NCBI GenBank assembly: GCA_945872795.1
Contig: CAMCAZ010000004.1
Location: 1 to 64,000 of the forward strand
From: Chryseobacterium gleum
GTDB taxonomy: Bacteria > Bacteroidota > Bacteroidia > Flavobacteriales_F > PHOS-HE28
DNA: 64,000 bases
Direction: 5' to 3'
The position numbers and the translations under genes are program-made. This document shows positions 1 through 64,000 of this stretch, in pieces (the stretch's first letter is position 1; the number at the start of each line of letters is the position of its first letter). The notes below the pieces were generated by a model, which worked only from the letters and a program-made list of their open reading frames with translations, searched no databases and was not told the origin of the DNA.

Positions 1-1206
1 AACAACAGCGGCGGCTCATCCAGCGGACGGGCCAATGCACGCCAGGCCTACCAGGAGTATGTGCCGCACTATCCCTTGGCGGCGGGTACGGGCAACGTGC
101 CCATCCACCAGTCGTTCACGGTGGGCAGGGTCCATTTCATCCTGTCCGACCTGCGCTCGGAGCGTGCGGGCAGCAGCATGATGGGTGCCACGCAAAAGGC
201 CTGGTTCAAGAACCAATGCCTCTTCGCCCGTGATAATGGCCTGATGATCGCCTGGGTGAGCGGCGTTTCCTTCGGTGGGAACCAGTCGGACAATTGGGGC
301 GGTTTCACGGCAGAGCGCACGGAACTGTCGAACTTCTTCCGCGACAACAACATCCGGAACATGTTCATCCTGAGCGGCGATGCCCACATGCTGGCGATCG
401 ACAATGGATCGAACCACGATTTCTCCACGGGCAGCAATAATCCCAATGATTATCCGGTGTTCCAAGCGGCCGCCGTGAACAACAGCGGATCCACCAAGGG
501 CGGCACCTACAGCCAGGGAGGCACCTTCCCCAATCCGAATTCCTCCACCGGACAATATGGTATGGTGCAGGTAACGGATAACGGTGGCCCGGGCATCACC
601 ATCGCCTTCACCGGTTATCGTACGGTGGGCAACTCCACCAGCGAAAGTGTGCTGACCTCGTACACCTTCACCCGCGACCTGGCGGCACCAGCAGGCATGG
701 CCATGCAGCCGGACCTGGTGCTGCGCCCCGCTGCCCAAGGGGAGCATGTGCTGCTGGCCTGGGAGGGGACCACTGCGGGTGGTGCCCGCCTGATGCGCGT
801 GGAGAACGGTGCGCGTACGCCGGTATCCAACCTTTCCACGTCGAGCGGATCATTCACGGATACCACGCCGGCCAACGGATGGAACCACTACGAAGTGGTG
901 GACGGCCAGGGAAAGGTGCTGGCCACGAACAGCATTTTCATCCAAGGCAAGGCACAACTGGAACTGTTCCCGAACCCGGCCACTACCTTGGTGAACCTGC
1001 ACGTGAAGGGCCTTGAGGCGGACGTGCAAGGGCGCTACATCGTCTACAACGAACGGATGAAGACCGCGCTGCAAGGTGGTCTGGCCCTGGTCAAGGGTGA
1101 TGACCTGCACACCGTGGATGTCTCCACGCTGGAAGCCGGTCTGTACTTCGTGCATGTGGTGGTGAACGGCGTGGAGATGACCCGCACCCTGGTGGTGGCG
1201 CGTTGA
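1..1206 (+). CDS. PhoD-like alkaline phosphatase, T9SS-secreted (5' partial)
   Basis: The frame is open from base 1, so the start and N-terminal half lie outside the window; 401 residues are visible. The visible part has a PhoD-family C-terminal catalytic half, including the stretch around FILSGDAHML whose Asp and His are typical metal ligands. The C-terminus is a type A T9SS sorting domain (ELFPNPATTLVNL near 4/5 of the visible length, then GLYFVHVVVNG and a final basic residue). It should be exported by Sec, moved across the outer membrane by T9SS, and hydrolyse phosphate esters at the cell surface. A second PhoD-like gene follows on the same strand after a 233-base gap, suggesting paralogues. 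The exact substrate (mono- or diester) cannot be told. Confidence 0.85.
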   Translation, partial: NNSGGSSSGRANARQAYQEYVPHYPLAAGTGNVPIHQSFTVGRVHFILSDLRSERAGSSMMGATQKAWFKNQCLFARDNGLMIAWVSGVSFGGNQSDNWGGFTAERTELSNFFRDNNIRNMFILSGDAHMLAIDNGSNHDFSTGSNNPNDYPVFQAAAVNNSGSTKGGTYSQGGTFPNPNSSTGQYGMVQVTDNGGPGITIAFTGYRTVGNSTSESVLTSYTFTRDLAAPAGMAMQPDLVLRPAAQGEHVLLAWEGTTAGGARLMRVENGARTPVSNLSTSSGSFTDTTPANGWNHYEVVDGQGKVLATNSIFIQGKAQLELFPNPATTLVNLHVKGLEADVQGRYIVYNERMKTALQGGLALVKGDDLHTVDVSTLEAGLYFVHVVVNGVEMTRTLVVAR

Positions 1207-1439
1207 GCTGGCGTAGTCGGTAGGGCTGCCGGTTCGGGGCTGCGACGTCGCACCGTCCAAATGTCATCAAGGGTGGTGCGAGACCGAATGAGAGCAATGG
1301 GCTCACCACCTTGGAGCGGACCATGGTGAAGGGCGCGCTTGCACCGATACAATTCGTATGTGGTCCACGCTGAATTCATGTGGAGATGACCTTGGTGTAA
1401 TGCGCTTGGCGCACCTTGGGCCATCCAAACCCAGCGCCG

Positions 1440-3281
1440 ATGAAAGCCGCGGTCCTTCTATCCTTCGTTCTGCTCTCCCCGTTCTGCTTCGCGCAGGACC
1501 GATCGGCACCGGACCCGGCGCTGGCCCCCTTCTACCACGGGGTGGCCTCCGGTGACCCCACCTCACGCTCGGTGATCCTGTGGACCCGGGTGACGGACAG
1601 CACGCTGGTGGACATCCCGGTGGATTGGGTCATCGGCACGGACACCAGCTTGTTCAACGTGGTGGCCACCGGCTCGTCCATGGCCTTGGCGGCGCGGGAC
1701 CATACCCTGAAGGTGGACGTGGAGGGCCTGGAGCCGAACACCCATTACTACTACCGCTTCAGCGCGCTGGGGGTGCCCTCCTGCACCGGGCGCACCTGGA
1801 CGCTGCCCGAGGGCGATGCGGACAGTCTGCGGCTGGCGGTGTTCAGCTGCGCGAGCTACAATGCGGGCTATTTTAATGCCTACGAGATCGTGGCGCGCCG
1901 CAACGACGTGGACCTGGTGGTGCACCTGGGGGACTACATTTATGAGTACGGCAGCGATGAGTTCGGCAATGACCCCGATGTGGACAGGCCCTATGAACCG
2001 GAGACGGAGATCCTGGCCCTGCCGGAGTACCGCACCCGGCATTCGCAGTACAAGCTGGACGCGCAGTTGCAGTTGCTGCACCGCAACTACCCCTTCGTGT
2101 GCGTGTGGGATGATCATGAGTTCGCGAACAACGCCTGGACCGGCGGCGCGGAGAACCACCAGGCCGGCGAGGGGCCCTGGGAGGACCGCAAGGCCATGGC
2201 CTTCGAGGCCTACGATGAATGGATGCCCATCCGCCTGCCGGACACGATGACCGATACCACGCGGATCTACCGTTCGCTGCAACTGGGCGACCTGGCCGAG
2301 CTGATCATGCTGGACACGCGCATCCAAGGGCGCGACGAGCAGTTGAACATCGGTGATCCCCAACTGGCGGACACGGCGCGCACCCTGCTCGGTGCGGAGC
2401 AGCGCGAATGGCTCTTCGACCGGCTGGATTCCTCTTCGGCCCAATGGCACATCCTGGGCCAGCAGGTGATGGTGGCACCGCTGAACCTCTTCGGCGCACC
2501 GGTGAACACGGACCAGTGGGACGGCTACCCGGCGGAGCGCGATCGCCTGATGGAGCATGTGATGGAGGGCAACATCGGGAACATGGTGGTGCTCACCGGT
2601 GATATCCACTCCGCCTGGGGGAACGACATTCCGCTGGAGGGCTACAACCCCTTCACCGGGGCCAACTCCATGGGGGTGGAGTTCGTCACCAGCAGCGTCA
2701 CCTCACCGAGCCTGGACCTCGGTGCGCTTGAACCGCTGGTGCAGGTGCTTAACGGCCACGTGAAACACCTGAACATCGAGGAGCGGGGTTTCGCCATCGT
2801 GGACATCAACACGCAACGCACCCAATGCGACTGGTACACGCTGTCCAGCATCACCACCATCGACACCACCTACGCCTTCGATGCCGGCCGCAGCGTGAAC
2901 GCCGGAGAGCGGAACCTGGAGGTGGCCGCAGCACCGGCGGTGCGGCCCGCAGCGGACAAAGCGCCCATGGCGCCCAGCTGCCCGCCGATCGACATCAGCA
3001 CGGCCCTTGGTGCTGTGGCATCCCCGATGGTCATCCTGGGTGTGTACCCCAATCCGGTGCTTGATCGGGTGACGATCCACTACTACGCGAACGGGGAAGC
3101 GCTCCGCTTCACCTTGATCGACGCATCCGGCAGGACCGTTCACCGCATGGAGCAAGGTCGCTCACCCGCCGGCCTTGGCCTGGAAGTGCTGGACCTGACG
3201 GACCTGGAGGCCGGGACCTACCTGCTCTCGCTGGAAACAGGAACGGAACGGGTGACGTGGAGGGTGTTGAAGGCGAAGTGA
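1440..3281 (+). CDS. PhoD family alkaline phosphatase with T9SS tail
   Basis: This 613-residue protein has a signal peptide (MKAAVLLSFVLLSPFCFAQ), so I chose the ATG at 1440 over the TTG 24 bases upstream. The PhoD N-terminal domain starts near residue 31 (FYHGVASGDP). The metallophosphatase core shows HLGDYIYEYG, VWDDHEFANN and VLTGDIHSAWG, which carry the Asp/His/Asn ligands of the PhoD metal site. The last 80 or so residues form a T9SS sorting domain (LGVYPNPVLDRVTIHY ... AGTYLLSLETG). Expected role: extracellular phosphomonoesterase/diesterase releasing inorganic phosphate, using Fe and Ca as in characterised PhoD enzymes. It lies downstream of another PhoD-like gene and faces a purple-acid-phosphatase-like gene across a 353-base gap. 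Confidence 0.92.
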   Translation: MKAAVLLSFVLLSPFCFAQDRSAPDPALAPFYHGVASGDPTSRSVILWTRVTDSTLVDIPVDWVIGTDTSLFNVVATGSSMALAARDHTLKVDVEGLEPNTHYYYRFSALGVPSCTGRTWTLPEGDADSLRLAVFSCASYNAGYFNAYEIVARRNDVDLVVHLGDYIYEYGSDEFGNDPDVDRPYEPETEILALPEYRTRHSQYKLDAQLQLLHRNYPFVCVWDDHEFANNAWTGGAENHQAGEGPWEDRKAMAFEAYDEWMPIRLPDTMTDTTRIYRSLQLGDLAELIMLDTRIQGRDEQLNIGDPQLADTARTLLGAEQREWLFDRLDSSSAQWHILGQQVMVAPLNLFGAPVNTDQWDGYPAERDRLMEHVMEGNIGNMVVLTGDIHSAWGNDIPLEGYNPFTGANSMGVEFVTSSVTSPSLDLGALEPLVQVLNGHVKHLNIEERGFAIVDINTQRTQCDWYTLSSITTIDTTYAFDAGRSVNAGERNLEVAAAPAVRPAADKAPMAPSCPPIDISTALGAVASPMVILGVYPNPVLDRVTIHYYANGEALRFTLIDASGRTVHRMEQGRSPAGLGLEVLDLTDLEAGTYLLSLETGTERVTWRVLKAK

Positions 3282-3634
3282 GGGAGCCAGGCATGGATGG
3301 TGTGCAGCCGGGTTTCGTTCTCACCGCGTGCCTTGCGGTCGATCTTGCTTTACAGCTCGTGCAAAGCACCCAGCCTGAGGCTATCCTGATCGCCACGTGC
3401 GTGTTGCCGTGTGCAGCGCTCCCTGAGGAAAGGCGGCGGACAAGGGGCTTCGTTCAGTGCTGTACGAGGTTCGCCCTCGACCTTCTTTGCCGGAGGGACT
3501 TCAACCGCTTGGTTCCGTGGATGCGATGGGCGAATTAAACTCCTGAAGAGGCTTTTCGGAGACCTGCATGGGCTTGGTCGTGACCGCTGCAGTCGGCCAT
3601 ACCCGGATGGCCGGCTGTGATCCGGGTCGCGTGC
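3282..3634. other. Gene-free stretch between convergent phosphatase genes
   Basis: About 350 bases separate the stops of two convergent phosphatase genes. The open frames inside it read as low-complexity Arg/Ala/Pro-rich shadows and match nothing I recognise. The only structure I see is a 7-bp-stem hairpin near its right end (3594-3613). Confidence 0.5.
3594..3613. terminator. Possible shared hairpin terminator
   Basis: CGGCCAT at 3594-3600 pairs with ATGGCCG at 3607-3613 around a 6-base loop, just beyond the stop of the purple-acid-phosphatase-like gene and in the convergent gap. There is no T-tract on either side, so termination function is a guess. Confidence 0.25.
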
Positions 3635-5680
3635 TCAGCGTTTCACCACCGTGCTGGTCCACTGCTGGCCCGTGCTGCTGCGCACCAGGAGCAGGTAGCT
3701 GCCGCTGCCGAGCACGCTGAGGTCCAGCGTGCAACGATCGGCGTTGAGGCTGTGGACCAAGGCGGCCTTTCCGCTGGCATCCACCAGGCGCAGTTCGGCG
3801 CCACCTTGCAGGGCATCGAGCTCCACGTTCAACACATCATCGGTAGGGCTGGGGTAGACCCGCAGGCCCCGGCTGCTGCGTGAGGCGATGCCGGTGGTGA
3901 TGTAGAGGTACTCAGCGGAGAGTGTGCTGCATGCGCCGTTGATCAGCTCCACGGTGTACACCCCGAGGTCCAGTGGAACGTAGGTGCTTTCGGTCGCACC
4001 GGCTATGGCCTCGCCGTCCAGGTACCACTGGTAGGTGAATCCCTCCTGAACGCTCAGGCCACCGTCGACCTCCACGATGACCGGGGTCGGCAGTTCCTCC
4101 ACGGTGATGGTGAAGGTGCTGTTGTCCACCTGGCCGGTGAGCGCATCCGTGGCGTAGAGCGTGTAGGTGGTGGTCTCTTCGGGAAACAGCACGGCGCTCG
4201 TGTCGGCCAGGTTGCCGGGCTCCCAGCGGTAGCTCACCGCGTCGCTGCCACCGCTATGCGCAGCGCTGAGCAGGATGGAGTCGCCGACGCAGAGGGCCCC
4301 ATCCACCTGGGGGACCAGCTCCATGTTGGTCTTCAGGATGGTGAAGTGATCGCCGATGCCGCCATCGCTGTTCAGGAAGCGGCCGTCGAGGCGGTTCTTG
4401 TAGATGTCCATGATGTACGAGCCGTAGACACCCTCGCCGTTGATGTTGCTGACCATCGCGGGGTGGTCCATGCTGCCGTCCGTATTGCCGCTTCCGCTGT
4501 TGCCGCAGACCACGTAGACCGTGCCGTCCGGCGTGGTGGGCAGGACGTCCTTGAGGTAGGGTTCCCCCGCGGCCAGGTCGCCACCGTTGCCGTCCATCAG
4601 CATGGTCCCGGGGTCGAAGGAACCCGAGTTGCCATAGTGACCGTGGATCAGGTGGCTGCGCTCATACACGTGGCTGTGACCGCATACCACCAGGTCGATG
4701 TCGAATTCCTCCAAGAGGGGAACCACGCGCTCGCGCATCGCCTTGATGACCAGTTCCAAGAGGCCATCACTGTCGTGCGAACCCTTGCTGTACGGCGGCT
4801 GGTGGAAGTAGGCCACCGTCCACAACTTGTCATTCTGCGCGAGGTCCTCTTCGATCCAGGCCTTCATCCGGTCGATGCCGTCGGAGGTGTTGAGGAAGTC
4901 GTACACCTCGGAATTCAACGACAGGAAGTGGGTGTTCCCATGGTCGAAGGAGTAGAACACCTCCAGTTGCGAAGGGACCCCACCAGCCTCTGCCTGCTCC
5001 GGCACATCCACGATGTCGAAATAGGGCCCCTCGTGGTCCTCCAGGTCGATGTTCGAGTAAGGGATGCCGAAGAAGGTGCTCTCCCGCCATACCTCATTGT
5101 AGTCGTGGTTACCGGGGGTGGGGTAGAAGGGCAGCCAATTGAACACATCGCTGAAGCCGCTGAGGCCGAAGACCTTGCTCTGGTATTCGCTGTCCGTGCC
5201 ATCGTCGTAGGCATTGTCGCCCAACCAGATCCACACGTCGGTGTCCGCCGCACCGGGGTATGCCATGTAGGATTGTTTCACCGCGATCTGCTCCGCGTTG
5301 CCCTTGCCGAAATCGCCGATGGCCCATACGCGGATCGGCTGCTCGGTACCCGGCAGGGGGTGTGTGCGGAAGCGGTACTGTTCCGATGGCGTGGTGATCA
5401 GGCTGTCCTCAAAGCCCACCGCGTAGTAGTAGGTGGTGTAGGGTGCAAGGCCCGTGAGCATCACGCTGTGGTCCTGCACGGTGTTCCCCCCCACGATGCT
5501 CTGGTCCAGACTGTCCGGGTGAGCGCCGTACCAGAGGGTGGTTCCGATGCTCACATCCGTACGCCACATCACGATGATGCTGTTGTCCGTGGGCGTTTGC
5601 AGGTAGGGGCCGCGGACCACGGACTGTGCGGGCAGTAGGGTGGAGCAGAGCAGGGTGGTGCAGAGCGTGATGAGGCGCAT
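3635..5680 (-). CDS. Purple-acid-phosphatase-like metallophosphoesterase with T9SS tail
   Basis: This is a 681-residue secreted protein. After a signal peptide (MRLITLCTTLLCSTLLPAQ) comes a fibronectin-III-like N-domain typical of purple acid phosphatases (RGPYLQTPTDNSIIVMW). The catalytic domain follows, with GDFGKGNAEQ, GDNAYDDG, PGNHDYNE, a HQPPY stretch and CGHSHVYERS; these contain the Asp, Asn and His ligands of the dinuclear metal site. An Ig-like region lies at about 480-590 and a T9SS sorting domain ends the protein (RVYPSPTDDVLNVEL). It should release phosphate from organic esters outside the cell. It is the third secreted phosphatase in the first 6 kb. No promoter box of the TAnnTTTG type was evident just upstream. 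Confidence 0.9.
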   Translation of the reverse strand: MRLITLCTTLLCSTLLPAQSVVRGPYLQTPTDNSIIVMWRTDVSIGTTLWYGAHPDSLDQSIVGGNTVQDHSVMLTGLAPYTTYYYAVGFEDSLITTPSEQYRFRTHPLPGTEQPIRVWAIGDFGKGNAEQIAVKQSYMAYPGAADTDVWIWLGDNAYDDGTDSEYQSKVFGLSGFSDVFNWLPFYPTPGNHDYNEVWRESTFFGIPYSNIDLEDHEGPYFDIVDVPEQAEAGGVPSQLEVFYSFDHGNTHFLSLNSEVYDFLNTSDGIDRMKAWIEEDLAQNDKLWTVAYFHQPPYSKGSHDSDGLLELVIKAMRERVVPLLEEFDIDLVVCGHSHVYERSHLIHGHYGNSGSFDPGTMLMDGNGGDLAAGEPYLKDVLPTTPDGTVYVVCGNSGSGNTDGSMDHPAMVSNINGEGVYGSYIMDIYKNRLDGRFLNSDGGIGDHFTILKTNMELVPQVDGALCVGDSILLSAAHSGGSDAVSYRWEPGNLADTSAVLFPEETTTYTLYATDALTGQVDNSTFTITVEELPTPVIVEVDGGLSVQEGFTYQWYLDGEAIAGATESTYVPLDLGVYTVELINGACSTLSAEYLYITTGIASRSSRGLRVYPSPTDDVLNVELDALQGGAELRLVDASGKAALVHSLNADRCTLDLSVLGSGSYLLLVRSSTGQQWTSTVVKR

Positions 5681-5922
5681 GGCTGGCGATTGTCAGGAGG
5701 CAAAATGAGATCATCATCCTTGGGCGATCATGACGCCAGTATGAAAAGATCGGTCATCGGGTCTGGACACTCATGTCCGGACCTGGCGATGCATGGTCGA
5801 CCAAGGGGCGAACGGTCCATCACTCCACGACAAGAGTTCGCTCAGGCACAATATGCAGTAAACCTCATGCTGGCAATTTTGAGCGAGTCGAACAACCGGC
5901 CCCTCCAACCCCATTCATTACC

Positions 5923-6252
5923 ATGAGCACCGCAACGACCACCATGACCACCCAGGAGGTGGCCGACCGCCTGGTATCCCTTTTCCGCGAAGGCAAATTC
6001 GTGGACGCCATCGAAGAGCTCTATGCACCCCACGTGGTGAGCATCGAACCCGAAGGCGGTCCTGGACCTTCGCGTGTTGAAGGTTTTGACCATGTGATCA
6101 ACAAGAGCATCGAGTTCGGGAAGAGCCTGGAGAAGGTGCACAGCATGGCGATCAGCGAGGCTCTTGGACCGGTGCAAGGGAGGAATACCGTGTGCCCGTC
6201 CCCGGGTTCACAGTCACGCTGTTCCCGAACCCGAACCGTGCTGATGTGCTGA
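5923..6252 (+). pseudogene. SnoaL-like (NTF2-fold) protein, truncated and out of frame
   Basis: From the ATG at 5923 the first 75 or so residues resemble the small SnoaL-like proteins of Bacteroidota (VADRLVSLFREGKFVDAIEELY, then a VSIEPEGGPGP loop and FDHVINKSIEFGKSLEKVHS). That family normally runs to about 120-130 residues with a second half of beta strands. Here similarity stops near base 6155 and the frame ends in unrelated residues at 6252. The next recognisable coding sequence, in another frame, is the tail of an unrelated T9SS protein. I therefore treat this as a 3'-truncated gene, by genomic deletion or by misassembly. Function of the intact family is unknown in most cases. Confidence 0.6.
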
Positions 6253-6470
6253 ACTTCAGCCTCAGCACCATCGAAGACGGTGTGAACACCGTGAGCGTTG
6301 ACATCTTCGATCTGTTCGGCAAGCGCGTCAGCGCCCGCACGATCGCTGTGAACGATGGCATGATCAACACCGTGCTTGACCTCAACGGCGAGTTCGCTGC
6401 AGGCATGTACCTGGTGAACATCACCGCCGGTGAGACCGTCTACACCGAGCGTCTGGTGATCCAGCCATAA
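6192..6470 (+). pseudogene. Orphan T9SS C-terminal sorting domain (gene remnant)
   Basis: This frame encodes a complete type A T9SS sorting domain: TVTLFPNPNRADVLNFS, VSVDIFDLFGKRV, AAGMYLVNITAG, and the end YTERLVIQP. Such domains sit at the C-terminus of large secreted proteins. The first in-frame start-type codon is a GTG at 6192, the frame stays open somewhat further upstream, and no signal peptide precedes it. It overlaps the end of the truncated SnoaL-like frame, so it looks like the 3' end of a lost gene. A good intrinsic terminator follows at 6493. Alternatively the two pieces were joined wrongly in assembly. Confidence 0.7.
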
Positions 6471-6492
6471 GGGAAGAACTGAACCAAAAGGG

Positions 6493-6524
6493 AACGCCCC
6501 GGGCTGAAAGGTCCGGGGCGTTTT
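6493..6524 (+). terminator. Intrinsic terminator
   Basis: AACGCCCCGG (6493-6502) and CCGGGGCGTT (6513-6522) form a perfect 10-bp stem with a 10-base loop, running into a short TTTT. It lies 23 bases after the stop of the T9SS remnant. Confidence 0.85.
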
Positions 6525-6627
6525 GCGTGCATGAGCAGGGGTGCATGGTCACCGTCTGCTCTTCTTCATCCACCATTGCAGATCCAGTAGGGACCAACTG
6601 TGGTCGGGGATGCCTGAGCCCGCTCCC

Positions 6628-7707
6628 TCACCGCCCCCTTTCGGCCATCTCCGCCGCCCGTTCCGCATAGAACCCTCCGCCTGCGGCGATGCTGGCGAAG
6701 GCCTCCTGTGCGGCCTGGCGCTCGCCGGCGCGCTGAAGCGTGAGAGCGTGGTACCAGGTGGCCTCCTCATCGAAGGCGTCCACGGGGTGTGTGGCGACGC
6801 GGTGCAGGAAGCTGCGGGCACGATCATAGAGGCCCAGGTTGTAGGCGCAGAGCCCGGCGTAGAACAGGGCGTTCACATCATCGGGGTACTGGGTGAGGAG
6901 GAAGCGCAGCTCGGCAAGGGCCTCCTTGTGGTGGGCGCGGGCGAAGTGGGCCATGGCCTCATCCAGGTAGGCGGTATAGAGCATGTGCTGCTCGGAGCCC
7001 TGGGCCTGTCGCTGCTGGTCGTGATCGGCGAAGCGCGCGTCCACGCCACCGGGCTCCACCTCAAGCAGGGGTTCCCGGGCATAGAGGGCGCGGGGGTGCA
7101 CCACCTTGAGGTCGTGCAGGTAGAGCAGCTGGTGCACGGCACGCGCGGCACGCGCCGGCGCAGGGGTGCTGGTGGGGGCGATGAGCTGGGCGGTATCCGG
7201 CCGGCGGTCGGCGAGGGGTTGCACGTCCGTGCTGCGGTCCACGGGTGCGGCGTGGCGCTCGTCGCTGCGGTGCCCGATCTGTTCGGTGGCCGGTAGTTCA
7301 CGCGCTTGGCTGATCTCCGCGATGGCCAGTGGTCCTTCCTCGATGATCTCGGTGGGTGCCGCGTCCGGCTGGGCCACGCTGGTGGGAGTGGTGGGTGCGT
7401 TGTTCGGCCGGGGTACAGCGCTGGGCCAGAGGGCGATGGCGAGCGCGGCAAGCAGCACCGAGCCACCGACCCAGAGCGAGGCCCGGCCACCAGCGCCGGG
7501 GCGTTGGCGCTGCAGGGCGCTCCAGCCCGTAGTGGCCTGGGGGTGCTGCAGTCCCTCCAGGGCATCGCGCAGCAAGGGGTCGCTCTCCAAGGCGCGCTCC
7601 ACGGCGTTGTGCTCGGCGGGCGGCAGGCGTCCTTCGGCATAGGCCTGCAACTGGGCGGGCGTCGGCCGGGCTGGGGCAAAGGGGCTATCGGGGAAAGGGG
7701 TGGCCAT
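6628..7707 (-). CDS. Anti-sigma-factor-like membrane protein with TPR region
   Basis: This is a 359-residue protein. The N-terminal 60 residues (QAYAEGRLPPAEHNAVERAL ... DPLLRDALEGL) resemble the cytosolic sigma-binding segment of Bacteroidota anti-sigma factors. One transmembrane helix follows at about 77-95 (LWVGGSVLLAALAIALW), then a Pro/Thr-rich linker. The C-terminal 150 residues contain TPR-like helices (AMAHFARAHHKEALAELRFLL, DVNALFYAGLCAYNLGLYDRA) that would sit in the periplasm. The gene begins 3 bases after the ECF sigma gene and is surely co-transcribed, so it probably holds that sigma factor at the membrane. No zinc-binding HxxxCxxC motif is visible. A signal for the TPR part is not known. 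Confidence 0.7.
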   Translation of the reverse strand: MATPFPDSPFAPARPTPAQLQAYAEGRLPPAEHNAVERALESDPLLRDALEGLQHPQATTGWSALQRQRPGAGGRASLWVGGSVLLAALAIALWPSAVPRPNNAPTTPTSVAQPDAAPTEIIEEGPLAIAEISQARELPATEQIGHRSDERHAAPVDRSTDVQPLADRRPDTAQLIAPTSTPAPARAARAVHQLLYLHDLKVVHPRALYAREPLLEVEPGGVDARFADHDQQRQAQGSEQHMLYTAYLDEAMAHFARAHHKEALAELRFLLTQYPDDVNALFYAGLCAYNLGLYDRARSFLHRVATHPVDAFDEEATWYHALTLQRAGERQAAQEAFASIAAGGGFYAERAAEMAERGR

Positions 7708-7710
7708 GGT

Positions 7711-8271
7711 TCAGGCAGTATTACGCAAGCGTTCCAGGTGGAGCTTCAGGTTGCGCCGCCCGTTCTGCAGGTGGCTGCGCACCTGTTCCACGGAAAGGCC
7801 GGTGCGTTCCGCGCATTGGTGGTAGCTGTAGTGTTCCAGGTAGAACAGGCGTATGCAGCTGCGCTGGGCCTCGTTGAGCAGTTGCAGGGCCTGTTCCAAT
7901 TGTTGCAGGCTGCTCTCCAGCAGCACGGCCTCGCCGGCATCGTCCTCCACACTGAGATGCTCGCTGAGCGGGCTGTGGTGCCCCTTGTCGCTGCGCAGGG
8001 CCATGAGGCAGCGGTTGCGCATCACCGTGTGCACCCAGGGGCGGAAGCGCTGCACGGGCTGTTTGGCCAGCAGTCCGGGCAGTGCGGTGAAGAGCTCCAC
8101 CACCAGGTCCTTGCTGCGTTCGCTGTCCCTGAGGTACTTGAGGCCCACGCCATAGAGCAGTTGCGCATAACGGTCCCAGAGGTCCCCCAATGCGGAACGG
8201 TGACCGCTGCACAGGGCGGTCACCAATTCCTCATCGCTTGCGGCGACGCTTTGTTTCCGGCGCAGGAACAC
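7711..8271 (-). CDS. RNA polymerase sigma factor, ECF (sigma-70) family
   Basis: This 186-residue protein starts at GTG (8271). Region 2 is seen at DLWDRYAQLLYGVGLKYLRD ... FRPWVHTVMRNRC, and region 4 with its helix-turn-helix at RSCIRLFYLEHYSYHQCAERTGLSVEQVRSHLQNG. The length is usual for an ECF sigma. It directs core RNA polymerase to specific promoters and is probably controlled by the membrane protein encoded 3 bases downstream. A barrel-less plug protein is encoded 12 bases upstream in the same direction, hinting at control from the envelope. The target promoters cannot be read from this window. Confidence 0.9.
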   Translation of the reverse strand: MFLRRKQSVAASDEELVTALCSGHRSALGDLWDRYAQLLYGVGLKYLRDSERSKDLVVELFTALPGLLAKQPVQRFRPWVHTVMRNRCLMALRSDKGHHSPLSEHLSVEDDAGEAVLLESSLQQLEQALQLLNEAQRSCIRLFYLEHYSYHQCAERTGLSVEQVRSHLQNGRRNLKLHLERLRNTA

Positions 8272-8283
8272 CTGTGGTGGGGT

Positions 8284-9009
8284 TTAGCGCAGCCCGGCCT
8301 GGTGCTGCATGTAGAGGTCAAAGTAGCTCTTCGTTTCGATGGCCACCACACCGCCGGTGACATCGCCGTAGCGGGCGGGCAGTCCGCCGGTGTACATGGT
8401 GATGCTCGCGATGCCGGCGGGAGGCACTCCGCTCAGGCCGTCAGTGACCTTCACACCGTCCACGTAGTAGGCCATGGCATCGGAGCGGGAGCCGCGGAAA
8501 TAGAGCTCGTCGCTGTTGGGTGACTTGTAGATGTCCGGAGAGGTGCTCGCGATCAGGGCCACGGGGTTCTTGCGCTGGGGGTTGTCCTCGAACTGCGCGG
8601 CGATGATGGTGAGCTTGCTGGGCTCTTCGGGGTCGATCAAGGGTGGTTCCCAGCGACGGCCGATGACGGTATGGATGGGCAGGGTGTTGTTGGCCAGGAG
8701 CACTTCCCCTTTCAGGAAGGTGATCTTATCCGGGTTCACCTGCACGCCGGTGATCTCCTTGGTGAGCAGCCCCACGAAGGAGATGCGCACGGTGTAGGTG
8801 CCGGGGACGAGGGGCTTGAGGATGAAGCGTCCGCGATCATCGGTGGTGGTGCCGATGAGCCCATCGCCGCGGTCGGTGACGACGTTGGCGTAGGGGAGGG
8901 GCTCGCCTTGTTCGTCCAGCACACTGCCCTGGATCTCGCCCAGGTTCTGTCCGGCGGCGATCGTGCTGCTGAGCAGCGCGATCGCCAGAAGGGGAATGGA
9001 AGTTCGCAT
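8284..9009 (-). CDS. Carboxypeptidase-regulatory-like plus TonB plug protein without a barrel
   Basis: From the ATG at 9009 the product is 241 residues. A signal peptide (MRTSIPLLAIALLSSTIAAGQ) precedes a carboxypeptidase-regulatory-like fold (IQGSVLDEQGEPLPYANV ... PGTYTVRISFVG) and then a plug-like region (SNSDELYFRGSRSDAMAY-type motif, YYVDGVKV, ITMYTGGLPARYGDVTGGVV). The reading frame then stops, where a SusC/TonB receptor would continue into a 600-residue beta barrel. Downstream sequence is the sigma gene, so the barrel has not merely been frameshifted. It is first in a three-gene operon with an ECF sigma factor and anti-sigma candidate, and could be a periplasmic partner in signalling. 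Function unknown. Confidence 0.7.
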   Translation of the reverse strand: MRTSIPLLAIALLSSTIAAGQNLGEIQGSVLDEQGEPLPYANVVTDRGDGLIGTTTDDRGRFILKPLVPGTYTVRISFVGLLTKEITGVQVNPDKITFLKGEVLLANNTLPIHTVIGRRWEPPLIDPEEPSKLTIIAAQFEDNPQRKNPVALIASTSPDIYKSPNSDELYFRGSRSDAMAYYVDGVKVTDGLSGVPPAGIASITMYTGGLPARYGDVTGGVVAIETKSYFDLYMQHQAGLR

Positions 9010-9099
9010 GTTCGTTCGTTTGGAAGGAAGATGCAGTGCCGAGCCGAATTGCACACGGCTGTTCATTTCTGCCCCGGACGGGGCCGCGCATCCGCGATC

Positions 9100-9714
9100 C
9101 TACAGCTCCTCTGCGACCACCTCCCGCACCCCCGGCACCTCGTGCTTCAGCAGGTTCTCAATGCCCTGCTTCAGCGTCACCAGGCTACTGGGACAGCCAC
9201 TGCATGAGCCGCGCAGGGACACAGTGACCACACCCTCGTCGTAGGAACGGAAAGCGATATGCCCGCCGTCGGCCTCCACCGCGGGGCGGATGTACTCCTC
9301 CAGGATCCGGATGATCTTCTCATCCTCGGGGCCCTTCGCATCGGCATGGCTGCTGGCGCGCTCGTTGGCATCGGCAAGGGCCTGCGCGGGTGCGTCCTCA
9401 TACACCACGCGACCATCGGTGTTCAGGAACTCCTGGATGTACTCGCGCAGTTCCAGTTGTACCAGGTCCCAGGTGATGGAGTTGTTGCGGGTGACGGAGA
9501 TGAAGTTGCTGCTGATGAAGACGCCCGTGACGAAGGGCAGGTTGAAGACATGCTCGGCGAGGGGCGAGACGGCGGTGGTCTCCGCGGGCGTCCGGAACTC
9601 CAGCAGGCGGCCGTCCTGCACCAGCAGGCGGCTGCTCACGAAGCGCATGGTGCTCGGGTTCGGGGTGGATTCGGCATACACCGAAACGGGAGGGCGTTTG
9701 ACTGGCTCGGACAT
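9100..9714 (-). CDS. Nfu-type iron-sulfur cluster scaffold/carrier (NifU C-terminal family)
   Basis: From the ATG at 9714 the product has 204 residues. The Nfu N-terminal domain begins at VYAESTPNPSTMRFV, and the C-terminal NifU domain contains VEADGGHIAF and the cluster-binding SCSGCPSS motif (CxxC). It would carry or deliver Fe-S clusters in the cytosol. A TACCTTTG -7 box lies 40 bases upstream of the start on this strand. A long N-terminal extension available in the frame (to 9825) is Gly/Pro-rich and unlike the family, so I excluded it. A shorter NifU-type gene is found at 49.8 kb. Confidence 0.9.
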   Translation of the reverse strand: MSEPVKRPPVSVYAESTPNPSTMRFVSSRLLVQDGRLLEFRTPAETTAVSPLAEHVFNLPFVTGVFISSNFISVTRNNSITWDLVQLELREYIQEFLNTDGRVVYEDAPAQALADANERASSHADAKGPEDEKIIRILEEYIRPAVEADGGHIAFRSYDEGVVTVSLRGSCSGCPSSLVTLKQGIENLLKHEVPGVREVVAEEL

Positions 9715-9753
9715 GCGTTGTTCGCTGCCGCCATAGGGGGCGAAAGCGAAGGA

Positions 9754-9761
9754 CAAAGGTA
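9754..9761 (-). promoter_or_regulatory. TAnnTTTG -7 box for the Nfu-type gene
   Basis: On the minus strand the bases read TACCTTTG, matching the Bacteroidota primary-sigma -7 consensus TAnnTTTG, 39 bases before the ATG at 9714. Confidence 0.6.
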
Positions 9762-9829
9762 GCGCCGGGGCTGCGGTGGCTTCCCAAGGAGGGGCCCCCG
9801 ATCCCTTGCGCTCCGCAGTTCGCATGGCC

Positions 9830-9837
9830 TACTTTTG
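9830..9837 (+). promoter_or_regulatory. TAnnTTTG -7 box 6 bases before a start codon
   Basis: TACTTTTG at 9830-9837 ends six bases before the ATG at 9844. If transcription starts at the usual distance from this box the mRNA would be leaderless or nearly so. Confidence 0.6.
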
Positions 9838-9843
9838 TACTTC

Positions 9844-10248
9844 ATGCGCCGCTTCCTCCATCGCCACAAGTGGTTCACCGTGTTCGCGGTGGCCCTGCTG
9901 TTGGTGGCCACCAGCGTGACCGGAATGTCGCGCATGACCTGCCTGGAGGCCGGACACAGTGTGCTGAGCTTCGGCAAGGGGGAGGATTGCTGCCCACCGG
10001 AGGAGAACGACCACGAACTGCCCACGGTGAGCGCCAACTGCTGTGCCTTCAGCGAGGTGATGTCCGACGGCGCAGAACAACGCTTGGAACGCACGCTCGC
10101 CTTGGACGTGGCCCTGGTGGCCTTGGACAATGCCCCCCTGCTGCAGGTGACCCTGCCCCTGGTGGTGGTGGTGAACGCTAGGGAGACCAGGCCGCCGCCG
10201 GATGACGCTGTTGCGCGTCTGGCCCTCTTGCGCCGCCTGTTGATCTGA
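9844..10248 (+). CDS. Small Cys-rich membrane-anchored protein (HYC_CC_PP-like)
   Basis: This 134-residue protein has an N-terminal hydrophobic segment (residues 9-25, KWFTVFAVALLLVATSV) acting as a signal or anchor. Cysteines and histidines follow: MTCLEAGHS, then EDCCPPEENDHE, then SANCCAF. This CC/PP pattern recalls the HYC_CC_PP family found beside TonB receptors and heavy-metal proteins in Bacteroidota; that assignment is from memory of the pattern and should be searched. The paired Cys suggest metal or disulfide chemistry in the periplasm. A TonB receptor and an exported HMA-domain protein follow on the same strand, forming a likely metal-handling operon. Confidence 0.6.
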   Translation: MRRFLHRHKWFTVFAVALLLVATSVTGMSRMTCLEAGHSVLSFGKGEDCCPPEENDHELPTVSANCCAFSEVMSDGAEQRLERTLALDVALVALDNAPLLQVTLPLVVVVNARETRPPPDDAVARLALLRRLLI

Positions 10249-10334
10249 TCCCAAGAGGTCCGCCGCGACCAAGCGGCGTATGGAAGCATGGCCTTCCCTG
10301 TCCGTTCCAGGTTGCATTTCAACTGCTTTTGTCA

Positions 10335-12611
10335 GTGATCCGATCAACGTTCCTCTTCCTCCTCCTGCTTGCGGTCTGTGCCGCCCGCGCCCAGGCACCC
10401 GTCACCGGCCGTGTGCTGGGTGCCGGTCCCGAGGGCCCTTCCGCCCTCTTCGGCGCGAACGTCTACTGGGCCGGTACCACCGCAGGTGCCGTCACCGATG
10501 GCGATGGGCGCTTCTCGGTGCCCGCCCCCGAGCGCTGGCCCGCCACGTTGGTCACCACCTATGTGGGCTTCACGCCCGATTCCACGCTGCTGCGCAATGC
10601 ACCCACCTCCGCCCTGTCCATCGCGCTCAGCGCCTCGGTGAACCTCAAGGCCGTGGAGATCGTGGAGCGCGTGAGCGGCACCCAGCTGGACATGCGCAGC
10701 ATCAATGCCACGGAGATCATCGGGCAGAAGGAGCTGAAGCGCGCCGCCTGCTGCGACCTCAGCGAGAGCTTCGAGACCAACGCCACGGTGGACGTGAACT
10801 ATAGCGATGCGGTCTCGGGCACCAAGACCATCCGCATGCTGGGACTCGATGGGCGCTACGCACAGATCAGCGTGGAGAACATCCCCTTCATTCGCGGCCT
10901 CTCCACCACCTCGGGCCTCACCCTCATCCCCGGCACCTGGATCCAGGACATCAACCTCAGCAAGGGCATCGGCACGGCGGTGAACGGCCCCAATGCCATG
11001 ACCGGCCAGATCGACCTGTGCCTGCTGAACCCGTTGGCCGAACCGCCGCTCTTCGTGAACGTCTACGGCAACAGCCAGGGGCGCATGGAGGCCAATGTGC
11101 ACGCCGCACAGCCCACGGGAAGGAACAGCGCCAACCTGCTGATGGTGCATGGGAACTTCTTCGACGTGGAGATGGACCAGAACAACGACGGCTTCATGGA
11201 TATGCCGCTCACGCAGCGCATCAACGTGATGGACCGCTGGATGTACCAGGGTGAGCGTCGCAGTGGACAGGTGACCCTGCGCTACGTGAACGACCAGCGG
11301 CAGGGCGGGCAGAGCGCGATGCATGGCGCGGTGCCACTGGGGGAGGAGCATGAAGGCCACCGACCCTTGGGGCTCTATGGCATCGACATCCGGAACGAGG
11401 TGCTGGACCTGATCGCTAAGCATGGCATCATCTTCGAGAACGACCCGACCAAGAGCATCGGTGTGCTGGTCTCCGCGCGGCGACATGATGTGTCGTCCAC
11501 CTATGGCATCCGCGACTATCAGGGCCTTCAGCAGAGCGCCTATGCCAACGTGGTGTACCAGCAACTGCTGGGCAAGGGCACGGATCAGCTGAAGGCCGGA
11601 CTGTCCTTCCAGTACGATGACTACACGGAGCTGCTGATGGACACCATCGGGCGCACGCTGGACCTGGGACGCGTGGAACGCATGCCGGGTGCGTTTGCGG
11701 AATACACGCTGATGCGCAAGGACGTGACCCTGGTGGCCGGCCTGCGCGCCGATGCCAACGACCGCATCGGCAATGTGATTAGCCCGCGCGTGCACGCCAA
11801 GTTCGACCTGGGACCGCTGACCACTGCCCGCCTTTCCGTGGGCCACGGTTTCCGCACGGCCAACCCGGTGGTGGAGAACGCCGCCATCCTTGCCAGTTCG
11901 CGCCGTGTGCTCTTCGAGGGTGAACTGGGCATGGAGCGCTCTTGGAACTTCGGCGCATCGGTCCTGCACAAGTTCAAGTGGCTGGACCGCAAGTGGGCTT
12001 TCGGCTTCGATGCATACCGCTCGCAGTTCACCGACCAGGTGATCGCCGACCTGGACCGCGGTCCGCAGCAGATCGCAGTGTACATGCTCGATGGGGCGTC
12101 CTACGCCAACAGCCTGCTCACCGATATCCAAGTGGACCTGAGCCGCACGTGGATGTTGAAGGTGAGCCACCGCTATTACGATGTGCGCAGCACCTACAGC
12201 GGCCGCCTCCTGGAAAGGCCGATGACACCGACCCACCGCGGCCTCGTGGACCTGGCATACGCTGATCGAAAGGAGCGCTGGCGTTTCGACATCACGCTGA
12301 ACATCTTTGGCGAGGGACGCATCCCCGGCACACAGCAGAACCCCGAGGAACTGCGCATGCCCGAGCGTTCGCCCGCCTATGCCACCCTTCACGCACAGAT
12401 CACCCACATGAGGGGCGCCTGGGAGTTCTACGTGGGCGGTGAGAACCTCACCAGCACCCTGCAACAGGACCAGATCATCGCCGCCGATGATCCCTTCGGC
12501 CCGTACTTTGATGCCTCCCTGATCTGGGGACCCACCAACCGCGCCATGGTCTATGCCGGCCTGCGCTTCACCCTTGCCAAGAACACCACCAACGATCCCT
12601 CCGAATCATGA
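10335..12611 (+). CDS. TonB-dependent receptor of the HMA-linked (probable metal) type
   Basis: The product is about 758 residues, starting at GTG 10335 (a TTG six bases earlier is possible). A signal peptide (FLFLLLLAVCAARAQ) precedes a carboxypeptidase-regulatory-like domain (GRVLGAG ... VTDGDGRFSVP), then a plug (KELKRAACCDLSESFETN, VDVNYSDAVSGTKTIRMLGLDG) and a 22-strand-type barrel to the C-terminus. The vicinal CC in the plug is a feature I associate with receptors that sit next to HMA proteins. It would import a metal or metal chelate across the outer membrane with TonB energy. Its stop overlaps the HMA gene's start by four bases (ATGA), indicating translational coupling. Confidence 0.85.
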   Translation: MIRSTFLFLLLLAVCAARAQAPVTGRVLGAGPEGPSALFGANVYWAGTTAGAVTDGDGRFSVPAPERWPATLVTTYVGFTPDSTLLRNAPTSALSIALSASVNLKAVEIVERVSGTQLDMRSINATEIIGQKELKRAACCDLSESFETNATVDVNYSDAVSGTKTIRMLGLDGRYAQISVENIPFIRGLSTTSGLTLIPGTWIQDINLSKGIGTAVNGPNAMTGQIDLCLLNPLAEPPLFVNVYGNSQGRMEANVHAAQPTGRNSANLLMVHGNFFDVEMDQNNDGFMDMPLTQRINVMDRWMYQGERRSGQVTLRYVNDQRQGGQSAMHGAVPLGEEHEGHRPLGLYGIDIRNEVLDLIAKHGIIFENDPTKSIGVLVSARRHDVSSTYGIRDYQGLQQSAYANVVYQQLLGKGTDQLKAGLSFQYDDYTELLMDTIGRTLDLGRVERMPGAFAEYTLMRKDVTLVAGLRADANDRIGNVISPRVHAKFDLGPLTTARLSVGHGFRTANPVVENAAILASSRRVLFEGELGMERSWNFGASVLHKFKWLDRKWAFGFDAYRSQFTDQVIADLDRGPQQIAVYMLDGASYANSLLTDIQVDLSRTWMLKVSHRYYDVRSTYSGRLLERPMTPTHRGLVDLAYADRKERWRFDITLNIFGEGRIPGTQQNPEELRMPERSPAYATLHAQITHMRGAWEFYVGGENLTSTLQQDQIIAADDPFGPYFDASLIWGPTNRAMVYAGLRFTLAKNTTNDPSES

Positions 12612-12964
12612 AGACCCTCCTGACGACCCTCTTCCTCGCCCTGTCCTTCGCTGCTTCGGCGCAGGATGATAAGTGGAGCGTGCTGTCGATCCGCACAAGC
12701 AGTGTGTGCGACATGTGCGAGACCACCATTGAGAAGGAATTGATCTATGAGAAGGGTGTGAAGTCCGTCGACCTCGACCTGAGCACCAACCTGGTGAAGG
12801 TGGAATACGATGAACGCAAGACCACGCCCGAGGCCATCAAGGTGGCACTGACGAAGCTGGGCTATCATGCCGACGAGCTGCCCGGTGACTCCAAGGCCTT
12901 CGCGAACCTGCCGGCCTGCTGCCAGAAGGAAGGGTGCGGCAAGATGCCCGAGAAGAAGGAGTGA
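12608..12964 (+). CDS. Exported heavy-metal-associated (HMA) domain protein
   Basis: This 118-residue protein has a signal peptide (MKTLLTTLFLALSFAASAQ) and an HMA fold with the metal-binding stretch SSVCDMCETTIEKEL (CxxC) near residues 32-46. The tail contains a second cysteine cluster, PACCQKEGC. HMA domains bind Cu(I), Zn or similar soft metals. Here the domain should sit in the periplasm, unlike the cytosolic copper chaperones. The start overlaps the stop of the TonB receptor (ATGA), so the two act together, probably as importer and periplasmic binder or sensor. The metal cannot be determined from sequence, and copper is the best guess. Confidence 0.85.
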   Translation: MKTLLTTLFLALSFAASAQDDKWSVLSIRTSSVCDMCETTIEKELIYEKGVKSVDLDLSTNLVKVEYDERKTTPEAIKVALTKLGYHADELPGDSKAFANLPACCQKEGCGKMPEKKE

Positions 12965-13013
12965 TCCCCGGGATGCATCCGTTGGTGATCGACCTTCGGT
13001 CGGAAGGGTTTTA

Positions 13014-13216
13014 AACCACGGATGCACACAGATACACACGGATCTGTTCTGGGAAAGTACTTGTAGCGACCTGCCGTCGGCTAGGTTTTGTTGACCACGT
13101 CCTGAGGCCTCGGGAGGACGCAGCCCGAGGCTTAGGGAGCACACGGATCTGAAAGGTCTTGTTGCACGGTCGGGTAGGTGCATTCATCCGTGTCGGTCCG
13201 TGTGTATCCGTGGTTC
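13014..13216. repeat. Inverted ACCACGGAT(G/A)CACAC element
   Basis: The left arm begins AACCACGGATGCACAC at 13014 and continues with AGATACACACGGATCT. The right arm, read on the minus strand from 13216, begins AACCACGGATACACAC and continues with GGACCGACACGGATG. The arms are imperfect inverted copies about 200 bases apart. A more diverged third copy may lie at 13270-13290 (minus-strand AAACCGCAGATGAACA). Elements with an ACCACAGATxACACAGAT core are scattered in many bacterial genomes, and I know of no settled function. Confidence 0.65.
13101..13137. repeat. Long-stem hairpin inside the inverted element
   Basis: CCTGAGGCCTCGGG (13101-13114) can pair with CCCGAGGCTTAGGG (13124-13137) with one mismatch and two G-T pairs, around a 9-base loop. 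No T-tract follows. It could be a processed or structural hairpin of the repeat element. Confidence 0.5.
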
Positions 13217-13317
13217 CTGCATTTCAACTGCTCATCGGTGGTTCATTGCACTCAAAGGATCTCCAATGTTCATCTGCGGTTTGTTCCGTTGCTTTGGAAC
13301 TTGACACCGTCGCATCC

Positions 13318-13836
13318 ATGGCCCTGATCCGTTCTGTCCGTGGCTTCACGCCACACTTCGCCGATGAACCCTTTCTGGCCGAGACCGCCGTGGTGATCGG
13401 TGATGTGCAGATGGGCAGCGGCTGCAGCGTGTGGTACAACGCGGTGGTGCGCGGCGATGTGAACGCCATCCGCATCGGTGACCGGGTGAACATCCAGGAC
13501 GGGGCCGTGCTGCACAGCACCTACCTGAAATGCGGCCTCACCATCGGCAACGATGTGAGCATCGGGCACAACGCCATCGTGCACGGCTGCACCATCCACA
13601 ACAAGGTGCTGGTGGGCATGGGCGCCATCGTGATGGACCAGGCCGTGATCGGCGAGGGCAGTGTGATCGCCGCCGGTGCCGTGGTGACGCAGAACACCGT
13701 GGTGGAACCCGGCAGCCTGATGGCCGGCGTACCAGCAAAGCGCATCGGGCCGGTCAGCGCCGACCTCTCCACCAACGAGATCGAACGCATCGCGGCGAAT
13801 TACCGGCTGTACGCGGGGTGGTTCACGGAAGCGTGA
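13318..13836 (+). CDS. Gamma-carbonic-anhydrase family left-handed beta-helix protein
   Basis: The 172-residue product has the hexapeptide-repeat pattern of the gamma-class carbonic anhydrase/YrdA family: IGDVQMGSGCSVWYNAVVRGDVNAIRIGDRVNIQDGAV-type turns, then SIGHNAIVHGCTIHN, which holds candidate zinc-binding His residues. GVPAKRIGPV near the end is typical. These proteins are cytosolic trimers; many lack measured carbonic anhydrase activity, so the reaction is uncertain. The 3' end overlaps the convergent murI gene by 14 bases. I took the ATG at 13318, where similarity starts. Confidence 0.88.
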   Translation: MALIRSVRGFTPHFADEPFLAETAVVIGDVQMGSGCSVWYNAVVRGDVNAIRIGDRVNIQDGAVLHSTYLKCGLTIGNDVSIGHNAIVHGCTIHNKVLVGMGAIVMDQAVIGEGSVIAAGAVVTQNTVVEPGSLMAGVPAKRIGPVSADLSTNEIERIAANYRLYAGWFTEA

Positions 13837-14650
13837 GCGCTCCATCGGCGCTCCACACACCTTGGCGGACCACCACATCCTCCAAGTGCAGTCGGTGCAT
13901 CAGGACGGTGAACACGGCCGGGTCGCCGCTGGTCCAGCACGTCAGTGAGCCATTGGCTTCCGGTGATGCGGCGATGCCGAATTGGGTGGTGAGCTGGTCC
14001 ACACGGCGCGCAATGGCCGGTGCCGGATCGATGATGCGGACCTTGGGTCCCACGATGCGCTCGATGAGCGGGCGTACGATGGGGTAGTGGGTGCAGCCTA
14101 GCACGAGGGCATCGATGTGCTGCTCCAGCATCGGCTCAAGCCAGCCTCGCAGCATGGTCTCGGTCTCCGGGTGGTCGAAGGCGCCCGATTCGATCTGCCT
14201 CACCAAGCCCGGGCAGGCCTGGTGCAGCACCTTGACATCACCGGCGAAGCGTGAGACGATGGAGGCGTAGAGCTCGCTTTGGAAGGTGGCCGTGGTGGCG
14301 ATCACGCCCACGGTGCCGGTGGTGGTGTGCTCCGCGGCGGGCTTCACGGCCGGCTCCATGCCCACGAAGGGGAAGCCGGTCCAGGCCTGCCGCAAGGCTG
14401 AGAGGGCTGCCGCGGAAGCCGTGTTACAGGCGATGACGATGAGCTTGCAGTCCATGGCGCGCAGGGCCTCCACGATGGCGAAGCTGAAGCGCTGCACCTC
14501 CTCCAGGCTGCGCTGGCCGTAGGGCATGTGCAGGTTGTCCCCGAAATAGATCAGGCGCTCCCTTGGGAGCGCCTGACGGATGACAGAGGTGACGGTGAGC
14601 CCGCCGATGCCGGAATCGAAGATGCCGATGGGCCGGTCGTCGTGGGGCAC
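13823..14650 (-). CDS. murI: Glutamate racemase
   Basis: The 275-residue product begins PIGIFDSGIGGLTV, the N-terminal signature of glutamate racemase. Both catalytic cysteines are present: IACNTASA (Cys75) and LGCTHYP (Cys186). It makes D-glutamate for peptidoglycan in the cytosol. It is the last gene of the leftward cell-envelope block (nadK, DUF6089, uppS, bamA, ompH, ompH, murI), an order shared by many Bacteroidota. Its stop codon lies inside the end of the convergent gamma-carbonic-anhydrase gene. Confidence 0.96.
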   Translation of the reverse strand: MPHDDRPIGIFDSGIGGLTVTSVIRQALPRERLIYFGDNLHMPYGQRSLEEVQRFSFAIVEALRAMDCKLIVIACNTASAAALSALRQAWTGFPFVGMEPAVKPAAEHTTTGTVGVIATTATFQSELYASIVSRFAGDVKVLHQACPGLVRQIESGAFDHPETETMLRGWLEPMLEQHIDALVLGCTHYPIVRPLIERIVGPKVRIIDPAPAIARRVDQLTTQFGIAASPEANGSLTCWTSGDPAVFTVLMHRLHLEDVVVRQGVWSADGALTLP

Positions 14651-14669
14651 GGTCAGGGAAGCTGGATGC

Positions 14670-15173
14670 TTACAGGATGCCGAGCTTGGTCTTCACCAAA
14701 GGCAGGATGTCCTCGCCCTTGTCATAGTAAAGCACGAAGCCTGTGCTGGTGTCGAAGATGTAGGTGAAGTTGTTGGCGTCGGCCACTTCCTTGATGGCGG
14801 TGTTGGTCTTGTCCACCATCGGGCGCAGCAGTTCCTCCTCCTGTTTGGTGAGGTCCTCCTGGGCCTTTTCCTGGGCGGCCTGGATGCGCTGCTCCAACTC
14901 CTGGATCTCACGCACCACCATGTCCTTCTCGGTCTGGGTCATGGTCTCCGCGCGCGCCTGGGCATCGGCCACCTTGGCCTGGTACTCGGCACCCATGGCC
15001 TTCAGGCGCTCGTCCAAGGTCTTGGCGAAGGCCTGCATCTTGGTCTCGGCGTCCTTGCGCTCGGGGAGCAACAGCATCAACTTCTGCCGGTCGATGTGAC
15101 CGAGTTTCGTGTTCTGGGCCATCGCAGGGGCGGCGCTCAGCAGCAGGCCTGCGGCCAGGATCAGGTTCTTCAT
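14670..15173 (-). CDS. OmpH/Skp family periplasmic chaperone (second copy)
   Basis: From the ATG at 15173 the product is 167 residues: a signal peptide (LILAAGLLLSAAPAMAQ), then GHIDRQKLMLLLPE, a long charged coiled coil at about 40-120, and the closing strand region (ADANNFTYIFDTS ... VLYYDKGEDILPLV). Skp-like proteins are trimeric holdases that keep outer-membrane proteins soluble in the periplasm. It follows a paralogous gene after 11 bases and lies downstream of bamA, its functional partner. Confidence 0.92.
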   Translation of the reverse strand: MKNLILAAGLLLSAAPAMAQNTKLGHIDRQKLMLLLPERKDAETKMQAFAKTLDERLKAMGAEYQAKVADAQARAETMTQTEKDMVVREIQELEQRIQAAQEKAQEDLTKQEEELLRPMVDKTNTAIKEVADANNFTYIFDTSTGFVLYYDKGEDILPLVKTKLGIL

Positions 15174-15184
15174 GGATCGGATGT

Positions 15185-15847
15185 TCATCGGGGTTGTTTC
15201 ATGTCCTGACCACCGCTTTTCGGGTCAGTGGGGTTCGGCTTCTGTTCGCTGTCCTTCGTGGGCGCCCCTTCGGGTGCGGGGTCGTCACCGAATTCCTTCT
15301 CGTCGTCATCATCGCCACCCTGTCCTGGGCGGATGCCCAGTTTGCGCAGCACGGTGTCGCTCTTGTCGTATTTCTCGCTGGCAAAAAGCAGGTTGCTGCT
15401 CTGTCCGCCGATATCGAACACGGCCACGTAGTTCGTTCCGGCCACTTCCTTCACCGCGTTGTACACCCGGTCCTGGATGGGCTGGATGAGCTCCTGCCGC
15501 TTCTTGAACAGATCGCCGTTGGGGCCGAAGCGTTTCTTCTGCAGGTCGCGCGCCTCCCGCTCGCGCCGGTCGATCTCGTCCTGCCGCGAGCGTTTCATCT
15601 CCTCAGTGAGCAGGATGGCCTCTGCATTGTAGGAGTCGCGCATCCGCTTGATCTGCAGGTGGCGCTCGTCGATCTCCTCCTGCCATTGTTTGCTCATGCG
15701 GTCCAGTTCCTTCTGCGCGGAGGAATACTCCGGCATCTGGTCCAGGATGTACTTCGTGTTCACGAAGGCGATACGCTGGGCATCGGCAACATGCGCCATC
15801 CCCAGCAGGACCGCCAGGATGATCAGGGAGGGGAGCGTGCGTTTCAT
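15185..15847 (-). CDS. OmpH/Skp family periplasmic chaperone (first copy, long acidic tail)
   Basis: From the ATG at 15847 the product is 220 residues with a signal peptide (LPSLIILAVLLGMAHVADAQ) and the Skp start RIAFVNTKYILDQMPEY. A charged coiled-coil stretch (about 45-120) and the C-terminal strand segment (GTNYVAVFDIGG) follow. Unlike the second copy it ends in a 45-residue disordered acidic/Pro-rich tail (GGDDDDEKEFGDDPAPEG). The role is outer-membrane-protein chaperoning together with BamA, encoded just upstream (31 bases). The upstream extension in the frame overlaps bamA and lacks a signal peptide start, so I excluded it. Confidence 0.92.
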   Translation of the reverse strand: MKRTLPSLIILAVLLGMAHVADAQRIAFVNTKYILDQMPEYSSAQKELDRMSKQWQEEIDERHLQIKRMRDSYNAEAILLTEEMKRSRQDEIDRREREARDLQKKRFGPNGDLFKKRQELIQPIQDRVYNAVKEVAGTNYVAVFDIGGQSSNLLFASEKYDKSDTVLRKLGIRPGQGGDDDDEKEFGDDPAPEGAPTKDSEQKPNPTDPKSGGQDMKQPR

Positions 15848-15878
15848 GCGTAAGCTGTCGAAAAATAGGCGATCCGGA

Positions 15879-18398
15879 TCACAGCTCGCCAAGATCTATG
15901 CCGATCGTGAAGTGGAACTGGCTCTTGGCCATGCGGGGCAGGTTGGGCACGTTATCCAAGCGCCAGCCGTAGTCCAGGCCCATGGGGCCGAACATGGGCA
16001 GGAACAGGCGCAGACCGAAACCCGCCGAGCGGTAGAGCTTGAAGGGATCGAAGTTCTCGATGGAGTTCCAGGTGTTGCCAGCCTCGATGAAGCCCAAGGT
16101 GTAGATCGTGGCCGAAGGGTTCAGCGAGACCGGGAAACGCAGTTCGGCCGTGTACTTGGAGACCACGAAGTTGCCCGTGGGGGGTGAGAGGGAGAAGTCA
16201 TCGTAGCCCCGCAGTCCCACGATCTCGCGACCGTCCAGCTGGAAGCCGGTGAGAGCGGCGCCGCCGAGGTAGAAGCGCTCGAAGGGCGAGTTGCCCACCG
16301 CATTGTTGTAGCGGCCCAGGTAACCGAAGCCCGCGCGCGTCATGAGCACCAGGTTGTGGCCCGTCTTGCTGCCGGTGAGCTTGTTGAACCACTGCATCGT
16401 CAGTTTCGTCTTGTAGAACTCCGCCCATTCATAGCGGTCCTGCGGGAGCAGGTTCTCGTAGTCACGCTGCGGGTTCATCAGCGACCAGGGCGGCGTGGCC
16501 TTCATCGAAAGAGTGACGTCCGATCCACTGCGGGCGAAGAAGGGCTGGTCGATCGAATTGCGTGAGAGCCTCACCTCGTAGGTCAAAACATTGCTGCTGC
16601 CGTTGGTGAACGCGAAGATCACGGCGCCGCTGCTGTAATTGTCCAGGTTGTACAACTGGTACCCCAGCGTCTGCCGCAGGATGAAGTAGTCATCCGGCCA
16701 GGTGAGGCGCTTGCCCAGGCCCACGCTGGCCCCGGTGATGAGCAGGGACTGGCGCAGGGGGTTCTCGATCTTGCCGATGCTGCTGTTGATGTACTTGTTC
16801 TCGCCGTTGGTCTGCACCGAATGGTAGACCGAGAAGCTCAGCGCGTTCGGCTTTCGCCCGCCCAGCCAGGGCTCCACGAAGCTCATGCTGTAGCTCTGAA
16901 AGAACACGCCGTTGGTCTGTGCGCGCAGGTTCAGTGTCTGGCCATCGCCACTGGGCAGGGGCTGCCAGGCACTTTTGTCGAAGGTGCGGCGCAGGGAGAA
17001 GTTGGTGAACGACAGACCCACGGACAGTACCAGTCGGCCTGCCCCCCAACCACCGCTCAGTTCCAGGCGGTCACTGGGTTTCTCCTCCACGGTATACTCC
17101 AGGTCCACCGTGCCCGTGCGCGGGTCCTGCACCGGGTTCACGCCCAGGGATTCGGGGTTGAAATATCCCAGGTTGGACAATTCACGCTGGGTGCGGATCA
17201 CATCGCTGCGGTTGAACAGCTGCCCGGGCTTGGTGCGGATCTCCCGGCGCACCACGCGTTCGTTGGTCTTGGTGTTGCCCTTGATGATCACATTGCGCAC
17301 GCGGTACTGCTTGCCTTCGCGCATGCGGATGTCCAGATCGATGCTGTCCCCCTCCACCAGCAGTTCCACGGGGTCGGCATAGAAGCTCAGGTACCCATCG
17401 TCCATGTACAGCGAACTGACGTCGCGTCCGCTCTGGTTCATGTAAAGGCGGCTCTCCAGTACGGATTTGTTGTAGACGTCGCCCTTGCGGATGTTCAGGA
17501 TGCTGCGAAGCACCTCATCGCTGTGCTTGCTGTTGCCGGTGAACATCACGTTGCGGAAGTGGAACTGCGGTCCCTCCTCCACATCGAGTTCCACCTGCAC
17601 CCGGTCCTCGCTCACGAAGTACATCGTGTCGCGGGTGATGGAGGCGTTCCGGTAGCCCTCGTTGTTGTACACGTCCAGCAAGCGGTTCTTGTCGTTCGCG
17701 AATTCCTTGGAATCGTATTTGCTGCTGCTGAAGATGTTCCACCACACCTTCCGTTTGGTCTTCTTCAGCGCGCCACGCAGCCGCTGGTCGCTGAGGGCCT
17801 CGTTGCCGTTGAACAGCACGTCCTGTATCTTGAACTTGTTCCCTTTCTGCACATCGATCACCAGCAGGACGCTGTTGGAGCGCAGGGTATCGGGCCGTTC
17901 CACGATGACGGCCTTCGCCTTCAGGTATCCCTTCTCGCTGAAGTAGCGCTGCACCCGGTAGCGGGTGTTGGCCAGCAGGGCCTCGCTGACCTGCTGGCCG
18001 GCGATCAGTTCCACTTCCTCGCGCAGCTTGTCGCTCTCGCTGCGGCTCACACCATTGAACTTGAAGCGGCTCAAACGCGGTTTCTCCTCCACCTGGATGT
18101 GCAGGAAGATGGTGCGTCCCCGCACCTCCGCCGCTTCGATGCGCACATCGCTGAAGAGCTTCTGGTCCCACAGGTTACGGATGGCCCGCGAGATGCGCTC
18201 GCCGGGCACGGTGATCTTGTCGCCCACCTGCAGGCCGGTGAAGAGCTTCACGGCGTTGGGGTCGGTGGCGAGCGTTCCGCTCACGGTGATCCCGCCGATC
18301 TCATATTCCTCCGGATAACCATAGTCCATGGCCGGGCCGGTCTGCGCGATGGCCAGCGCGAGCTGCAGGAGCAACAACAAGGAGAGGAGGGCGCGCAT
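15879..18398 (-). CDS. bamA: Outer membrane protein assembly factor BamA
   Basis: The 839-residue protein has a signal peptide (MRALLSLLLLLQLALAIAQ), five POTRA domains from about residue 30 to 450 (for example ITVSGTLATDPNAV, KFNGVSRSESDKL, VLFNGNEALSDQRL, VMFTGNSKHSDEVL, VIIKGNTKTNERVV), and an Omp85 beta barrel ending FTIGIDLGEL. In the barrel, GLRGYDDF is the VRGF/Y-type loop-6 motif. It folds and inserts outer-membrane proteins. Its place between uppS and two skp-like genes is the usual Bacteroidota arrangement. Length fits the family. Confidence 0.97.
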   Translation of the reverse strand: MRALLSLLLLLQLALAIAQTGPAMDYGYPEEYEIGGITVSGTLATDPNAVKLFTGLQVGDKITVPGERISRAIRNLWDQKLFSDVRIEAAEVRGRTIFLHIQVEEKPRLSRFKFNGVSRSESDKLREEVELIAGQQVSEALLANTRYRVQRYFSEKGYLKAKAVIVERPDTLRSNSVLLVIDVQKGNKFKIQDVLFNGNEALSDQRLRGALKKTKRKVWWNIFSSSKYDSKEFANDKNRLLDVYNNEGYRNASITRDTMYFVSEDRVQVELDVEEGPQFHFRNVMFTGNSKHSDEVLRSILNIRKGDVYNKSVLESRLYMNQSGRDVSSLYMDDGYLSFYADPVELLVEGDSIDLDIRMREGKQYRVRNVIIKGNTKTNERVVRREIRTKPGQLFNRSDVIRTQRELSNLGYFNPESLGVNPVQDPRTGTVDLEYTVEEKPSDRLELSGGWGAGRLVLSVGLSFTNFSLRRTFDKSAWQPLPSGDGQTLNLRAQTNGVFFQSYSMSFVEPWLGGRKPNALSFSVYHSVQTNGENKYINSSIGKIENPLRQSLLITGASVGLGKRLTWPDDYFILRQTLGYQLYNLDNYSSGAVIFAFTNGSSNVLTYEVRLSRNSIDQPFFARSGSDVTLSMKATPPWSLMNPQRDYENLLPQDRYEWAEFYKTKLTMQWFNKLTGSKTGHNLVLMTRAGFGYLGRYNNAVGNSPFERFYLGGAALTGFQLDGREIVGLRGYDDFSLSPPTGNFVVSKYTAELRFPVSLNPSATIYTLGFIEAGNTWNSIENFDPFKLYRSAGFGLRLFLPMFGPMGLDYGWRLDNVPNLPRMAKSQFHFTIGIDLGEL

Positions 18399-18404
18399 CG
18401 AGGA

Positions 18405-19175
18405 CTATCCGGGGGTGACCTGTTCACTGATGAGACCGAAGCGGCGCTCGCGGTTCTGGAAATCGAGCACCGCCTGGAACAGGTGCGCCTTGCGGAAGTC
18501 GGGCCAAAGCAACGGCGTGAACCAGAGCTCGGCGTAGGCGATCTGCCACAAGAGGAAATTGCTGATGCGCTGCTCACCGCTGGTGCGGATCAGCAGCTCG
18601 GGGTCGGGCATGGTCGCCGTGCACAGTTGGGCCGCCAGCTGCTCTTCGTTGATGGACGCCGGGTCAAGCCCCTGCTCCTTGACGGCGATGGCCAGCTTGC
18701 GGGCTGCGTTCACCAGTTCCCAACGGGCGCTGTAGCTCAGTGCCAGGGTGAGGGTGATGCGCGAGTTGCCTGCCGTGCGCGCCATTCCTTCCTGCAGCGT
18801 CCGGCGGCAGCCCGGGGGCAGACTGTCCAGGTCGCCGATGGCGTTCAGGCGCACTTCGTTCTGCACCAGCTCGTCCAGTTCCTTCACCACGGTGTTCACC
18901 AGCAGGTCCATCAGGGCGTCCACCTCGCTCTGTGGGCGGTTCCAGTTCTCGGTACTGAAGGCATACAGGGTGAGGTACTCCACACCCAGCTCGGTGGCCC
19001 CCTGCAGGGCTTCCCTCACGGAGTTCACGCCGTTGGCATGGCCCACGATGCGGTGCTCGCCGTGCTGTTTGGCCCAGCGGCCGTTGCCGTCCATGATGAT
19101 TGCGATGTGCCGGGGCACGCGCTGATCATCGATACGGCTCCGGAGCTCGTCCGTGTTATGAGGGGTCTGGTCCAA
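18405..19175 (-). CDS. uppS: Isoprenyl (undecaprenyl diphosphate) synthase
   Basis: The 256-residue cis-prenyltransferase has HIAIIMDGNGRWA with the catalytic Asp29, the LTLYAFSTENWNRP motif, and PDPELLIRTSGEQRISNFLLWQ near the C-terminus. It condenses farnesyl diphosphate with isopentenyl diphosphate to make undecaprenyl diphosphate, the lipid carrier for peptidoglycan and other surface glycans. It ends 6 bases before the bamA start, so the two are co-transcribed. Confidence 0.96.
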   Translation of the reverse strand: MDQTPHNTDELRSRIDDQRVPRHIAIIMDGNGRWAKQHGEHRIVGHANGVNSVREALQGATELGVEYLTLYAFSTENWNRPQSEVDALMDLLVNTVVKELDELVQNEVRLNAIGDLDSLPPGCRRTLQEGMARTAGNSRITLTLALSYSARWELVNAARKLAIAVKEQGLDPASINEEQLAAQLCTATMPDPELLIRTSGEQRISNFLLWQIAYAELWFTPLLWPDFRKAHLFQAVLDFQNRERRFGLISEQVTPG

Positions 19176-19205
19176 AGGGGCGCAAAGATCGCAAAGTCCG
19201 GCGGG

Positions 19206-20057
19206 TCAGCGCTTTCGCTTCATCCAATTGTACTGTTCGTCACAATCGGAGAAGCGGCTGATGATATAGGTGATGGTCAGCCCCGAGTAGCTGTACCAGT
19301 CGCGTGTATTGCTGTCGCCGCGCGCACGCAGGGCGTTGGAGAAGCCCGGGATGGCCTGCTCCAGCCCGCTTCGGTCGGCCAGGCTCGCGGCCAGGGGGCC
19401 GTTCTCGAAGGCCAGCAGGTCATTGTCCACGTATACCCCGCTCACGTCGTCGATGTAGTCGGTGTACGTGCGCCGGATGCCCCATTCCGCCTGGATGTCT
19501 ACCCGCCCCAGGTTCACCTTGATGCCCGCACCGACAGGGATGCAGATCTGGTCCAGGTTGTAGGCTTCCTTGCTCCCGGTGGCCGTGGTGCCCTGGCCCT
19601 CCGTGCCCAAGGGTTGCAGGTCGTACCAGGTATCGTCCAGCTGGGCTTTGGGGTTGGTGCGGAAATAGGCCAGCCCGCCGAACACGAAGGGTGTCCAGTT
19701 CTTGCCGTCCTTCCCCTTTTTGCGGTACTTGAAGAAGTTGATCTCCAGCAGCATGGACACCTCGATGACCTTGGTGGTGAAATGCAGGTTCCGGGTCAGT
19801 TGCAAGGTGTCCTGGGAATCACTGTCGTAGGCCTGCAGGGTCCCGTACAGTCCTTGGAAACGAAGCGCATAACGGTCGTTGAAGTTGTGGCGGAAGACCA
19901 GCCCGCCAGCCAGTTTGGTATCCCGTGGGTAGTGCTTCGTGGGATTGAGGTCGCCGATGTAGTAGGAAGCCCCGATGGTTCCACCGATCTCGTTGACCTG
20001 CGCGCACAGCAGCAGACCCCAAGGGAGCAGAAGCAGTGTGAAGAGAATGCGCACCAT
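19206..20057 (-). CDS. DUF6089 family outer-membrane protein
   Basis: The 283-residue protein has a signal peptide (ILFTLLLLPWGLLLCAQ) and a beta-barrel-like sequence beginning EIGGTIGASYYIGDLNPTKHY, which is characteristic of DUF6089. It ends with a basic NWMKRKR tail after the final strand. It lies 30 bases upstream of uppS in the conserved envelope block, which suggests a role near outer-membrane biogenesis, but no function is established to my knowledge. Its own promoter was not found. Confidence 0.85.
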   Translation of the reverse strand: MVRILFTLLLLPWGLLLCAQVNEIGGTIGASYYIGDLNPTKHYPRDTKLAGGLVFRHNFNDRYALRFQGLYGTLQAYDSDSQDTLQLTRNLHFTTKVIEVSMLLEINFFKYRKKGKDGKNWTPFVFGGLAYFRTNPKAQLDDTWYDLQPLGTEGQGTTATGSKEAYNLDQICIPVGAGIKVNLGRVDIQAEWGIRRTYTDYIDDVSGVYVDNDLLAFENGPLAASLADRSGLEQAIPGFSNALRARGDSNTRDWYSYSGLTITYIISRFSDCDEQYNWMKRKR

Positions 20058-20206
20058 GGGCTGCCTAACGTTCCGGGACCTGACTTGGTATGCCGATCCC
20101 GCTACGGTGGGCGAAGTTATCGGTCCCGGCCGAGGTGGGGCACCTGCCCTGTTAAGGAAGGTGAAATAGGGCCTGGATGGCCTTTCCCACGGTCCGCCCG
20201 CTCAGC

Positions 20207-23200
20207 TCAGGGCAATTGTGCCGCCCGTTGCGCGGTGGGCAGCAGGCCACCGATGGTGACCAGCACCTTGTCCCGGTCATTCCCGGCGCCGCCATATTTC
20301 ACCCACCCGTCCAGGTCCACATCCGTTTGCAGGTAGCCGCTGACCACGCTCGTGGGGATGGTGCCGCCAATGCTCACCAGGATAGGGTCGCGGTCGTTGT
20401 TCGCCCCTGCATAGCGGACCGCACCATCCCGCGCAGTGTCGCCCGCCCACAGCATCATCCGGCCGTCCTGAAAGGCCTGCGCCTCTGTGCCGAATGTGGC
20501 GGTAGGTACCAGGCTGAGGTCAAGGGTCACGGTCCCCGTGTTGAACGCGAGCGGGGAGGCGCTCATCACCCCCAGGTGGTTCCGGTGGCGCAGGGCCACC
20601 TGGTAGGTCGGCCTGTTCACCGTGACCGTCACGGGCGAGACCCCGTCCATACCCACGATGTCCCCATCGCGTTGGATCAGGCCCACGGCGGTATGCAGTA
20701 TCGTGGCAGGTGTGTTCGGGTCGCGCAGCTCGATAAGTACCCAGTCGACCACGGCATTGGGCCCGGAGACCGCGAAAACGCCGGGGTTCCGAGTGCTGCC
20801 GGAGCCTCCGAGCATCGTGAAGCCGGCCGCGGTGTAGGGCTCTGAGGTGGGTAGCAGACCGGCCGTACGAAGCTGGTCCGTCATCAACTGGTCCGTTGAC
20901 CGGTACGGTCCCTGGAGCAGGGCACGCAGGGCGAGGCTCACCACTCGTTCGCAGGCGTATTGCAGAGGCCCATTGGTGGCACTGAAGGCGGGGTCCGCGG
21001 CTTCGGGGAAGAGTGACCCACCATTTATCCCCTGGATGGTGTTGGGGCCCAGGTCCTGGGCCACCTGCTCTCCGGCTTCCTGGTCAAAGCGCCAGTAGCC
21101 CTGCAGGCCCGGGCTGCCCGGGTCTATGCTGTTGGTGTGCGCCGCCAGGATCTGTACGCCGCTCCGGGCCACGTTCCAGATCCGCAGTTCATCCATCCCC
21201 CCGGCATAACGTCCGCTGAAGAAACCCCGGCCCAGGTATTTCACCGTGAGGTTACCGCTGTAGGGGACCGAACTGGCCGCGGCATCCAGCACACCGTTCA
21301 CGTAGATGGAAAGAGCCGAGCCATTACGGACCACCGCATAGTGGTTCCACTGGTTGGCGTTCACGACCACGGACGAGGTGATGCGGGTGCCCGAACGGTA
21401 CAGGCGCAATCGCCCGCCCTCCAGGTCCAATGAGAGGTCCGTGTCGTTGCCCAGGATGGCGTCTGCGGCGGAGAGGCCTGGCAGGGGGCGCTGCCAGAAT
21501 TCAATGGTCCAGTTCCCGCTCAGCGTGAAGGGAGAGAAGCGCACTTCGTCATCCACGCCATCGAAGGACAGGAACTGACCGCAGGATCCACAGGGCCCGT
21601 TGGGTACAAAGGCGGCGTTCACCGACGCGTTGTTGGCCGGCACCACATACCCGTGGATCAAGGGCAGACCATCGCTCCAGGCGTCGAAGGAATAGCCGTT
21701 CCCGGCCTTGCACTGTTGGCCGTTCGCCAGTGCCAATTGCATCTCGTAGCCGATCGCCTGGTCCACCAGGTAGGGGGTGAGCACCGGCAATCCCTCCACC
21801 AACACCTCCAGGCCCGGGGGCGTGCTGGTGATGGTCACGTTCACCTTTTCGGGATAGATCTGCACGCTTGTGCTGGCCTGCAGGCCGTCCTGGTCGGTGA
21901 CGGTGAGGGTTATGGTATAGTAGGTGTTCCCCGTATAGCCGTGCCCCGTGGTGGGGATGATCAGGTCGAACGAGCTTGTGCCCGTGGCACCGGTCTCGGG
22001 GTGGATGTGCTGGTCGTGGTTGAACACCACGCTCCAACTGTAGCTCGCCTCGCTCAGCGCATCGTCGTCCGTCCCGGCGCCTTCGAAGGTGATGACCTCG
22101 CCGCCGCGGAACAGGGAGCCGGTGCCGGGGGAGAGGATCTGGGCCGTGGGCGGGGTCCCAATGTAGATCTCGACCGTCCCGCAATTGATGCTGGAGTTGC
22201 CGTCGGAGACCACCACTTGCGGGAAGAACGTGCCAGGGGTGCTGTAAGTGTGCTGCACCGTGGCACCCGTGCCGTCCGGTGTGCCATCACCGAAGGTCCA
22301 GGTGTAGGTCAACGGATCGTTCTCGGCATCCACGGCCGTGGCGCTGAGCGTGGTGGTGAGCGTGGGGCCGGGTCCATCTGAAGGAGTGGCCTGCACCGTC
22401 CCGCACGTGGGGGATTGGTTCGCGGAATAGAAAATGCGATGCACGGCGCCGGTATAGGTCACCTGCTCGGAGACCAGGTCGATGTAGTACAAGGCACCGT
22501 CAGGCCCCTGGAGCAGCTTCACCGGCGAAAGCGGATAGACCCCTCCGACCTGTGCATCCAGGAAGGGTTGGTCGCCGGTGACCGTTCCGTTCGCATCGAA
22601 GGTGAGGTAGCGGATGGATCCGCGCGCGTAGTCCCCGTAGAGGTAGCGTCCCTGCCAGGCCGCCGGGAACATGCTGCCCGTGTAGGTGAAGCCCGCCGTG
22701 ATCGATGCGCCGGCACCCGCATGCGGGTAGGTGAACACCGGGTCGCTGTACAAGGGGTCCAGGCAGGCACCGCTTGGTGTGCGCCCACCATCGCCGCAGA
22801 ACGGCCAGCCGTAGTTCGCTGCCGGTGCGCCCACATGAAGGTCCTCCCAAGCGATGTTATGGTCATTGCCACCCACCTCGCCGATGAGGAAGGTGCCGGT
22901 GGCCGCATGGTACGATGCCCGGAACGGATTGCGCAGGCCTGATGCGTAGATGGTCTTCAGCACCCCGTTGGCGTTCAAGGGTCCAGGTGTGTTGTCGAAA
23001 TAGGGGTTGTCCGTTGGCGTGGTGCCCGTGCTGCTGAAGCGATGCACCTTGCCGTAGGGGGAGGAGAGGTTCTGGGCCAGTGCGGGCGTAAAATCATCGC
23101 CCACGGCAAGCAGGATGTGGCCATCGTTCGCGAAGGCCATGCCGCCCCCGATGTGGCAGCAACTGTTGAAGGGGGCCGAGGTCTCGAAGATCACGGTCTC

Positions 23201-23626
23201 GCTGGCCAGCAGGGCTGTGTTGCCCGTGTGAATGAAGCGCGAGACCCGGTTCCTGTTCTGCTGCGTGCTGTAGTACACGTACAGGTAATTGTTCGTGGCG
23301 AATCCCGGGTCCACCAGGATCTCCATCAGGCCATGCTCACCGCTGTTGTTCACGTTCTGCAACTGCAGGTAGACCGTGGCCGTTACCGGGCGCTGGTCCA
23401 TGGGCGTGGTGATGTGGATGGTGCCTTGCAGCGTGGTGATAAGCATTCGTCCATCGGGCAGGAAGGCGCCGGAGGAGGGAAGGCCGAATCCTTCGATGAG
23501 CAGCTCATGTTGGAAGGGAGCAGGCTGCGCCTGGGCACGTCCTGCACCGAGGAGGAACGAGCACAACAGCAGCGCCGACCGAACAAGCGGACCGGTACCT
23601 CGGAGGGGTGCAGGGGGGCGGGTCAT
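20207..23626 (-). CDS. Large secreted sugar-dehydrogenase-like/PKD/LamG protein with C-terminal repeat domain
   Basis: From the ATG at 23626 the product is 1139 residues with a signal peptide (SALLLCSFLLGAGRAQAQ). Residues about 35-410 look like a glucose/sorbosone-dehydrogenase-type beta propeller (GFGLPSSGAFLPDGRMLITT, GEHGLMEILVDPGF, YASGLRNPFRASY, NYGWPFCGDGG). Then come PKD-like domains (DPLTYTWTFGDGTPDGTG), a LamG-like sandwich (WTIEFWQRPLPG ... GGMDELRIWNVARSG), and a C-terminus with two similar units (VRYAGANNDRDPILVSIGG; VKYGGAGNDRDKVLVTIGG), each after a DxxxDG-like loop. There is no standard FPNP-type T9SS sorting domain. It interrupts an otherwise conserved gene block. Substrate unknown; PQQ binding is possible but unproven. 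Confidence 0.8.
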   Translation of the reverse strand: MTRPPAPLRGTGPLVRSALLLCSFLLGAGRAQAQPAPFQHELLIEGFGLPSSGAFLPDGRMLITTLQGTIHITTPMDQRPVTATVYLQLQNVNNSGEHGLMEILVDPGFATNNYLYVYYSTQQNRNRVSRFIHTGNTALLASETVIFETSAPFNSCCHIGGGMAFANDGHILLAVGDDFTPALAQNLSSPYGKVHRFSSTGTTPTDNPYFDNTPGPLNANGVLKTIYASGLRNPFRASYHAATGTFLIGEVGGNDHNIAWEDLHVGAPAANYGWPFCGDGGRTPSGACLDPLYSDPVFTYPHAGAGASITAGFTYTGSMFPAAWQGRYLYGDYARGSIRYLTFDANGTVTGDQPFLDAQVGGVYPLSPVKLLQGPDGALYYIDLVSEQVTYTGAVHRIFYSANQSPTCGTVQATPSDGPGPTLTTTLSATAVDAENDPLTYTWTFGDGTPDGTGATVQHTYSTPGTFFPQVVVSDGNSSINCGTVEIYIGTPPTAQILSPGTGSLFRGGEVITFEGAGTDDDALSEASYSWSVVFNHDQHIHPETGATGTSSFDLIIPTTGHGYTGNTYYTITLTVTDQDGLQASTSVQIYPEKVNVTITSTPPGLEVLVEGLPVLTPYLVDQAIGYEMQLALANGQQCKAGNGYSFDAWSDGLPLIHGYVVPANNASVNAAFVPNGPCGSCGQFLSFDGVDDEVRFSPFTLSGNWTIEFWQRPLPGLSAADAILGNDTDLSLDLEGGRLRLYRSGTRITSSVVVNANQWNHYAVVRNGSALSIYVNGVLDAAASSVPYSGNLTVKYLGRGFFSGRYAGGMDELRIWNVARSGVQILAAHTNSIDPGSPGLQGYWRFDQEAGEQVAQDLGPNTIQGINGGSLFPEAADPAFSATNGPLQYACERVVSLALRALLQGPYRSTDQLMTDQLRTAGLLPTSEPYTAAGFTMLGGSGSTRNPGVFAVSGPNAVVDWVLIELRDPNTPATILHTAVGLIQRDGDIVGMDGVSPVTVTVNRPTYQVALRHRNHLGVMSASPLAFNTGTVTLDLSLVPTATFGTEAQAFQDGRMMLWAGDTARDGAVRYAGANNDRDPILVSIGGTIPTSVVSGYLQTDVDLDGWVKYGGAGNDRDKVLVTIGGLLPTAQRAAQLP

Positions 23627-23677
23627 GAAGCGGCACTGCGCGCACTTCCGTTCAAACCAGGAAGTGCCCGCAACGAG

Positions 23678-23685
23678 CAAATTTA
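23678..23685 (-). promoter_or_regulatory. TAnnTTTG -7 box for the sugar-dehydrogenase-like gene
   Basis: The minus strand reads TAAATTTG, 51 bases before the ATG at 23626, in the AT-richer gap after nadK. This suggests the large gene has its own promoter, not read-through from nadK alone. Confidence 0.5.
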
Positions 23686-23765
23686 CCGAATCACGGGTCG
23701 GGGAGAATGACGCTCAGCAATTCACAATACGAAGATCCTTCTGAAACGTTCCTCTTCCGAGCTGC

Positions 23766-24653
23766 TTATCGCAACCCACTGCTCCGTTGATCCAGACCCC
23801 AATGGAGCTTGGTGCGCAGGGTATGCAGGAAGTCCTGGTCCTCCAGCTGCACCATCTTCACGGTGAACGGTGCCCGTCGGATGGTCACCTGGCTGTCACC
23901 CTCCACGGTCACGCTGCGCGAGTCGAGGTTGAGCAGGCACTTGTCGCTGCGGGCCTCCAGTTGCAGGCGGATGGTGAAATGGTCGGGCACCACGAAGGGC
24001 CTGACGTTCAGGTTGTGCGGGGAGATGGGGTTGATGACCAGGGCATCGCTGGTGGGGTAGAGGATCGGTCCGCCGCAGCTCAGGGAGTAGGCCGTGGAGC
24101 CGGTGGGGGTGGCGATGATCAGGCCGTCCGCCCAGTAGGTGTTCAGGTAGTCCGCACCCAGGTGCACGTGCACGGCGATCATACTCGCGCTGTCCCGCTT
24201 GCTGATGCTCACCTCGTTCAGCGCGAAGTTGTGGGCACCCAGTTCGTCGGCATGGTCGATGACCTCCAGCAGCGATCGGTCCTGCAGGGAGTAGCGGCCC
24301 GAACGAAGGTCGGCCAGGGCGCCATCCACATCCTCCAGGCGTACGTTGGAGAGGAAACCCAAGCGGCCCAGGTTGATGCCCAGGATCGGGATGCCGGTAC
24401 GACCCACCAGCGCCACGGTGTCCAGCAGTGTGCCATCGCCCCCCAGGCCGATGAAGAGGTCCAGGTCCTGAGAGCTCAATAATTCAGTTGCCAGGATCGG
24501 GAACTTCATCGCGACGCCCTTGCGGATCAGCCATTCGGCGAGGCCGCTGGTCAGCTGCGGCTCCATCCCCTGACGGACCATGCGCTGGAGGACGTCGAGC
24601 ACCAAGGGGATGTTCTCGTCGGCCATCTCCCGGCCGTTAACGCCCACGCGCAT
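23766..24653 (-). CDS. nadK: NAD kinase
   Basis: The 295-residue protein contains the NAD kinase signature GLGGDGTLLDT (GGDGT at 71-75), then ILGINLGRLGFLSN and the NAD-binding DGLIIATPTGSTAYSLS. It phosphorylates NAD to NADP with ATP in the cytosol. It starts 3 bases after the end of the Omp85-like gene and belongs to the leftward block that begins with the CBS protein. N-terminal MRVGVNGRE is as expected for the family, so the start is secure. Confidence 0.96.
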   Translation of the reverse strand: MRVGVNGREMADENIPLVLDVLQRMVRQGMEPQLTSGLAEWLIRKGVAMKFPILATELLSSQDLDLFIGLGGDGTLLDTVALVGRTGIPILGINLGRLGFLSNVRLEDVDGALADLRSGRYSLQDRSLLEVIDHADELGAHNFALNEVSISKRDSASMIAVHVHLGADYLNTYWADGLIIATPTGSTAYSLSCGGPILYPTSDALVINPISPHNLNVRPFVVPDHFTIRLQLEARSDKCLLNLDSRSVTVEGDSQVTIRRAPFTVKMVQLEDQDFLHTLRTKLHWGLDQRSSGLR

Positions 24654-24656
24654 GCT

Positions 24657-26066
24657 TCAAAAGGGTTGAGTGAAATGTAGGAAGAATCCGTGCTCACCCA
24701 AGGCGTTGAGGGTGTATTCGCCGCGCACCACCTGATCGTAGCTCGTCACCAGGTCAAGCCCGAGCCCGTATCCGCTGAGCCATTGGTCGTTCAGGCTGTT
24801 GGAGGCGCTGTAACGGCTGTCCCACACCCGGCCCACGTCGGCGAAGAGGTCCAGATAGAGGGCCATGTGCAGTGTCCGGAAGGCTTCCATGGGGATGGCC
24901 TCCATGCGGTAGTTGCGCGGCTTGAAGAGTGTGAACACCACGTTGCCCTTGGCCAAAGCGTAGTGCTCTCCATCCGCCACGTAGTACTCGTAGCCGCGCA
25001 CCTGGGCACTGTAGCCCAGCCCTTCCTGCACAAAATAGGGCGGCAAGCCCTGGGTGACCTTGCCGCGCAGGGAGAGGGCGAGCGTCAGGCGGTCGTGTAC
25101 TGGCCACCAGCGTTTGGCGGTGGCATAGGCCGTGGTGATGTCCGGTTCGGCGGTACCCAGAACACCCAGGCCCAGCCTGTCCAGACGCAGTTCGGCATAG
25201 TGCCCGGAGCGTGGGAAGACGCGGACATCACGCCGGTCCCAGATCAGGGTGTAGCCCAGGCTCAGGAAGCGGGTCCGGGTGTTCGCGCCGTCGAAATAGT
25301 CGGTGGCGACCTGCACGATGGTGTCCTGGACCTCGGCCTGGTTGAAGCTCATCCGCCAGGCATGGCGAACGTCATGGTTCCGGCGCAGGGTCACCTCCAG
25401 GTCGCCCCACCATTCATCGCGGTTGCTGCCGTCCGGGTTGCTCACCAAGATCCGTTTGTTGTCCACCGTGCCTGCCGTTATCTCGGCCTGCTGCTCATAC
25501 CCTCCACCGATGCTGAAGCCCCATTTCTGGGACTTGTCCAGGTAGGGCACCTTGTAGCGCAGCGCCACTTGTTTGGTGTAGCCGAACTGGGCCTTGGCGT
25601 AGATGGTCTCGTTCTGCCCGCGGAAGTTGTACTGGTAAAGGTAGAGCCCATAGTTCACGCGGCTCAGGTCCTTGGTGAGCCACCAGGTATTGAAGTTCGG
25701 GTCGGCCAGGTCGAACACGATGGCCGGCCACAGGTACCATCGTTCGTTCACCACCACTTCCACGATCACTGTGCGCATGTCCAGGAACAAGGGCAAGAGG
25801 TCAACCGTGTTGAAGAGACCGGTGTTCATCAGGTTCTGGCGGCTCCGTTCCAGGCGTTCATAGAAGGCCGCAGTGCCCAGGCTGTCGCCCTCCTGCACCA
25901 ACAGCTCCCGGAGGATGATGCGGTCACGCGTGACCTTGTTGCCCGAAAGGGTGATCCCCACCACCCGCAGATCCTGCGCAGGGGCCGGGACAGTGTCCTG
26001 CGCCGATGCGCCGACAAAGCCCGTGATCCACAGTAGAAGCAGGAAGGAACGGCGCGCCAGGCTCAT
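24657..26066 (-). CDS. Omp85/BamA-TamA family outer-membrane protein with a single POTRA
   Basis: From the ATG at 26066 the product is 469 residues. A GTG at 26084, overlapping the CBS gene's stop (GTGA), is an alternative start. After a signal peptide ([16 protein letters not shown]) there is one POTRA-like domain ([22 protein letters not shown] ... [13 protein letters not shown]) and a beta barrel running to the C-terminal Phe ([13 protein letters not shown]). The loop-6 motif is AQVRGYEYY. It is shorter than BamA (one POTRA, not five). Located between a CBS protein and nadK, it may act in assembly or secretion at the outer membrane, with substrate unknown. Confidence 0.85.
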
Positions 26067-26080
26067 GCCGTGCGGCTGGT

Positions 26081-26743
26081 TCACAGGTTGATGAAGCGCA
26101 TCAGCTCATCGTACCGTCCACGCAGGTCATCGTGGAAGCGCGAGCCCTGGTAGGTGGACTTCACGAAGTACTCATAGCGCTCGAAGGACTGCAGGATGTC
26201 GCTGATGTCCTCGCGGTTGATCTTCAGCGTCACCTCCACGCGCGTGCTGTCCGGAAGCGTGTGGGTGTAAACGCTGAGCACCTTGCCGCCGTTGCCTTCC
26301 ACGATGCGTGCGATGGCTTGCAGGCTGTAGTCCACCTGGTTCAACTCCAGCACCACGATGCTGCCGACCTCATGGATGTTGGTGATCTCCGCCAGCCGGT
26401 GCAGGGCCTCATGCTCGGTGATGCTGCCGAGGTAGCGGCCCATATCGTCCAGCACGGGCACCACCGTGAGCCCGCGCTCGCTGAAGAGCTTCATCACCTC
26501 ATAGATGTGCTGCCCGCCCCGTGCAAATGCGATCTCCACCTGTTCCATCGCCTCGCCCACTGTGGCCCGCGGATCGTTGCGGTCCACCAGGTCCTGGTCC
26601 TTCACCATGCCCACCAGGCGCTGGTCCTCCACCACCGGCAGATGGCTCACCTTGAACTCCTCCATCCAATCCAAGGCGCGGCCCACCTCGTCCTGTGGAC
26701 GCAGCGGTGGGATGTCGGCGGTGATCAGGTCTATGGCGTGCAT
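26081..26743 (-). CDS. CBS-domain protein (paired CBS plus ACT-like tail)
   Basis: The 220-residue protein has two CBS motifs, about residues 1-60 ([20 protein letters not shown] ... [11 protein letters not shown]) and 65-125 ([28 protein letters not shown]). An ACT-like region follows ([25 protein letters not shown]). CBS pairs bind adenine nucleotides and regulate partners. This is the first gene of the leftward block and is coupled to the Omp85-like gene. A divergent promoter region of 75 bases separates it from pdxJ. Its partner is unknown. Confidence 0.88.
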
Positions 26744-26774
26744 GGCGGAAACCCTTGGATCTACGGGCGGTCCC

Positions 26775-26782
26775 TACTTTTG
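26775..26782 (+). promoter_or_regulatory. TAnnTTTG -7 box for pdxJ
   Basis: TACTTTTG lies 36 bases before the GTG start of pdxJ, in the 75-base divergent gap with the CBS gene. Confidence 0.6.
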
Positions 26783-26818
26783 TGGACCTTCGTCGGGAAC
26801 AAAGTAACGCATCCGACC

Positions 26819-27532
26819 GTGACCCGTCTTAGCGTCAATATCAACAAGCTCGCCACATTGCGTAATGCGCGGGGTGGCAACGTGCCCGATGTAGTGGCGC
26901 TGGCACTTGACATCGAGCGCTGGGGTGCACAGGGGATCACGGTGCACCCGAGGCCCGATGAACGGCATATCCGGCGCAGCGATGTGCGCGCCCTCAAAGG
27001 CAGGCTCACCACCGAGTTCAATATCGAGGGTTATCCCAGTGCCGAGTTCATGGACCTGGTGCTGGAGGTGAATCCCCACCAGGTGACGCTCGTACCCGAC
27101 CCGCCGGGAGTGCTCACCAGCAACGCCGGTTGGGACGCCCGTACCCATCAGGAGCAGTTGAAGGAGGTGATCCATGCGCTGAAAGGGAACGGCATACGCA
27201 CCTCCTTGTTCATGGGCACGGATGTGGAGCAGATCGCCCATGCCGCCACAACGGGTGTCGACCGGGTCGAATTGTACACGGGGCCCTATGCCGCGGACTA
27301 TCATGCCGACCGGGATGCCTCGGTGGAACCCTTCGTCCGTGCCGCCCAACACGCCGCCGAACGGGGTCTCGGGCTGAACGCCGGGCATGACCTGGACCGC
27401 GAGAACCTGGCCTTCTTCGCCCACCGTGTGCCCGGATTGCTGGAAGTGTCGATCGGACACGCCCTCATCTGCGACGCCCTCCTGTTCGGTCTGGAGAACA
27501 CGGTCCAACTCTATCTCCGGGAACTGCGATGA
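26819..27532 (+). CDS. pdxJ: Pyridoxine 5'-phosphate synthase
   Basis: From the GTG at 26819 the product is 237 residues beginning [19 protein letters not shown], the family start. The active-site stretches [28 protein letters not shown] and [12 protein letters not shown] are present. It condenses 1-deoxyxylulose 5-phosphate with 3-amino-2-oxopropyl phosphate in vitamin B6 synthesis. A TACTTTTG -7 box sits upstream. It overlaps the next gene by four bases (ATGA), starting a three-gene rightward operon. The frame extends far upstream, but that part is antisense to the CBS gene. Confidence 0.95.
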
Positions 27533-28323
27533 CCGTGGATCTGCACTATCGGCGCATGGGTCCCGAGGGTGCCACACCCTTGGTGGTGCTGCACGGCCTT
27601 TTCGGCACCTCCGATAATTGGGGCACAGTGGGCAAGGAATTGGCCGAACCGGGCACGCTCGATGAACCGGCCTTCGATGTGTTGCTTGTGGACCTGCGGG
27701 ACCATGGTCGCTCGCCGCACACATCCAGCACCTCCTACCCCCTGATGGCCGCGGACGTGCATGCGCTCATCGAACGTCTGGGCCTTCGTGACGTGATCCT
27801 CGTGGGCCATTCCATGGGGGGCAAGACAGCGATGGTGTTCGCACAGCGATGGCCCGAGCTGCTTCGGCAATTGGTGGTGGTGGACATCAGCCCCCGAGAG
27901 CATGCCAACAACCACGGCCACATCATCGAGGCCCTGCTCACGGCCGACCTTTCCCCCGGACGGACCCGCAAGGATGTGGAAGCGCACATCGCCGCACGCG
28001 TGAGGGAGCCCGGTGTGGTGCAGTTCCTGATGAAGAACCTGTTCTGGCAGACCGAGGAGCAACTGGCCTGGCGCGTGAATGCGACCCTGCTGGCCAGTGA
28101 GCTCGATGCGATCCTCGCCGCCATCGGATCCGAGGTGGTGCGCGTTCCCACGCTCTTCATCCGCGGTGGGCAGAGCGACTACATCCTTCGTGAGGACCTG
28201 CCTGCCATCAAGGAGCAGTTCCCCAACAGCCGCGTGGAGACCATCCCTTATGCAGGACATTGGGTGCACGCCCAGGCACCCGATGAAGTGATCGGCATGA
28301 TCCGTGCAACGCTTCGGCCATGA
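27529..28323 (+). CDS. Alpha/beta hydrolase (YbfF/ABHD11-like esterase)
   Basis: The 264-residue protein has [14 protein letters not shown] (oxyanion HG), the nucleophile elbow GHSMGGKTA, an acid region near [10 protein letters not shown], and the catalytic His in [10 protein letters not shown]. The family comprises carboxylesterases acting on small acyl esters in the cytosol; no signal peptide is seen. It is translationally coupled to pdxJ upstream and to the exported protein gene downstream by four-base overlaps. The link to B6 synthesis is positional only. Confidence 0.88.
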
Positions 28324-28949
28324 AGCGCTGGGCCCTGATCCTGATCGTATGTCTGCCCTTCCGGGCCGCAGCCCAGGAGGATACGCTGTGGGTGCCCTAC
28401 GCTGCAGGCATGGACCTGAACGACGGCCTCTACCGCAACTTCCAGGAGTTCCGTATGAACGCACCAGGCGTTCCCCTGGCACGACTGCGTGATGCACAGG
28501 GCCATGCCGTCCACGATATCCGCACCCTCGTCAGCAAGCTCTATTGGCAGCCCGATACCGGTGCCCTGCAGGTGATACGGGCGGGCAACGTGTGGGGCTT
28601 CTGCCAGAACGACGTGATCTACATCGCTGCGGGTAACGGCTTCTACCGCATCGGTCTCATGGGCAGCTTGGGGCACATGGTGTATGAGGTCACCTACCGG
28701 GATTGGGACCCCTACATGGACCCTTATGGTGGCGTTACACGCACCGCGTTGGCGCATCTCCTGCTGGACATGAACACGGGAGCATTCCTTGACTTCAATG
28801 CGGGAGGCATGGCCGAGGCGCTCAAGGCCGACCCAGTGCTGCTCGATGAGTTCCTGGCCGTGCCTAAAAAGGAACGGAACAAGGACGCCACCCTCTTCCG
28901 CTTTCTACGCTTCTACAACGAGCGACATCCCCTGCTCTTTCCGCAGTGA
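28320..28949 (+). CDS. Exported protein of unknown function
   Basis: The 209-residue protein has a signal peptide ([19 protein letters not shown]) and no motif I recognise. Visible features are GNVWGFCQNDVIYIAAGNGFYRI, a strand-rich centre, and a C-terminal EAL..DPVLLDEFLAV/FLRFYNERHPL helix region. The gene overlaps the upstream hydrolase by ATGA and is probably the last gene of the pdxJ operon. Probably periplasmic. Confidence 0.65.
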   Translation: MKRWALILIVCLPFRAAAQEDTLWVPYAAGMDLNDGLYRNFQEFRMNAPGVPLARLRDAQGHAVHDIRTLVSKLYWQPDTGALQVIRAGNVWGFCQNDVIYIAAGNGFYRIGLMGSLGHMVYEVTYRDWDPYMDPYGGVTRTALAHLLLDMNTGAFLDFNAGGMAEALKADPVLLDEFLAVPKKERNKDATLFRFLRFYNERHPLLFPQ

Positions 28950-29016
28950 TCGGTGCACGACCCGCAGTTCACCGCAGCTTCACCCGGACATCACACCACA
29001 GCACTTCAGGAAGGGC

Positions 29017-29024
29017 TATTTTCG
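29017..29024 (+). promoter_or_regulatory. TAnnTTcG -7-like box for the EEP gene
   Basis: TATTTTCG lies 22 bases before the ATG at 29047. It differs from TAnnTTTG only at the seventh base, like the box before mraZ. Confidence 0.4.
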
Positions 29025-29046
29025 GGCCCCCAACGACGCACGCACC

Positions 29047-30096
29047 ATGGCTATCCGCAATTCGATCGCACTCCTCGCTTCCATCGCGCTCTCCTTCACG
29101 GTCAGCGCCCAGGAGGGCAAGCCGGAGTTCGTGCCTTCGTTGATCGGGTTCTTCAACATCGAGAACCTGTTCGATACCATCGACTCCCCCGATACCGATG
29201 ACCGGGAGTTCCTGCCCGAAAGTGGCAAGCAGTGGGGCACACAACGCTACCTGCGCAAGGTGGACAAGATGGGCCAGGTGATCGCCGCATTGGGCAGGGA
29301 ACTCGATCCGCGCGGGGTGGCCATTCTCGGCCTGGCCGAGGTGGAGAACCGTTCCGTGGTGGAGGACCTCGTCGTGTCCGCGCCACTGAAGGAACGCAAG
29401 TATGCCGTGGTACATGACGACTCTCCCGATCGCCGGGGAGTGGACGTCGCCCTGATCCACGATCCCAAGCGCTTCAAGGTATACGCCCACAAGAGCTACC
29501 GGCTGGTCACCCCATCGGACACCGCCTTCCGGACCCGCGACCAGTTGTTGGTGAGCGGTGTGTTGGACGGTGATACCACGCACGTCATTGTGGCCCACTG
29601 GCCTTCCCGACGGGGCGGAGAGAAGCGGTCCATGCCGAAACGCATGGCCGCGGGAGAACTGGGCCGCCACATCGTGGATTCCCTCTTGGCGATCAACGCC
29701 AACGCCCGTATTCTCTACATGGGCGACCTGAACGATGACCCGGTGAACAAGAGCATCACCATGGGCCTCCGCGCCATCGGTGAACCGGCCATGGCGCAGG
29801 GCGGAACGCTCTACAACCCCATGTATGCACCCTTCAAGAAAGGCATCGGTTCGCTGGCCTGGCGCGATTCGTGGAACCTCTTTGACCAGATCATCATCTC
29901 TCCGGGTCTGGTGAGCGGCGCCGGTGGTCAATACAAGTACTACGGCGTCCGGGTGTTCAATGAGCCTTATCTGCGTCAGGAGGACGGCAATTTCGCGGGA
30001 TACCCCAAGCGTACCTTCGTGGGTGATACCTACCAGGATGGATACAGCGATCACTTCCCGGTCTTCCTGATCCTGGTGAAGGAGCTGAAGAAGTAG
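29047..30096 (+). CDS. Secreted endonuclease/exonuclease/phosphatase (EEP) family protein
   Basis: The 349-residue product has a signal peptide (SIALLASIALSFTVSAQ). The EEP fold shows IGFFNIENLFDT (metal-site Asn/Glu), ILGLAEVENRSVVEDL, the catalytic VAHWPSRRGG, MGDLNDDPVNKSI and the final SDHFPVFLIL. The family includes DNases and phosphodiesterases; which activity applies is not readable. It points toward a leftward operon encoding an OB-fold T9SS protein, a DUF5689 lipoprotein and a TonB receptor, a grouping that recurs in Bacteroidota. Starts upstream of 29047 lack a signal peptide. Confidence 0.88.
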   Translation: MAIRNSIALLASIALSFTVSAQEGKPEFVPSLIGFFNIENLFDTIDSPDTDDREFLPESGKQWGTQRYLRKVDKMGQVIAALGRELDPRGVAILGLAEVENRSVVEDLVVSAPLKERKYAVVHDDSPDRRGVDVALIHDPKRFKVYAHKSYRLVTPSDTAFRTRDQLLVSGVLDGDTTHVIVAHWPSRRGGEKRSMPKRMAAGELGRHIVDSLLAINANARILYMGDLNDDPVNKSITMGLRAIGEPAMAQGGTLYNPMYAPFKKGIGSLAWRDSWNLFDQIIISPGLVSGAGGQYKYYGVRVFNEPYLRQEDGNFAGYPKRTFVGDTYQDGYSDHFPVFLILVKELKK

Positions 30097-30432
30097 CGCA
30101 CAGCGCCTGGCGTGTTGCCCGTGTGCGACGCAGGCCTTGCGAGCAACGACGGATCGGACCTCGGTCCGGGATGGACCCACAGGGTCCTCGCGCACTTCGC
30201 TGCCGCCGTGGACCGTTCGGGCTGCCAGGTGCCCGTGTTCACCCGTAACGGTCCCCTCTGGATAGAGCCGAAGGAGCCTGCACGTCGCCACTGTCTGTGC
30301 ATATATGCCTTCGGTTCAGCCGCCCCGGAATGTTGGTGGTCGTGCCCCCCCTTCAGCGCGAACGGACAGGCCCGGAACGCAGCGACCCGCGCACTGGTAT
30401 CCAGGCGCGGGTCGCTGTGAAGGGGGGCAGGA
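30097..30432. other. Gene-free stretch between convergent genes
   Basis: The 336 bases hold no recognisable coding sequence. The only clear structure is the long hairpin at 30382-30415. Confidence 0.5.
30382..30415. terminator. Long GC-rich hairpin, possible two-way terminator
   Basis: GCGACCCGCGC (30382-30392) pairs perfectly with GCGCGGGTCGC (30405-30415), and the loop itself can pair CTGG with CCAG. It lies in the gap between convergent genes, 17 bases before the stop of the T9SS gene. There is no T-tract on either strand. Confidence 0.5.
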
Positions 30433-31806
30433 TCAGTGCTGAACGCTCAGACGGGTGCTCATCACCTCGTTCGCGTTGCGCAGGGTCATCACGTAGATGC
30501 CTGTGGGCAGCGTGCTCACATCAAGCAACAAACGCTCGTTGCTGCTTACAGCGCTCAGTGCCACACGACCACTGGCATCGCTCAGGCTCAGCTCGGTGCG
30601 GCCGGTGATGCCGGACAGGTCCACGGTCACCACGCCGTTCGTGGGGTTGGGGAAGAGGCTCACCGTGTTGCCGGCCAGTTCATCCACACCCGTGCTCACC
30701 TCGATGTCCGAGGCCATGCGGGGCTCCACCTTCCATTCGCCGAAGGTGAAGGTGATCACACCCCTCACCGAGTAGAACGTGCCCACCGTGGGGGTGGAGT
30801 CGTACATCAGGTCATCCACCAGGATATCACCCTGCCAGCTGGAACCCAGCCACTGAAAATTGTTGGTCATATCGGGCAGGTTCATGCACTCGATGTCGGC
30901 AACACGCACCAGAACACCTTCCCATTCTTCCTGTGCAGCATTGGCCGCGCTCAGGTTCTCGGCGGTGGGTTGTGGGTTTCCGGAGGAGGTCACCGTGGCG
31001 CTCACCAATGCGACGATCTCCGTGAGGCTGTTGAACTCGTCCACACGGCCCACCACGGTCACGTCATCGCCCATGGCGACGGGTGCTGCAGGGGCGCCGA
31101 ACACGTAGATGCCGCTGAAGGCACCGGTGCCGTCCTGGATGAAGAAGCTGGTCACCGCTCCGGAGGTATTGGTCACCACGCCGGTGACGATGCCGCTGGT
31201 CTCCACCAGCACACCGTCCAGAGGCGATGCACCGTCGGGTGCGGTGGTGGTCTGGATCTCGGAGATGGTCGCCGGGGTGGGCACTTCAGGCTCACCGGCG
31301 GATATCACCACATCATCGATCACGATGTGCTCCGGGCCGGAGGTGTTGATCACCGAGAAGATGAACTCGCCTTCCGCGCTGCTGTTGGTGCAGGACACGC
31401 TCTGGGTCACTTCCTGCCAGGTGGCGCCGTCGGTCAGCTCCACGTAGGGGTTGTAGGTGCCGTAGCCCGATCCCGTGGCGCGGCCGTCATAGATGTTGGT
31501 GCGGATCTGTCCGCGACCACGTACCCAGAAGGTGATGTCGTAGGTGGTTCCCGCCGTCACGGCCATGGGCTGCGTGGTGAAGCGCTTGTGCGTACCGGAG
31601 CTCAGTTGCAGGCGGACAGCGAAGGATCCGGCGTGGACGTTCTCGGTCTCCTGGAAAACGCTGTCCAAGGCGATGTTGGTGCGCAGTCCACCCATGTCGG
31701 TGGGGACGTTGTCCGTCCAGTTCTCGAAGCCGCTCTCGAAGACCGTCTGGGCCTGCATGGGCAGGGCCAACGCAGCCATGAGGCCTAATGCGTAGAAGTG
31801 TTTCAT
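30433..31806 (-). CDS. Secreted OB-fold (nuclease-associated-like) protein with T9SS tail
   Basis: The 457-residue protein has a signal peptide (MKHFYALGLMAALALPMQAQ) and a carbohydrate-binding-like sandwich at about 22-170 (ESGFENWTDNVPTD ... EHIVIDDVVISAGE). At about 178-360 it has OB-fold-like repeats (ISEIQTTTAPDGASPLDG, ETSGIVTGVVTN, FFIQDGTGAFSGIYVFG) resembling those attached to extracellular nucleases and to DUF5689. A T9SS sorting domain ends the protein (VSLFPNPTNGVVTVDL). It is third in the operon after the TonB receptor and DUF5689 lipoprotein, and faces the EEP enzyme gene. It may bind substrate at the cell surface. Confidence 0.8.
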   Translation of the reverse strand: MKHFYALGLMAALALPMQAQTVFESGFENWTDNVPTDMGGLRTNIALDSVFQETENVHAGSFAVRLQLSSGTHKRFTTQPMAVTAGTTYDITFWVRGRGQIRTNIYDGRATGSGYGTYNPYVELTDGATWQEVTQSVSCTNSSAEGEFIFSVINTSGPEHIVIDDVVISAGEPEVPTPATISEIQTTTAPDGASPLDGVLVETSGIVTGVVTNTSGAVTSFFIQDGTGAFSGIYVFGAPAAPVAMGDDVTVVGRVDEFNSLTEIVALVSATVTSSGNPQPTAENLSAANAAQEEWEGVLVRVADIECMNLPDMTNNFQWLGSSWQGDILVDDLMYDSTPTVGTFYSVRGVITFTFGEWKVEPRMASDIEVSTGVDELAGNTVSLFPNPTNGVVTVDLSGITGRTELSLSDASGRVALSAVSSNERLLLDVSTLPTGIYVMTLRNANEVMSTRLSVQH

Positions 31807-31847
31807 GATCCGTTGGTGTTAGTGTTCTGTTGAAGAGTCCGGAAGGG

Positions 31848-33134
31848 TCACTCGATGATTACGTTGTCCACCCTGAAGTTGGTCGTTTGTGCGTTCGGTC
31901 CGCTTCCGGTGTACCGGAAACCGATCACGAAGGGGCCGGAGTATCCCACAGGCAACACCGTGCCGAGGTCCACCGTGCCCGAGTTCACCCAGATCTGGTC
32001 CGCGGTGGCCGGTGTGGCGTAGCTGCAGGGAACGTTCTGCCAGTTGGCGGTGGCCAGGTTGGCGATGTTATAGTTGGTGCTGATCAACACGGCGAAAGGG
32101 TCGTGACCCGCCACACCGAACCCACGTTGCGTGCGGAAAGAGAGCGTCTTGCCGGGGGCGTAGGTCACGGGGGGCGAGATCAACCAGGTGATGTCGCTCG
32201 CATTGGAGGATTGGAAGGCAGTGGCCTGGGCGCAGAGGTCGCCGCTCACACTGTATCCCCTCCAGCGACGTGTTCCCACCTGGGGTGCGTTGATCCAGCA
32301 GTCGAGGTTGGTGATGTCGACGTTGGAGGTGGTGGTGGCGAAGTCCTCATCCACGCTCGTTGTGGCATCGCAAAGAGTGGGTAGAGGGTCGCAACGATCG
32401 GGGTCGTTCAGCAGCACTTCGTTGATGTTACGGATGAAGAGCTGCATGTCCGGGTTAGTGGTGCCGAACTGGCCCACCACACCGATGATGCTGCCCTTGC
32501 CGGTGGGAAGCTGATCGCCGGCGAAATCGGCATAGCCGCTGGTGCGCACGATCAGTTCATTGTTGCAATCGCTCAGGTAGCGGTTCACCGTGGTCTGGCT
32601 CACAGCATCGGCATAGGTCTGCCCGATCTCGCTGAGCGCGAACTCCACACCTGTCACCCGCACCAGCTTGCCCTGCATGTCAGGGGTCACCTGGTCGATG
32701 GTCACATCCTGCGGCAGCTTCACCACACCGGTGGCCTGCTTCACCACGTTGTTGTCCACGTCCACGCTGTCCAGCTGCATCATTCCCTGGTAAAGGCTCA
32801 ACTTGGTGCCGGGGAGATAGATGCGGATGGAGTCGCCTTGGTACAGGCCGCCCGAGTTCACCAGACGCAGCTGGATCGCACCCGTGTGGTCCTGCACATA
32901 AACGTTCTTGTACAGGTTGCCGTTCTGCTCGTCGGCGGTCACCACGGCAAATACCGAGGAATCACCCGTGAAGCGACGTTGCTGCACACCTGCGGGGAGC
33001 AGGTCACGCAGTTCCTGCACGGTCAGCACTGAACCCGTGGGGAGCGTGCGCACTGGTGGCGTATCGAATTCCTTCTTGCAGCCTGCGATGAGCAACACGG
33101 TGGCCGCGAAGGCGGCGATAATGCGAAGATCCAT
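31848..33134 (-). CDS. DUF5689 lipoprotein with choice-of-anchor-J-like domain
   Basis: The 428-residue protein has a lipobox (LIAGC, Cys19). The DUF5689/OB-like part spans about 35-245 (SVLTVQELRDLLP, VFAVVTADEQNGNLYKNVYVQDHTGAIQLRL). A C-terminal jelly-roll resembling choice-of-anchor J follows (DEDFATTTSNVDITNLDCW ... FVIGFRYTGSG ... NFRVDNVIIE). It lies 28 bases downstream of the TonB receptor gene and should be an outer-membrane or surface lipoprotein working with it. Ligand unknown. Confidence 0.85.
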   Translation of the reverse strand: MDLRIIAAFAATVLLIAGCKKEFDTPPVRTLPTGSVLTVQELRDLLPAGVQQRRFTGDSSVFAVVTADEQNGNLYKNVYVQDHTGAIQLRLVNSGGLYQGDSIRIYLPGTKLSLYQGMMQLDSVDVDNNVVKQATGVVKLPQDVTIDQVTPDMQGKLVRVTGVEFALSEIGQTYADAVSQTTVNRYLSDCNNELIVRTSGYADFAGDQLPTGKGSIIGVVGQFGTTNPDMQLFIRNINEVLLNDPDRCDPLPTLCDATTSVDEDFATTTSNVDITNLDCWINAPQVGTRRWRGYSVSGDLCAQATAFQSSNASDITWLISPPVTYAPGKTLSFRTQRGFGVAGHDPFAVLISTNYNIANLATANWQNVPCSYATPATADQIWVNSGTVDLGTVLPVGYSGPFVIGFRYTGSGPNAQTTNFRVDNVIIE

Positions 33135-33162
33135 GGGTAGGGTGTATCGGATATGGTTCGGG

Positions 33163-35742
33163 TCAGAAGCTGAAGGTCACCATGGCGAAGTAGTTCCGCC
33201 CGAAGAGGTAACTGTATTTGGGTGGGAAGCGGCCCACGTCCGTGCGCTCGTAGCGGGCTTGCTCAAAGCCGCCGATGCGGAAATCCTGATTGTCCAGCAG
33301 GTTGCTGATGGTGGCGTTCACCGCGATGCGGTAACCCTTCACCATCCAGCTCTTGCCTGCGAAGAGGTCGAGCGTGAAGTTCGCGTCGAGCTTCTCCTGC
33401 ACCAGCAGTTCGTTCCACTGGGGGTCGCTATCCACGAAGTTGTCCAAGGCCTCGGCCGTGCGACGGTCCGGGTTGGGGTCCAGGTAGATGTCGTCGAAAT
33501 AGTTCGCGTTCATGCCCACGAACCAGAACTTCGGCGAGTTGTAACGGAGGCCCAGGGAACCCGCGCTCTGCGGCATGCCGCCCACTTTGTATCCCTCCCA
33601 GTAGACCGTGCGGTCCGTGGCGAACACCTCCGGACTGTTATCCCGGGTGATGGTGGCGGTGGGGCGCGAGGAGTAGCGGTAGTCGCCCAATGCCAGCACC
33701 GCGGTGGCCGACCAAGTGCTGGTGAGGTTGCCTTCCACACCCAGCTCAAGGCCCTGGTGGATCTGGTCCACACCGGTCATGGTGTAGTTCACCAGCGTCA
33801 GGTACTCATCATGGTAGAAGCTGCGCGACCAGATCTGATCGGTGATCTGTGCATAGTACAGTGTGGCGCGACCCTTGATGCGCGGTGCGCGGATGATGTA
33901 GTTGATATCGCCGCTCAACGCCTTCTCGTTCGTGAGGTCGCCCACGGTGGTATGACGCGTGCGCGGGCTCACGAAGGCCGTGCGGGGATTGGGCGGACGG
34001 TTCAGGTAGGCCATGTTGGCCGAGATGAATTGGCGACCGCTCAGTTTGTAGGTCGCTCCTCCCTTGAGACCGAAGTGGAAGAAATCCTCGCGCTGTGACT
34101 CGCCGAAGGACTCATCCGGGAAACGGCCGTTCTGGTAGCGGCTGTCGCGCCAGAAGGTGGTGCGCGAGAATTCAAGGCCCACGTAGTAGTCCACGCGTTC
34201 CAGCTTCTTCTCGTACTGGCCGAAGAGGTTCATCAAGCGCGTGTGGATGTCGTAATCATACCCGAACATGTCCCCCTCCACCACGGTGCGGTTCACGTTG
34301 CTCAGGTCGTTCTGCGAGATGAGCGAATCATTGAAATCGCGATCGGCGAACTGGTCGATGTCCACCCAGAAATCACCGCCCAGCAGGTCATCCACCAATT
34401 TGAAATAGTGCGTCTTCTGCTTGTTGTAGCTGCCACCCACGGTCAGGTGTGCATTGCCCTCGAGCTCGGTGGTATACACGGAGTTGATGCCGATCCGACT
34501 GGGGTCCGCACGCTGCTCCTCCAGCACGTACTTGCTGCGGTTGCCGGTGAGCGGGTTGCCGGTACCGTTGGCGTTCTCCAGGGTGTACAGGTTCTTGCCG
34601 TTGGCGAAGTACAACTGGTCCCAATCGATCTGCCGGGCATTTTCGTCGTTCTGCCAGAGCGATGTGAGGCTCGCAGCCTGTGCAGGGTCGGTCTCCGTGT
34701 AGTAGCTTGGCAGGTAGCGATAGTAATCGGGCCTGGGGTCCTTGGCATCGAACCAGTTCAGGTTCGTCATCCCATCACGCCCGAACGTGTAGAACAACGA
34801 AGTGCTGAGCTTGGCCTTTTCCGTGGGCTTGTAGATGTGCGTGGCCATGATCATCGGCTTGTGGTCGAAGCTCATCCGCGCATTGCGCTTCACGCCATCC
34901 TGGTATCCCCAGTAAGGATTGTAATAGCTGTTGCCGGCCAGGTCGTAGGCCTCTTGGATCGCCAGACCCTGACGCCCCTGTACGATCGGCGCTCCCCAGG
35001 CCGACAGGCTCACGCTGTGCTGGTCGTTGATCCGCTTCTCGGCACCCAGGAAGTAGGCATAGGCATCGAAGGAGGTGCCCTCCACGTAGCCTTCCTCGGC
35101 CCAACGCTTGGACCCCGAGATGCTGAAGGCCCATCCGTTCTTCTGCATGCCCGTGTTGTAGGTGGCCATGATCCGGTTGCGGTAAGCCCGGTTCGTGGAG
35201 GCATAGGAGACCCTGAGGCCCTTGCGCAGGGTGCTGGGCTGCACACTGATCTCGGTGTACCCGCCGATGCTGCCGAAGTTGTAGCGCGATGGGCTGACGC
35301 CGGCATGCACCTGGTTCCAGCGCGTGATGTCGTTCAGGCCGGCCCAGTTGGACCAACTGGCCCAGCCGCTTTCCAGGTCGTTCACCAGCACACCGTTGAT
35401 GCTCACCAGCATGTTCTCCGAATCGAAGCCCCGTATCCGGAAACGCGCCTGGCCGAAGGTGAACCCCGCCGTGTTCGTGAACACATCCCGCGACGACTGC
35501 AGGATGCCGGAAACATCCTGGTTGCCCAGTTCCGATTCAAGGTCGGTCGCCGTGATGGTGAACACTGGCAAGCGCGGCTCATTCCGGAACGTGGTGTCGA
35601 TGGCTTCAACGCTCACCGTGTCAGGCTGCGCCATGGCAAAGGGTACCATGAACAGCCAAGCCATCAAGGCCAGCGCGTGGGTAAGGGAACGTGAAGACTT
35701 GCCGCCGAGGCGTGCGGGCTCTTGGCCGGAATGATCTGCCAT
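33163..35742 (-). CDS. TonB-dependent receptor
   Basis: From the ATG at 35742 the product is 859 residues. The n-region is long, then LMAWLFMVPFAMAQ ends the signal peptide. The plug domain includes DVSGILQSSRDVFTNTAGF, FRIRGFDSENMLVSINGVLVND and SIGGYTEISVQPS; the rest is a large barrel ending RNYFAMVTFSF. An ATG at 35832 would add 30 residues and lies just 29 bases below a -7 box, so it cannot be excluded. No carboxypeptidase-regulatory domain or SusD partner is seen. The operon continues with a DUF5689 lipoprotein and an OB-fold T9SS protein, suggesting uptake of a polymer product, perhaps nucleic-acid derived. Confidence 0.88.
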   Translation of the reverse strand: MADHSGQEPARLGGKSSRSLTHALALMAWLFMVPFAMAQPDTVSVEAIDTTFRNEPRLPVFTITATDLESELGNQDVSGILQSSRDVFTNTAGFTFGQARFRIRGFDSENMLVSINGVLVNDLESGWASWSNWAGLNDITRWNQVHAGVSPSRYNFGSIGGYTEISVQPSTLRKGLRVSYASTNRAYRNRIMATYNTGMQKNGWAFSISGSKRWAEEGYVEGTSFDAYAYFLGAEKRINDQHSVSLSAWGAPIVQGRQGLAIQEAYDLAGNSYYNPYWGYQDGVKRNARMSFDHKPMIMATHIYKPTEKAKLSTSLFYTFGRDGMTNLNWFDAKDPRPDYYRYLPSYYTETDPAQAASLTSLWQNDENARQIDWDQLYFANGKNLYTLENANGTGNPLTGNRSKYVLEEQRADPSRIGINSVYTTELEGNAHLTVGGSYNKQKTHYFKLVDDLLGGDFWVDIDQFADRDFNDSLISQNDLSNVNRTVVEGDMFGYDYDIHTRLMNLFGQYEKKLERVDYYVGLEFSRTTFWRDSRYQNGRFPDESFGESQREDFFHFGLKGGATYKLSGRQFISANMAYLNRPPNPRTAFVSPRTRHTTVGDLTNEKALSGDINYIIRAPRIKGRATLYYAQITDQIWSRSFYHDEYLTLVNYTMTGVDQIHQGLELGVEGNLTSTWSATAVLALGDYRYSSRPTATITRDNSPEVFATDRTVYWEGYKVGGMPQSAGSLGLRYNSPKFWFVGMNANYFDDIYLDPNPDRRTAEALDNFVDSDPQWNELLVQEKLDANFTLDLFAGKSWMVKGYRIAVNATISNLLDNQDFRIGGFEQARYERTDVGRFPPKYSYLFGRNYFAMVTFSF

Positions 35743-35861
35743 GGAGAAGGTTGTGCGTGTACCGACCACCATGCCTGCGCATTCCGGAACAGCAGCGAGG
35801 GCTGCCTTCTCGTTCGTGCTTCGGTACGTCATGGGATCGGGTGCTGGAGCTTGATGGGCGG

Positions 35862-35869
35862 CAAAAGTA
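35862..35869 (-). promoter_or_regulatory. TAnnTTTG -7 box for the TonB/DUF5689 operon
   Basis: The minus strand reads TACTTTTG, upstream of both candidate starts of the TonB receptor (35832 and 35742). Confidence 0.6.
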
Positions 35870-35927
35870 CGGTTCCGTCCCGGCCTCACGCTGTGTGCTG
35901 TGCGTTATATCCTTGAGCGATCGGACA

Positions 35928-35955
35928 TTGACCCGTTCGCCGCCTTCTATCTTTG
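35928..35955 (+). promoter_or_regulatory. Complete Bacteroidota promoter (TTG-N17-TATCTTTG)
   Basis: TTG at 35928-35930 is followed by 17 bases and TATCTTTG at 35948-35955, a full match to the -33/-7 pattern of Bacteroidota. The ATG of the glycosyltransferase gene is 23 bases further on. Confidence 0.75.
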
Positions 35956-35978
35956 GCCGCCCAGCAGCCCGTCCCCTC

Positions 35979-36698
35979 ATGCCCGAGCGTCTCGTCATCA
36001 TTCCCACCTACAACGAGCGTGAGAATATTGCTGACATGCTGTCACACGTGCTCCGGATTGAACCGGTGTTCCACGCGCTGGTGGTGGATGATGGCTCCCC
36101 CGATGGGACCGCAGAGCTGGTGAAGGACTTCCATCAGCGTTTTCCGGACCGCATCCACCTGCTGGAGCGTTCCGGCAAGTTGGGCTTGGGCACCGCCTAT
36201 ATCGCCGGCTTCAAATGGGCCATCGAGCGCCGGTACGAGCACATCTTCGAGATGGACGCCGACTTCTCCCATGACCCGGACGACCTGGTGCGCCTTTACA
36301 AGGCTTGCAGCGTCCCCGGCGTGGGTATGAGCGTGGGCTCCCGCTACGTCAAGGACGGGCACGTCTCCAACTGGTCCTGGAACAGGGTGCTGATGAGCTA
36401 CTGCGCCTCGCTCTACGTGCGTTCGGTGCTCTGGCTCGGGGTGAACGATACCACCGCCGGATTCGTGTGCTACCGTCGGGAGGTGCTCGAAGCGCTCCCG
36501 CTGGATGAGATCCGTTTCATCGGCTACGCCTTCCAGATCGAAATGAAGTACCGCGTGAAGCTCCAGGGTTTCACCATCGTGGAGGTGCCCATCACCTTCA
36601 AGGACCGCGAGAAGGGTCAGAGCAAGATGAGCATGAACATCTTCCACGAAGCATTCCTGGGTGTGCTCAAGATGCGGGTGAACATCCGACGGAAATGA
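35979..36698 (+). CDS. Polyprenol/dolichyl-phosphate mannose synthase-like glycosyltransferase (GT2)
   Basis: The 239-residue protein begins RLVIIPTYNERENI, then VVDDGSPDGTAEL, and the metal-binding MDADFSHDPDDL (DxD). VGSRYVKDG and FVCYRREVLEALPL follow. The family transfers mannose or another sugar from a nucleotide donor to polyprenyl phosphate at the inner membrane. There is no C-terminal transmembrane domain. A complete promoter lies upstream. A DUF4296 lipoprotein gene follows 34 bases later, a common pairing in Bacteroidota. Confidence 0.92.
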   Translation: MPERLVIIPTYNERENIADMLSHVLRIEPVFHALVVDDGSPDGTAELVKDFHQRFPDRIHLLERSGKLGLGTAYIAGFKWAIERRYEHIFEMDADFSHDPDDLVRLYKACSVPGVGMSVGSRYVKDGHVSNWSWNRVLMSYCASLYVRSVLWLGVNDTTAGFVCYRREVLEALPLDEIRFIGYAFQIEMKYRVKLQGFTIVEVPITFKDREKGQSKMSMNIFHEAFLGVLKMRVNIRRK

Positions 36699-36732
36699 AC
36701 GGTAAGCGTGGCGAACGATCACTGTTCGATCG

Positions 36733-37071
36733 ATGAGAACGATCATCTCCTTGCTCTTGGTGTGTTCGGCGATCGCCTGCACACCACCGGAAACACTTCC
36801 CGAAGGTGTCCTTGACCGCGAGCGCTTCACCAAGGTGATGACCGACATCCGATTGGTGGAGGCCCGCATCAACCACGAGCTCATGGTGGAGCATGCGGGA
36901 TCGATCAACAGCGATCGCTATTACGAGGAGGTGTTCGAGGCACAGGGGATCACCGAGGAGCAGTTCAGGTCCAGTTTTGCTTACTACAGCGAACGGCCGG
37001 AGGAGATGAAGGCCATCTATGAAGTGGTCCTGGCCGACCTCAGTCGATTGAAGGACGAGGCTGCGCGCTAA
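36733..37071 (+). CDS. DUF4296 lipoprotein
   Basis: The 112-residue protein has a lipobox (SAIAC, Cys16) followed by the DUF4296 core (LDRERFTKVMTDIRLVEARI ... YYEEVFEAQGITEEQFRSSFAYYSERPEEM). Function is unknown. The gene follows the GT2 gene and overlaps the convergent epimerase gene by four bases. Length is normal for the family. Confidence 0.88.
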   Translation: MRTIISLLLVCSAIACTPPETLPEGVLDRERFTKVMTDIRLVEARINHELMVEHAGSINSDRYYEEVFEAQGITEEQFRSSFAYYSERPEEMKAIYEVVLADLSRLKDEAAR

Positions 37072-38072
37072 GCGCCACCATTGAGGAAGGCGGCAACGTT
37101 CGCCACAGAGCTTTCCATGTTCCGGAACGGGATGCCCAATGCGCGTGCCTTGGTCGCGTCGTAGCTGCGCTGGCTGAGGGCACTGTGCACGGTGTGCCGC
37201 GTCACCATGGGGCGCGTTCGGGTGAAGAAGGTGCGCAAGGCTTCAGCGCGCCAGGCCAGCGCCAGCATCCAGGGCTTCAGCGCGCGGCCCGGTGCAGGGT
37301 TCCCGAAGGCCTTAGCATAGCTGTGGAAAAGGTCGCGGTAGCTGCGGTTCTCACCCACCAGCAGGTAGCGTTCGCCGCTCACCCCGCGCTCCATCAGGGT
37401 CATCAGGCCGGCGGCCACATCCCGGGCATCCACGAAGCCATTGCTGCCCGGCGGATGGAAACGTGTGCCTTTCCGCAGGCGCTCGGCCAGGGTCATCGAA
37501 CTGCGCCCCGCAAGCCCGGGGCCCAGGACCACCGAGGGGTTCGCGATCACCACGTCCAGGCCTTCCGCCAGACCGCGCAGCACCTCCAGCTCAGCGTCAT
37601 ACTTGCTCTGTGCATAGGCGGAGGTGCTGTCATCCGAGGACCAGGGGAGACCTTCATCCACCGGGCCACCGTCGGGTGAACGGCCCATGCTCGCCGTGGA
37701 GCTCACGTGGCACAGTCGCGTCACGCCCTTCTCCAGCGCGGCGTTCACCAGGTTGGCCGTGCCGCCGGTGTTGATGCGACGCAGCTCATCCGCATCTCCC
37801 GGAGCGAAGGAGACCATTGCTGCCGCGTGGTAGATGTGGGTCACACCCCGGAGCGCATCGGCCAGCGAAGGCATGTCGTGCAGGTCGCCCTCCACCCACG
37901 CGATACGCTCCAACAAGGCCTTGTGGTCCCCGCCGTAATGCCGGAACACTCGCTCCACGATGGACCGGTCACTTCCCGGACGGGCGAGCGCGCGCACCCT
38001 CTGACCGGCCGACGTCAGGTGATGGAGCAGGTGCGTGCCCACGATCCCTGTTCCACCGGTGATGAACTGCAT
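37068..38072 (-). CDS. NAD-dependent epimerase/dehydratase (extended SDR)
   Basis: From the ATG at 38072 the product is 334 residues with the Rossmann motif [17 protein letters not shown] at the N-terminus. VSSTASMG is followed by the catalytic YAQSKYDAE (YxxxK). It resembles dihydroflavonol-reductase-like SDRs of Bacteroidota. It probably reduces or epimerises a nucleotide sugar or a small ketone in the cytosol, with the substrate not readable. The four-base tail-to-tail overlap with the DUF4296 gene is conserved in type with the neighbouring block. Frame upstream of 38072 overlaps the tyrS promoter. Confidence 0.87.
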
Positions 38073-38144
38073 GTGTTGGACGGCTGCATCGGTGCCCACA
38101 AGGCACCGGCCGCAAGTTAGCCTGTGCGGCCTCAACGCCCCGTC

Positions 38145-38152
38145 TATCTTTG
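38145..38152 (+). promoter_or_regulatory. TAnnTTTG -7 box for tyrS
   Basis: TATCTTTG lies 56 bases before the tyrS ATG at 38209. No good TTG at -33 is seen. Confidence 0.55.
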
Positions 38153-38208
38153 CCGCCGCTGCTGCGGGAACGTCCACTGTTCATGGTCCTGCACAGCGTG
38201 CTACGATC

Positions 38209-39489
38209 ATGGCGAACGGCTTCATCGACGAACTGCGTTGGCGCGGTATGCTGCAGGACAGCACCCCTGGCGTGGAGGACCACTTGGCGAAAGGACCCCA
38301 GCGCGGGTACATCGGCTTCGACCCCACCGCCGATTCATTGCACGTGGGGAACCTGGTGCAGATCATGTTCCTGGTGCACTTCCAGCGATCGGGCAACCAC
38401 CCCGTGGCGCTGGTCGGCGGCGCCACCGGCATGGTCGGTGACCCCAGCGGCAAGAAGACCGAGCGCAACCTGCTCGATGAAGAGGCCCTGCGCCACAACG
38501 AGGCCTGCATCAAGGCGCAGTTGGAACGTTTCCTCGATTTCAACTCCGCCACCAATCCGGCGGAGCTGGTCAATAACTATGACTGGTTCAAGGACATGGG
38601 CTTCCTGCACTTCATCCGCGAAGTGGGTAAGCACATCACGGTGAACTACATGCTGGCGAAGGACAGCGTGAAGAACCGCCTAGAGACCGGGATCAGCTTC
38701 ACCGAGTTCAGCTACCAGCTGGTGCAGGGCTTCGACTTCTACTGGCTTTACAAGAACAAGGGCTGCATCCTGCAGATGGGCGGCAGCGACCAGTGGGGCA
38801 ACATCACCACCGGCACCGAACTGATCCGCCGCATGGACGGTGGCGAGGCCTTCGCCATCACCACGCCACTGCTCACCAAAGCCGATGGCAGCAAGTTCGG
38901 GAAGAGCGAGGGAGGGAACGTGTGGCTTGATGCCAAGCGCACCTCACCGTACAAGTTCTACCAGTTCTGGCTCAACGCCAGCGATGAGGAAAGCCCGCGA
39001 TTCCTTCGCATCTTCAGCACCCGTGGGCAGGAGGAGATCGAGGCCTTGATCGCCGAACACAGCACAGCTCCGCACAAACGACTGCTCCAGAAGGAACTGG
39101 CCGGCGAGATCACCCGGCGTGTGCATGGTGAGGAGGAACTGCAGGCTGCGCTGAACGCCTCGGAGATCCTGTTCGGCAATGCCACGGCCCAGGCGCTGGC
39201 TTCCATGAATGAACAGCAATGGCTCGATGTGTTCGAGGGCGTGCCCCAGTGCGAGGTGGGGCGTGATGCCCTTGCTGCGGGCGTTCCCATCGCCGATCTG
39301 CTCAGTGAGGTGGGCGGTTTCCTGCCCAGCAAAGGCGAAGCACGCCGGGCGCTGAAGGAGAACAGCATCGCCGTGAACAAGGAGAAGGTGGGTGAGGAAC
39401 GCGTGGTGAATGCCGATGACCTGATGGGCGGGCGCTTCATCCTGCTTCAGCGTGGCAAGAAGAACTATTTTTTGGTGAAGGTGGTTTGA
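38209..39489 (+). CDS. tyrS: Tyrosine--tRNA ligase
   Basis: The 426-residue class I synthetase has [15 protein letters not shown] (HVGN is the HIGH motif), [28 protein letters not shown] and the KMSKS-like [11 protein letters not shown]-terminal S4-like RNA-binding domain ([19 protein letters not shown]) ends [16 protein letters not shown]. It charges tRNA-Tyr in the cytosol. The start at ATG 38209 fits the family N-terminus ([13 protein letters not shown]). A -7 box is present upstream. Confidence 0.97.
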
Positions 39490-39527
39490 CGGGCATACGG
39501 GCACTTGGCCTCATGAGCCCCTGTCCC

Positions 39528-40532
39528 CTAACTCTCCACCATCAGATTACACCCCCGCAGATCGCTGTTGTCGAAGCGCCCCAGCACTTCGAAGCTGCCA
39601 TCGGGATGCAGCTTGCCCAGGTCCTGTGTGGCGATGAAGGGGCAACTGGCCACATTGCCGAGGTCGATCACGTTTATGCCTCCGGTGCGCCCGGGCCCGA
39701 CCTCTGTGAAGGGGTCGTTCACATCGCGCAGCTGCACCCGCATCCAGGGCGGGCAGCGGTAGATCCCCTCGCCGGTACTCCAGGCCTGGGAGAGGAGCTC
39801 GGTCATGCCGTACTCGCTGTGGATGGCAGGCACTCCGAACGCGTTCTTCAGGATACGGTGCAGCTCCTCCCGCACGATCTCCGGGCGGCGGCCCTTCATG
39901 CCACCGGTCTCCATCACCGTGGTATGGTGCAGGGGCATCGGGTGCTGTTCGGCCAGGTCCAGTAGGGCGAAGGTGACGCCCAGCAGCAGGGTCTTTCTGC
40001 CCTCCGCCTCTGAACGCCGCAGGACGTCCGCCAGCTCATCGTAGCGGTAGAGGTAGGTCCCGCTGAGCGGATCGCCCGAAGCTGCGATGAGCTTCTGGGC
40101 CATGTACACCAGCGAACTGCCCTCCCGCTCCAGGTAGGCGGGCAGCAGCGCAAGGATGCGCCAGTGCGAAGGGTCGCCGTAGGTGGCGGCGAAGGAGCTC
40201 ATGAACGACCGTTCGTAGACCCGGGGAAAGGGCACATGATGGCGGCTGGTGATGGAGCCCGTGGTGCCGCTGCTGGTGAAGAAGCTGGAAGGGTCGAGGT
40301 CCTCCAGCAGCACCCGGTGGTTGCGGAACAGGCCGATGGGCAGAAAAGGGATCGCCCCGACCGTGGTCACACGCCCAGTCTCCACGCGCAGGGCCTCCAG
40401 ATAGGCCCGGTACACCGGATTCTTCCGCGCATGGACCTGAAATAAGTCGAGCGCCAATGCGTTGAACTCCGCAGGCCCGTCCACGATGAACGGCCGGTCC
40501 AGGAAGGAAGGGTCCAGGGGGGGCTGCGCCAT
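39528..40532 (-). CDS. LuxE/PaaK-like acyl-protein synthetase/acyltransferase
   Basis: The 334-residue protein resembles LuxE-type adenylating proteins: FLPIGLFRNHRVL, FFTSSGTTGSITSRHHV (the Ser/Thr/Gly-rich P-loop-like motif), and EYGMTELLSQAW. It should activate a carboxylic acid with ATP; the acid and acceptor are unknown. It is convergent with tyrS and divergent from a small lipoprotein gene, an arrangement I associate with Flavobacteria. Confidence 0.82.
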   Translation of the reverse strand: MAQPPLDPSFLDRPFIVDGPAEFNALALDLFQVHARKNPVYRAYLEALRVETGRVTTVGAIPFLPIGLFRNHRVLLEDLDPSSFFTSSGTTGSITSRHHVPFPRVYERSFMSSFAATYGDPSHWRILALLPAYLEREGSSLVYMAQKLIAASGDPLSGTYLYRYDELADVLRRSEAEGRKTLLLGVTFALLDLAEQHPMPLHHTTVMETGGMKGRRPEIVREELHRILKNAFGVPAIHSEYGMTELLSQAWSTGEGIYRCPPWMRVQLRDVNDPFTEVGPGRTGGINVIDLGNVASCPFIATQDLGKLHPDGSFEVLGRFDNSDLRGCNLMVES

Positions 40533-40548
40533 ACGACGGTGACCTGCT

Positions 40549-40556
40549 TAACTTTG
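40549..40556 (+). promoter_or_regulatory. TAnnTTTG -7 box very close to a start codon
   Basis: TAACTTTG ends 5 bases before an ATG at 40562 and 11 bases before the ATG at 40568, implying almost no 5' leader. Confidence 0.5.
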
Positions 40557-40567
40557 GTGCAATGCGA

Positions 40568-41068
40568 ATGGACGATCGAGCCGCGGTAAAATTAGGTCTG
40601 CTCACCGGCTTCGGTGTGCTCCTTCTCAGCGGTTGCCTCAAAACGGAGGCCTTCCCGCCCGAGCCGGTCATCACCTTCAAGTCGCTGGAACAGTTCGGTG
40701 ATTCGGCCTCCCTGGTCATCGGTTTCACCGATGGGGACGGGGACATCGGCCTCAACGCCACCGATATCCAGGCGCCTTTCGATACCGGTTCCGTGTATTA
40801 CCACAACCTGTTCGTGGGCTACGCTGAGCTGCGCAACGGGGTGTGGACGGATGTCGACCTGCTGCTGCCGCTGAACTACCGCATCCCGCGCATCACTCCC
40901 GAAGGTCAGAACAAGGCCTTGGCGGGGGAGATCGCCGTGGCGCTCAAACCCTGGCCCATCGTACCGGGCAACCCGTTCGATACGGTGCGTTTCTCGGTGC
41001 GCATGGTGGACCGTGAGGTGCGGGAGAGCAACACGGTCATCACGGATGCCGTGAAGGTCCGACCCTGA
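40568..41068 (+). CDS. Lipoprotein of unknown function
   Basis: The product is 166 residues from the ATG at 40568; an ATG at 40562 adds two residues, but a -7 box ends at 40556, making the later start more plausible. A lipobox is visible (LLSGC, Cys23). The mature part contains FTDGDGDIGLNATD, a DxDxD-like calcium-binding-type loop, and strand-rich sequence. It occurs next to the luxE-like gene on the opposite strand. It ends at the base before the end of the convergent Na/Pi gene. Function unknown. Confidence 0.75.
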   Translation: MDDRAAVKLGLLTGFGVLLLSGCLKTEAFPPEPVITFKSLEQFGDSASLVIGFTDGDGDIGLNATDIQAPFDTGSVYYHNLFVGYAELRNGVWTDVDLLLPLNYRIPRITPEGQNKALAGEIAVALKPWPIVPGNPFDTVRFSVRMVDREVRESNTVITDAVKVRP

Positions 41069-42754
41069 TCACATCTCACCGGCCACGGCCTCGGAGACGT
41101 TGATGACATGGTCGCCCACCTTTTCGCAGGAGGAGAACAGGTCGTTGTAGATCAATCCGCTCTTCACGTTGTAGCCACCGGTCTCGATGCTCTTGAGGTG
41201 TGAGCGGCGCAGCTGATCACGCTTCAGGTTGATCCGCTGTTCGGCTTCCACCGCCTCGTCCAGGAAAACCTCCTCGGCGTCCACGTCCAGGTTGCGGTGC
41301 ATCACCTCGAAGGCGCGCTCCAGCAGGTCAAGCATGTCCAACAGGTGCTGGCGTTGCTCGGGCGTGAACCAGAGCCGTTCGTCCACCTTGCGTTCGATCG
41401 CCTTGCTCATCTGGAAGAAGATGTCGCCCACCCGTTCCAGGTCGCCCACCATCGCCAGCATGCCCTGGATCCGGGCGGAGATCTCCTCGTTGCGCACTTC
41501 CGTGCTGGTCTTGGTGAGGTACTTGCCCACCTCCACCTCGATCCGGTCGGTGATCTGCTCGTACTTGGCGATGCGCTGCATCAGCAGCACCCGTTGTTTG
41601 TCCTCCTTCACGGTGACCAGGTCGCGCACCATCCGAAGCATCTCGTGCGTCACCCGGCCGAATTTGGAGATCTCCTTGCGGGCCTCGATCAGCGACACTT
41701 CCGGGGTGAGCGGGATGTCGGCATCGAGATACTCCAGCCGGTACTCCTCATCAAGCTCGCTTCGTGTGGGCACCATCCAGGTGACGATGCGCTCCAGGTA
41801 CGGGATGAAGCCGATGAGCAGCAGGGTGTTCAGTACGTTGAAGGAGATGTGCAGAAAGGTCAGGGCCCATTTGATGGAGCCGGCATTGGTGTACGGTGAA
41901 GCCCCGAAGGTGGCGGTGACATAGCGGTCGATGACACCGAGGTAGGGGTGGAAGATCAACAGGGCCCACGACACGCCGATGAGGTTGAAGAGCAGGTGGG
42001 CACGGGCCGTGCGTTTCCCCCAAGCGTTCGCCACCAAGGCGGCTATGTTGGCCGTGATCGTGGTGCCAATGTTCTCTCCCAGCACCAGCGCCGCCGCCAT
42101 GTCATACCCGATGGTTCCGTTCTCACACAGCACCAATGTCAGCGCGATGGATGCGCTGGAGGACTGGATGACCATGGTAAGCGCCGTGCCGATGGCGACG
42201 AACAGCAGGACCGATAACATGCCCATGTCGCTAAGGTCGCGCAGGAACTCCAGCGCTTGTGGCGAGGGTACCGGGATGGACTGCTTCATGAACTCAAGTC
42301 CCAGGAAGAGCAGTGCCGCGCCGATCAGGAACTCCGCCAAGGCGCGTGACCGTGGCGTTTTCAGGAAGAGCAGCGGGAACGCGAGGCCGATGATGGGGAT
42401 GGCGAGCTTGGTGATGCTCAGGTCGGTGAACACCGCCCAGCTGAAGAACAGTGCCTTGATGGTGGTGCCGATGTTCGCACCCATGATCACGCTGATCGCC
42501 TGGCGCACCTTCAGCAGGCCGGCGTTCACGAAGCTCACCACCATCACCGTGGCCGCACTGCTGCTCTGGATCACCGTGGTGCTCAGGAACCCGGTGAACA
42601 CGCCCATGAAGCGGTTCGAGGTCATGGCCCGGAGCACACTGCGCATCCGCCCGCCGGCCACTTTCTGCAGCCCTTCGCTCATGACCTTCATCCCATAGAT
42701 GAACAAGCCGAGGGAGCCCGCCAGGGTGAGGAATTCGAGGAGGCCGAAGGTCAT
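41069..42754 (-). CDS. Na/Pi cotransporter family protein with PhoU domain
   Basis: From the ATG at 42754 the product is 561 residues. The membrane part contains two inverted repeats, each with a QSS signature: STTVIQSSSAATVMVV and LTMVIQSSSASIALTL. After about residue 330 there is a soluble PhoU-like helical domain (FGRVTHEMLRMVRDLVTV ... MLAMVGDLERVGDIFFQMS ... CEKVGDHVINVSEAV). The family couples Na+ to phosphate movement and may export or import phosphate. It lies head-to-head with a sensor kinase gene, with 179 bases between starts. Confidence 0.92.
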   Translation of the reverse strand: MTFGLLEFLTLAGSLGLFIYGMKVMSEGLQKVAGGRMRSVLRAMTSNRFMGVFTGFLSTTVIQSSSAATVMVVSFVNAGLLKVRQAISVIMGANIGTTIKALFFSWAVFTDLSITKLAIPIIGLAFPLLFLKTPRSRALAEFLIGAALLFLGLEFMKQSIPVPSPQALEFLRDLSDMGMLSVLLFVAIGTALTMVIQSSSASIALTLVLCENGTIGYDMAAALVLGENIGTTITANIAALVANAWGKRTARAHLLFNLIGVSWALLIFHPYLGVIDRYVTATFGASPYTNAGSIKWALTFLHISFNVLNTLLLIGFIPYLERIVTWMVPTRSELDEEYRLEYLDADIPLTPEVSLIEARKEISKFGRVTHEMLRMVRDLVTVKEDKQRVLLMQRIAKYEQITDRIEVEVGKYLTKTSTEVRNEEISARIQGMLAMVGDLERVGDIFFQMSKAIERKVDERLWFTPEQRQHLLDMLDLLERAFEVMHRNLDVDAEEVFLDEAVEAEQRINLKRDQLRRSHLKSIETGGYNVKSGLIYNDLFSSCEKVGDHVINVSEAVAGEM

Positions 42755-42878
42755 GGGAGCAAGCGCCTTGCAGGGCAACGGGCGCTAAAAGTATGACCGG
42801 CATGTTTCGGGAATGTTAGATCATGCGCGAGCCCGCCTTCAGCCTCGCTTTGGGCCGCAGCCCCTGCCGGTGGCCGTC

Positions 42879-42886
42879 TATCTTTG
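42879..42886 (+). promoter_or_regulatory. TAnnTTTG -7 box for the sensor kinase
   Basis: TATCTTTG lies 47 bases before the ATG at 42934. Confidence 0.55.
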
Positions 42887-42933
42887 AAGCGCACCAGGAG
42901 AATGCCCGGTGCGGGAACGCTTTCGAACAGACC

Positions 42934-43971
42934 ATGGGTCAACTTTCTCCGCGACAGGTCAGTGTGCTGGCCGCTTTGGTGGTGGCCGTGGTCGGCGGGT
43001 TGTTGGTGGCCGTCGGGTCCTCACCGATCGGGGACCGTTATCAGGCCTGGGTGGCCATTGTGGCCGCGGGTGTGCTGTTCGGTGTGGCCTACGGCACGTT
43101 CTCCTTCGGCATCGAACGCTTCATCCACACCCGCATCAAGGTGCTGTATCGCACCGTTCACGACCTGAAACGCAGTCGCATCGAGCAGGCGGACGAGGCG
43201 GGGAAGGCCGATATCCTGGACGAAGTGAACGCCGAAGTGACGGCATGGGCCACCGAGCGACGGACCGAGATCCGTGAGCTGCACGAACGGGAGAAGTTCC
43301 GTCGTGAGTTCATCGGCAACCTGGCCCATGAGCTGAAGACACCGATCTTCAACATCCAGGGCTACATCCTGACCCTGCTGGAGGGCGGATTGGAGGACGA
43401 GAAAGTGAACCGCGACTTCCTTGAACGGGCCTCCAACGGCGTGGACCGCCTGACGAAGATCGTGGAGGACCTCGACCTGATCACCAAGCTCGAGAGCGGT
43501 GTCATGGACCTGCGCATGGCCCGTATGGACCTGCGTGCATTGGTCGATGAGACGATGACCACCATGGAGATCCAGGCCCGCGAACGGGGCATGCGTCTCG
43601 TTGATCAGTTGAACTCCCCTACGATGGTGCAGGCCGATCGCAACCGGTTGGCACAGGTCTTCACCAACCTGCTCGGCAACGCGGTGAACTACGGACGAGA
43701 GGGTGGCGCCTGCACGGTGAGCAGCTATCCCCTCGGCGACCAGGTGGTGGTGGAGGTCAGCGACGACGGCATCGGCATCAGCCAGGAGCACCTTCCCCGC
43801 CTGTTCGAGCGCTTCTACCGCGTGGGAAAAAGCAGGGCGAGGAACGAGGGCGGATCGGGTCTGGGTCTCGCCATCGTCAAGCACATCATCGAGGCCCACG
43901 GCCAGACCATCACTGTGACCAGCTCGGAGGGGAAGGGGACCACGTTCAGCTTCACCCTGGAAAAGGCCTGA
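42934..43971 (+). CDS. Sensor histidine kinase (PhoR-like, membrane-bound)
   Basis: From the ATG at 42934 the product is 345 residues. Two membrane helices (about 9-28 and 39-58) enclose only a short loop, so there is no periplasmic sensor domain. A linker coiled coil precedes the H-box NLAHELKTPIFN (His132). The ATPase domain has the N-box region FTNLLGNAVNYGR, DDGIGI and GGSGLGLAIVKHI. It would autophosphorylate and pass phosphate to a response regulator, but none is encoded beside it. The divergent neighbour is a Na/Pi transporter, which would fit a PhoR-type role, but this is inference. Confidence 0.9.
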   Translation: MGQLSPRQVSVLAALVVAVVGGLLVAVGSSPIGDRYQAWVAIVAAGVLFGVAYGTFSFGIERFIHTRIKVLYRTVHDLKRSRIEQADEAGKADILDEVNAEVTAWATERRTEIRELHEREKFRREFIGNLAHELKTPIFNIQGYILTLLEGGLEDEKVNRDFLERASNGVDRLTKIVEDLDLITKLESGVMDLRMARMDLRALVDETMTTMEIQARERGMRLVDQLNSPTMVQADRNRLAQVFTNLLGNAVNYGREGGACTVSSYPLGDQVVVEVSDDGIGISQEHLPRLFERFYRVGKSRARNEGGSGLGLAIVKHIIEAHGQTITVTSSEGKGTTFSFTLEKA

Positions 43972-43982
43972 GGCGCTCCGCC

Positions 43983-45242
43983 TCAGCGGATCGCCTCGTC
44001 GTACAGCACCACCTCGCTCTCGTTGTTGATGCTGATCCGCGGGATGTCATCGAAGATGGTGACCTTGCCCGTGACGCAGACCGTCTTGTTCACCAGGAAG
44101 ACCTCCGGGTCATAGCTGAAGTTCGGCCCGTTGTACTCCCAGATGGTGGCGTAGAAATCCTGGTTCGGATGCAGGCGGTCGAAGTTCAGGTAGATCGCCT
44201 TGGCCTTCGCCGTTTTCCGGGAGCTCACCACCGTGCCACAGACCGTGGCCGTCTTCCCGATGTGGTACTTGGCCTGCACCGTGTTGAACATCCCCTTGGG
44301 CAGGGGCGCCTTTAGGGGTTCCTTTTCCCCGAAGAAGGGGTCCCCCTCGGCGTACCAGTCCTGCGGCTGGCGCATCGCCTCCAGACGGGCCTCCAGCGCA
44401 TCATCCAGGGCGGGGAAGAAGTCGATGCCGGTGATGCGCTCCACGCTGTCGATGGGCACGGCGTAGCTGATCGTGGGGTATTCGTTCGCTTGGTTGGACT
44501 GCAGGAATGCGATGGCCTTCGGTGTGGGCCCGTCGAGGTCCGCGATGACCTTGAAGAACTGTTCCGGAATGCTCACCTCGTTCTTCCGGTCGGCCTTCTG
44601 CATCACCGGCAGGCCGTCACGCAGCACGGGGCCGGTCACCACATAGATCCGGCTTTTGCCGAAGTTCACGTAGCGCCGCACCCAGTCCTCCAGATCGGCC
44701 CAGGAGTTCCGGTTCAGCTCGGGACGTTGTGGACTGATGTTGCTGTAGAGGTAGGTGGCCTGCAGCGCCGTGGCGTTCCAGCGCATGTCCGCACTGGGCA
44801 CCAGGTGGCCCCGGTCGAAGCCGCTGTTCCAATAGTCCGCCGTCACCGCAGTGCCCGTGCTGACCAAGGGGTCCGGCAGGAAGGAATCGATGCGGGCCAG
44901 GTTGCCCGTGATCAGGTCAGGCGTGGCGATGTGTGCCACCCACCTGGCCTGTTCGTGCTGTTCGTCATAGACCAGCATGTGCCCCGGATGCTCGATGACG
45001 ACATCCCCTGCATCCAGCTTCGGCAAACCGGTGCTGCGCAGGTCCCTGCGGATAATGGCCAGCTTTGCGGAATCCATGCGCTCCACATGGGCCAGCTTGC
45101 GTTGTTCCAACTGGAGGAACTGTTCCTCCAATGAACGCAGGTGGGCATCGAGGTCCTTGGTGTAGCCTGGCTGTTGCGCATGGACCGGTCCAAAGGCAAG
45201 GACGAGGGAAATGGATACGAGCAGATGGAGGATCTTCATCAC
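43983..45242 (-). CDS. Secreted DNA/RNA non-specific endonuclease with C-terminal OB-like domain
   Basis: The 419-residue protein has a signal peptide (ILHLLVSISLVLAFGPVHAQ), a charged helical segment at about 30-65, and a beta-beta-alpha-metal nuclease domain with FDRGHLVPSADM (catalytic His146) and the metal-ligand Asn in YSNISPQ (Asn168). Beyond about residue 310 comes an OB-like domain (KTATVCGTVVSSRKTAKAKAIYLNF ... KTVCVTGKVTIFD) not found in the minimal nucleases. It should cut DNA and RNA in the periplasm or outside. MM at the start leaves a three-base ambiguity. It converges on the sensor kinase gene with an 11-base gap. Confidence 0.9.
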   Translation of the reverse strand: MMKILHLLVSISLVLAFGPVHAQQPGYTKDLDAHLRSLEEQFLQLEQRKLAHVERMDSAKLAIIRRDLRSTGLPKLDAGDVVIEHPGHMLVYDEQHEQARWVAHIATPDLITGNLARIDSFLPDPLVSTGTAVTADYWNSGFDRGHLVPSADMRWNATALQATYLYSNISPQRPELNRNSWADLEDWVRRYVNFGKSRIYVVTGPVLRDGLPVMQKADRKNEVSIPEQFFKVIADLDGPTPKAIAFLQSNQANEYPTISYAVPIDSVERITGIDFFPALDDALEARLEAMRQPQDWYAEGDPFFGEKEPLKAPLPKGMFNTVQAKYHIGKTATVCGTVVSSRKTAKAKAIYLNFDRLHPNQDFYATIWEYNGPNFSYDPEVFLVNKTVCVTGKVTIFDDIPRISINNESEVVLYDEAIR

Positions 45243-45265
45243 CGGCCGAAGGTAACGGACCGGCC

Positions 45266-46336
45266 TCAGCGCAAGATGCCTGCCAGATCGCTCAGCGCCG
45301 CATCCAGCAGGCCGTGATCCTGATGGGCCGGCGCTACGGGGACATTCTGAAGCGCGCTCAGGGCGGCATCCAGGTCCAGCTCCTGCTGTTGTTGCACCAC
45401 GAACCTTCCGGTCCGTGCGTGCAATGCGCCGAGGTATTCCTGCTCCGCCTGGCCGGGGGTGGGGATCAGCAAGGCCGTGCGGCCGATCGTCACCAGGTCC
45501 ATCAAGGTGGTGTACCCACTGCGCGAAACGATGTGCTCCGAGGCCATGAGCCGCTCGGCAAGTTCGTGTGCTGGCAGGTGGGGAACCTTGGTCACATTGC
45601 CGATCCGTTGCACCTCATGGACCTTGGGAAGTCCCCGGACCAACAGGTGTTCACCGGGCACGCGCTGCAGTTGGTCGGTGAGCAGGTCCTCCAACAAGGT
45701 GCGTTGGGGCTCCGGGCCGCTGATCACGGCCACGACCCGATGGCGCTCCGTCGGGACCGGTCCGCCCTGTCGCATGCGGCTGAGCACGCCGATGTAGCGG
45801 GCGTTGGGCGGCATGGACGGGCCATGGGAAAGATCGCCGGCCAGTCCCGGTGCATCCGGCTCATCCATGACCCAGCAGCGGTCGAAGCGTGCGATATGGC
45901 GCAAGTTCACCTTGCGTAGGGCGTTCTGGGCGAACGGCGTGAAGGGGAAGAGCTGGTGCGTGATGATCACGCTGGGCAGGTCGCTGCTGCGGATGCCGAA
46001 GCGTTGATCGCTGATCACCGCGTTCAGGCGCAGCTCCTGCCGGATGCGGTCGAACTGCGTCCGTTCCCGTTGCACGCTCTGCACCATCGCCGGGAACTGG
46101 CGGGCCATGCTCCAGAGCTGGCTGCGGCCCGCGGCGTAGCGGATGTTGACGCCGGGGATCCGCACCCGTTCCAGTCCCGGGAATTCATCGCACAGCAGGG
46201 CCAAGGGGCCTCCATCGGCACCGATGATGGGGATCGCACCGAGCTCCAACAGGCGATGGATGATGGGGATGCAGCGCGTGCTGTGCCCCAGCCCCCAATC
46301 AAGGGGCGCCACCAGGATGCGTGCGCCGTGGAACAT
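45266..46336 (-). CDS. Glycosyltransferase (GT28/MurG-like fold)
   Basis: From the ATG at 46336 the product is 356 residues; an ATG at 46354 would add six. The N-terminal HGARILVAPLDWGLGHSTRCIPIIHRL and the C-terminal HIVSRSGYTTLMDLV ... ALLIPTPGQAEQEYL are the donor-binding features of MurG-like transferases (the latter like the GG..T..E loop). It probably moves a sugar from a nucleotide donor to a lipid or glycan at the inner membrane. Its stop lies 23 bases beyond the start of the downstream nuclease gene (45242), so the two may be co-transcribed. Confidence 0.85.
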   Translation of the reverse strand: MFHGARILVAPLDWGLGHSTRCIPIIHRLLELGAIPIIGADGGPLALLCDEFPGLERVRIPGVNIRYAAGRSQLWSMARQFPAMVQSVQRERTQFDRIRQELRLNAVISDQRFGIRSSDLPSVIITHQLFPFTPFAQNALRKVNLRHIARFDRCWVMDEPDAPGLAGDLSHGPSMPPNARYIGVLSRMRQGGPVPTERHRVVAVISGPEPQRTLLEDLLTDQLQRVPGEHLLVRGLPKVHEVQRIGNVTKVPHLPAHELAERLMASEHIVSRSGYTTLMDLVTIGRTALLIPTPGQAEQEYLGALHARTGRFVVQQQQELDLDAALSALQNVPVAPAHQDHGLLDAALSDLAGILR

Positions 46337-46421
46337 CTGGGGACAAAGGTGCATTGCCCAGCTTCAAGCCACCGTTAAGCCTGTGCGATCTCGTTGGTGT
46401 TCCTTCACATCGGCTTCACCC

Positions 46422-46429
46422 TAATTTCG
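46422..46429 (+). promoter_or_regulatory. TAnnTTcG -7-like box upstream of trmB
   Basis: TAATTTCG lies 132 bases before the trmB ATG. Inverted repeats occupy the intervening leader. The distance and the C at position 7 make this a weak call. Confidence 0.3.
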
Positions 46430-46455
46430 CGGCCCTTTGTGGCTTTGCTCGTTCG

Positions 46456-46553
46456 TCGATGTTCGTTGTTCGGATCGCGCTCGATCGCATCCAGCGAAAA
46501 ACGACCAAGGGTTTGCGAACAACCGACATCGAGCAACGAGTAACGAACATCGA
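46456..46553. repeat. Inverted repeat TCGATGTTCGTT / AACGAACATCGA
   Basis: TCGATGTTCGTT at 46456-46467 is perfectly complementary to AACGAACATCGA at 46542-46553. Between them are further CGAACAACC and CGAGCAACGAG fragments. The unit resembles dispersed gaacaacgaac-type repeats. It sits between the divergent glycosyltransferase and trmB genes, and could fold in the trmB leader RNA. Confidence 0.6.
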
Positions 46554-46561
46554 TCCCGCCC

Positions 46562-47242
46562 ATGGGCAAGAACAAGATCTCCCGCTTCGCTGAGAACCTC
46601 ACCTTCGAGCACGTCGTGCAACCCTCGTTCACGCAATTGGTGAAGGAGGGTCTGCCTCAGCGAGGGCACTGGAACGAACTGCTCTTCAAGCGTAATGCAC
46701 CATTGGTGCTCGAACTCGGCTGTGGCGGTGGAGAATACACAGTCGGCCTGGCGCGTCTGAACCCTGGTCGCAACTATCTCGGCGTGGATATCAAGGGTGC
46801 TCGTCTGTGGCGTGGGGCACGCATTGCCAAGGAGGAAGGCCTGACGAACGTTGGCTTCCTGCGCACACATGTGGACCATCTCCTGAAGTGCTTCGGCCCC
46901 CAGGAGGTGGACGAGATCTGGCTCACCTTCAGCGATCCGCAGTTGGGAAAACCACGCAAACGCTTGACCAGTCCGTTGTTCCTGGCCCGCTACAAGGAGG
47001 TGCTGAAGCCGGGCGGTGTGGTACACCTGAAGACCGATAGCCCGGACCTGTATGAGTACACCTTGGAGATGATCGCCGAGCACAAGTTGCCCGTCTTCGA
47101 GCAAAGCGCGAACGTCTACGCCGATCTGGTGAACAGGGTATCACCGGAGGAACAGGCCGTGCTGAACATCCGCACGTACTACGAGAGCATGTGGCTGGAG
47201 GAAGGGCGGACGATACACTATGTTCGGTTCGGAATAACGTAA
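46562..47242 (+). CDS. trmB: tRNA (guanine46-N7)-methyltransferase
   Basis: The 226-residue protein has the SAM-binding motif LVLELGCGGGEYTVGLA, then YLGVDIKGARLWRGA, and the tRNA-binding/catalytic stretch FSDPQLGKPRKRLTSPLFL, which is the Bacteroidota form of the family's DPWPKKRH motif. It methylates G46 in the variable loop of tRNAs. The start MGKNKISRFAEN is family-like. A small membrane protein gene follows after 3 bases. Confidence 0.95.
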   Translation: MGKNKISRFAENLTFEHVVQPSFTQLVKEGLPQRGHWNELLFKRNAPLVLELGCGGGEYTVGLARLNPGRNYLGVDIKGARLWRGARIAKEEGLTNVGFLRTHVDHLLKCFGPQEVDEIWLTFSDPQLGKPRKRLTSPLFLARYKEVLKPGGVVHLKTDSPDLYEYTLEMIAEHKLPVFEQSANVYADLVNRVSPEEQAVLNIRTYYESMWLEEGRTIHYVRFGIT

Positions 47243-47245
47243 GCA

Positions 47246-47725
47246 ATGGGTACCATTCGCCTGAAGCCGATGCGGCTGACCCGTGCGGCATATTTTCGCC
47301 TGCTCGTGAAAATACGTCTGCGCACCATCGGCTGGTTGTACGGTTTGATGCTTGTCATGGGCCTCTACTATCTGATCTCTTGGAGTGGCGAACCGTTGCA
47401 CATGGTCATTACCATGCTCTGCTTGGGCTGGCCAATGTTCATGCTCGCCTGGTTTTATACATGGACAGGGCGCAAGGACAACCGTGGCATTTACGAGGAG
47501 CGTTGTTTCGTGCTGGATCAGGAAAAAGCTGTGGGGGCAACACCGGGCGGAGGGCGTAGCGAGATCCCATGGTCTTATGTTCAGCGTATGGTGGACGTCG
47601 ACGACCGCTATCTCCTCTACATAACTGCAGGCCAGATGCTGATCTTTGATAAAGCCGCATTTCCTGACAAGGATTCGGAAGCTCGCTTTTTGAGTTGGCT
47701 GAACAAGGAAGCATCTGCGAAATGA
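47246..47725 (+). CDS. YcxB-like membrane protein
   Basis: The 159-residue protein has two transmembrane helices (about 31-46 and 53-71) and a C-terminal domain resembling YcxB (GGGRSEIPWSYVQRMVDVDDRYLLYI ... MLIFDKAAF). Function is unknown. It is tightly packed between trmB and the MGMT-like gene (ATGA overlap), so likely one operon. Its codon use looks slightly less GC-rich than its neighbours by eye. Confidence 0.75.
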   Translation: MGTIRLKPMRLTRAAYFRLLVKIRLRTIGWLYGLMLVMGLYYLISWSGEPLHMVITMLCLGWPMFMLAWFYTWTGRKDNRGIYEERCFVLDQEKAVGATPGGGRSEIPWSYVQRMVDVDDRYLLYITAGQMLIFDKAAFPDKDSEARFLSWLNKEASAK

Positions 47726-48111
47726 AGGCCAAACGAACCGTCAACAATGGTGCGGCGCAACAGCCATCTCTTCCGGGAGGCCAGCGCGACTTCTTTGCCG
47801 ACGTGATGGCGGTAGTGCGTCAGGTCCCCAGGGGGCGTGTGACCAGTTACGGGGCGATCGCGAAATACCTAGGTGCCGCTCGCAGCAGCCGGATGGTGGG
47901 TTACTGCATGAACAATGCGCACCGTGTGATGCCGAAGGTGCCGGCGCACCGTGTGGTCAACCGCATCGGCATGCTCACCGGCAAGCACCATTTCGCCACG
48001 CAAACGCAGATGCAGGAGTTGTTGGCGAAGGAGGGAGTGCAGGTGAAGGCCGACCAGGTGGTGGACTTTGCACAGCGGTTCTGGGACCCTGCGGCGGAGC
48101 TCGGATATTGA
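47722..48111 (+). CDS. Alkyltransferase-like protein (MGMT family, Cys replaced)
   Basis: From the ATG at 47722 the product is 129 residues and matches the DNA-binding domain of O6-methylguanine-DNA methyltransferase: VPRGRVTSYGAIAKYLGAARSSRMVGYCMNN, then VPAHRVVNRIG. The acceptor Cys of the PCHRV motif is Ala here (PAHRV), so it cannot accept an alkyl group. Known alkyltransferase-like proteins bind alkylated bases and flag them for nucleotide excision repair; this one is probably alike. It overlaps the YcxB-like gene's stop by ATGA. Confidence 0.9.
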   Translation: MKAKRTVNNGAAQQPSLPGGQRDFFADVMAVVRQVPRGRVTSYGAIAKYLGAARSSRMVGYCMNNAHRVMPKVPAHRVVNRIGMLTGKHHFATQTQMQELLAKEGVQVKADQVVDFAQRFWDPAAELGY

Positions 48112-48180
48112 GCCGCTCCCTCGGAAAGTGCGGGAATGGGAGTGATCGACCTTATCTTCAGGTCTTCATCGCAAGCTGCC

Positions 48181-48639
48181 ATGACCATCCACATCCTCCA
48201 CGACGATACGGATGCCACCATCGATGTGCATCCCGGGCAACGCTTGGTGAGGCTCACCTGGAAACGGCCGGTGGCGGGGCCCGATTACAGAGCCCTGTTG
48301 TTGCGTCTGCTGGATGTGGTGAAGGAACAACAGCTGAAGCTCTGGTTGAGCGACGGACGAAGGGCCGGGCCGATCCTCTACGCCGATCAGGTGTGGACCA
48401 TGCAGGATTACACGCCCTTGGTATTGGCAGCAGGTCTGCAGCGCATCGCGATCGTCAACAGCAAGGACGGCCTCAACCTTCTGGCCGTGGACCGTATGGT
48501 GAACGCCACACCGGAGGGAGCGCCTTACGAGATCGGGTTCTTTGAGGATCCGGCCATCGCCCAGTTGTGGTTGATGGACCCCTCGCGTTCCAAGGTCGAT
48601 ATCGGCGTACCGCCGGGTCCGGAGGAGGCTGGACGCTGA
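48181..48639 (+). CDS. SpoIIAA/STAS-like small protein
   Basis: From the ATG at 48181 the product is 152 residues with no signal peptide or membrane helix. The pattern RLVRLTWKRPVAGPDYRALLLRLLDVVKEQQLKLWLSD followed by DYTPLVLAAGLQRIAIVNS looks like the alpha/beta STAS/SpoIIAA-like proteins common in Bacteroidota. Role unknown, possibly regulatory. It stands alone between the MGMT-like gene and mrp. Confidence 0.55.
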   Translation: MTIHILHDDTDATIDVHPGQRLVRLTWKRPVAGPDYRALLLRLLDVVKEQQLKLWLSDGRRAGPILYADQVWTMQDYTPLVLAAGLQRIAIVNSKDGLNLLAVDRMVNATPEGAPYEIGFFEDPAIAQLWLMDPSRSKVDIGVPPGPEEAGR

Positions 48640-48667
48640 CCGCAGGAAGACGGCCAACGCTCGGGCT

Positions 48668-48675
48668 TAGCTTTG
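48668..48675 (+). promoter_or_regulatory. TAnnTTTG -7 box for mrp
   Basis: TAGCTTTG lies 30 bases before the mrp ATG at 48706. Confidence 0.55.
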
Positions 48676-48705
48676 CACCCGCCTGCCGGCAGTCAGGTAC
48701 CCATC

Positions 48706-49788
48706 ATGACCTTCACCAAGGACGCCGTCCTCTCCGCCCTTTCCCGCATCATCGAACCCGACCTCAAGAAGGACATCGTGGCCCTCGATCTGGTGCGCGA
48801 CATCAAGATCTCCGGCAACACCGTCAGCGTGCACGTGGAGGTGAGCAATCCCGCCATGCATAGCCGCAAGCGCATGGAGGAGGCCGTCACCTTCAACCTG
48901 AAACAGGCGCTGGGCCAGGACGTGGCCGTGATGGCAAGCGTGACCCCGTTGAGCGGTGAACGCGGAACGCTGCGCAAAGTGCTGCCGCACGTGAAACACA
49001 TCGTCGCCATCGCCAGTGGAAAGGGAGGTGTGGGCAAGAGCACCATCACCGCCAACCTCGCGGCAGGTCTGGCAGCGCGTGGCTTGAAAGTGGGCCTTGT
49101 GGATGCCGACATCTACGGCCCCAGCATGCCGCTGATGTTCGATGTCCTGCACGAGAAACCTGCCACCCGTGAGAAGGACGGCAAACATTACATCGTGCCG
49201 GTGGAGAGCTACGGCGTGAAGCTGCTCAGCATCGGCTTCTTCGCGCAGACAGACCAGGCGATCGCTTGGCGCGGGCCCATGGCCACCAAGGCCCTGGAAC
49301 AGTTGATCAAGGATGCCGACTGGGGCGAGCTCGATATCCTGTTGGTGGACCTGCCACCGGGTACCGGGGACATCCACCTCTCCTTGGTCCAGGCCGTGCC
49401 GCTCACCGGCGCCATCATCGTGAGCACCCCGCAGAACGTGGCCCTTATCGATGCCCGCAAAGGTGTGGGCCTCTTCCGCCTGCCCAGCGTGAACGTGCCC
49501 GTCCTGGGCATCGTGGAGAACATGGCCTGGTTCACGCCCGCAGAGCTGCCCGAGAACAAGTACTACATCTTCGGAAAGGGCGGCGCCCGTGCGCTGGCCG
49601 AGGAGCTTCAGGTCCCCTTCCTGGCTGAGGTCCCCTTGGTGCAGAGCATCCGGGAGGCCGGTGATGTGGGCCGCCCGGCCGTGCTGCAGGGCAACACCCC
49701 CGCGGCGCTGGCATTTGCCGATCTTTGCACCGCGTTCCAGGACCGGCTCAAGGCCCTGGAGCAGGAACCCAAGCCCGTCACCGCCTGA
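48706..49788 (+). CDS. mrp: Mrp/ApbC-type P-loop iron-sulfur carrier ATPase
   Basis: From the ATG at 48706 the product is 360 residues. An N-terminal MIP18/DUF59 domain covers about 1-85. The P-loop ASGKGGVGKSTITANLA is at 103-119, then LVDADIYGPSMP and the DLPPGTGDIHLSL motif. The C-terminal cluster-binding CxxC of many Mrp proteins is absent; the matching position reads ENMAWFTPAELPENKYYIFG. It probably loads Fe-S clusters onto target proteins in the cytosol. A NifU-type gene follows after 2 bases, supporting that role. Confidence 0.93.
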   Translation: MTFTKDAVLSALSRIIEPDLKKDIVALDLVRDIKISGNTVSVHVEVSNPAMHSRKRMEEAVTFNLKQALGQDVAVMASVTPLSGERGTLRKVLPHVKHIVAIASGKGGVGKSTITANLAAGLAARGLKVGLVDADIYGPSMPLMFDVLHEKPATREKDGKHYIVPVESYGVKLLSIGFFAQTDQAIAWRGPMATKALEQLIKDADWGELDILLVDLPPGTGDIHLSLVQAVPLTGAIIVSTPQNVALIDARKGVGLFRLPSVNVPVLGIVENMAWFTPAELPENKYYIFGKGGARALAEELQVPFLAEVPLVQSIREAGDVGRPAVLQGNTPAALAFADLCTAFQDRLKALEQEPKPVTA

Positions 49789-49790
49789 TC

Positions 49791-50054
49791 ATGGACCGCC
49801 TCGAACTCGAACAGGTCACCGCGCGCATCCTCGAAGCGCTGGCCGATCTGCGTCCCTTCTTGGAGGCCGATGGCGGTGATATCTCGCTGGAGGAAGTGAC
49901 CCCGGAGGGCATTGCCCGCGTCCGTCTCCATGGTGCCTGCACCAATTGCGCCATGAGCCCCATGACCATGAAGGCGGGGGTGGAGGAGGCGATCAAGCGG
50001 GTTGCTCCGCAGATCAGGTCGGTGGAGGCTGTGAATTTGGGGGTGGTGGCTTAA
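49791..50054 (+). CDS. NifU C-terminal domain iron-sulfur protein
   Basis: The 87-residue protein consists of one Nfu domain: LRPFLEADGGDISLEEV and GACTNCAMSPMTMKAGVEEAI, with the CxxC cluster ligands at Cys50 and Cys53. It lacks the N-terminal Nfu domain found in the homologue at 9.1 kb. It forms an operon with mrp and overlaps the convergent DUF5615 gene by four bases. Likely a scaffold or carrier of Fe4S4 clusters. Confidence 0.93.
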   Translation: MDRLELEQVTARILEALADLRPFLEADGGDISLEEVTPEGIARVRLHGACTNCAMSPMTMKAGVEEAIKRVAPQIRSVEAVNLGVVA

Positions 50055-50419
50055 GGCCAGCGTGCTATCCTTGATCCCGAAGGGTCGAGTACCGCGAAAG
50101 TTCCGCTCATTGTAGAGGCGTGCTTCTGAATGAACTCAAGCACAGATCCTGCCTTGCGCTTCGATGACCAACCGATCAGTCGCACCAAGATTAACCCACC
50201 CGGGGGCATACCATAACGCCTCACGTGCCGACCATAGCCTTTGTCCTGCGTGATCAAGAGGGCGACTCTTTCAATGGTGAACTGGAGGACCTGTTCGTCC
50301 CGAATGCCTGGCATTTCCTCTATGATCGAAATGACTTCGAAGCCCTGCGTACGGAGCATTCGGATGATACCACCATCGACATCCTCATCCGCAACTATGA
50401 GCAGTTGCGCTGAACTCAT
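50051..50419 (-). CDS. DUF5615 PIN-like toxin candidate
   Basis: The 122-residue protein begins QLLIVADEDVDGGIIRMLRTQGFEV, the acidic N-terminal pattern of DUF5615 PIN-like proteins, and has LLITQDKGYGRHV in the middle. The family is predicted to be nuclease-fold toxins. It follows a DUF433 gene with a four-base overlap (ATGA), the usual antitoxin-toxin order. Its 3' end overlaps the NifU-type gene. Confidence 0.8.
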   Translation of the reverse strand: MSSAQLLIVADEDVDGGIIRMLRTQGFEVISIIEEMPGIRDEQVLQFTIERVALLITQDKGYGRHVRRYGMPPGGLILVRLIGWSSKRKAGSVLEFIQKHASTMSGTFAVLDPSGSRIARWP

Positions 50420-50649
50420 GAAGCGAGCGGGTACACCGTGATGTCGCGCAGGTATTCCGCAGCGAATAGGAGGCAGGCCTTGATGTCCTGGTCGCTTAGT
50501 CGGGGGTACGCTTGCAGAAGGTCATCGGACTCTCTGCCATGCGCAAGTTCCTCCAAGATCAGGTCCACCGGGATCCGTGTGCCTTTGATACATGGCTTCC
50601 CCACCATGATACCCGGGTCTGAAGAAATGTGGGCGCGCCAGTCAAGCAT
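50416..50649 (-). CDS. DUF433 antitoxin candidate
   Basis: From the ATG at 50649 the product is 77 residues with the DUF433 pattern: HISSDPGIMVGKPCIKGTRIPVDLILEELAHG and LLQAYPRLSDQDIKACLLFAAEYL, a small winged-helix-like domain. It is the first gene of the DUF433-DUF5615 pair and may repress its own promoter. A TATCTTTG box lies 20 bases upstream. The longer frame to 50739 would overlap that promoter and is unlike the family. Confidence 0.85.
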   Translation of the reverse strand: MLDWRAHISSDPGIMVGKPCIKGTRIPVDLILEELAHGRESDDLLQAYPRLSDQDIKACLLFAAEYLRDITVYPLAS

Positions 50650-50669
50650 GGTCGTTGCGTTTTCTCTTC

Positions 50670-50677
50670 CAAAGATA
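50670..50677 (-). promoter_or_regulatory. TAnnTTTG -7 box for the DUF433-DUF5615 pair
   Basis: The minus strand reads TATCTTTG, 20 bases before the ATG at 50649. Confidence 0.6.
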
Positions 50678-50791
50678 TCGCGAACCCGGGGCGCGGCGTG
50701 GGCAGGATCCAAGGGTCCATGAACTTTCCTTGCACTCATATGTTCCCACGCCGAGCGTGACCGCCATCACGTCCACCTCCCTGCCCGGCCC

Positions 50792-50799
50792 TACCTTTG
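50792..50799 (+). promoter_or_regulatory. TAnnTTTG -7 box for korAB
   Basis: TACCTTTG ends 15 bases before the korA ATG at 50815, implying a very short leader. Confidence 0.6.
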
Positions 50800-50814
50800 A
50801 CGCGCAATTCCCGC

Positions 50815-52683
50815 ATGGAAACACCCACCCGGACCAAGACCGTTGAAGAACGGCGCAATGTGGTCATCCTCTTCGCTGGTGACAGCGGCGATGGCATCCA
50901 GCTGACCGGTGCCCAGTTCACCGACACCAACGCGCTGTTCGGCAACGACGTCAGCACCTTCCCCAACTTCCCCGCCGAGATCCGGGCCCCGATCGGGACC
51001 ATGGCGGGTGTGAGCGGTTACCAGCTGCATTTCGGCAGTGTGGAGCTCTTCACCGCCGGCGACCAGTGTGATGTGCTGGTGGTGATGAACGCCGCGGCGC
51101 TGCGGGCCAACATTTCCAAGTTAAAGCTGGGCGGTACCGTGATCGCCAACAGCGATGGCTTCGATGCCAGGAACCTGCGCCTGGCCGGCTACATCGATCA
51201 GCAGGACCCGCTGACCGATGGCACACTCACGAACTACACCGTGCATGCCGTCGACGTGACGAAGATGACGCGCAATGCCCTGGAGGGCATGACGCTGGGC
51301 ATGAAGGAGAAGGACCGGTGCAAGAACATGTTCGTGCTCGGTTTCGTCAACTGGATGTTCAGCCGGAGCCTGGCCAACAGCGAGAAGTTCCTGGAAGGCA
51401 AGTTCGGCAGGAAGCCCGAGCTGCTGGAGGCCAACAAGAAGGCCCTGCTGGCCGGCTACAACTACGGCGACACCAGCGAGACCTTCACGACCCGTTTCGA
51501 GGTGAAGCCCGCACCGATGCCCAAGGGCAACTACCGCAGCATCACCGGGAACCAGGGCACGGCCCTTGGCCTCATCGCCGGAGCGCAGAAGGCCGGCTTG
51601 GACATGTTCTACGGCAGTTATCCCATCACCCCGGCGAGCGACATCCTGCACGAGCTCGCGAAGCACAAGAATTTCGGGGTGAAGACCTTCCAGGCCGAGG
51701 ACGAGATCGCGGCGATCTGCTCGGCCATCGGTGCCAGCTATGGCGGTGCCCTCGGTGTCACGGCCAGCAGTGGACCGGGCATCGCGTTGAAGGGTGAGGC
51801 CATGGGCCTGGCCTTCATGCTGGAGATCCCCTTGGTGATCGTGAACGTGCAGCGCGGCGGACCCAGCACCGGCCTGCCCACCAAGACGGAACAGGCCGAC
51901 CTGTTCCAGGCGGTGCACGGCCGCAATGGCGAAGCGCCGATCCCCGTGCTCGCCGCAAGCAGCCCCACGGATTGTTTCGAGATGGCCTTCGAGGCCGTGC
52001 GCATCGCGGTGGAGCACATGACCCCTGTGATCCTGCTCACCGATGGCTACATCGCCAACGGTGCGGAACCATGGCGCTACCCACAAGCGAATGACCTGAA
52101 GGCCATCAAGGCTCCGTTCGCGATGCCGAAAGCGGTTGGCGATGAGGAGAGGTTCCTGCCCTACAAGCGTGACGAGAAAGGTGTGCGTCCTTGGGCGATA
52201 CCCGGCATGGCCGGCCTGCAGCACCGCATCGGTGGCATCGAGAAGGAGGACGGCACGGGCAATATCAGCTATGAACCGCTGAACCACGAGAAGATGGTGC
52301 GCCTGCGGGCGGACAAGGTGCGCAAGGTGGTGGAGGGTGTGCCGCCGCTCGACCTGAGCAACGGTGTGGACAGCGGCGACCTGCTGATCCTTGGCTGGGG
52401 CAGCACCTACGGCGCCATCAAGACCGCCGTGAACGAGATGTGCGCGGAGGGCCATTGTGTCGGCCATCTGCATCTGCGTTACCTCTTCCCCTTCCGCAAG
52501 GAGCTCGGCGAGATCATCTCGCGTTACAAGCGGGTGCTGATCCCCGAGATGAACAGCGGCCAGATGCGTCAGCTGATCCGTGCAGAGTTCCTCGTGGATG
52601 CACGGGGCTTGAACAAGATCCAGGGCATGCCCTTCACCGCTGCGGAGATCAAGGCCGCCGCCATAGAATTCCTGAAGCAATGA
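50815..52683 (+). CDS. korA: 2-oxoacid:ferredoxin oxidoreductase, fused gamma/alpha subunit
   Basis: From the ATG at 50815 the product is 622 residues. The gamma domain covers about 15-200 (VILFAGDSGDGIQLTGAQF). The pyrimidine-binding alpha domain begins near 240 (GNQGTALGLIAGAQKAGLDMFYGSYPITPASDIL) and includes the TPP-contact Glu in QAEDEIAAIC. It works with KorB to decarboxylate a 2-oxoacid, probably 2-oxoglutarate as usual for this type, passing electrons to ferredoxin. Its stop overlaps the korB start (ATGA). Substrate assignment is by family resemblance. Confidence 0.92.
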   Translation: METPTRTKTVEERRNVVILFAGDSGDGIQLTGAQFTDTNALFGNDVSTFPNFPAEIRAPIGTMAGVSGYQLHFGSVELFTAGDQCDVLVVMNAAALRANISKLKLGGTVIANSDGFDARNLRLAGYIDQQDPLTDGTLTNYTVHAVDVTKMTRNALEGMTLGMKEKDRCKNMFVLGFVNWMFSRSLANSEKFLEGKFGRKPELLEANKKALLAGYNYGDTSETFTTRFEVKPAPMPKGNYRSITGNQGTALGLIAGAQKAGLDMFYGSYPITPASDILHELAKHKNFGVKTFQAEDEIAAICSAIGASYGGALGVTASSGPGIALKGEAMGLAFMLEIPLVIVNVQRGGPSTGLPTKTEQADLFQAVHGRNGEAPIPVLAASSPTDCFEMAFEAVRIAVEHMTPVILLTDGYIANGAEPWRYPQANDLKAIKAPFAMPKAVGDEERFLPYKRDEKGVRPWAIPGMAGLQHRIGGIEKEDGTGNISYEPLNHEKMVRLRADKVRKVVEGVPPLDLSNGVDSGDLLILGWGSTYGAIKTAVNEMCAEGHCVGHLHLRYLFPFRKELGEIISRYKRVLIPEMNSGQMRQLIRAEFLVDARGLNKIQGMPFTAAEIKAAAIEFLKQ

Positions 52684-53723
52684 CCACCGCCACCGAAGTG
52701 CTCAACGGCAGCAACCCGCCCGCCAAGCTCGATTACGCGAGCGACCAGGAAGTGCGCTGGTGTCCCGGCTGCGGCGACTACTCCATCCTCAAGCAGGTGG
52801 AGACCATCCTCAAGGAACAGGGCAAGCCCAAGGAGGAGATCGTCTTCATCAGCGGCATCGGCTGCAGTTCGCGGTTCCCGTACTACCTGGACACGTACGG
52901 CATGCACAGCATCCACGGTCGTGCGCCTGCCATCGTCAGCGGCCTGCGCGCCGTGCGCCCCGAGCTCAGCGTGTGGATGATCACCGGTGATGGTGACTCG
53001 CTCAGCATCGGCGGCAACCACCTGATCCACCTCCTGCGCCGTAATGTGGATGTGAACGTGCTGCTCTTCAACAACGAGATCTACGGTCTCACGAAAGGGC
53101 AGTACTCGCCCACCTCACCGGAAGGTGCTGTGACCAAGAGCACGCCCATGGGCAGCGTGGACCATCCCTTCAATCCGCTCGCGTTGTGCAAGGGGGCCGA
53201 TGCCACCTTCATCGCCCGCGCCATGGACCGCGATCCCAAACAACTGCGCGAGGTCCTCACCAAGGCCGATGCCCACCGTGGCACGAGCCTCATCGAGATC
53301 TACCAGAACTGCAACGTCTTCAACGACGGTGCATTCGAGGTCTTCACGGAGAAAGCCACCAAGCCCTTCCACACGCTCTTCGTGGAACACGGAAAGCCGC
53401 TTGTCTTCGCCAACGGCACCAAGGGCATCAAATTGGATGGCATGACACCGCGCATTGTGGACCTCGTCGCCGGTGAAGCCACGCTCGAGGATCTCTGGAT
53501 CCACGACGAACGCGACAGCTTCAAGGCCAGCATCCTGGTCAGTCTTTTCGATGACCACAGCCACGAGGGCGCCATGCCCCGACCTTTCGGTGTGTTCTAC
53601 ATCACGGAGCGTTCCACCGTGGAAAGCCGCATCAACGCGCAGGTGGAACAGTCGAAACAGAAAAAGGGCGTAGGTGACCTGGATGCGCTATTGCGCGGGG
53701 AAAGGACGTGGACGATCGGGTGA
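52680..53723 (+). CDS. korB: 2-oxoacid:ferredoxin oxidoreductase, beta subunit
   Basis: The 347-residue protein has VRWCPGCGDYSIL and ISGIGCSSRFPYY, holding Cys ligands of an Fe4S4 cluster, and the thiamine-diphosphate/Mg site MITGDGDSLSIGGNHLIHLLRRN ... LLFNNEIYGLTKGQ. It forms the catalytic half of the complex with KorA. The start overlaps the korA stop by four bases. Confidence 0.94.
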   Translation: MTTATEVLNGSNPPAKLDYASDQEVRWCPGCGDYSILKQVETILKEQGKPKEEIVFISGIGCSSRFPYYLDTYGMHSIHGRAPAIVSGLRAVRPELSVWMITGDGDSLSIGGNHLIHLLRRNVDVNVLLFNNEIYGLTKGQYSPTSPEGAVTKSTPMGSVDHPFNPLALCKGADATFIARAMDRDPKQLREVLTKADAHRGTSLIEIYQNCNVFNDGAFEVFTEKATKPFHTLFVEHGKPLVFANGTKGIKLDGMTPRIVDLVAGEATLEDLWIHDERDSFKASILVSLFDDHSHEGAMPRPFGVFYITERSTVESRINAQVEQSKQKKGVGDLDALLRGERTWTIG

Positions 53724-53757
53724 ACGGAGCTTTATCTGTGGTGAAGAAGCACCCGTC

Positions 53758-53997
53758 ATGACGACCGCAGCCCTCAAGAAGAAGATCAAAGCCCTTGTCG
53801 ATAAGGAGACCAATGGTCGCAAGCTGGATAACGTCCTGGCGATGTTCGAAGCGACTGGTATCAGTGCCTCGGAGCGTAAGGCCATTGTCGAGACCGTCTC
53901 ACGATCCGAAGCGGACTACCGTGCAGGACGTTTCGTGAGCGGTCCCGAAGCCCGAAAGCGTGCGAAGCAAACGTTGAAACGAAAGTGGGCAGCCTAG
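53758..53997 (+). CDS. Small antitoxin-like protein
   Basis: The 79-residue protein is helical and charged (TTAALKKKIKALVDKETNGRKLDNVLAMFEATG ... RSEADYRAGRFVSGPEARKRAKQTL). It resembles small antitoxins encoded before ParE/RelE toxins, and a parE-like gene follows after 10 bases. I do not recognise an exact family. If the toxin gene really is broken, this antitoxin is a leftover. Confidence 0.6.
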   Translation: MTTAALKKKIKALVDKETNGRKLDNVLAMFEATGISASERKAIVETVSRSEADYRAGRFVSGPEARKRAKQTLKRKWAA

Positions 53998-54007
53998 TTA
54001 TTTGTGA

Positions 54008-54319
54008 ATGAAGAGGCCATTGCGGCTGGATGTGTCCAACACAGCGCTCAAGGGCCTGGATGATCTGATCGCCACTTGGCGAACCTACCATTCCGAACAA
54101 CGTGTGGAAGAACTGGTCGATGAGATCCACGACCAGGCGGAATGGCTATGCGCCTATCCCCGTGCCGGGGCGGTGGAAGTTTGGTTGATCACTGGTCGTT
54201 TCCAATACCGGCGTTAGGTGGTCGGTCATGTGAAGATCATCTACCGGGTGACCAGGACCGCGATTCGTGTGACCGACTTCTTCGATAGTCGGCAGGACCC
54301 ACGGAAGGTGAAGGGTTGA
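54008..54319 (+). pseudogene. ParE/RelE-like toxin interrupted by an in-frame TAG
   Basis: From the ATG at 54008 the frame reads like a ParE toxin: LRLDVSNTALKGLDDLIATW, then HDQAEWLCAYPRAGAVE, and ITGRFQYRR, where a TAG stops it at 54215-54217. Past the stop the same frame continues as VVGHVKIIYRVTRTAIRVTDFFDSRQDP and ends at TGA 54317-54319, which is the expected C-terminal half of the family (YRRLVVG..KIIYR). One substitution would restore a protein of about 103 residues. The upstream antitoxin-like gene is intact. Sequencing error remains possible. Confidence 0.8.
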
Positions 54320-54545
54320 TTCCTCAAAAGGCCTTGATCATCTCAGGTCTCATCCCTCCACGAGATAGTGTGACGTTCTGTTGAACGATGGATCGTTCGC
54401 CTTTGCTATGTCGATCCCGGAAATTGGATCCTCCAAGGATCGAATTTGTCGCGCCATGACATTTGGGAGGATCCCATCTGCCGGGTCTTCCGATATTCCC
54501 CCGCTGAACGAACAGAACCTGGCCATAACCCGCACTGTATCCACC

Positions 54546-55361
54546 ATGCGCATCTTTCATCCCACCGATCTCGGTTCCGGCAGTGCCACGGCCTTCCTGC
54601 ACGCCTTGCGGCTTGCCGTGGATACCCGTTCCACCATCACCATCATGCATGTGGCCTCGCATGAGGGCGACACGGAGTGGAGCGAAATGCCTGGCGTGCG
54701 CAGCACCCTGTCCAAGTGGGGGCTGGTGCAGGGCGAGCATGATATGGAAGGCCTCAAGCGGCTGGGGGTCAGTGTGCGCAAGGTGATCGTCGATGGTGCG
54801 GATCCCGTGGCGAACAGCTTGAAGCACCTGACCAAACATCCGACGGACCTCGTGGTATTGGCCACCCACCAACGTGATGGTGGCTTCGGTTGGTTCAAAC
54901 GCAAAGTGGCCGAGCCCATCGCGCGCGGCGCGGCGGAACCCACCTTGTTCGTGCCGTATGATCGCAAGGGCTTTCTCAATGGAACATCGGGTGTGGTCTC
55001 ACTTCGGAAGGTGCTGGTGCCCGTCGCATCCGATCCGCCTCCGGTGAAGGCGCTGGCACTGTTCGCCAAGCTGGCTGCGGCCATGGGACAATCCCAAGGC
55101 GTGCTCACCCTGCTGCATGTGGGCGATGACACGTCGCGGCCGGCCGTCGATACACCGACCATCCCCGGCTGGACGGTGGAACAGGTGGTGCGTCAAGGCG
55201 AAGTGGTGGACACCATCGTGGAGACGGCTGCCGCCACACAAAGCGACCTGCTTGTCATGGCCACCAAGGGACACGAAGGTTTCCTGGATGCCTTGCGGGG
55301 TAGCAATACGGAGCAGGTGTTGCGCGCCGTTCCCTGCCCGGTGCTGGCCGTCCCGGCCTGA
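54546..55361 (+). CDS. Universal stress protein with two USP domains
   Basis: From the ATG at 54546 the product is 271 residues. The first USP domain starts MRIFHPTDLGSGSATAFLHAL and has TDLVVLATHQRDGG. The second starts RKVLVPVASDPPPVKAL and has SDLLVMATKGHEGFLDALRGSNTEQVLRAVPCPVLAVP. The G-2x-G-9x-G(S/T) ATP motif appears partly (GHEGFLDALRGSN) in the second domain. Soluble, cytosolic; role in stress survival is inferred from the family. The frame upstream of 54546 lacks family resemblance. Confidence 0.9.
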   Translation: MRIFHPTDLGSGSATAFLHALRLAVDTRSTITIMHVASHEGDTEWSEMPGVRSTLSKWGLVQGEHDMEGLKRLGVSVRKVIVDGADPVANSLKHLTKHPTDLVVLATHQRDGGFGWFKRKVAEPIARGAAEPTLFVPYDRKGFLNGTSGVVSLRKVLVPVASDPPPVKALALFAKLAAAMGQSQGVLTLLHVGDDTSRPAVDTPTIPGWTVEQVVRQGEVVDTIVETAAATQSDLLVMATKGHEGFLDALRGSNTEQVLRAVPCPVLAVPA

Positions 55362-55380
55362 AGGTCGGCAGCTCCATCAC

Positions 55381-56307
55381 CTACTTCCACTCCAGCAGCG
55401 TGACGCCCAGACCGACCATGGTCTGCTCGTGGTTGCAGTCGACCATGCTTTCGCCATAGCCGTGGAAGACCTGCAGGTACAGCTTCAGGTTGCCACTGAC
55501 GTTGTAGGACCATTCCCCCATCACTGAACCTCCCAGGAAGGGATCAATGAGGACCGAGCTGCCCACTTGCAGTGTGAGCAGATGCCGATGGATACCGTGC
55601 ATGATGAGGAATTCACCACTTCCCAGAAAGTTCTCGATCTCCGGGTTGTCGTCCCGGGACGATGCCTCGGGAATGCGCCACCAAGGGCGGAACAGCAGTG
55701 TGGTGGACCTGCGCTCAAGTCCGACCTGTGCCACGATCTGGTTCCAACTGCGGCTCAATGGCTCAGCGCGGCCGATGCTCTGGTGGACCAGGCCCGCGGT
55801 GAGCAAGCGACCGGTGAAGCCAAGCAGTCGATAATTGGTGCGCAAGGACAGCAGGACCTCCGGTTCGTAGTTCGTTTCCCGGTACGGGCGCGACAAGGCT
55901 GAATTGAAGATCGGCATACGCGAGGTCTGCGTGTAGCCGATCCAGAGGTCACCGTTCCCTTTGAACAGTCCCTGTACCGCCTTGATCTTGAGGCTCAGTT
56001 GGAACTTGAGCTCCGTGGGGTCCAACGGGATGCTGTCATTCGTGGTTTCCACCGCTTCGTTCTCCCGGGATGGAGCTTAGTTCGGCGAAATCGTCCACAC
56101 CACAGGGAGCAGATGCACGGGCTTGTAGGGCGTGATCGTGAAGACGGGGTTCCGCAGACTGTCCGACAGTTCCCAACGGGTGCTCAGGTCATGGCGTCGG
56201 TTGCGCAGCAAGGTCTGGGCCTGCAGGCCGGTAGCCTGGGTGCAGAGCAACAGGGTCGACATGGTCCGCATGCCAAGGATCACCACGCGGACCATCGATC
56301 CGCTCAT
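55381..56307 (-). pseudogene. pldA: Outer-membrane phospholipase A interrupted by an in-frame TAA
   Basis: Reading leftwards from the ATG at 56307 (overlapping the nadE stop as ATGA), the frame has a signal-like segment (MSTLLLCTQATGLQAQ) and FTITPYKPVHLLPVVWTISPN, then TAA at 56077-56079. The same frame continues (PSRENEAVETTNDS) into TELKFQLSLKIK, YTQTSR, RPYRETNYEPEVLL, HQSIGRAEPLSRSWNQ, and ends at 55381. The OMPLA catalytic His and Ser (HxS) and Asn are all present. So the family is clear and only the stop breaks it; a Tyr codon would be expected there. It is a pseudogene or a sequence error. An internal GTG at 56052 could not make an exported protein. Confidence 0.8.
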
Positions 56308-57101
56308 GTTCGCAGCGCGGGGGGGATCAGGCACACGGGGATCGGCACCATCTTGTGCAGGTTGGCCGCATGCCGACGATCGAAGATGGCGAGCACCGTG
56401 CGCTGGCGTTCGGAAAGTTCGAGTCGCGAAGGGTCCGTGCCTAGCGCCCGGAGCTCCATCGCCCACTCCAGCTCGGGGTAGGTCGCACCGATCTGGTCCT
56501 CATCGCTGCGGTCATCGCCGAACAGCCCATCGGTGGGCTTCGCCTGCATGATGCTGTCCACCACGCCCAACACCCGCGCAACCTCATACACTTCCGTCTT
56601 GGTCAGGTCGGCGATGGGGGAGAGGTCCACACCGCCGTCACCATATTTCGTAAAGAAACCCACCCCGAAGTCCTCCACCTTGTTGCCTGTGCCGGCCACC
56701 AGATGGCTGTGCAGTCCGGCGATATGGTACAGGGTGGCCATCCGCATTCGGGCCCGGGTGTTCGCCAGGGCCAGGGCATGCACCGCGTGGTCTGAACCGA
56801 CAGGCAGCACGGCCTTCAGCGTATCAAAGGGAACGGTCAGGTCTACGCGCTGCAGCGATACTGCGCGATGGCGCCCCTGAAGCTGCGCCACATGCTCCAA
56901 TGCGCGGTCCACGTGGCTTTGGGCCTGGTGGATGGGCATCTCCACACAGATCGTGGGCAGGTCCGTTCGGGCACACAGCGCGCTGGTCACCGCACTGTCA
57001 ATGCCTCCGCTCACGCCGACCACAAAGCCTTTCTGGCGATTCGTCGTGCAATAGTCGCGCAACCAACCCGTGATGTGTTCGATGACCGCTTGTGTCTGCA
57101 T
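56304..57101 (-). CDS. nadE: NAD(+) synthetase, ammonia-dependent
   Basis: From the ATG at 57101 the product is 265 residues. The PP-loop GFVVGVSGGIDSAVTSALC binds ATP. HLVAGTGNKVEDFGVGFFTKYGDGGVDLSPIADLTKTEVYEVA and KPTDGLFGDDRSDEDQIG are strong NadE signatures. There is no glutaminase domain, so it uses ammonia to turn nicotinate adenine dinucleotide into NAD. Its neighbourhood with gldB/gldC is common in Bacteroidota. The stop overlaps the pldA start (ATGA). Confidence 0.95.
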   Translation of the reverse strand: MQTQAVIEHITGWLRDYCTTNRQKGFVVGVSGGIDSAVTSALCARTDLPTICVEMPIHQAQSHVDRALEHVAQLQGRHRAVSLQRVDLTVPFDTLKAVLPVGSDHAVHALALANTRARMRMATLYHIAGLHSHLVAGTGNKVEDFGVGFFTKYGDGGVDLSPIADLTKTEVYEVARVLGVVDSIMQAKPTDGLFGDDRSDEDQIGATYPELEWAMELRALGTDPSRLELSERQRTVLAIFDRRHAANLHKMVPIPVCLIPPALRT

Positions 57102-57104
57102 GGT

Positions 57105-57146
57105 GTAAAAATGCGAAGCCCCGCCCATGTGTTCACAGGCGGGGCT
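57105..57146 (-). terminator. Intrinsic terminator of the outer-membrane barrel gene
   Basis: On the minus strand AGCCCCGCC pairs with GGCGGGGCT (plus-strand arms 57138-57146 and 57117-57125), followed by TCGCATTTTT. It lies 20 bases after the barrel gene's stop and just before nadE. Confidence 0.8.
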
Positions 57147-57166
57147 CCGAAGTTCCGATCGGGGTA

Positions 57167-57883
57167 TCAGAAGAAGATGCCGACGGTAAGCTCCAGGTAG
57201 TTGGCCATGGCCTTGACATCTTTCGACTTCAGGATGTCCGTGAAGCCATTGTTGTAGGTCACCGCCACCAGCAGGCTGGTGTTGCCGCTGAAGTTGTACT
57301 CCATGCCGGCCGCCACGATCAGGGATGCCTTGTAGATGTTGATGTCATCCTGAATGTCTTCATTCTCGAGTTCGGTGAACTCCGTTACGATCGCAGTGCC
57401 ATCGGTCCGTGTTCCTGCGATGGTCGGCACGATGATATCCGATTTTGCACGGATGTTCACGGCATTCCCAAAGCCCACCTGGCCGAAGTAACGCATGTAC
57501 CCGATCTCGTTGGTCATCATCTTGATCGTCAGAGGAAGTTCGATGTACCGCAGCTTCACATTGGTCTCCAGATCCCGCGTGCGTGTGGGGCCGGTGACAT
57601 CTTCCGCATACGTATAGGTCTCCTTCCAAGCGCCCGATACATTGTTCAGGTTCATGCCCGTGGCGAACTGATAGTTTCCCGAGGTGCCGATGGGGAACTC
57701 GGCCATCAGTCCGAACGTGTAACCCGCGTTGGTGCCACTTGAAGTATAGCCCCTGGTATCCGGGTTCACAAATCCCAGGTTAGGGCTTAGTTTCATGCCG
57801 AACCTTACACCGGTCTCGTCCTGTGCGATCACGGAGGAGGTGCCGATCGTAGCGGCGGCCAGGATCACGAGGGCCTTCTTCAT
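57167..57883 (-). CDS. Outer-membrane beta-barrel (porin-family-like) protein
   Basis: From the ATG at 57883 the product is 238 residues: signal peptide (ALVILAAATIGTSSVIAQ) and an eight-strand-type barrel (GVRFGMKLSPNLGFVNP, LKLRYIELPLTIKMMTNE-like strand, YMRYFGQVGFGNAVNI, ANYLELTVGIFF). The C-terminal Phe is typical for BAM substrates. Function unknown. A TACCTTTG box lies 27 bases upstream, and a terminator follows, so it is a one-gene unit. The frame upstream of 57883 is antisense to gldB. Confidence 0.85.
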   Translation of the reverse strand: MKKALVILAAATIGTSSVIAQDETGVRFGMKLSPNLGFVNPDTRGYTSSGTNAGYTFGLMAEFPIGTSGNYQFATGMNLNNVSGAWKETYTYAEDVTGPTRTRDLETNVKLRYIELPLTIKMMTNEIGYMRYFGQVGFGNAVNIRAKSDIIVPTIAGTRTDGTAIVTEFTELENEDIQDDINIYKASLIVAAGMEYNFSGNTSLLVAVTYNNGFTDILKSKDVKAMANYLELTVGIFF

Positions 57884-57910
57884 AGTTTTGGGGCTGATTT
57901 TACTGCTGCT

Positions 57911-57918
57911 CAAAGGTA
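57911..57918 (-). promoter_or_regulatory. TAnnTTTG -7 box for the barrel gene
   Basis: The minus strand reads TACCTTTG, 27 bases before the ATG at 57883, in the short gap with gldB. Confidence 0.6.
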
Positions 57919-57923
57919 AGACG

Positions 57924-58943
57924 TTGAACATTAGCACTTCCTTTTCCGCGCTCGCCGCGGTATCACTGTTCCTCACATCATGCACCGGCACCGGCCGACC
58001 TGAGGTGTCCGCCGATGATGTGGAGCTCGAACTCACCATCGGTCGGTTGGACCAGGACCTGTTCCACGCATCGCCGGAGGAGATGCCGGGTGCCGCACTC
58101 AAAGCGTATGCCGAACACGGTGAGTTCTTCCAGATCTACATCGAGGATATCCTGCAGGGTTCACCGGTTGATGATCCGCAGTTGCCCCTTGTCCTCAACG
58201 CCTTTGTCACCGACCCCGATTGGGCCAGTGTGCAGCTGGCGGTGGACAGCGTGCTCGGGGACCTGGAACCCCAGCGTCGCGACATGGAGGATGCCTTCAA
58301 GCGGCTCCATGTCCTGTTTCCGGATAGCCTGATCCCCCGCGTGGTGGCCTTCAACTCGGGCTTCAACTTCGGCATCTTCCCCACCGACAGTGTGCTGGGA
58401 TTCGGTGTGGAATGGTTCATCGGCAAGGACCACCCCGTGATCGGGTACCTCGCACCCGAAGCCTTCCCGCAGTACGTGAAGGACCGCATGATGCCCGATA
58501 TGCTCGCGCCCAGTGCCGTGAAGGGGTGGTTGCTCGTGCATTACACGCGCGAGATCGCCGGATCTGACCTGTTGACCAACCTGGTGGAGACCGGCAAGGT
58601 GCTGGCGCTGCTCGATGCCCTGATGCCCGGGACCGATGCCCACCTCAAGTATGCGTTCTCCCCCGAACAGCTCGCCTGGTGCATGGCCAACGAGCAGCTG
58701 ATCTGGAAGGACATCGTTTCCAAGGACCAGCTCTTCAGCAAGCGCACCGATGACATTGCCCGGCTGATGAACGATGGCCCCTTCACCAATGGATTCCCCC
58801 GCGAAAGCCCGGGCCACATCGGCGAATGGATCGGTCACCGCATGGTGCAGGCCTACCTGAACGAGCATCCCGAAGTGTCCTTTGCCGAGCTCCTGGCCAT
58901 GGATGATCCCAAGGTGATCCTCCAGAGCTACAAGCCTCGGTGA
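57924..58943 (+). CDS. gldB: Gliding motility lipoprotein GldB
   Basis: I chose the TTG at 57924, which yields a lipoprotein signal (FSALAAVSLFLTSC, Cys20) and 339 residues; no ATG/GTG fits as well. The mature part shows the GldB pattern (RLDQDLFHASPEEM, FIEDILQG-like YIEDILQG, FNSGFNFGIFPTDSVLGFGVEWFIGKDHPVI, FPQYVKDRM). GldB is an inner-membrane/periplasmic lipoprotein needed for gliding and surface secretion in Flavobacteria. The gldC gene follows after 67 bases. Confidence 0.88.
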   Translation: MNISTSFSALAAVSLFLTSCTGTGRPEVSADDVELELTIGRLDQDLFHASPEEMPGAALKAYAEHGEFFQIYIEDILQGSPVDDPQLPLVLNAFVTDPDWASVQLAVDSVLGDLEPQRRDMEDAFKRLHVLFPDSLIPRVVAFNSGFNFGIFPTDSVLGFGVEWFIGKDHPVIGYLAPEAFPQYVKDRMMPDMLAPSAVKGWLLVHYTREIAGSDLLTNLVETGKVLALLDALMPGTDAHLKYAFSPEQLAWCMANEQLIWKDIVSKDQLFSKRTDDIARLMNDGPFTNGFPRESPGHIGEWIGHRMVQAYLNEHPEVSFAELLAMDDPKVILQSYKPR

Positions 58944-59010
58944 ACAGGGACCTTGCCTTCTCCGATTCCTTCACCACACTCTTTTCGTCACACCCTCCGC
59001 CCCACTCCCC

Positions 59011-59343
59011 ATGGCCATGACCAGTGAGATCAAGTTGACCGTTCACCTCGATGAGAACAAGGTGCCCGAGCGCATCGATTGGGAGGCCGAGGACGGGGGC
59101 GTCCGAAGCTCGAGCAAGGCCGTGCTGCTGGCCCTGTGGGATGAGCAGGAGCGGAACACCCTGCGGATCGACCTCTGGACCAAGGAGATGACCGTGGAGG
59201 AGATGAAGGCCTTCTTCCACCAGAACATCCTGACCCTGGCCGACACCTTCGACCGGGCCACCGGTGAAGGGAAGATGGCAGCGCAGATGCGCGATTTCGC
59301 GGCCTACTTCGCAGAGCACATGCTCCCCGAACTGAAAAAGTAG
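59011..59343 (+). CDS. gldC: Gliding motility protein GldC
   Basis: The 110-residue protein matches GldC: SEIKLTVHLDENKVPERIDWEAEDGG, KAVLLALWDEQERNTLRIDLWTKEMTVEEMK, ending FAEHMLPELKK. It is soluble, without a signal peptide. GldC is a cytosolic accessory protein of gliding. An alternative start lies six bases downstream (ATG 59017). It follows gldB, as in Flavobacteria, and converges on engB with a 7-base gap. Confidence 0.92.
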   Translation: MAMTSEIKLTVHLDENKVPERIDWEAEDGGVRSSSKAVLLALWDEQERNTLRIDLWTKEMTVEEMKAFFHQNILTLADTFDRATGEGKMAAQMRDFAAYFAEHMLPELKK

Positions 59344-59350
59344 GACGCCC

Positions 59351-60010
59351 TCATGGCCCGGTGTCCGGGTAGTGCGAGACCACCGTCCAGCTGCCGCCCC
59401 AGGTGGCGTTCACCGTTTCGATGAAGCCCAGCAGCTCATCGCGGCCCTTGGAGGTCTCGGCGCTGGTGATGAACATGGTGGGAAGTTCCTCCCAGCTCTC
59501 CTTGAGCTTGCGCTTGAACTGGGCCACGTTCGCCTGCACCTTCGGCTGGTTGAGCTTGTCGCTCTTGGTGAAGACGATGACGAAGGGGATGCCCGTCTCT
59601 CCCAGCCACTGGATCATGTCGAGGTCGTTCTTCTGCGGCTCCAGCCGCGAATCCACCAGCAGGAACACGTTCTGGAGATTCTCGCGCTCCTTGAGGTAGG
59701 TCTGGATCATTTTCTCCCAGATGGCGCGTTCCGCCTTGCTCGCCTTGGCGAACCCGTACCCGGGAAGGTCGGCCAGCATCCACGGGCGCTCACTGGTCAG
59801 CGTGCCCTCCACCTTGAAGTGCTCCACATTGCGCGTGCGGCCAGGTGTATTGCTCACCCGGGCCAGCTTGTTGATGTGGCACAACATGTTGATGAGGGAG
59901 CTCTTGCCCACGTTGCTGCGCCCGATGAACGCGAACTCGGGCAACGAGGGCTTGGGCCAATGCTTGGCCTCGCGACCACTGCCCAAATGTTCAGCGCGTA
60001 GGGACTTCAT
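59351..60010 (-). CDS. engB: Ribosome biogenesis GTP-binding protein YihA/YsxC
   Basis: The 219-residue GTPase has G1 IGRSNVGKSSLIN, G2 TPGRTRNVEHF (switch I), G3 DLPGYGFA, G4 VFTKSDK and G5 TSAETSKG. It acts in assembly of the large ribosomal subunit. Start and length fit the family. Neighbours gldC and the a/b hydrolase place it in the conserved Bacteroidota block leading to mraZ. Confidence 0.96.
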   Translation of the reverse strand: MKSLRAEHLGSGREAKHWPKPSLPEFAFIGRSNVGKSSLINMLCHINKLARVSNTPGRTRNVEHFKVEGTLTSERPWMLADLPGYGFAKASKAERAIWEKMIQTYLKERENLQNVFLLVDSRLEPQKNDLDMIQWLGETGIPFVIVFTKSDKLNQPKVQANVAQFKRKLKESWEELPTMFITSAETSKGRDELLGFIETVNATWGGSWTVVSHYPDTGP

Positions 60011-60100
60011 GGCAGCAGGTCGTTGGAAAAGGTGAACAGGGTGCTGCGATAGGACAGGCGCACGGTCATGGGTTCTCTGTCAGCACGACACTGCATCGGA

Positions 60101-60868
60101 TCAGCCGATGGTCCGCGACAACCAGGATCCCAGGATGGCATTGAACTGCTCCGGATGTTCCATCATGGCCGCGTGCCCGCACTGGTCGATCCAGTGCAGC
60201 TCGCTGTGCGGGATCAGGGTGTGGAACTCCTCGGCCACTTCGGGAGGGGTGATGGTGTCCTGTCTACCCCATATGAGCAGCACAGGCATCCGGAGCTTGG
60301 GGATCTCACTGGCCATGTTGTGGCGGATGGCGCTCTTGGCCAGCGACAGGATGCGGATCAACTTCGCCTTGTCGTTGATCGTCGTGTAGCATTCCTCCAC
60401 CAGCTCATCAGTGGCGTGTCTGGGGTCGAAGAAGGTGACGGCCACCTTCTTGCGGATGAACTCCTTGTCCTCGCGCCGCGGGAAGCCCCCACCGAAGGCG
60501 TTCTCGTACAGGCCGCTGCTGCCGGTAAGCACCAGGCTGCGCACTTTCTGCGGATGCCTGCTGCAGTAAACCAAGGCCACATGCCCGCCCAGTGAATTGC
60601 CGATCAGGTTCACCTGGGGATAGCCCTTGTGGGTGAGGAAGCGCTCCAGGAAGCGCGCCAGGTTGTCCACGTTGGTGCTCAACATGGGCAGCGTATACAG
60701 GGGCAGCATGGGCACCAGCACCTTGTAACTGGGGCTGAAGTGATCCACCAGCGGGCCGAAATTGCTCAGGGCACCGAACAGCCCGTGGAGCAGGACGAGG
60801 GGTTCACCCTCGCCGGCCTCCAGGTAGCTGAATTCACCCTCCTCTTTCAGTGTGCGATCGGTTGCCAT
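60101..60868 (-). CDS. Alpha/beta hydrolase
   Basis: From the ATG at 60868 the product is 255 residues with LVLLHGLFGALSNF, the nucleophile elbow GNSLGGHVAL, the acid in WGRQDTITPP and the catalytic His in DQCGHAAMMEHPEQ. No signal peptide is seen. A -7 box 19 bases upstream supports the start. This hydrolase precedes the mraZ cluster in many Bacteroidota. Substrate unknown. Confidence 0.9.
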   Translation of the reverse strand: MATDRTLKEEGEFSYLEAGEGEPLVLLHGLFGALSNFGPLVDHFSPSYKVLVPMLPLYTLPMLSTNVDNLARFLERFLTHKGYPQVNLIGNSLGGHVALVYCSRHPQKVRSLVLTGSSGLYENAFGGGFPRREDKEFIRKKVAVTFFDPRHATDELVEECYTTINDKAKLIRILSLAKSAIRHNMASEIPKLRMPVLLIWGRQDTITPPEVAEEFHTLIPHSELHWIDQCGHAAMMEHPEQFNAILGSWLSRTIG

Positions 60869-60887
60869 CGGTACATCGCGTTCCGTC

Positions 60888-60895
60888 CAAAGGTA
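60888..60895 (-). promoter_or_regulatory. TAnnTTTG -7 box for the hydrolase gene
   Basis: The minus strand reads TACCTTTG, 19 bases before the ATG at 60868. Confidence 0.6.
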
Positions 60896-61065
60896 GCGGG
60901 ATCGGGTGCATGGGAAGCCCGCGCCGATCGTGCCTTTCCACAGAGCGCTGTGGACGCTTTGAGGACGGGACCGGCAGTGCCGTGGCCGCATGGGGTGAAG
61001 CTTTGGAGGGTCCCTGTCGACAGTGAGGTGGGAGGGCCATGTGCCCCACCGGGTTGTTCATTTCC

Positions 61066-61080
61066 CCCACTTTTCCCCAC
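61066..61080 (-). promoter_or_regulatory. Possible upstream MraZ boxes in inverted orientation
   Basis: The plus strand shows CCCAC at 61066-61070 and again at 61076-61080, exactly 10 bases apart, within TTTCCCCCAC and TTTTCCCCAC. On the minus strand these are GTGGGGAAAA-type decamers like the direct boxes nearer mraZ. A third CCCAC is at 61045-61049. Confidence 0.45.
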
Positions 61081-61170
61081 CGCGTAATTCCGGGTATTTC
61101 TTCGTCTTAGTAGGCCATTTTGCAACATATCGTTAGCTTGGCCGTTGAAATTTTATCAACAATAGGGGCT

Positions 61171-61198
61171 AAAGTGGGAGTAAGTGGGTGAAAGTGGG
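61171..61198 (+). promoter_or_regulatory. MraZ operator: three GTGGG boxes at 10-base spacing
   Basis: AAAGTGGGAG, TAAGTGGGTG and AAAGTGGGGC follow one another at 61171, 61181 and 61191. The GTGGG core repeated once per helical turn, upstream of mraZ, is the known DNA site of MraZ. It ends about 10 bases before the -7-like box, so bound MraZ would cover the -33 region and repress the cluster. Confidence 0.85.
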
Positions 61199-61208
61199 GC
61201 GATTAGCC

Positions 61209-61216
61209 TACTTTCG
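61209..61216 (+). promoter_or_regulatory. TAnnTTcG -7-like box for mraZ
   Basis: TACTTTCG lies 26 bases before the mraZ ATG, one base off the TAnnTTTG consensus. Confidence 0.5.
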
Positions 61217-61242
61217 CGTCCATCTCGCGCACAAACGCTGGC

Positions 61243-61707
61243 ATGCTGAACCTCATCGGTGAATACGATCTCAGACTGGACGCCAAAGGGCGCTTGTCGT
61301 TCCCTGCGGGGTTACGCAAGCAGCTCGATGGCGAGCTCCAGAAGGGCTTCGTGCTCAACCGTGATGTGTTCAAGCCCTGTCTCGTGCTCTATCCCATGGT
61401 CGAATGGGAGCAGACCCAATCCATGATGCGGCGTCTCAACCGCTTCGTGGAGAAGAACCTCGAGTTCATCCGGCGCTTCATGAACGGGGCCACCCCGTTG
61501 GAGCTGGATGCAAGCGATCGTCTGCTCCTGCCGAAGAACCTGATGGACCATGCCGGTGTCGGCAAGGACATCAAGATGATCGGCATGGTCGACCGTGTGG
61601 AGATCTGGAGCAAGGAGGCACACGCCAAAATGCTGCGCGAGCAAGTGGACCTCACTGCCCTTGCCGAGGATGTCATGGGCAGCCTAGGCAACTCGGATGG
61701 ACAGTGA
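61243..61707 (+). CDS. mraZ: Transcriptional regulator MraZ
   Basis: The 154-residue protein has two AbrB-like SpoVT domains: IGEYDLRLDAKGRLSFPAGLRKQL (about 5-28) and ATPLELDASDRLLLPKNLMDHAG (about 84-106). The DxxGRL/DRLLLP motifs bind DNA. It represses the division and wall cluster by binding the GTGGG boxes just upstream. The end overlaps rsmH by 11 bases. Confidence 0.96.
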   Translation: MLNLIGEYDLRLDAKGRLSFPAGLRKQLDGELQKGFVLNRDVFKPCLVLYPMVEWEQTQSMMRRLNRFVEKNLEFIRRFMNGATPLELDASDRLLLPKNLMDHAGVGKDIKMIGMVDRVEIWSKEAHAKMLREQVDLTALAEDVMGSLGNSDGQ

Positions 61708-62602
61708 TTACCACGCTCCCGTTCTTTTACAAGCCTGTCTCGAAGGATTGAACATCCGCCCGGATGGCATCTATGTGGATGCCACCTTCGGAGGCGGTGG
61801 GCACAGCCGGGCCATCCTGGAGATGCTCGGCCCTCACGGGCGCCTTATCGCCTTTGACCGCGATCGGGACGCCTGGGCCAATGCCCTCGCTGACGAACGG
61901 TTCACCTTGGTGCGTTCGGACTTCCGCTGGATGCGCAATCATCTGCGTTTCCTGCACGCCCTGCCGGTCGATGGCCTGCTCGCGGACCTCGGGGTCAGCA
62001 GCCACCAGTTCGATACGGGGTCCCGTGGCTTCAGCTTCCGCTTTGAAGGTCCGCTGGACATGCGGATGGACCACCGGGCGAAGCGCACCGCCGCCCAGTT
62101 GCTGGCCCAATGGGATGTGGCCACCCTCACGCATGTGCTCCGCACGTATGGTGAGGTGGATGGTGCGCACCGGGTCGCGAAGCAAGTGGTGGAGGCCAAT
62201 GCCCACACCCGCATCGGCACCACCCACCAACTGGTGGAGGCGCTGCGGCCGGTGACCCCCAGGGGCCGCGAAAGCAGCTTCCTCGCCCAGGTCTTCCAGG
62301 CACTGCGCATCGCCGTGAACGATGAGCTGGCCTCCCTGGAGGTGCTCCTCACCCAAAGCGCCGAAGTGATCCGCCCCGGCGGCAGGCTGGTGATCATGAG
62401 CTACCATAGCCTGGAGGACCGACTGGTGAAGAACTGGATGCGCAGCGGTGATGTCGGCGGTGTGGAGAACAAGGACCTCTACGGCAATCGCACCAGGCCA
62501 TTCAACCCTTCGAGCAACAAAGCGATCCAACCCACGGATCAGGAGATCGAGACCAACCCACGGGCCCGTAGTGCCCGATTGAGAATAGCCGAACGCACGT
62601 GA
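61697..62602 (+). CDS. rsmH: 16S rRNA (cytosine1402-N4)-methyltransferase
   Basis: The 301-residue protein has HAPVLLQACLEGLNI, the SAM motif YVDATFGGGGHSRAIL, FDRDRDAWANA, GLLADLGVSSHQFD and the C-terminal VIMSYHSLEDRLVKNW with NPRARSARLRIAER. It methylates C1402 of 16S rRNA. It overlaps mraZ upstream and the ftsL-like gene downstream (GTGA), as usual for this cluster. Confidence 0.97.
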   Translation: MDSDYHAPVLLQACLEGLNIRPDGIYVDATFGGGGHSRAILEMLGPHGRLIAFDRDRDAWANALADERFTLVRSDFRWMRNHLRFLHALPVDGLLADLGVSSHQFDTGSRGFSFRFEGPLDMRMDHRAKRTAAQLLAQWDVATLTHVLRTYGEVDGAHRVAKQVVEANAHTRIGTTHQLVEALRPVTPRGRESSFLAQVFQALRIAVNDELASLEVLLTQSAEVIRPGGRLVIMSYHSLEDRLVKNWMRSGDVGGVENKDLYGNRTRPFNPSSNKAIQPTDQEIETNPRARSARLRIAERT

Positions 62603-63012
62603 ACAAGCTGCGCGATAAGAAGGAAGAGGAGACCGTGAAGCCCCAACAGGCTTCCGGCGCAGCACGGCCCAAGATGCCCGTGTCCTTCATCAATGTGATC
62701 AATGGCCAGTTCCTCACCAAGGAACATGTGCTCGGCAACATGTCCTTCATCCTGTTCTGCGCCGGGATGATGATCGTCTACATCGCTTACGGCTACCATA
62801 CCGAGCGTGTGGTGCGCGACCTGGACCGCACCGGCTCGGCGCTGAAGGAGATGCGCTCCGAGTACATCACGGTGCGTGCCCAGTTGGAGAAGCAGGAACA
62901 ACAGAGCCAGGTGGCCGCCGGGATCGGTGCCCTGGGACTGCGCGAAAGTCGGGTGCCACCCATCAAGGTGGAGGTCACGGAGCGTGAACTCAAGAAGACA
63001 CGCACGCCATGA
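62599..63012 (+). CDS. FtsL-like division protein
   Basis: The 137-residue protein starts at GTG 62599 (overlapping the rsmH stop as GTGA). It has a charged cytosolic N-terminus of about 48 residues, one transmembrane helix (about 49-68, SFILFCAGMMIVYIAYGY) and a periplasmic coiled coil (RVVRDLDRTGSALKEMRSEYITVRAQLEKQ). This topology and its place between rsmH and ftsI match the Bacteroidota FtsL-like proteins of the divisome. Sequence conservation of FtsL is low, so the name rests largely on position. Confidence 0.85.
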   Translation: MNKLRDKKEEETVKPQQASGAARPKMPVSFINVINGQFLTKEHVLGNMSFILFCAGMMIVYIAYGYHTERVVRDLDRTGSALKEMRSEYITVRAQLEKQEQQSQVAAGIGALGLRESRVPPIKVEVTERELKKTRTP

Positions 63013-64000
63013 ACGATCCCAAACAGCTGAAGGCGCGGGCCAACATCGTCTACCTGGCGATGGTGCTGTTCGCTCTGGCCATCGCAGTGAAGCTGTTCAC
63101 CATCCAATTGGTGGAAGGCGACAAGTGGAGGGCCAAGGCCGAGACCGTGAGCACCACCTACCGTACGGTCCAACCCGACCGCGGTCACATCTACAGTGAG
63201 GATGGGCGATTGCTCGCCACCAGTGTGCCGGAGTATGACGTGCGCATGGACATGGTGACCGATGCCCTGACCGATGAGCTTTTCCGCGCGAACATCGACT
63301 CCCTGAGCTGGCACCTCGCCGAACTCTTCGGTGACCGGACCCAGGCCGAGTACAAGCGTGACCTGATGGATGCCCGTGCCCGCAGGGAGCGCTACTACAT
63401 GGTGAAGCGCAAGGCCGATCACACCCAGGTCCAGCAGTTGCGCACCTTCCCGCTCTACCGTCTGGGCCGCTTCAAGAGCGGACTGGTGACCGAGAAACGC
63501 ACCGTCCGGGTTCGTCCCTTCGGCCGTCTGGCTGCGCGGACAGTGGGCTATGTGCTCCGCGACAGCAGTGCGATCGGGCTCGAGGCCGGGTATGACAAGT
63601 GGTTGAAAGGGACCACCGGTCGTCGCTTGGAACGCCGGCTGTCGGGTGGGGTCTGGATGCCCATCGATGATGGCGAAGGAGTGGATCCTGTGCCCGGTTC
63701 GGACATCCACACCACCATCGACATCAACCTGCAGGACGTGGCGGATGCGGCGCTGGGAGCCCAGTTGGCGAAGCACGGAGCGCAGTACGGTTGCGTGATC
63801 GTGATGGAAGTGGCCACCGGGGCCATCAAGGCGGTGAGCAACCTCACGCGTGCTTCGGACAGCACCTATGTGGAAGCGCTGAACTACGCCGTTTCCGAAG
63901 CCACCGAGCCGGGTTCCACCTTCAAGCTGGCCTCGCTGATGGTGGGCATCGAGGATGGCCTGATCAAGCCGACCGACACGGTCGATACCAAGAAGGGGCA
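63009..64000 (+). CDS. ftsI: Penicillin-binding protein, FtsI type (3' partial)
   Basis: From the ATG at 63009 (overlapping the FtsL-like stop as ATGA), 330 residues are visible before the window ends. A membrane helix lies at about 13-30 (NIVYLAMVLFALAIAVKLF), then the class B PBP pedestal (VQPDRGHIYSEDGRLLATSVPEYDV ... RPFGRLAARTVGYV). The start of the transpeptidase domain follows (DIHTTIDINLQDVADAAL), with the active-site serine in EPGSTFKL (SxxK, about residue 301). It crosslinks septal peptidoglycan. KSGT and SxN motifs would be beyond the edge. Confidence 0.94.
   Translation, partial: MNDPKQLKARANIVYLAMVLFALAIAVKLFTIQLVEGDKWRAKAETVSTTYRTVQPDRGHIYSEDGRLLATSVPEYDVRMDMVTDALTDELFRANIDSLSWHLAELFGDRTQAEYKRDLMDARARRERYYMVKRKADHTQVQQLRTFPLYRLGRFKSGLVTEKRTVRVRPFGRLAARTVGYVLRDSSAIGLEAGYDKWLKGTTGRRLERRLSGGVWMPIDDGEGVDPVPGSDIHTTIDINLQDVADAALGAQLAKHGAQYGCVIVMEVATGAIKAVSNLTRASDSTYVEALNYAVSEATEPGSTFKLASLMVGIEDGLIKPTDTVDTKKG

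Follow-up and report, generated by a model that had tools for sequence, protein, structure and literature searches.

The gene at positions 20,207–23,626 of the window (the whole stretch of 64,000 nucleotides analysed) encodes a protein whose last ~245 residues resemble an X-dockerin, in sequence profile through their relatives and in predicted fold. We lean towards regarding this C-terminal module as a dockerin-derived address or anchor module which replaces the T9SS type A tail and binds a receptor at the cell surface. Calcium binding, receptor binding and the surface location of the module are properties that we infer.

Gene layout and neighbourhood

The ORF 20207–23626 on the reverse strand is unbroken and encodes 1139 residues counted from the ATG. 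By its PF07995 profile match the protein is a member of the glucose/sorbosone dehydrogenase (GSDH) family. The features of the gene and its neighbours are presented in Table 1. Both C-terminal units quoted in an earlier sequence-only reading of this DNA were recovered, each after its Asp-rich loop (GDTARDGA and DVDLDGW). The gene plausibly has its own promoter, since TAAATTTG, a motif resembling the Bacteroidota -7 consensus, lies 51 nt before the ATG.

According to the sequence-only reading, nadK-DUF6089-uppS-bamA is usually a contiguous block, DUF6089 being PorG, a T9SS component. The PorG locus was obtained in 17 of the 22 other genomes of the genus that were searched. The uppS and bamA genes followed porG in 17/17, but nadK was located directly upstream in only 8/17; it lay further upstream in 2/17 and was absent from the flank in 7/17, two of these seven loci being at a contig edge. 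The nadK/porG junction is thus variable in the genus, and the insertion of the gene there is therefore unremarkable.

Table 1. Features of the gene and of its immediate neighbours, in window coordinates.
Feature	Position	Strand	Basis
PorG, T9SS component, neighbour	19206..20057	-	NF052316 165.2 bits, cut-off 130
Whole gene, 1139 aa: secreted-type GSDH-PKD-PKD-LamG protein ending in an X-dockerin-like module	20207..23626	-	ORF, Pfam
Conserved C-terminal QLP directly before the stop	20210..20218	-	LP ends 72/80 loci (best 80 of at least 535)
Second dockerin-like repeat (residues 1100-1131); its loop DVDLDGWVKYGGAGND contains an insert of four residues	20234..20329	-	module alignments
First dockerin-like repeat (residues 1061-1092); its loop DTARDGAVRYAGANND contains an insert of four residues	20351..20446	-	module alignments
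X-module-like beta domain, residues ~894-1054, motifs DWVLIELR and RHRNHL	20465..20947	-	module alignment, AF2 model, fold match
Laminin_G_3 domain, residues 689-826	21149..21562	-	PF13385 73.9 bits
Second PKD-like domain, residues 512-590	21857..22093	-	PF22352 34.1 bits
PKD domain, residues 418-485	22172..22375	-	PF18911 62.7 bits
GSDH domain, residues 50-382	22481..23479	-	PF07995 167.8 bits (cut-off 25)
Signal-peptide-like N-terminus, residues 1-33	23528..23626	-	crude rule and sequence reading; cleavage site by eye
TAAATTTG, Bacteroidota -7-like promoter motif, 51 nt before ATG	23678..23685	-	resemblance to the -7 consensus
NAD kinase, neighbour	23766..24653	-	PF20143, PF01513

The C-terminal module and its resemblance to X-dockerins

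The repeats regarded earlier as the C-terminal unit are real; however, they make up only the last third of the ~245-residue module, in which an X-module precedes the dockerin-like part and for which no Pfam or NCBIfam match was obtained. The repeats are not due to chance, because they belong to a 250-residue stretch with 11 other full-length copies (43–55% identity) and 4 partial copies in the same genome, which also rules out a repeat artefact. The module was present in 45/45 genomes of the genus, the own genome included, with 808 matches counting fragments (4–46 per genome, median 14). In the Bacteroidota sample it was detected in 51/395 genomes, and a plasmid search with the module resulted in no match.

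Out of at least 535 confirmed relatives, the 80 best entered the positional analysis, and their taxonomic spread is therefore unrepresentative. The C-terminal placement suggested by the sequence-only reading was observed in 80/80 of these loci, with no unit in the middle of a protein. Moreover, 78/80 of these best loci stopped at the same residue, nothing following the last residue of the module. In the own genome, the module of this gene and the 11 other full-length copies terminated within one residue of each other. In other Bacteroidota genomes, 26/29 module loci stopped soon after the second repeat and 3/29 were extended by roughly 27–80 residues. Signal-peptide-like N-termini, counted with a crude home-made rule, were found in 67/82 module ORFs, compared with 164/373 neighbour ORFs and 20/82 shuffles.

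The module of this gene was aligned with 77 of the 80 loci (A2, genus sequences alone, also used as a profile), with 50 of the 80 (A3, closed 5' ends and a residue limit on the set) and with 58 of the 80 (A5). A further profile, A6, comprised 26 modules from other genomes and 3 from the own lineage, L034, L040 and L056 of the 29 other-genome loci being left out. With the PDB sequences, A2 gave no match. The A6 profile resulted in 25 matches at E≤10, the best of which were the X-dockerin 2b59_B (E 0.0011) and 2vn5_B (0.0014). Of these, 13/25 were named dockerin, cellulosomal or scaffoldin, 10/25 were cellulases, xylanases or similar, which are presumably cellulosomal, and 2/25 were serine proteases. 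Pfam Dockerin_1 (gathering cut-off 22.9) did not match this gene. Relatives reached values just below that cut-off in 2/10 modules (19.4 and 17.4 bits) and 2/8 proteins (21.1 and 17.4), with one gene common to the two sets.

The F-hand loop of dockerins is 12 residues long, with the spacing D-x-N/D-x-D/S-G-x-I/V-x-x-x-D. The loops of this gene have 16, not 12, residues up to the conserved Asp. Among the 29 aligned modules, the standard spacing was found in both repeats of 18, inserts in both repeats were found in this gene and 10 others, and an insert in one repeat only was found in 0/29.

The AF2 model of the module had a pLDDT of 95.2. In the VIA comparison, the top 8 rows were all X-dockerin-bearing chains with Z values of 8.6–10.0 and 144–150 residues aligned, the match covering model residues 4–250, and the next row had a Z of 5.5. 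As a best Z of 7–8 is common for models without relatives, the Z of 10 is only moderately above the background. Foldseek gave no match under 1e-3; its ranks 1–2 were an unrelated pollen protein, and X-dockerin chains appeared at E 0.02–0.5. With the repeat half alone (85-residue model, pLDDT 86) the Foldseek matches included no dockerin, and there was no VIA row with Z≥2.

In the C-terminal ~245 residues, two EF-hand-like (F-hand) repeats at the protein end would accordingly be packed against a preceding beta domain of X-module type, the same order of a beta domain and two EF-hand-like repeats as in the type II X-module-dockerins (2b59, 3kcp, 5g5d, 4u3s). In contrast to the cellulosomal X-dockerins, the module belongs to Bacteroidota and is carried by peptidases, dehydrogenases and propeller proteins, has four-residue loop inserts in this lineage, scores below the Dockerin_1 cut-off and is accompanied by no detected cohesin in the genus. 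Noncellulosomal dockerins were reportedly treated by Peer et al. in 2009. The module was not described in the titles and abstracts returned by a literature search, which is not proof of its being unpublished.

Relation of the module to T9SS tails

Neither TIGR04183 nor TIGR04131 matched this gene at E≤1, in agreement with the earlier view that its C-terminus lacks a T9SS sorting domain. The proposed exclusiveness of the module with the T9SS tails was also supported, as 0/51 full-length module proteins matched either model at 1e-3. The possibility that the threshold had hidden a tail of type A or B was considered and rejected. The own genome contained at least 119 TIGR04183 matches over cut-off, counted from 150 of 171 candidates, and 32 TIGR04131 matches, at least two of the former overlapping the latter. 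The NCBIfam search of the gene matched no CTD model, in a library that may not include a type C model.

The T9SS type A domain (TIGR04183/PF18962) is similar to the module in being C-terminal, in having many clients per genome and in occurring on the same enzyme families. The module differs from it by the lack of a profile match, by its length (~245 residues compared with a 72-position model) and by its predicted fold. Members of the GSDH, M36 peptidase and choice-of-anchor families end either in the module or in a T9SS-type tail. Four module-bearing M36 peptidases scored 771–784 bits with the profile of a T9SS-dependent M36 family (cut-off 885), the match stopping at profile position 777–808 of 869; these figures refer to the best of two stretches only. 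Two module proteins belonged to choice_anch_B (406 and 410, cut-off 100) and two to choice_anch_J (48 and 49, cut-off 30). The GSDH set consisted of 52 ORFs, from which 9 same-tail duplicates and 7 ORFs cut at the 3' end were removed. The remaining 36 homologues were complete at the 3' end; 15 of them had the module and 21 a type A-like tail labelled by eye; of 7 such tails scanned, 2 passed the TIGR04183 cut-off, 2 scored below it and 3 gave no match at E≤0.1. The quick GSDH tree, in which long branches were flagged, indicated at least 2 tail changes.

SprA was present in 51/51 module-positive and 252/344 module-negative genomes of the 395-genome Bacteroidota sample, so within this sample the module was not found in organisms without T9SS. 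However, SprA is very common (165/171 sampled genera, 6/171 being without it), and the restriction to T9SS genomes therefore carries little force. PorG matches were detected in 39/39 genomes of the relatives search, the own included, 35 of them over cut-off.

These results are relevant to a rather unlikely explanation, by which the module itself directs export through the T9SS. It would then form a CTD class additional to A, B and C, and the translocon or a PorV/PorP-like shuttle would recognise it. The C-terminal position with a conserved last tripeptide, the exclusiveness with types A and B in 51/51 proteins, the exchange with T9SS-type tails seen among GSDH proteins and M36 peptidases, and the presence of SprA in all module-positive sample genomes and of PorG in all relatives-search genomes are in line with it. 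In contrast, the predicted fold is an X-module plus dockerin, whereas type A CTDs are described in PMC11285876 as an Ig-like 3+4 sandwich; the co-occurrence with the very common SprA is weak evidence, and a link between the module and any T9SS component was not found. According to PMC10202324, the type C CTD at the ChiA C-terminus is needed for efficient secretion of GFP. By that description it is similar to the module as another C-terminal class, but it has ~100 residues, and no NCBIfam match joins the two.

Under the preferred reading, of a dockerin-derived anchor, some of the secreted proteins would carry the module in place of the type A tail. By binding a receptor, it would keep these proteins at the cell surface, much as scaffoldins are held on cellulosome-forming cells by their X-dockerins.

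Cohesins and other candidate partners

The cohesin profile PF00963 gave no match in the own genome at E≤0.1 and was found in 0/45 genomes of the genus, the own included, at E≤0.01. A custom profile of 16 Bacteroidota cohesin domains also found none in the own genome, its best match having an E of 1.83 over 31 residues. A cellulosome was rejected, as no cohesin scaffoldin was detected with PF00963 in the own genome or the genus, or with the custom profile in the own genome. In the phylum sample, cohesin was present in 33/51 module-positive and 94/344 module-negative genomes (pooled Fisher p 5e-7). Within families, however, the Mantel-Haenszel odds ratio was 1.0 over 16 families (1.2 over 15), in a hand tally which covered 45/51 module-positive and 103/344 module-negative genomes and left out single-genome families. 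The pooled association vanishes within families and was therefore dropped as evidence.

Around the 80 module loci (best 80 of at least 535) no recurrent neighbour gene was found. The largest cluster, 7/80, was rejected as a partner; the longest of its members has, as judged by eye, a type A-like tail.

In three other genomes, cohesins and the module were found together. G078 encodes a 787-residue protein in which two cohesins (84 bits) are combined with the module. In G353, a 274-residue cohesin protein, whose tail is type A-like by eye, lies directly upstream of a 386-residue module protein. The tails of cohesin proteins in G014 are likewise type A-like by eye, and one cohesin match of this genome is 1.7 kb away from a module. 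Cohesin domains on T9SS-delivered proteins may serve as the receptor of the module in some other Bacteroidota.

A cohesin scaffoldin with a T9SS CTD, together with enzymes having C-terminal dockerins, has been proposed for Cloacimonadota in PMC8542988. By the description given there, the cellulosome-like complex of Ca. Stygibacter is similar to the present case in its signal-peptide enzymes with C-terminal dockerins, and its scaffoldin is said to bear a CTD for surface attachment. That complex has a cohesin scaffoldin, whereas the genus studied here yielded none. A true cohesin-dockerin pair with a genus cohesin too diverged to be detected, which would be a special case of the preferred reading, is consistent with the Cloacimonadota proposal and with G078, G353 and G014. 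It is considered unlikely in view of the lack of PF00963 in all 45 genomes of the genus and of any within-family association of cohesin with the module.

Since no recognisable cohesin was found in the genus, the receptor would be either diverged or something else. It is conceivable, though on our estimate short of probable, that docking is cohesin-independent, Bacteroidota having turned the X-dockerin fold into a C-terminal address tag. This tag would compete with the type A tail for the same enzymes, and its putative receptor would be in the outer membrane or linked to the T9SS.

A calcium-binding stability or adhesion domain, C-terminal by chance and with no sorting or anchoring role, is improbable: the loops are EF-hand-like and many extracellular calcium-binding repeats have a structural role only, but the module was C-terminal in 80/80 loci (best 80 of at least 535), its exact end is conserved, and within one family some proteins bear the module and others a tail of a known sorting type.

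The module adds a third abundant type of tail to the protein C-termini of a lineage that has a T9SS. It is carried by peptidases, dehydrogenases and propeller proteins which are otherwise annotated with no known route or anchor. The module makes two questions testable: how exoproteins of Bacteroidota with no recognised T9SS tail cross the outer membrane and are retained on it, and which partner is bound by a dockerin-like module where cohesin is absent.

The window gene and its surroundings

The domains identified in the window protein are presented in the table. Its last ~250 residues gave no Pfam or NCBIfam match; the module described here, an X-module-like beta domain and two dockerin-like repeats, takes up the C-terminal ~245. 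The remaining neighbours in the window were an NAD kinase, UppS and a POTRA-bearing (BamA-type) protein. The neighbour named DUF6089 in the sequence-only reading was present, and its name was refined by an NCBIfam match to the T9SS component PorG. That reading had also taken nadK-porG-uppS-bamA for a usually contiguous block. In 17 PorG loci from the 22 other same-genus genomes searched, this held for the side of uppS and bamA, found downstream of porG in 17/17, and only partly on the nadK side: nadK was immediately upstream in 8, farther upstream in 2, and unseen near porG in 7 (two of these at contig ends). The insertion of the window gene between nadK and porG is unremarkable. Besides the window's PorG, three weaker PorG-model matches were detected in the own genome (C18, C52, C57), and PorG-like genes stood in tandem in several relatives.

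Coordinates of protein domains, genes and module copies
Feature	Location	Position	Strand	Details
GSDH (glucose/sorbosone dehydrogenase) domain	window protein	residues 50-382		Pfam
PKD domain	window protein	residues 418-485		Pfam
PKD domain, second	window protein	residues 512-590		Pfam
LamG domain	window protein	residues 689-826		Pfam
Window gene	window	20207-23626	minus	1139 residues
Second Omp85-superfamily protein	window	24657-26084	minus	475 aa, one POTRA repeat; between NAD kinase and CBS-domain protein
Truncated copy L027	own genome, C67	7946-8371		without N-terminal protein; internal TAG
Truncated copy L028	own genome, C16	15010-15450		without N-terminal protein
Remnant L029	own genome, C19	33939-34061	minus	solitary module end
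Remnant L030	own genome, C6	25035-25115	plus	solitary module end
Cohesin-module protein L154	G078, C14	148-2508		787 aa; two cohesin domains (84 bits), X-dockerin-like module at end
Cohesin-module gene pair L155	G353, C23	about 7056-9047		adjacent genes; cohesin protein with type A-like tail directly upstream of module protein

Relation of the module to dockerins

The AlphaFold2 model of the module, built from 78 sequences (window and related loci), reached a pLDDT of 95.2 and a pTM of 0.91. Foldseek returned nothing under 1e-3; an unrelated pollen protein ranked above the X-dockerins, which appeared from rank 3 down at E 0.02-0.5. In a closer structural alignment the top 8 rows were all X-dockerin chains, with Z of 8.6-10.0 over 144-150 aligned residues (span 4-250) and rmsd 3.7-4.0; the next row had 5.5. 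Models that lack a clear relative also typically reach a best Z of 7-8. When only the dockerin half was modelled (pLDDT 86), no dockerin was among its Foldseek matches and no row of the closer alignment had Z>=2.

The link to dockerins runs through the sequences of relatives. No PDB sequence was retrieved with a profile from the genus, and 25 were retrieved at E<=10 with a profile of 29 modules, 26 of them from other genomes. The top match, at E 0.0011, was 2b59_B, an X-dockerin from a cellulosomal scaffoldin, covered from the X-module end through the dockerin, followed by 2vn5_B (E 0.0014). Thirteen of the 25 were named dockerin, cellulosomal or scaffoldin, 10 were cellulases, xylanases or similar, which we take to be cellulosomal, and 2 were serine proteases.

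Pfam Dockerin_1 gave 17-21 bits in three relatives' genes among those scanned (cut-off 22.9). The standard 12-residue spacing was found in both loops of 18/29 aligned modules; the other 11, the window's included, carried an insert in both loops, and none in one loop only. The window loop is 16 residues long when counted to the Asp in the conserved Asn-Asp-Arg. Because of the sub-threshold scores and these inserts, the module is called dockerin-like and is not filed under Dockerin_1. The inserts (L036, L046 and own-lineage modules) vary by lineage yet agree between the two repeats within a protein, as though these evolved in concert. Calcium binding by the module is predicted from its loops only.

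Module copies and exchange with T9SS tails

The last 250 residues of the window protein had 16 matches in the own genome, the window's copy included: beyond the window, 11 full-length copies (43-55% identity), two truncated copies and two remnants of 27-41 residues. The ends of the full-length copies coincide within one residue. The remnants are 85% identical over 60 bp; L029 follows, at a distance of ~120 bp, a gene whose protein has a type A tail, a placement that tail exchange might leave.

All 45 genus genomes, own included, had the module, with 4 to 46 matches each (median 14) and 808 in total, fragments counted. In the phylum sample it was found in 51/395 genomes, own included, spread over 42/171 genera. 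Two repeats were present in the stretches read from 28/29 loci of other sampled genomes, the sole exception being L040, partly read, with a stop inside the match. Translation ended shortly after the second repeat in 26 of the 29; L034, L040 and L056 had extensions of roughly 27-80 residues.

A scan across a collection of 84,980 species revealed at least 535 stretches encoding a module relative. Among the best 80 of these, the module was C-terminal in 80/80, a placement that the sequence-only reading had wanted checked for its repeat units; a stop followed the last module residue directly in 78, and Leu-Pro were the final residues in 72. The N-terminal parts were varied: GSDH, M12B and M36 peptidases, beta-propellers, PKD, MAM, lysyl oxidase and peptidyl-arginine deiminase.

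In the own genome, matches over cut-off numbered 119 for the type A model TIGR04183 and 32 for the type B model TIGR04131; a few of them overlapped. Of the full-length module proteins, 51 were compared with both models, that of the window included, and none matched either at 1e-3; in this set the module was exclusive with T9SS sorting domains of types A and B. The module is a third kind of C-terminal tail beside these two.

Within protein families the module replaces T9SS tails. Homologues of the window's GSDH domain occurred in 43/58 genomes, own included. Of 36 homologues whose 3' end was complete, 15 carried the module and 21 a type A-like tail, a label given partly by eye, since only 2 of 7 such tails scanned passed the TIGR04183 cut-off (2 were below it, 3 had no match). 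A quick tree, with long branches flagged, required at least two tail changes, forced by well-supported branches. Four M36 peptidases ending in the module scored 771-784 bits with the NCBIfam T9SS-dependent M36 family and are, at a cut-off of 885, not members; their best-matching stretch reaches profile position 777-808 of 869 and no farther. NCBI 'choice-of-anchor' families have members with differing C-terminal anchors, and two choice_anch_B and two choice_anch_J matches were over cut-off among the module proteins.

Cohesins and the possible role of the module

Cohesins are the binding partners of canonical dockerins. The cohesin model PF00963 had no match in the own genome or in any of the 45 genus genomes, and the own genome yielded only a chance match to a profile built from 16 cohesin domains of Bacteroidota. 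In the phylum sample, cohesin was detected in 127/395 genomes at E<=1e-3, 33/51 module-positive versus 94/344 module-negative; this association was gone in a hand tally by family (odds ratio 1.0, 16 families).

Three cohesin-module arrangements, picked after the fact, are suggestive: L154, L155 and, in G014, a module with a cohesin protein encoded 1.7 kb away that carries a type A-like tail. In L155, the N-terminal part of the module protein had 28% identity (alignment A4) to the neighbouring cohesin and no Pfam cohesin match; this gene pair may form a minimal cohesin-dockerin set within a Bacteroidota genome. For Cloacimonadota, PMC8542988 proposes enzymes with C-terminal dockerins together with a scaffoldin that carries cohesins and a T9SS CTD.

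We lean slightly towards the module being a dockerin-derived C-terminal address or anchor, which would substitute for the T9SS type A tail at the C-terminus and bind a putative surface receptor. That the module itself is a T9SS signal appears rather unlikely. SprA was present in 51/51 module genomes of the sample, as such a signal would have it, but is near-universal by genus, and its co-occurrence therefore does not decide between the readings. The two overlap, so the confidence placed in each is not an exclusive share.

Among the titles and abstracts listed by searches of open-licence literature, none described the module. Dockerins and T9SS tails are both already known; what appears to be new is a dockerin-like module which, in a genus with no visible cohesin, alternates with T9SS tails.

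What the first reader, a model, noticed from the sequence alone, without database searches (positions are those of the whole stretch)
29047..35742. TonB receptor, DUF5689 lipoprotein, OB-fold T9SS protein and facing EEP enzyme: candidate nucleic-acid or organophosphate uptake unit
A leftward operon encodes a TonB receptor, a DUF5689 lipoprotein with OB-like sequence and a T9SS protein whose OB-like repeats resemble those on extracellular nucleases. An exported EEP nuclease/phosphatase gene converges on it. Receptor + surface lipoprotein + secreted binding protein + hydrolase is the architecture of a polymer-uptake locus, but no SusD, transporter or glycoside hydrolase is present. Nucleic acid or a phosphodiester would fit.
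Basis: inference. Interest (0 to 1): 0.6.

Follow-up and report, generated by a model that had tools for sequence, protein, structure and literature searches.

The report
Pilus-independent DNA-import operon for natural transformation
These genes most likely build the outer-membrane gate through which this Flavobacteriia-class bacterium pulls in foreign DNA for natural transformation without pili, and the neighbouring exported nuclease-like enzyme is a new candidate for the unknown enzyme that trims that DNA to one strand.

Summary
All four genes are confirmed: TonB-dependent receptor (TBDR), DUF5689/choice-of-anchor-J lipoprotein, T9SS OB protein and a convergent exported EEP enzyme (PF19580). 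TBDR and DUF5689 are orthologues of Riemerella anatipestifer RA0C_RS04915/RS04920. Clean deletion of either abolishes natural transformation there (PMC8459023). The pair occurs in exactly the same 66 of 392 Bacteroidota genomes. EEP lies beside the pair in 47 of 60 loci, and in Riemerella, where its position matches RS04910. It stays with the TBDR in two genomes where DUF5689 has moved away. The window's genome also has ComEC, a three-HhH protein and a DUF1343 protein, as in Riemerella, and neither genome has a secretin.

Best explanation: TonB-driven DNA import across the outer membrane for transformation. New inference: both ComECs lack the beta-lactamase-like nuclease domain that degrades the non-translocating strand elsewhere. 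The linked periplasmic EEP, with every catalytic residue intact, is a candidate for the 'unidentified' strand-degrading nuclease. The T9SS OB protein is a lineage-specific addition.

Feeding or phosphate scavenging as the main role is not shown; it remains the main rival. Caveats: the DUF5689 lipoprotein is acidic, no EEP mutant is known, and nothing has been tested in this organism.

The parts
33163..35742 (-). TonB-dependent receptor (859 aa): plug plus 22-strand-type barrel; proposed outer-membrane DNA gate; orthologue of RA0C_RS04915
   Evidence: Plug PF07715; best hit in the R. anatipestifer genome, 36%, 424 bits versus 138 for the next; AF2 mean pLDDT 85, Foldseek to TBDRs
31848..33134 (-). 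Surface lipoprotein: DUF5689 (predicted beta-rich, OB-like) plus choice-of-anchor-J jelly roll; proposed DNA-capture partner of the receptor; orthologue of RA0C_RS04920 (NCBIfam 'M949_1556 family lipoprotein')
   Evidence: only DUF5689 match in its genome; BLASTP to the Riemerella protein E 2e-25
30433..31806 (-). T9SS type A secreted protein: CBM4_9-like domain, ExeM/NucH-type OB region, Por_Secre_tail; lineage-specific accessory
   Evidence: adjacent in 15/15 own-genus and 3/4 near-family loci but 0/41 others
30360..30440 (.). Hairpin between the convergent T9SS and EEP genes, probably a bidirectional terminator
   Evidence: fold -44.7 kcal/mol, z -6.2, 0 of 200 shuffles as stable
29047..30096 (+). 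Exported EEP-superfamily enzyme (PF19580), predicted periplasmic (signal peptide, no lipobox, no T9SS tail); proposed nuclease acting on incoming DNA; positional and sequence match to RA0C_RS04910
   Evidence: PF19580 406 bits; N37, E98, H184, D227, N229, D335, H336 invariant in 30 sequences; 39% to the Riemerella neighbour; linked in 47/60 loci

Best explanation
The operon encodes the outer-membrane stage of a pilus-independent DNA-import system used for natural transformation. The surface lipoprotein (DUF5689 + jelly roll), helped in this lineage by the T9SS-exported OB protein, captures extracellular DNA. The TonB-dependent receptor passes it through the outer membrane using TonB energy. 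In the periplasm a membrane-anchored three-HhH protein receives it, and the EEP enzyme degrades one strand because ComEC here lacks its own nuclease domain. ComEC then takes single-stranded DNA into the cell. Shown elsewhere by genetics: the orthologous receptor, lipoprotein, HhH, DUF1343 and ComEC proteins are each essential for transformation in R. anatipestifer. Shown here: orthology, synteny, co-occurrence, intact EEP catalytic residues, absence of a secretin, absence of the ComEC nuclease domain. Inferred: DNA passage through the receptor, DNA binding by the lipoprotein and OB protein, and the strand-degrading role of EEP.
For: 1) Markerless deletion of RA0C_RS04915 or RS04920 takes transformation from 5.4e-5 to below about 4e-10 (PMC8459023). 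The window proteins match these: TBDR 33% over 871 aa (E 6e-146) and DUF5689 28% over 402 aa (E 2e-25); the neighbouring EEP matches at 39% over 398 aa (E 4e-86), with the order EEP-TBDR-DUF5689 close to comEC in Riemerella. Each genome has a single DUF5689 match, and the Riemerella lipoprotein is the named M949_1556 family (590 bits). 2) Strong DUF5689 and strong TBDR occur in the same 66 of 392 Bacteroidota genomes, with none having only one. The TBDR is directly upstream in 57/60 loci, and the other three genomes carry it elsewhere. 3) EEP lies within 5.5 kb in 47/60 loci against 0/20 weak-DUF5689 controls. In G304 and G391 DUF5689 is about 38 kb away but EEP is still beside the TBDR. 4) The window's genome has ComEC, DUF1343/NamZ and an orthologue of the three-HhH protein, and no secretin. 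5) Both ComECs have the OB and channel domains but no PF00753 domain even at E <= 1; that domain degrades the non-translocating strand elsewhere, and EndA replaces it in pneumococcus (PMC12455585). 6) tonB mutants of R. anatipestifer transform less (PMC8383284). 7) In four own-genus genomes examined where EEP has left the locus, it sits beside an OB/T9SS-type protein; the three of these that were scanned carry DUF5689-like and PLD (NucT-like nuclease) domains.
Against: No experiment exists in this organism. EEP was not hit in the Riemerella screen, which was only 3,000 insertions, and each of the two genomes has a second PF19580 copy. The DUF5689 lipoprotein is acidic (pI 4.6 here; family median 4.65), as is the T9SS OB protein (pI 4.1), which is unusual for a DNA binder. 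hhalign finds no shared OB profile between these two proteins, and Foldseek matches only the jelly-roll half of the lipoprotein. The tonBB effect on transformation is confounded by iron. F. johnsoniae has homologues but was not transformable under the same conditions (PMC8459023, PMC7965970). Disruption of M949_1556 in another strain was reported to alter LPS antigenicity and virulence (cited in PMC4976936 and PMC12566107).
Confidence: 0.68

Rival explanations
1. A DNA-scavenging (nutrient) unit: receptor and lipoprotein import DNA or oligonucleotides, EEP hydrolyses them in the periplasm for P, N and nucleosides, and transformation is a by-product.
For: EEP is a hydrolase, and in own-genus relatives it also neighbours a PLD (NucT-like) nuclease gene with export signals. 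Removing phosphate from the medium lowers transformation in Riemerella. F. johnsoniae induces other secreted nucleases under phosphate limitation.
Against: Deletion of the Riemerella orthologues gives a complete transformation block. No further gene family is conserved beside the receptor across the surveyed loci, so no nucleotidase or nucleoside-transporter set is seen. The DUF5689 and PF19580 accessions are absent from the main text of the F. johnsoniae phosphate-starvation paper.
Confidence: 0.17
2. The receptor imports another nutrient or cofactor (for example a metal complex) that cells need in order to be competent, and EEP is a bystander phosphatase.
For: The receptor fold is closest to small-ligand TBDRs (PqqU, Fiu, OprC, FhuA). 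Iron and TonB influence transformation in Riemerella. The lipoprotein is acidic.
Against: The co-occurring lipoprotein is equally essential. EEP stays linked to the receptor even where DUF5689 has moved. Nearby OB and nuclease genes point to DNA.
Confidence: 0.1
3. An envelope or LPS-related locus whose loss blocks DNA uptake indirectly.
For: M949_1556 was linked to LPS antigenicity and virulence in R. anatipestifer CH3.
Against: No other gene family, LPS-related or not, is conserved in the neighbourhood across the loci, whereas a nuclease-family gene is. The clean deletion phenotype is total while several other mutants in the same screen are only partial.
Confidence: 0.05

Closest known systems
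Riemerella anatipestifer RA0C_RS04915/RS04920 natural-transformation pair (PMC8459023)
   Same: Orthologous receptor and DUF5689 lipoprotein, same order and operon; ComEC, three-HhH and DUF1343 proteins accompany them in the genome
   Different: The window's receptor lacks the N-terminal carboxypeptidase-regulatory domain, the operon has an extra T9SS OB gene, and EEP is convergent downstream instead of divergent upstream; a distant family within the class
SusCD/PUL and phosphate-utilisation (Pus) loci
   Same: TonB receptor plus surface lipoprotein plus hydrolase
   Different: No SusD domain, no SusC-type receptor, no glycoside hydrolase or phosphatase set
ExeM/NucH extracellular DNases
   Same: The window's T9SS protein matches the N-terminal OB part of the model and the Riemerella EEP matches its catalytic part, as if one DNase were split over two genes
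   Different: Two separate proteins with different predicted locations; both far below the model's 300-bit cut-off
Type IV pilus/PilQ DNA uptake
   Same: Would deliver DNA to a periplasmic HhH protein and ComEC
   Different: No secretin in this genome

Membership tests
Riemerella-type transformation outer-membrane pair (RS04915/RS04920) | TBDR-type barrel orthologous to RS04915 | tested here: met
   Best hit in the Riemerella genome at 424 bits, next 138; 33% over 871 aa
Riemerella-type transformation outer-membrane pair (RS04915/RS04920) | Adjacent DUF5689 + choice-of-anchor-J lipoprotein | tested here: met
   below the 475-bit cut-off of the narrow NCBIfam subfamily (149 bits)
Riemerella-type transformation outer-membrane pair (RS04915/RS04920) | Rest of the essential set in the genome (ComEC, three-HhH protein, DUF1343) | tested here: met
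   DprA, ComF and RecA not searched
Riemerella-type transformation outer-membrane pair (RS04915/RS04920) | Required for transformation | not testable with these tools
   Needs mutants; organism known here only from its genome
SusCD-type uptake locus | SusD-like lipoprotein beside a SusC receptor | tested here: not met
   Only DUF5689 and DUF5017 found in the lipoprotein, only Plug in the receptor
ExeM/NucH extracellular DNase | OB plus EEP in one protein above the 300-bit cut-off | tested here: not met
   47.5 bits for the OB part only; the window's EEP has no hit
EEP (DNase I-like) nuclease/phosphatase superfamily, PF19580 | Catalytic Asn, Glu, His, Asp, Asn, Asp-His | tested here: met
   All invariant in 30 sequences; substrate not determined
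Type IV pilus DNA uptake | Secretin (PF00263) | tested here: not met
   No match in the window's genome or in Riemerella; 6 of 14 control genomes positive

The most novel reading that the evidence does not exclude
A TonB-dependent receptor is itself the channel that brings double-stranded DNA across the outer membrane, a DNA-import route other than pili and secretion systems, found through much of the Flavobacteriia; and the linked periplasmic EEP enzyme is the EndA-like nuclease that makes it single-stranded, because ComEC here has lost its nuclease domain.
Probability: 0.35. Interest if true: 0.85.

Novelty: new variant of a known kind. Interest (0 to 1): 0.62.

Why it matters
How Bacteroidota without pili or secretins bring DNA across the outer membrane is open, and the one genetic study found here leaves the strand-degrading nuclease 'unidentified'. 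This locus extends the known essential pair to distant families and shows the pair is inseparable across 66 sampled genomes. It names a specific, conserved, catalytically intact candidate for the missing nuclease and explains why one is needed: neither ComEC examined carries the nuclease domain. If right, it gives a marker for transformability in a widespread phylum, and a rare example of a TonB receptor moving a macromolecule.

Tried and rejected
Organophosphate or nutrient uptake as the main role: kept as a rival, not supported by the known phenotype. SusCD-type locus: no SusD domain. ExeM/NucH membership: scores far below cut-off. DNA binding from sequence alone: charge analysis argues against simple electrostatic binding, hhalign found no common OB profile between the lipoprotein and the T9SS protein, and Foldseek matched only the jelly roll. 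No solved structure matches the EEP or the lipoprotein by sequence. The T9SS protein as a core component: rejected, absent next to the pair in 41 loci outside the near families. Link to the F. johnsoniae phosphate regulon: Fjoh_3841 (PF13620 TBDT, induced by phosphate depletion) could not be tied to or separated from the receptor orthologue; left open. One search failed on a range limit, and the listing is stale output from that failure and was not used.
Full report
OBSERVATION. The four genes are real and placed as described. The leftward operon is TBDR (33163-35742), DUF5689 lipoprotein (31848-33134) and T9SS protein (30433-31806), with gaps of 28 and 41 bp. The EEP gene (29047-30096) runs towards it, and a strong hairpin lies between the two. 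Pfam and NCBIfam confirm PF19580 for EEP, DUF5689 + DUF5017/choice-of-anchor J for the lipoprotein, Plug for the receptor, and CBM4_9-like + ExeM/NucH-type OB + Por_Secre_tail for the T9SS protein. Catalytic positions of the EEP family (N37, E98, H184, D227, N229, D335, H336; assigned from general knowledge of the superfamily) are invariant in 30 sequences. The mature EEP has no lipobox and no T9SS tail, so it is probably periplasmic (inference).

THE KEY LINK. A full-text search for DUF5689 returned a single paper: the transposon screen for natural-transformation genes in Riemerella anatipestifer (PMC8459023). There RA0C_RS04920 (DUF5689 + DUF5017, choice-of-anchor J) and RA0C_RS04915 (outer-membrane protein with a PF13620 domain) form an operon, and a markerless deletion of either drops transformation below detection. 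I located the Riemerella locus through a published comEC primer. Its gene order is comEC, two genes, EEP (leftward), TBDR (rightward), DUF5689 (rightward), which fits locus tags RS04895 to RS04920 in sequence and makes EEP RS04910 by position (a different strain, so the tag is inferred from order). The window proteins match these at 33% (TBDR), 28% (DUF5689) and 39% (EEP). The TBDR's best hit in the whole Riemerella genome is this one, 424 bits against 138 for the next. Each genome has one DUF5689 match. The NCBIfam family 'M949_1556 family lipoprotein' contains the Riemerella protein (590 bits), so a label taken from an LPS/antigenicity paper hides the transformation role.

CONSERVATION. In 392 Bacteroidota genomes, strong DUF5689 (over 100 bits) and strong receptor (over 500 bits) matches occur in the same 66 genomes, none with only one. 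All are in the window's class; shared ancestry inflates any P value, so I rely on the absence of exceptions. In 60 neighbourhoods the receptor is directly upstream in 57, EEP is within 5.5 kb in 47, and the T9SS protein is downstream in 18, all in the window's genus and near families. Among 20 weak-DUF5689 control loci none has any of the three. The three strong loci without an adjacent receptor carry it elsewhere in the genome; in two of them EEP is still beside the receptor while DUF5689 is about 38 kb away.

WHERE EEP GOES WHEN IT LEAVES. In six of 15 own-genus loci EEP is absent from the locus. Each of those genomes keeps a single PF19580 copy elsewhere. In the four I fetched it sits beside a protein that matches the T9SS/OB profile. 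The three of these that I scanned carry DUF5689-like sequence and PLD domains resembling the nuclease NucT, with a T9SS tail found by Pfam in two. Both contexts point to nucleic acid.

THE REST OF THE PATHWAY. The window's genome encodes ComEC, a DUF1343/NamZ protein and a membrane-anchored protein with three HhH matches, orthologous to the Riemerella one (28%, E 1e-22). These are families essential in Riemerella. Neither genome has a secretin. Both ComECs carry the OB and channel domains but no beta-lactamase-like domain even at E <= 1. PMC12455585 shows that this domain degrades the non-translocating strand, and notes that EndA does so in pneumococcus and that H. pylori lacks both. The Riemerella authors left the duplex-to-single-strand step to an 'unidentified protein'. 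The linked EEP is therefore a reasoned candidate; this is my inference, not a demonstrated function.

STRUCTURE. The lipoprotein model is confident (mean pLDDT 91); its C-terminal half is a jelly roll like gingipain adhesin domains. Its N-terminal half is beta-rich and OB-like by topology, without a PDB match. The receptor model (mean pLDDT 85) is a classical TBDR. The acidic charge of the lipoprotein is the most awkward fact for DNA binding; metal-bridged or shape-based binding, or binding by the complex only, would be needed.

VERDICT. A DNA-import unit for natural transformation, recognised here in a lineage distant from Riemerella, with two additions to the known system: the linked EEP candidate nuclease and the lineage-specific T9SS OB protein. 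Orthology and linkage are shown; DNA transport through the receptor and the EEP role are inferred. The nutrient-scavenging rival survives because imported DNA can serve both ends.

Noticed in passing
L169-L172 (own-genus genomes G400, G408, G393, G421): EEP gene beside a protein combining DUF5689-like sequence with PLD (NucT-like nuclease) domains and, in some, a recognisable T9SS tail: a possible secreted DNA-degrading unit.
   Followed up: partly
window 3635-5680 (-): T9SS-exported purple-acid-phosphatase-like metallophosphatase (PF16656 + PF00149 + Por_Secre_tail).
   Followed up: partly
window 20207-23680 (-): Large exported protein with glucose/sorbosone dehydrogenase, PKD and laminin-G-like domains.
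   Followed up: partly
L168 1108-2142 (-), own genome contig C3: Second PF19580 EEP copy whose N-terminus looks like a lipoprotein signal; a possible redundant partner of the window's EEP.
   Followed up: partly
L078 and L079: Tandem duplication of the DUF5689 lipoprotein gene downstream of the receptor; other genomes carry two DUF5689 domains in one 650-750 aa protein.
   Followed up: no
L099, L103, L110: Two EEP (PF19580) genes near the same receptor/DUF5689 pair, one on each side.
   Followed up: no
L123 12211-17653 (R. anatipestifer): Next to the transformation pair lies a gene for a 1,400-aa protein followed by 299- and 112-aa genes that look like a type II CRISPR-Cas set (recognised by eye only).
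   Followed up: no
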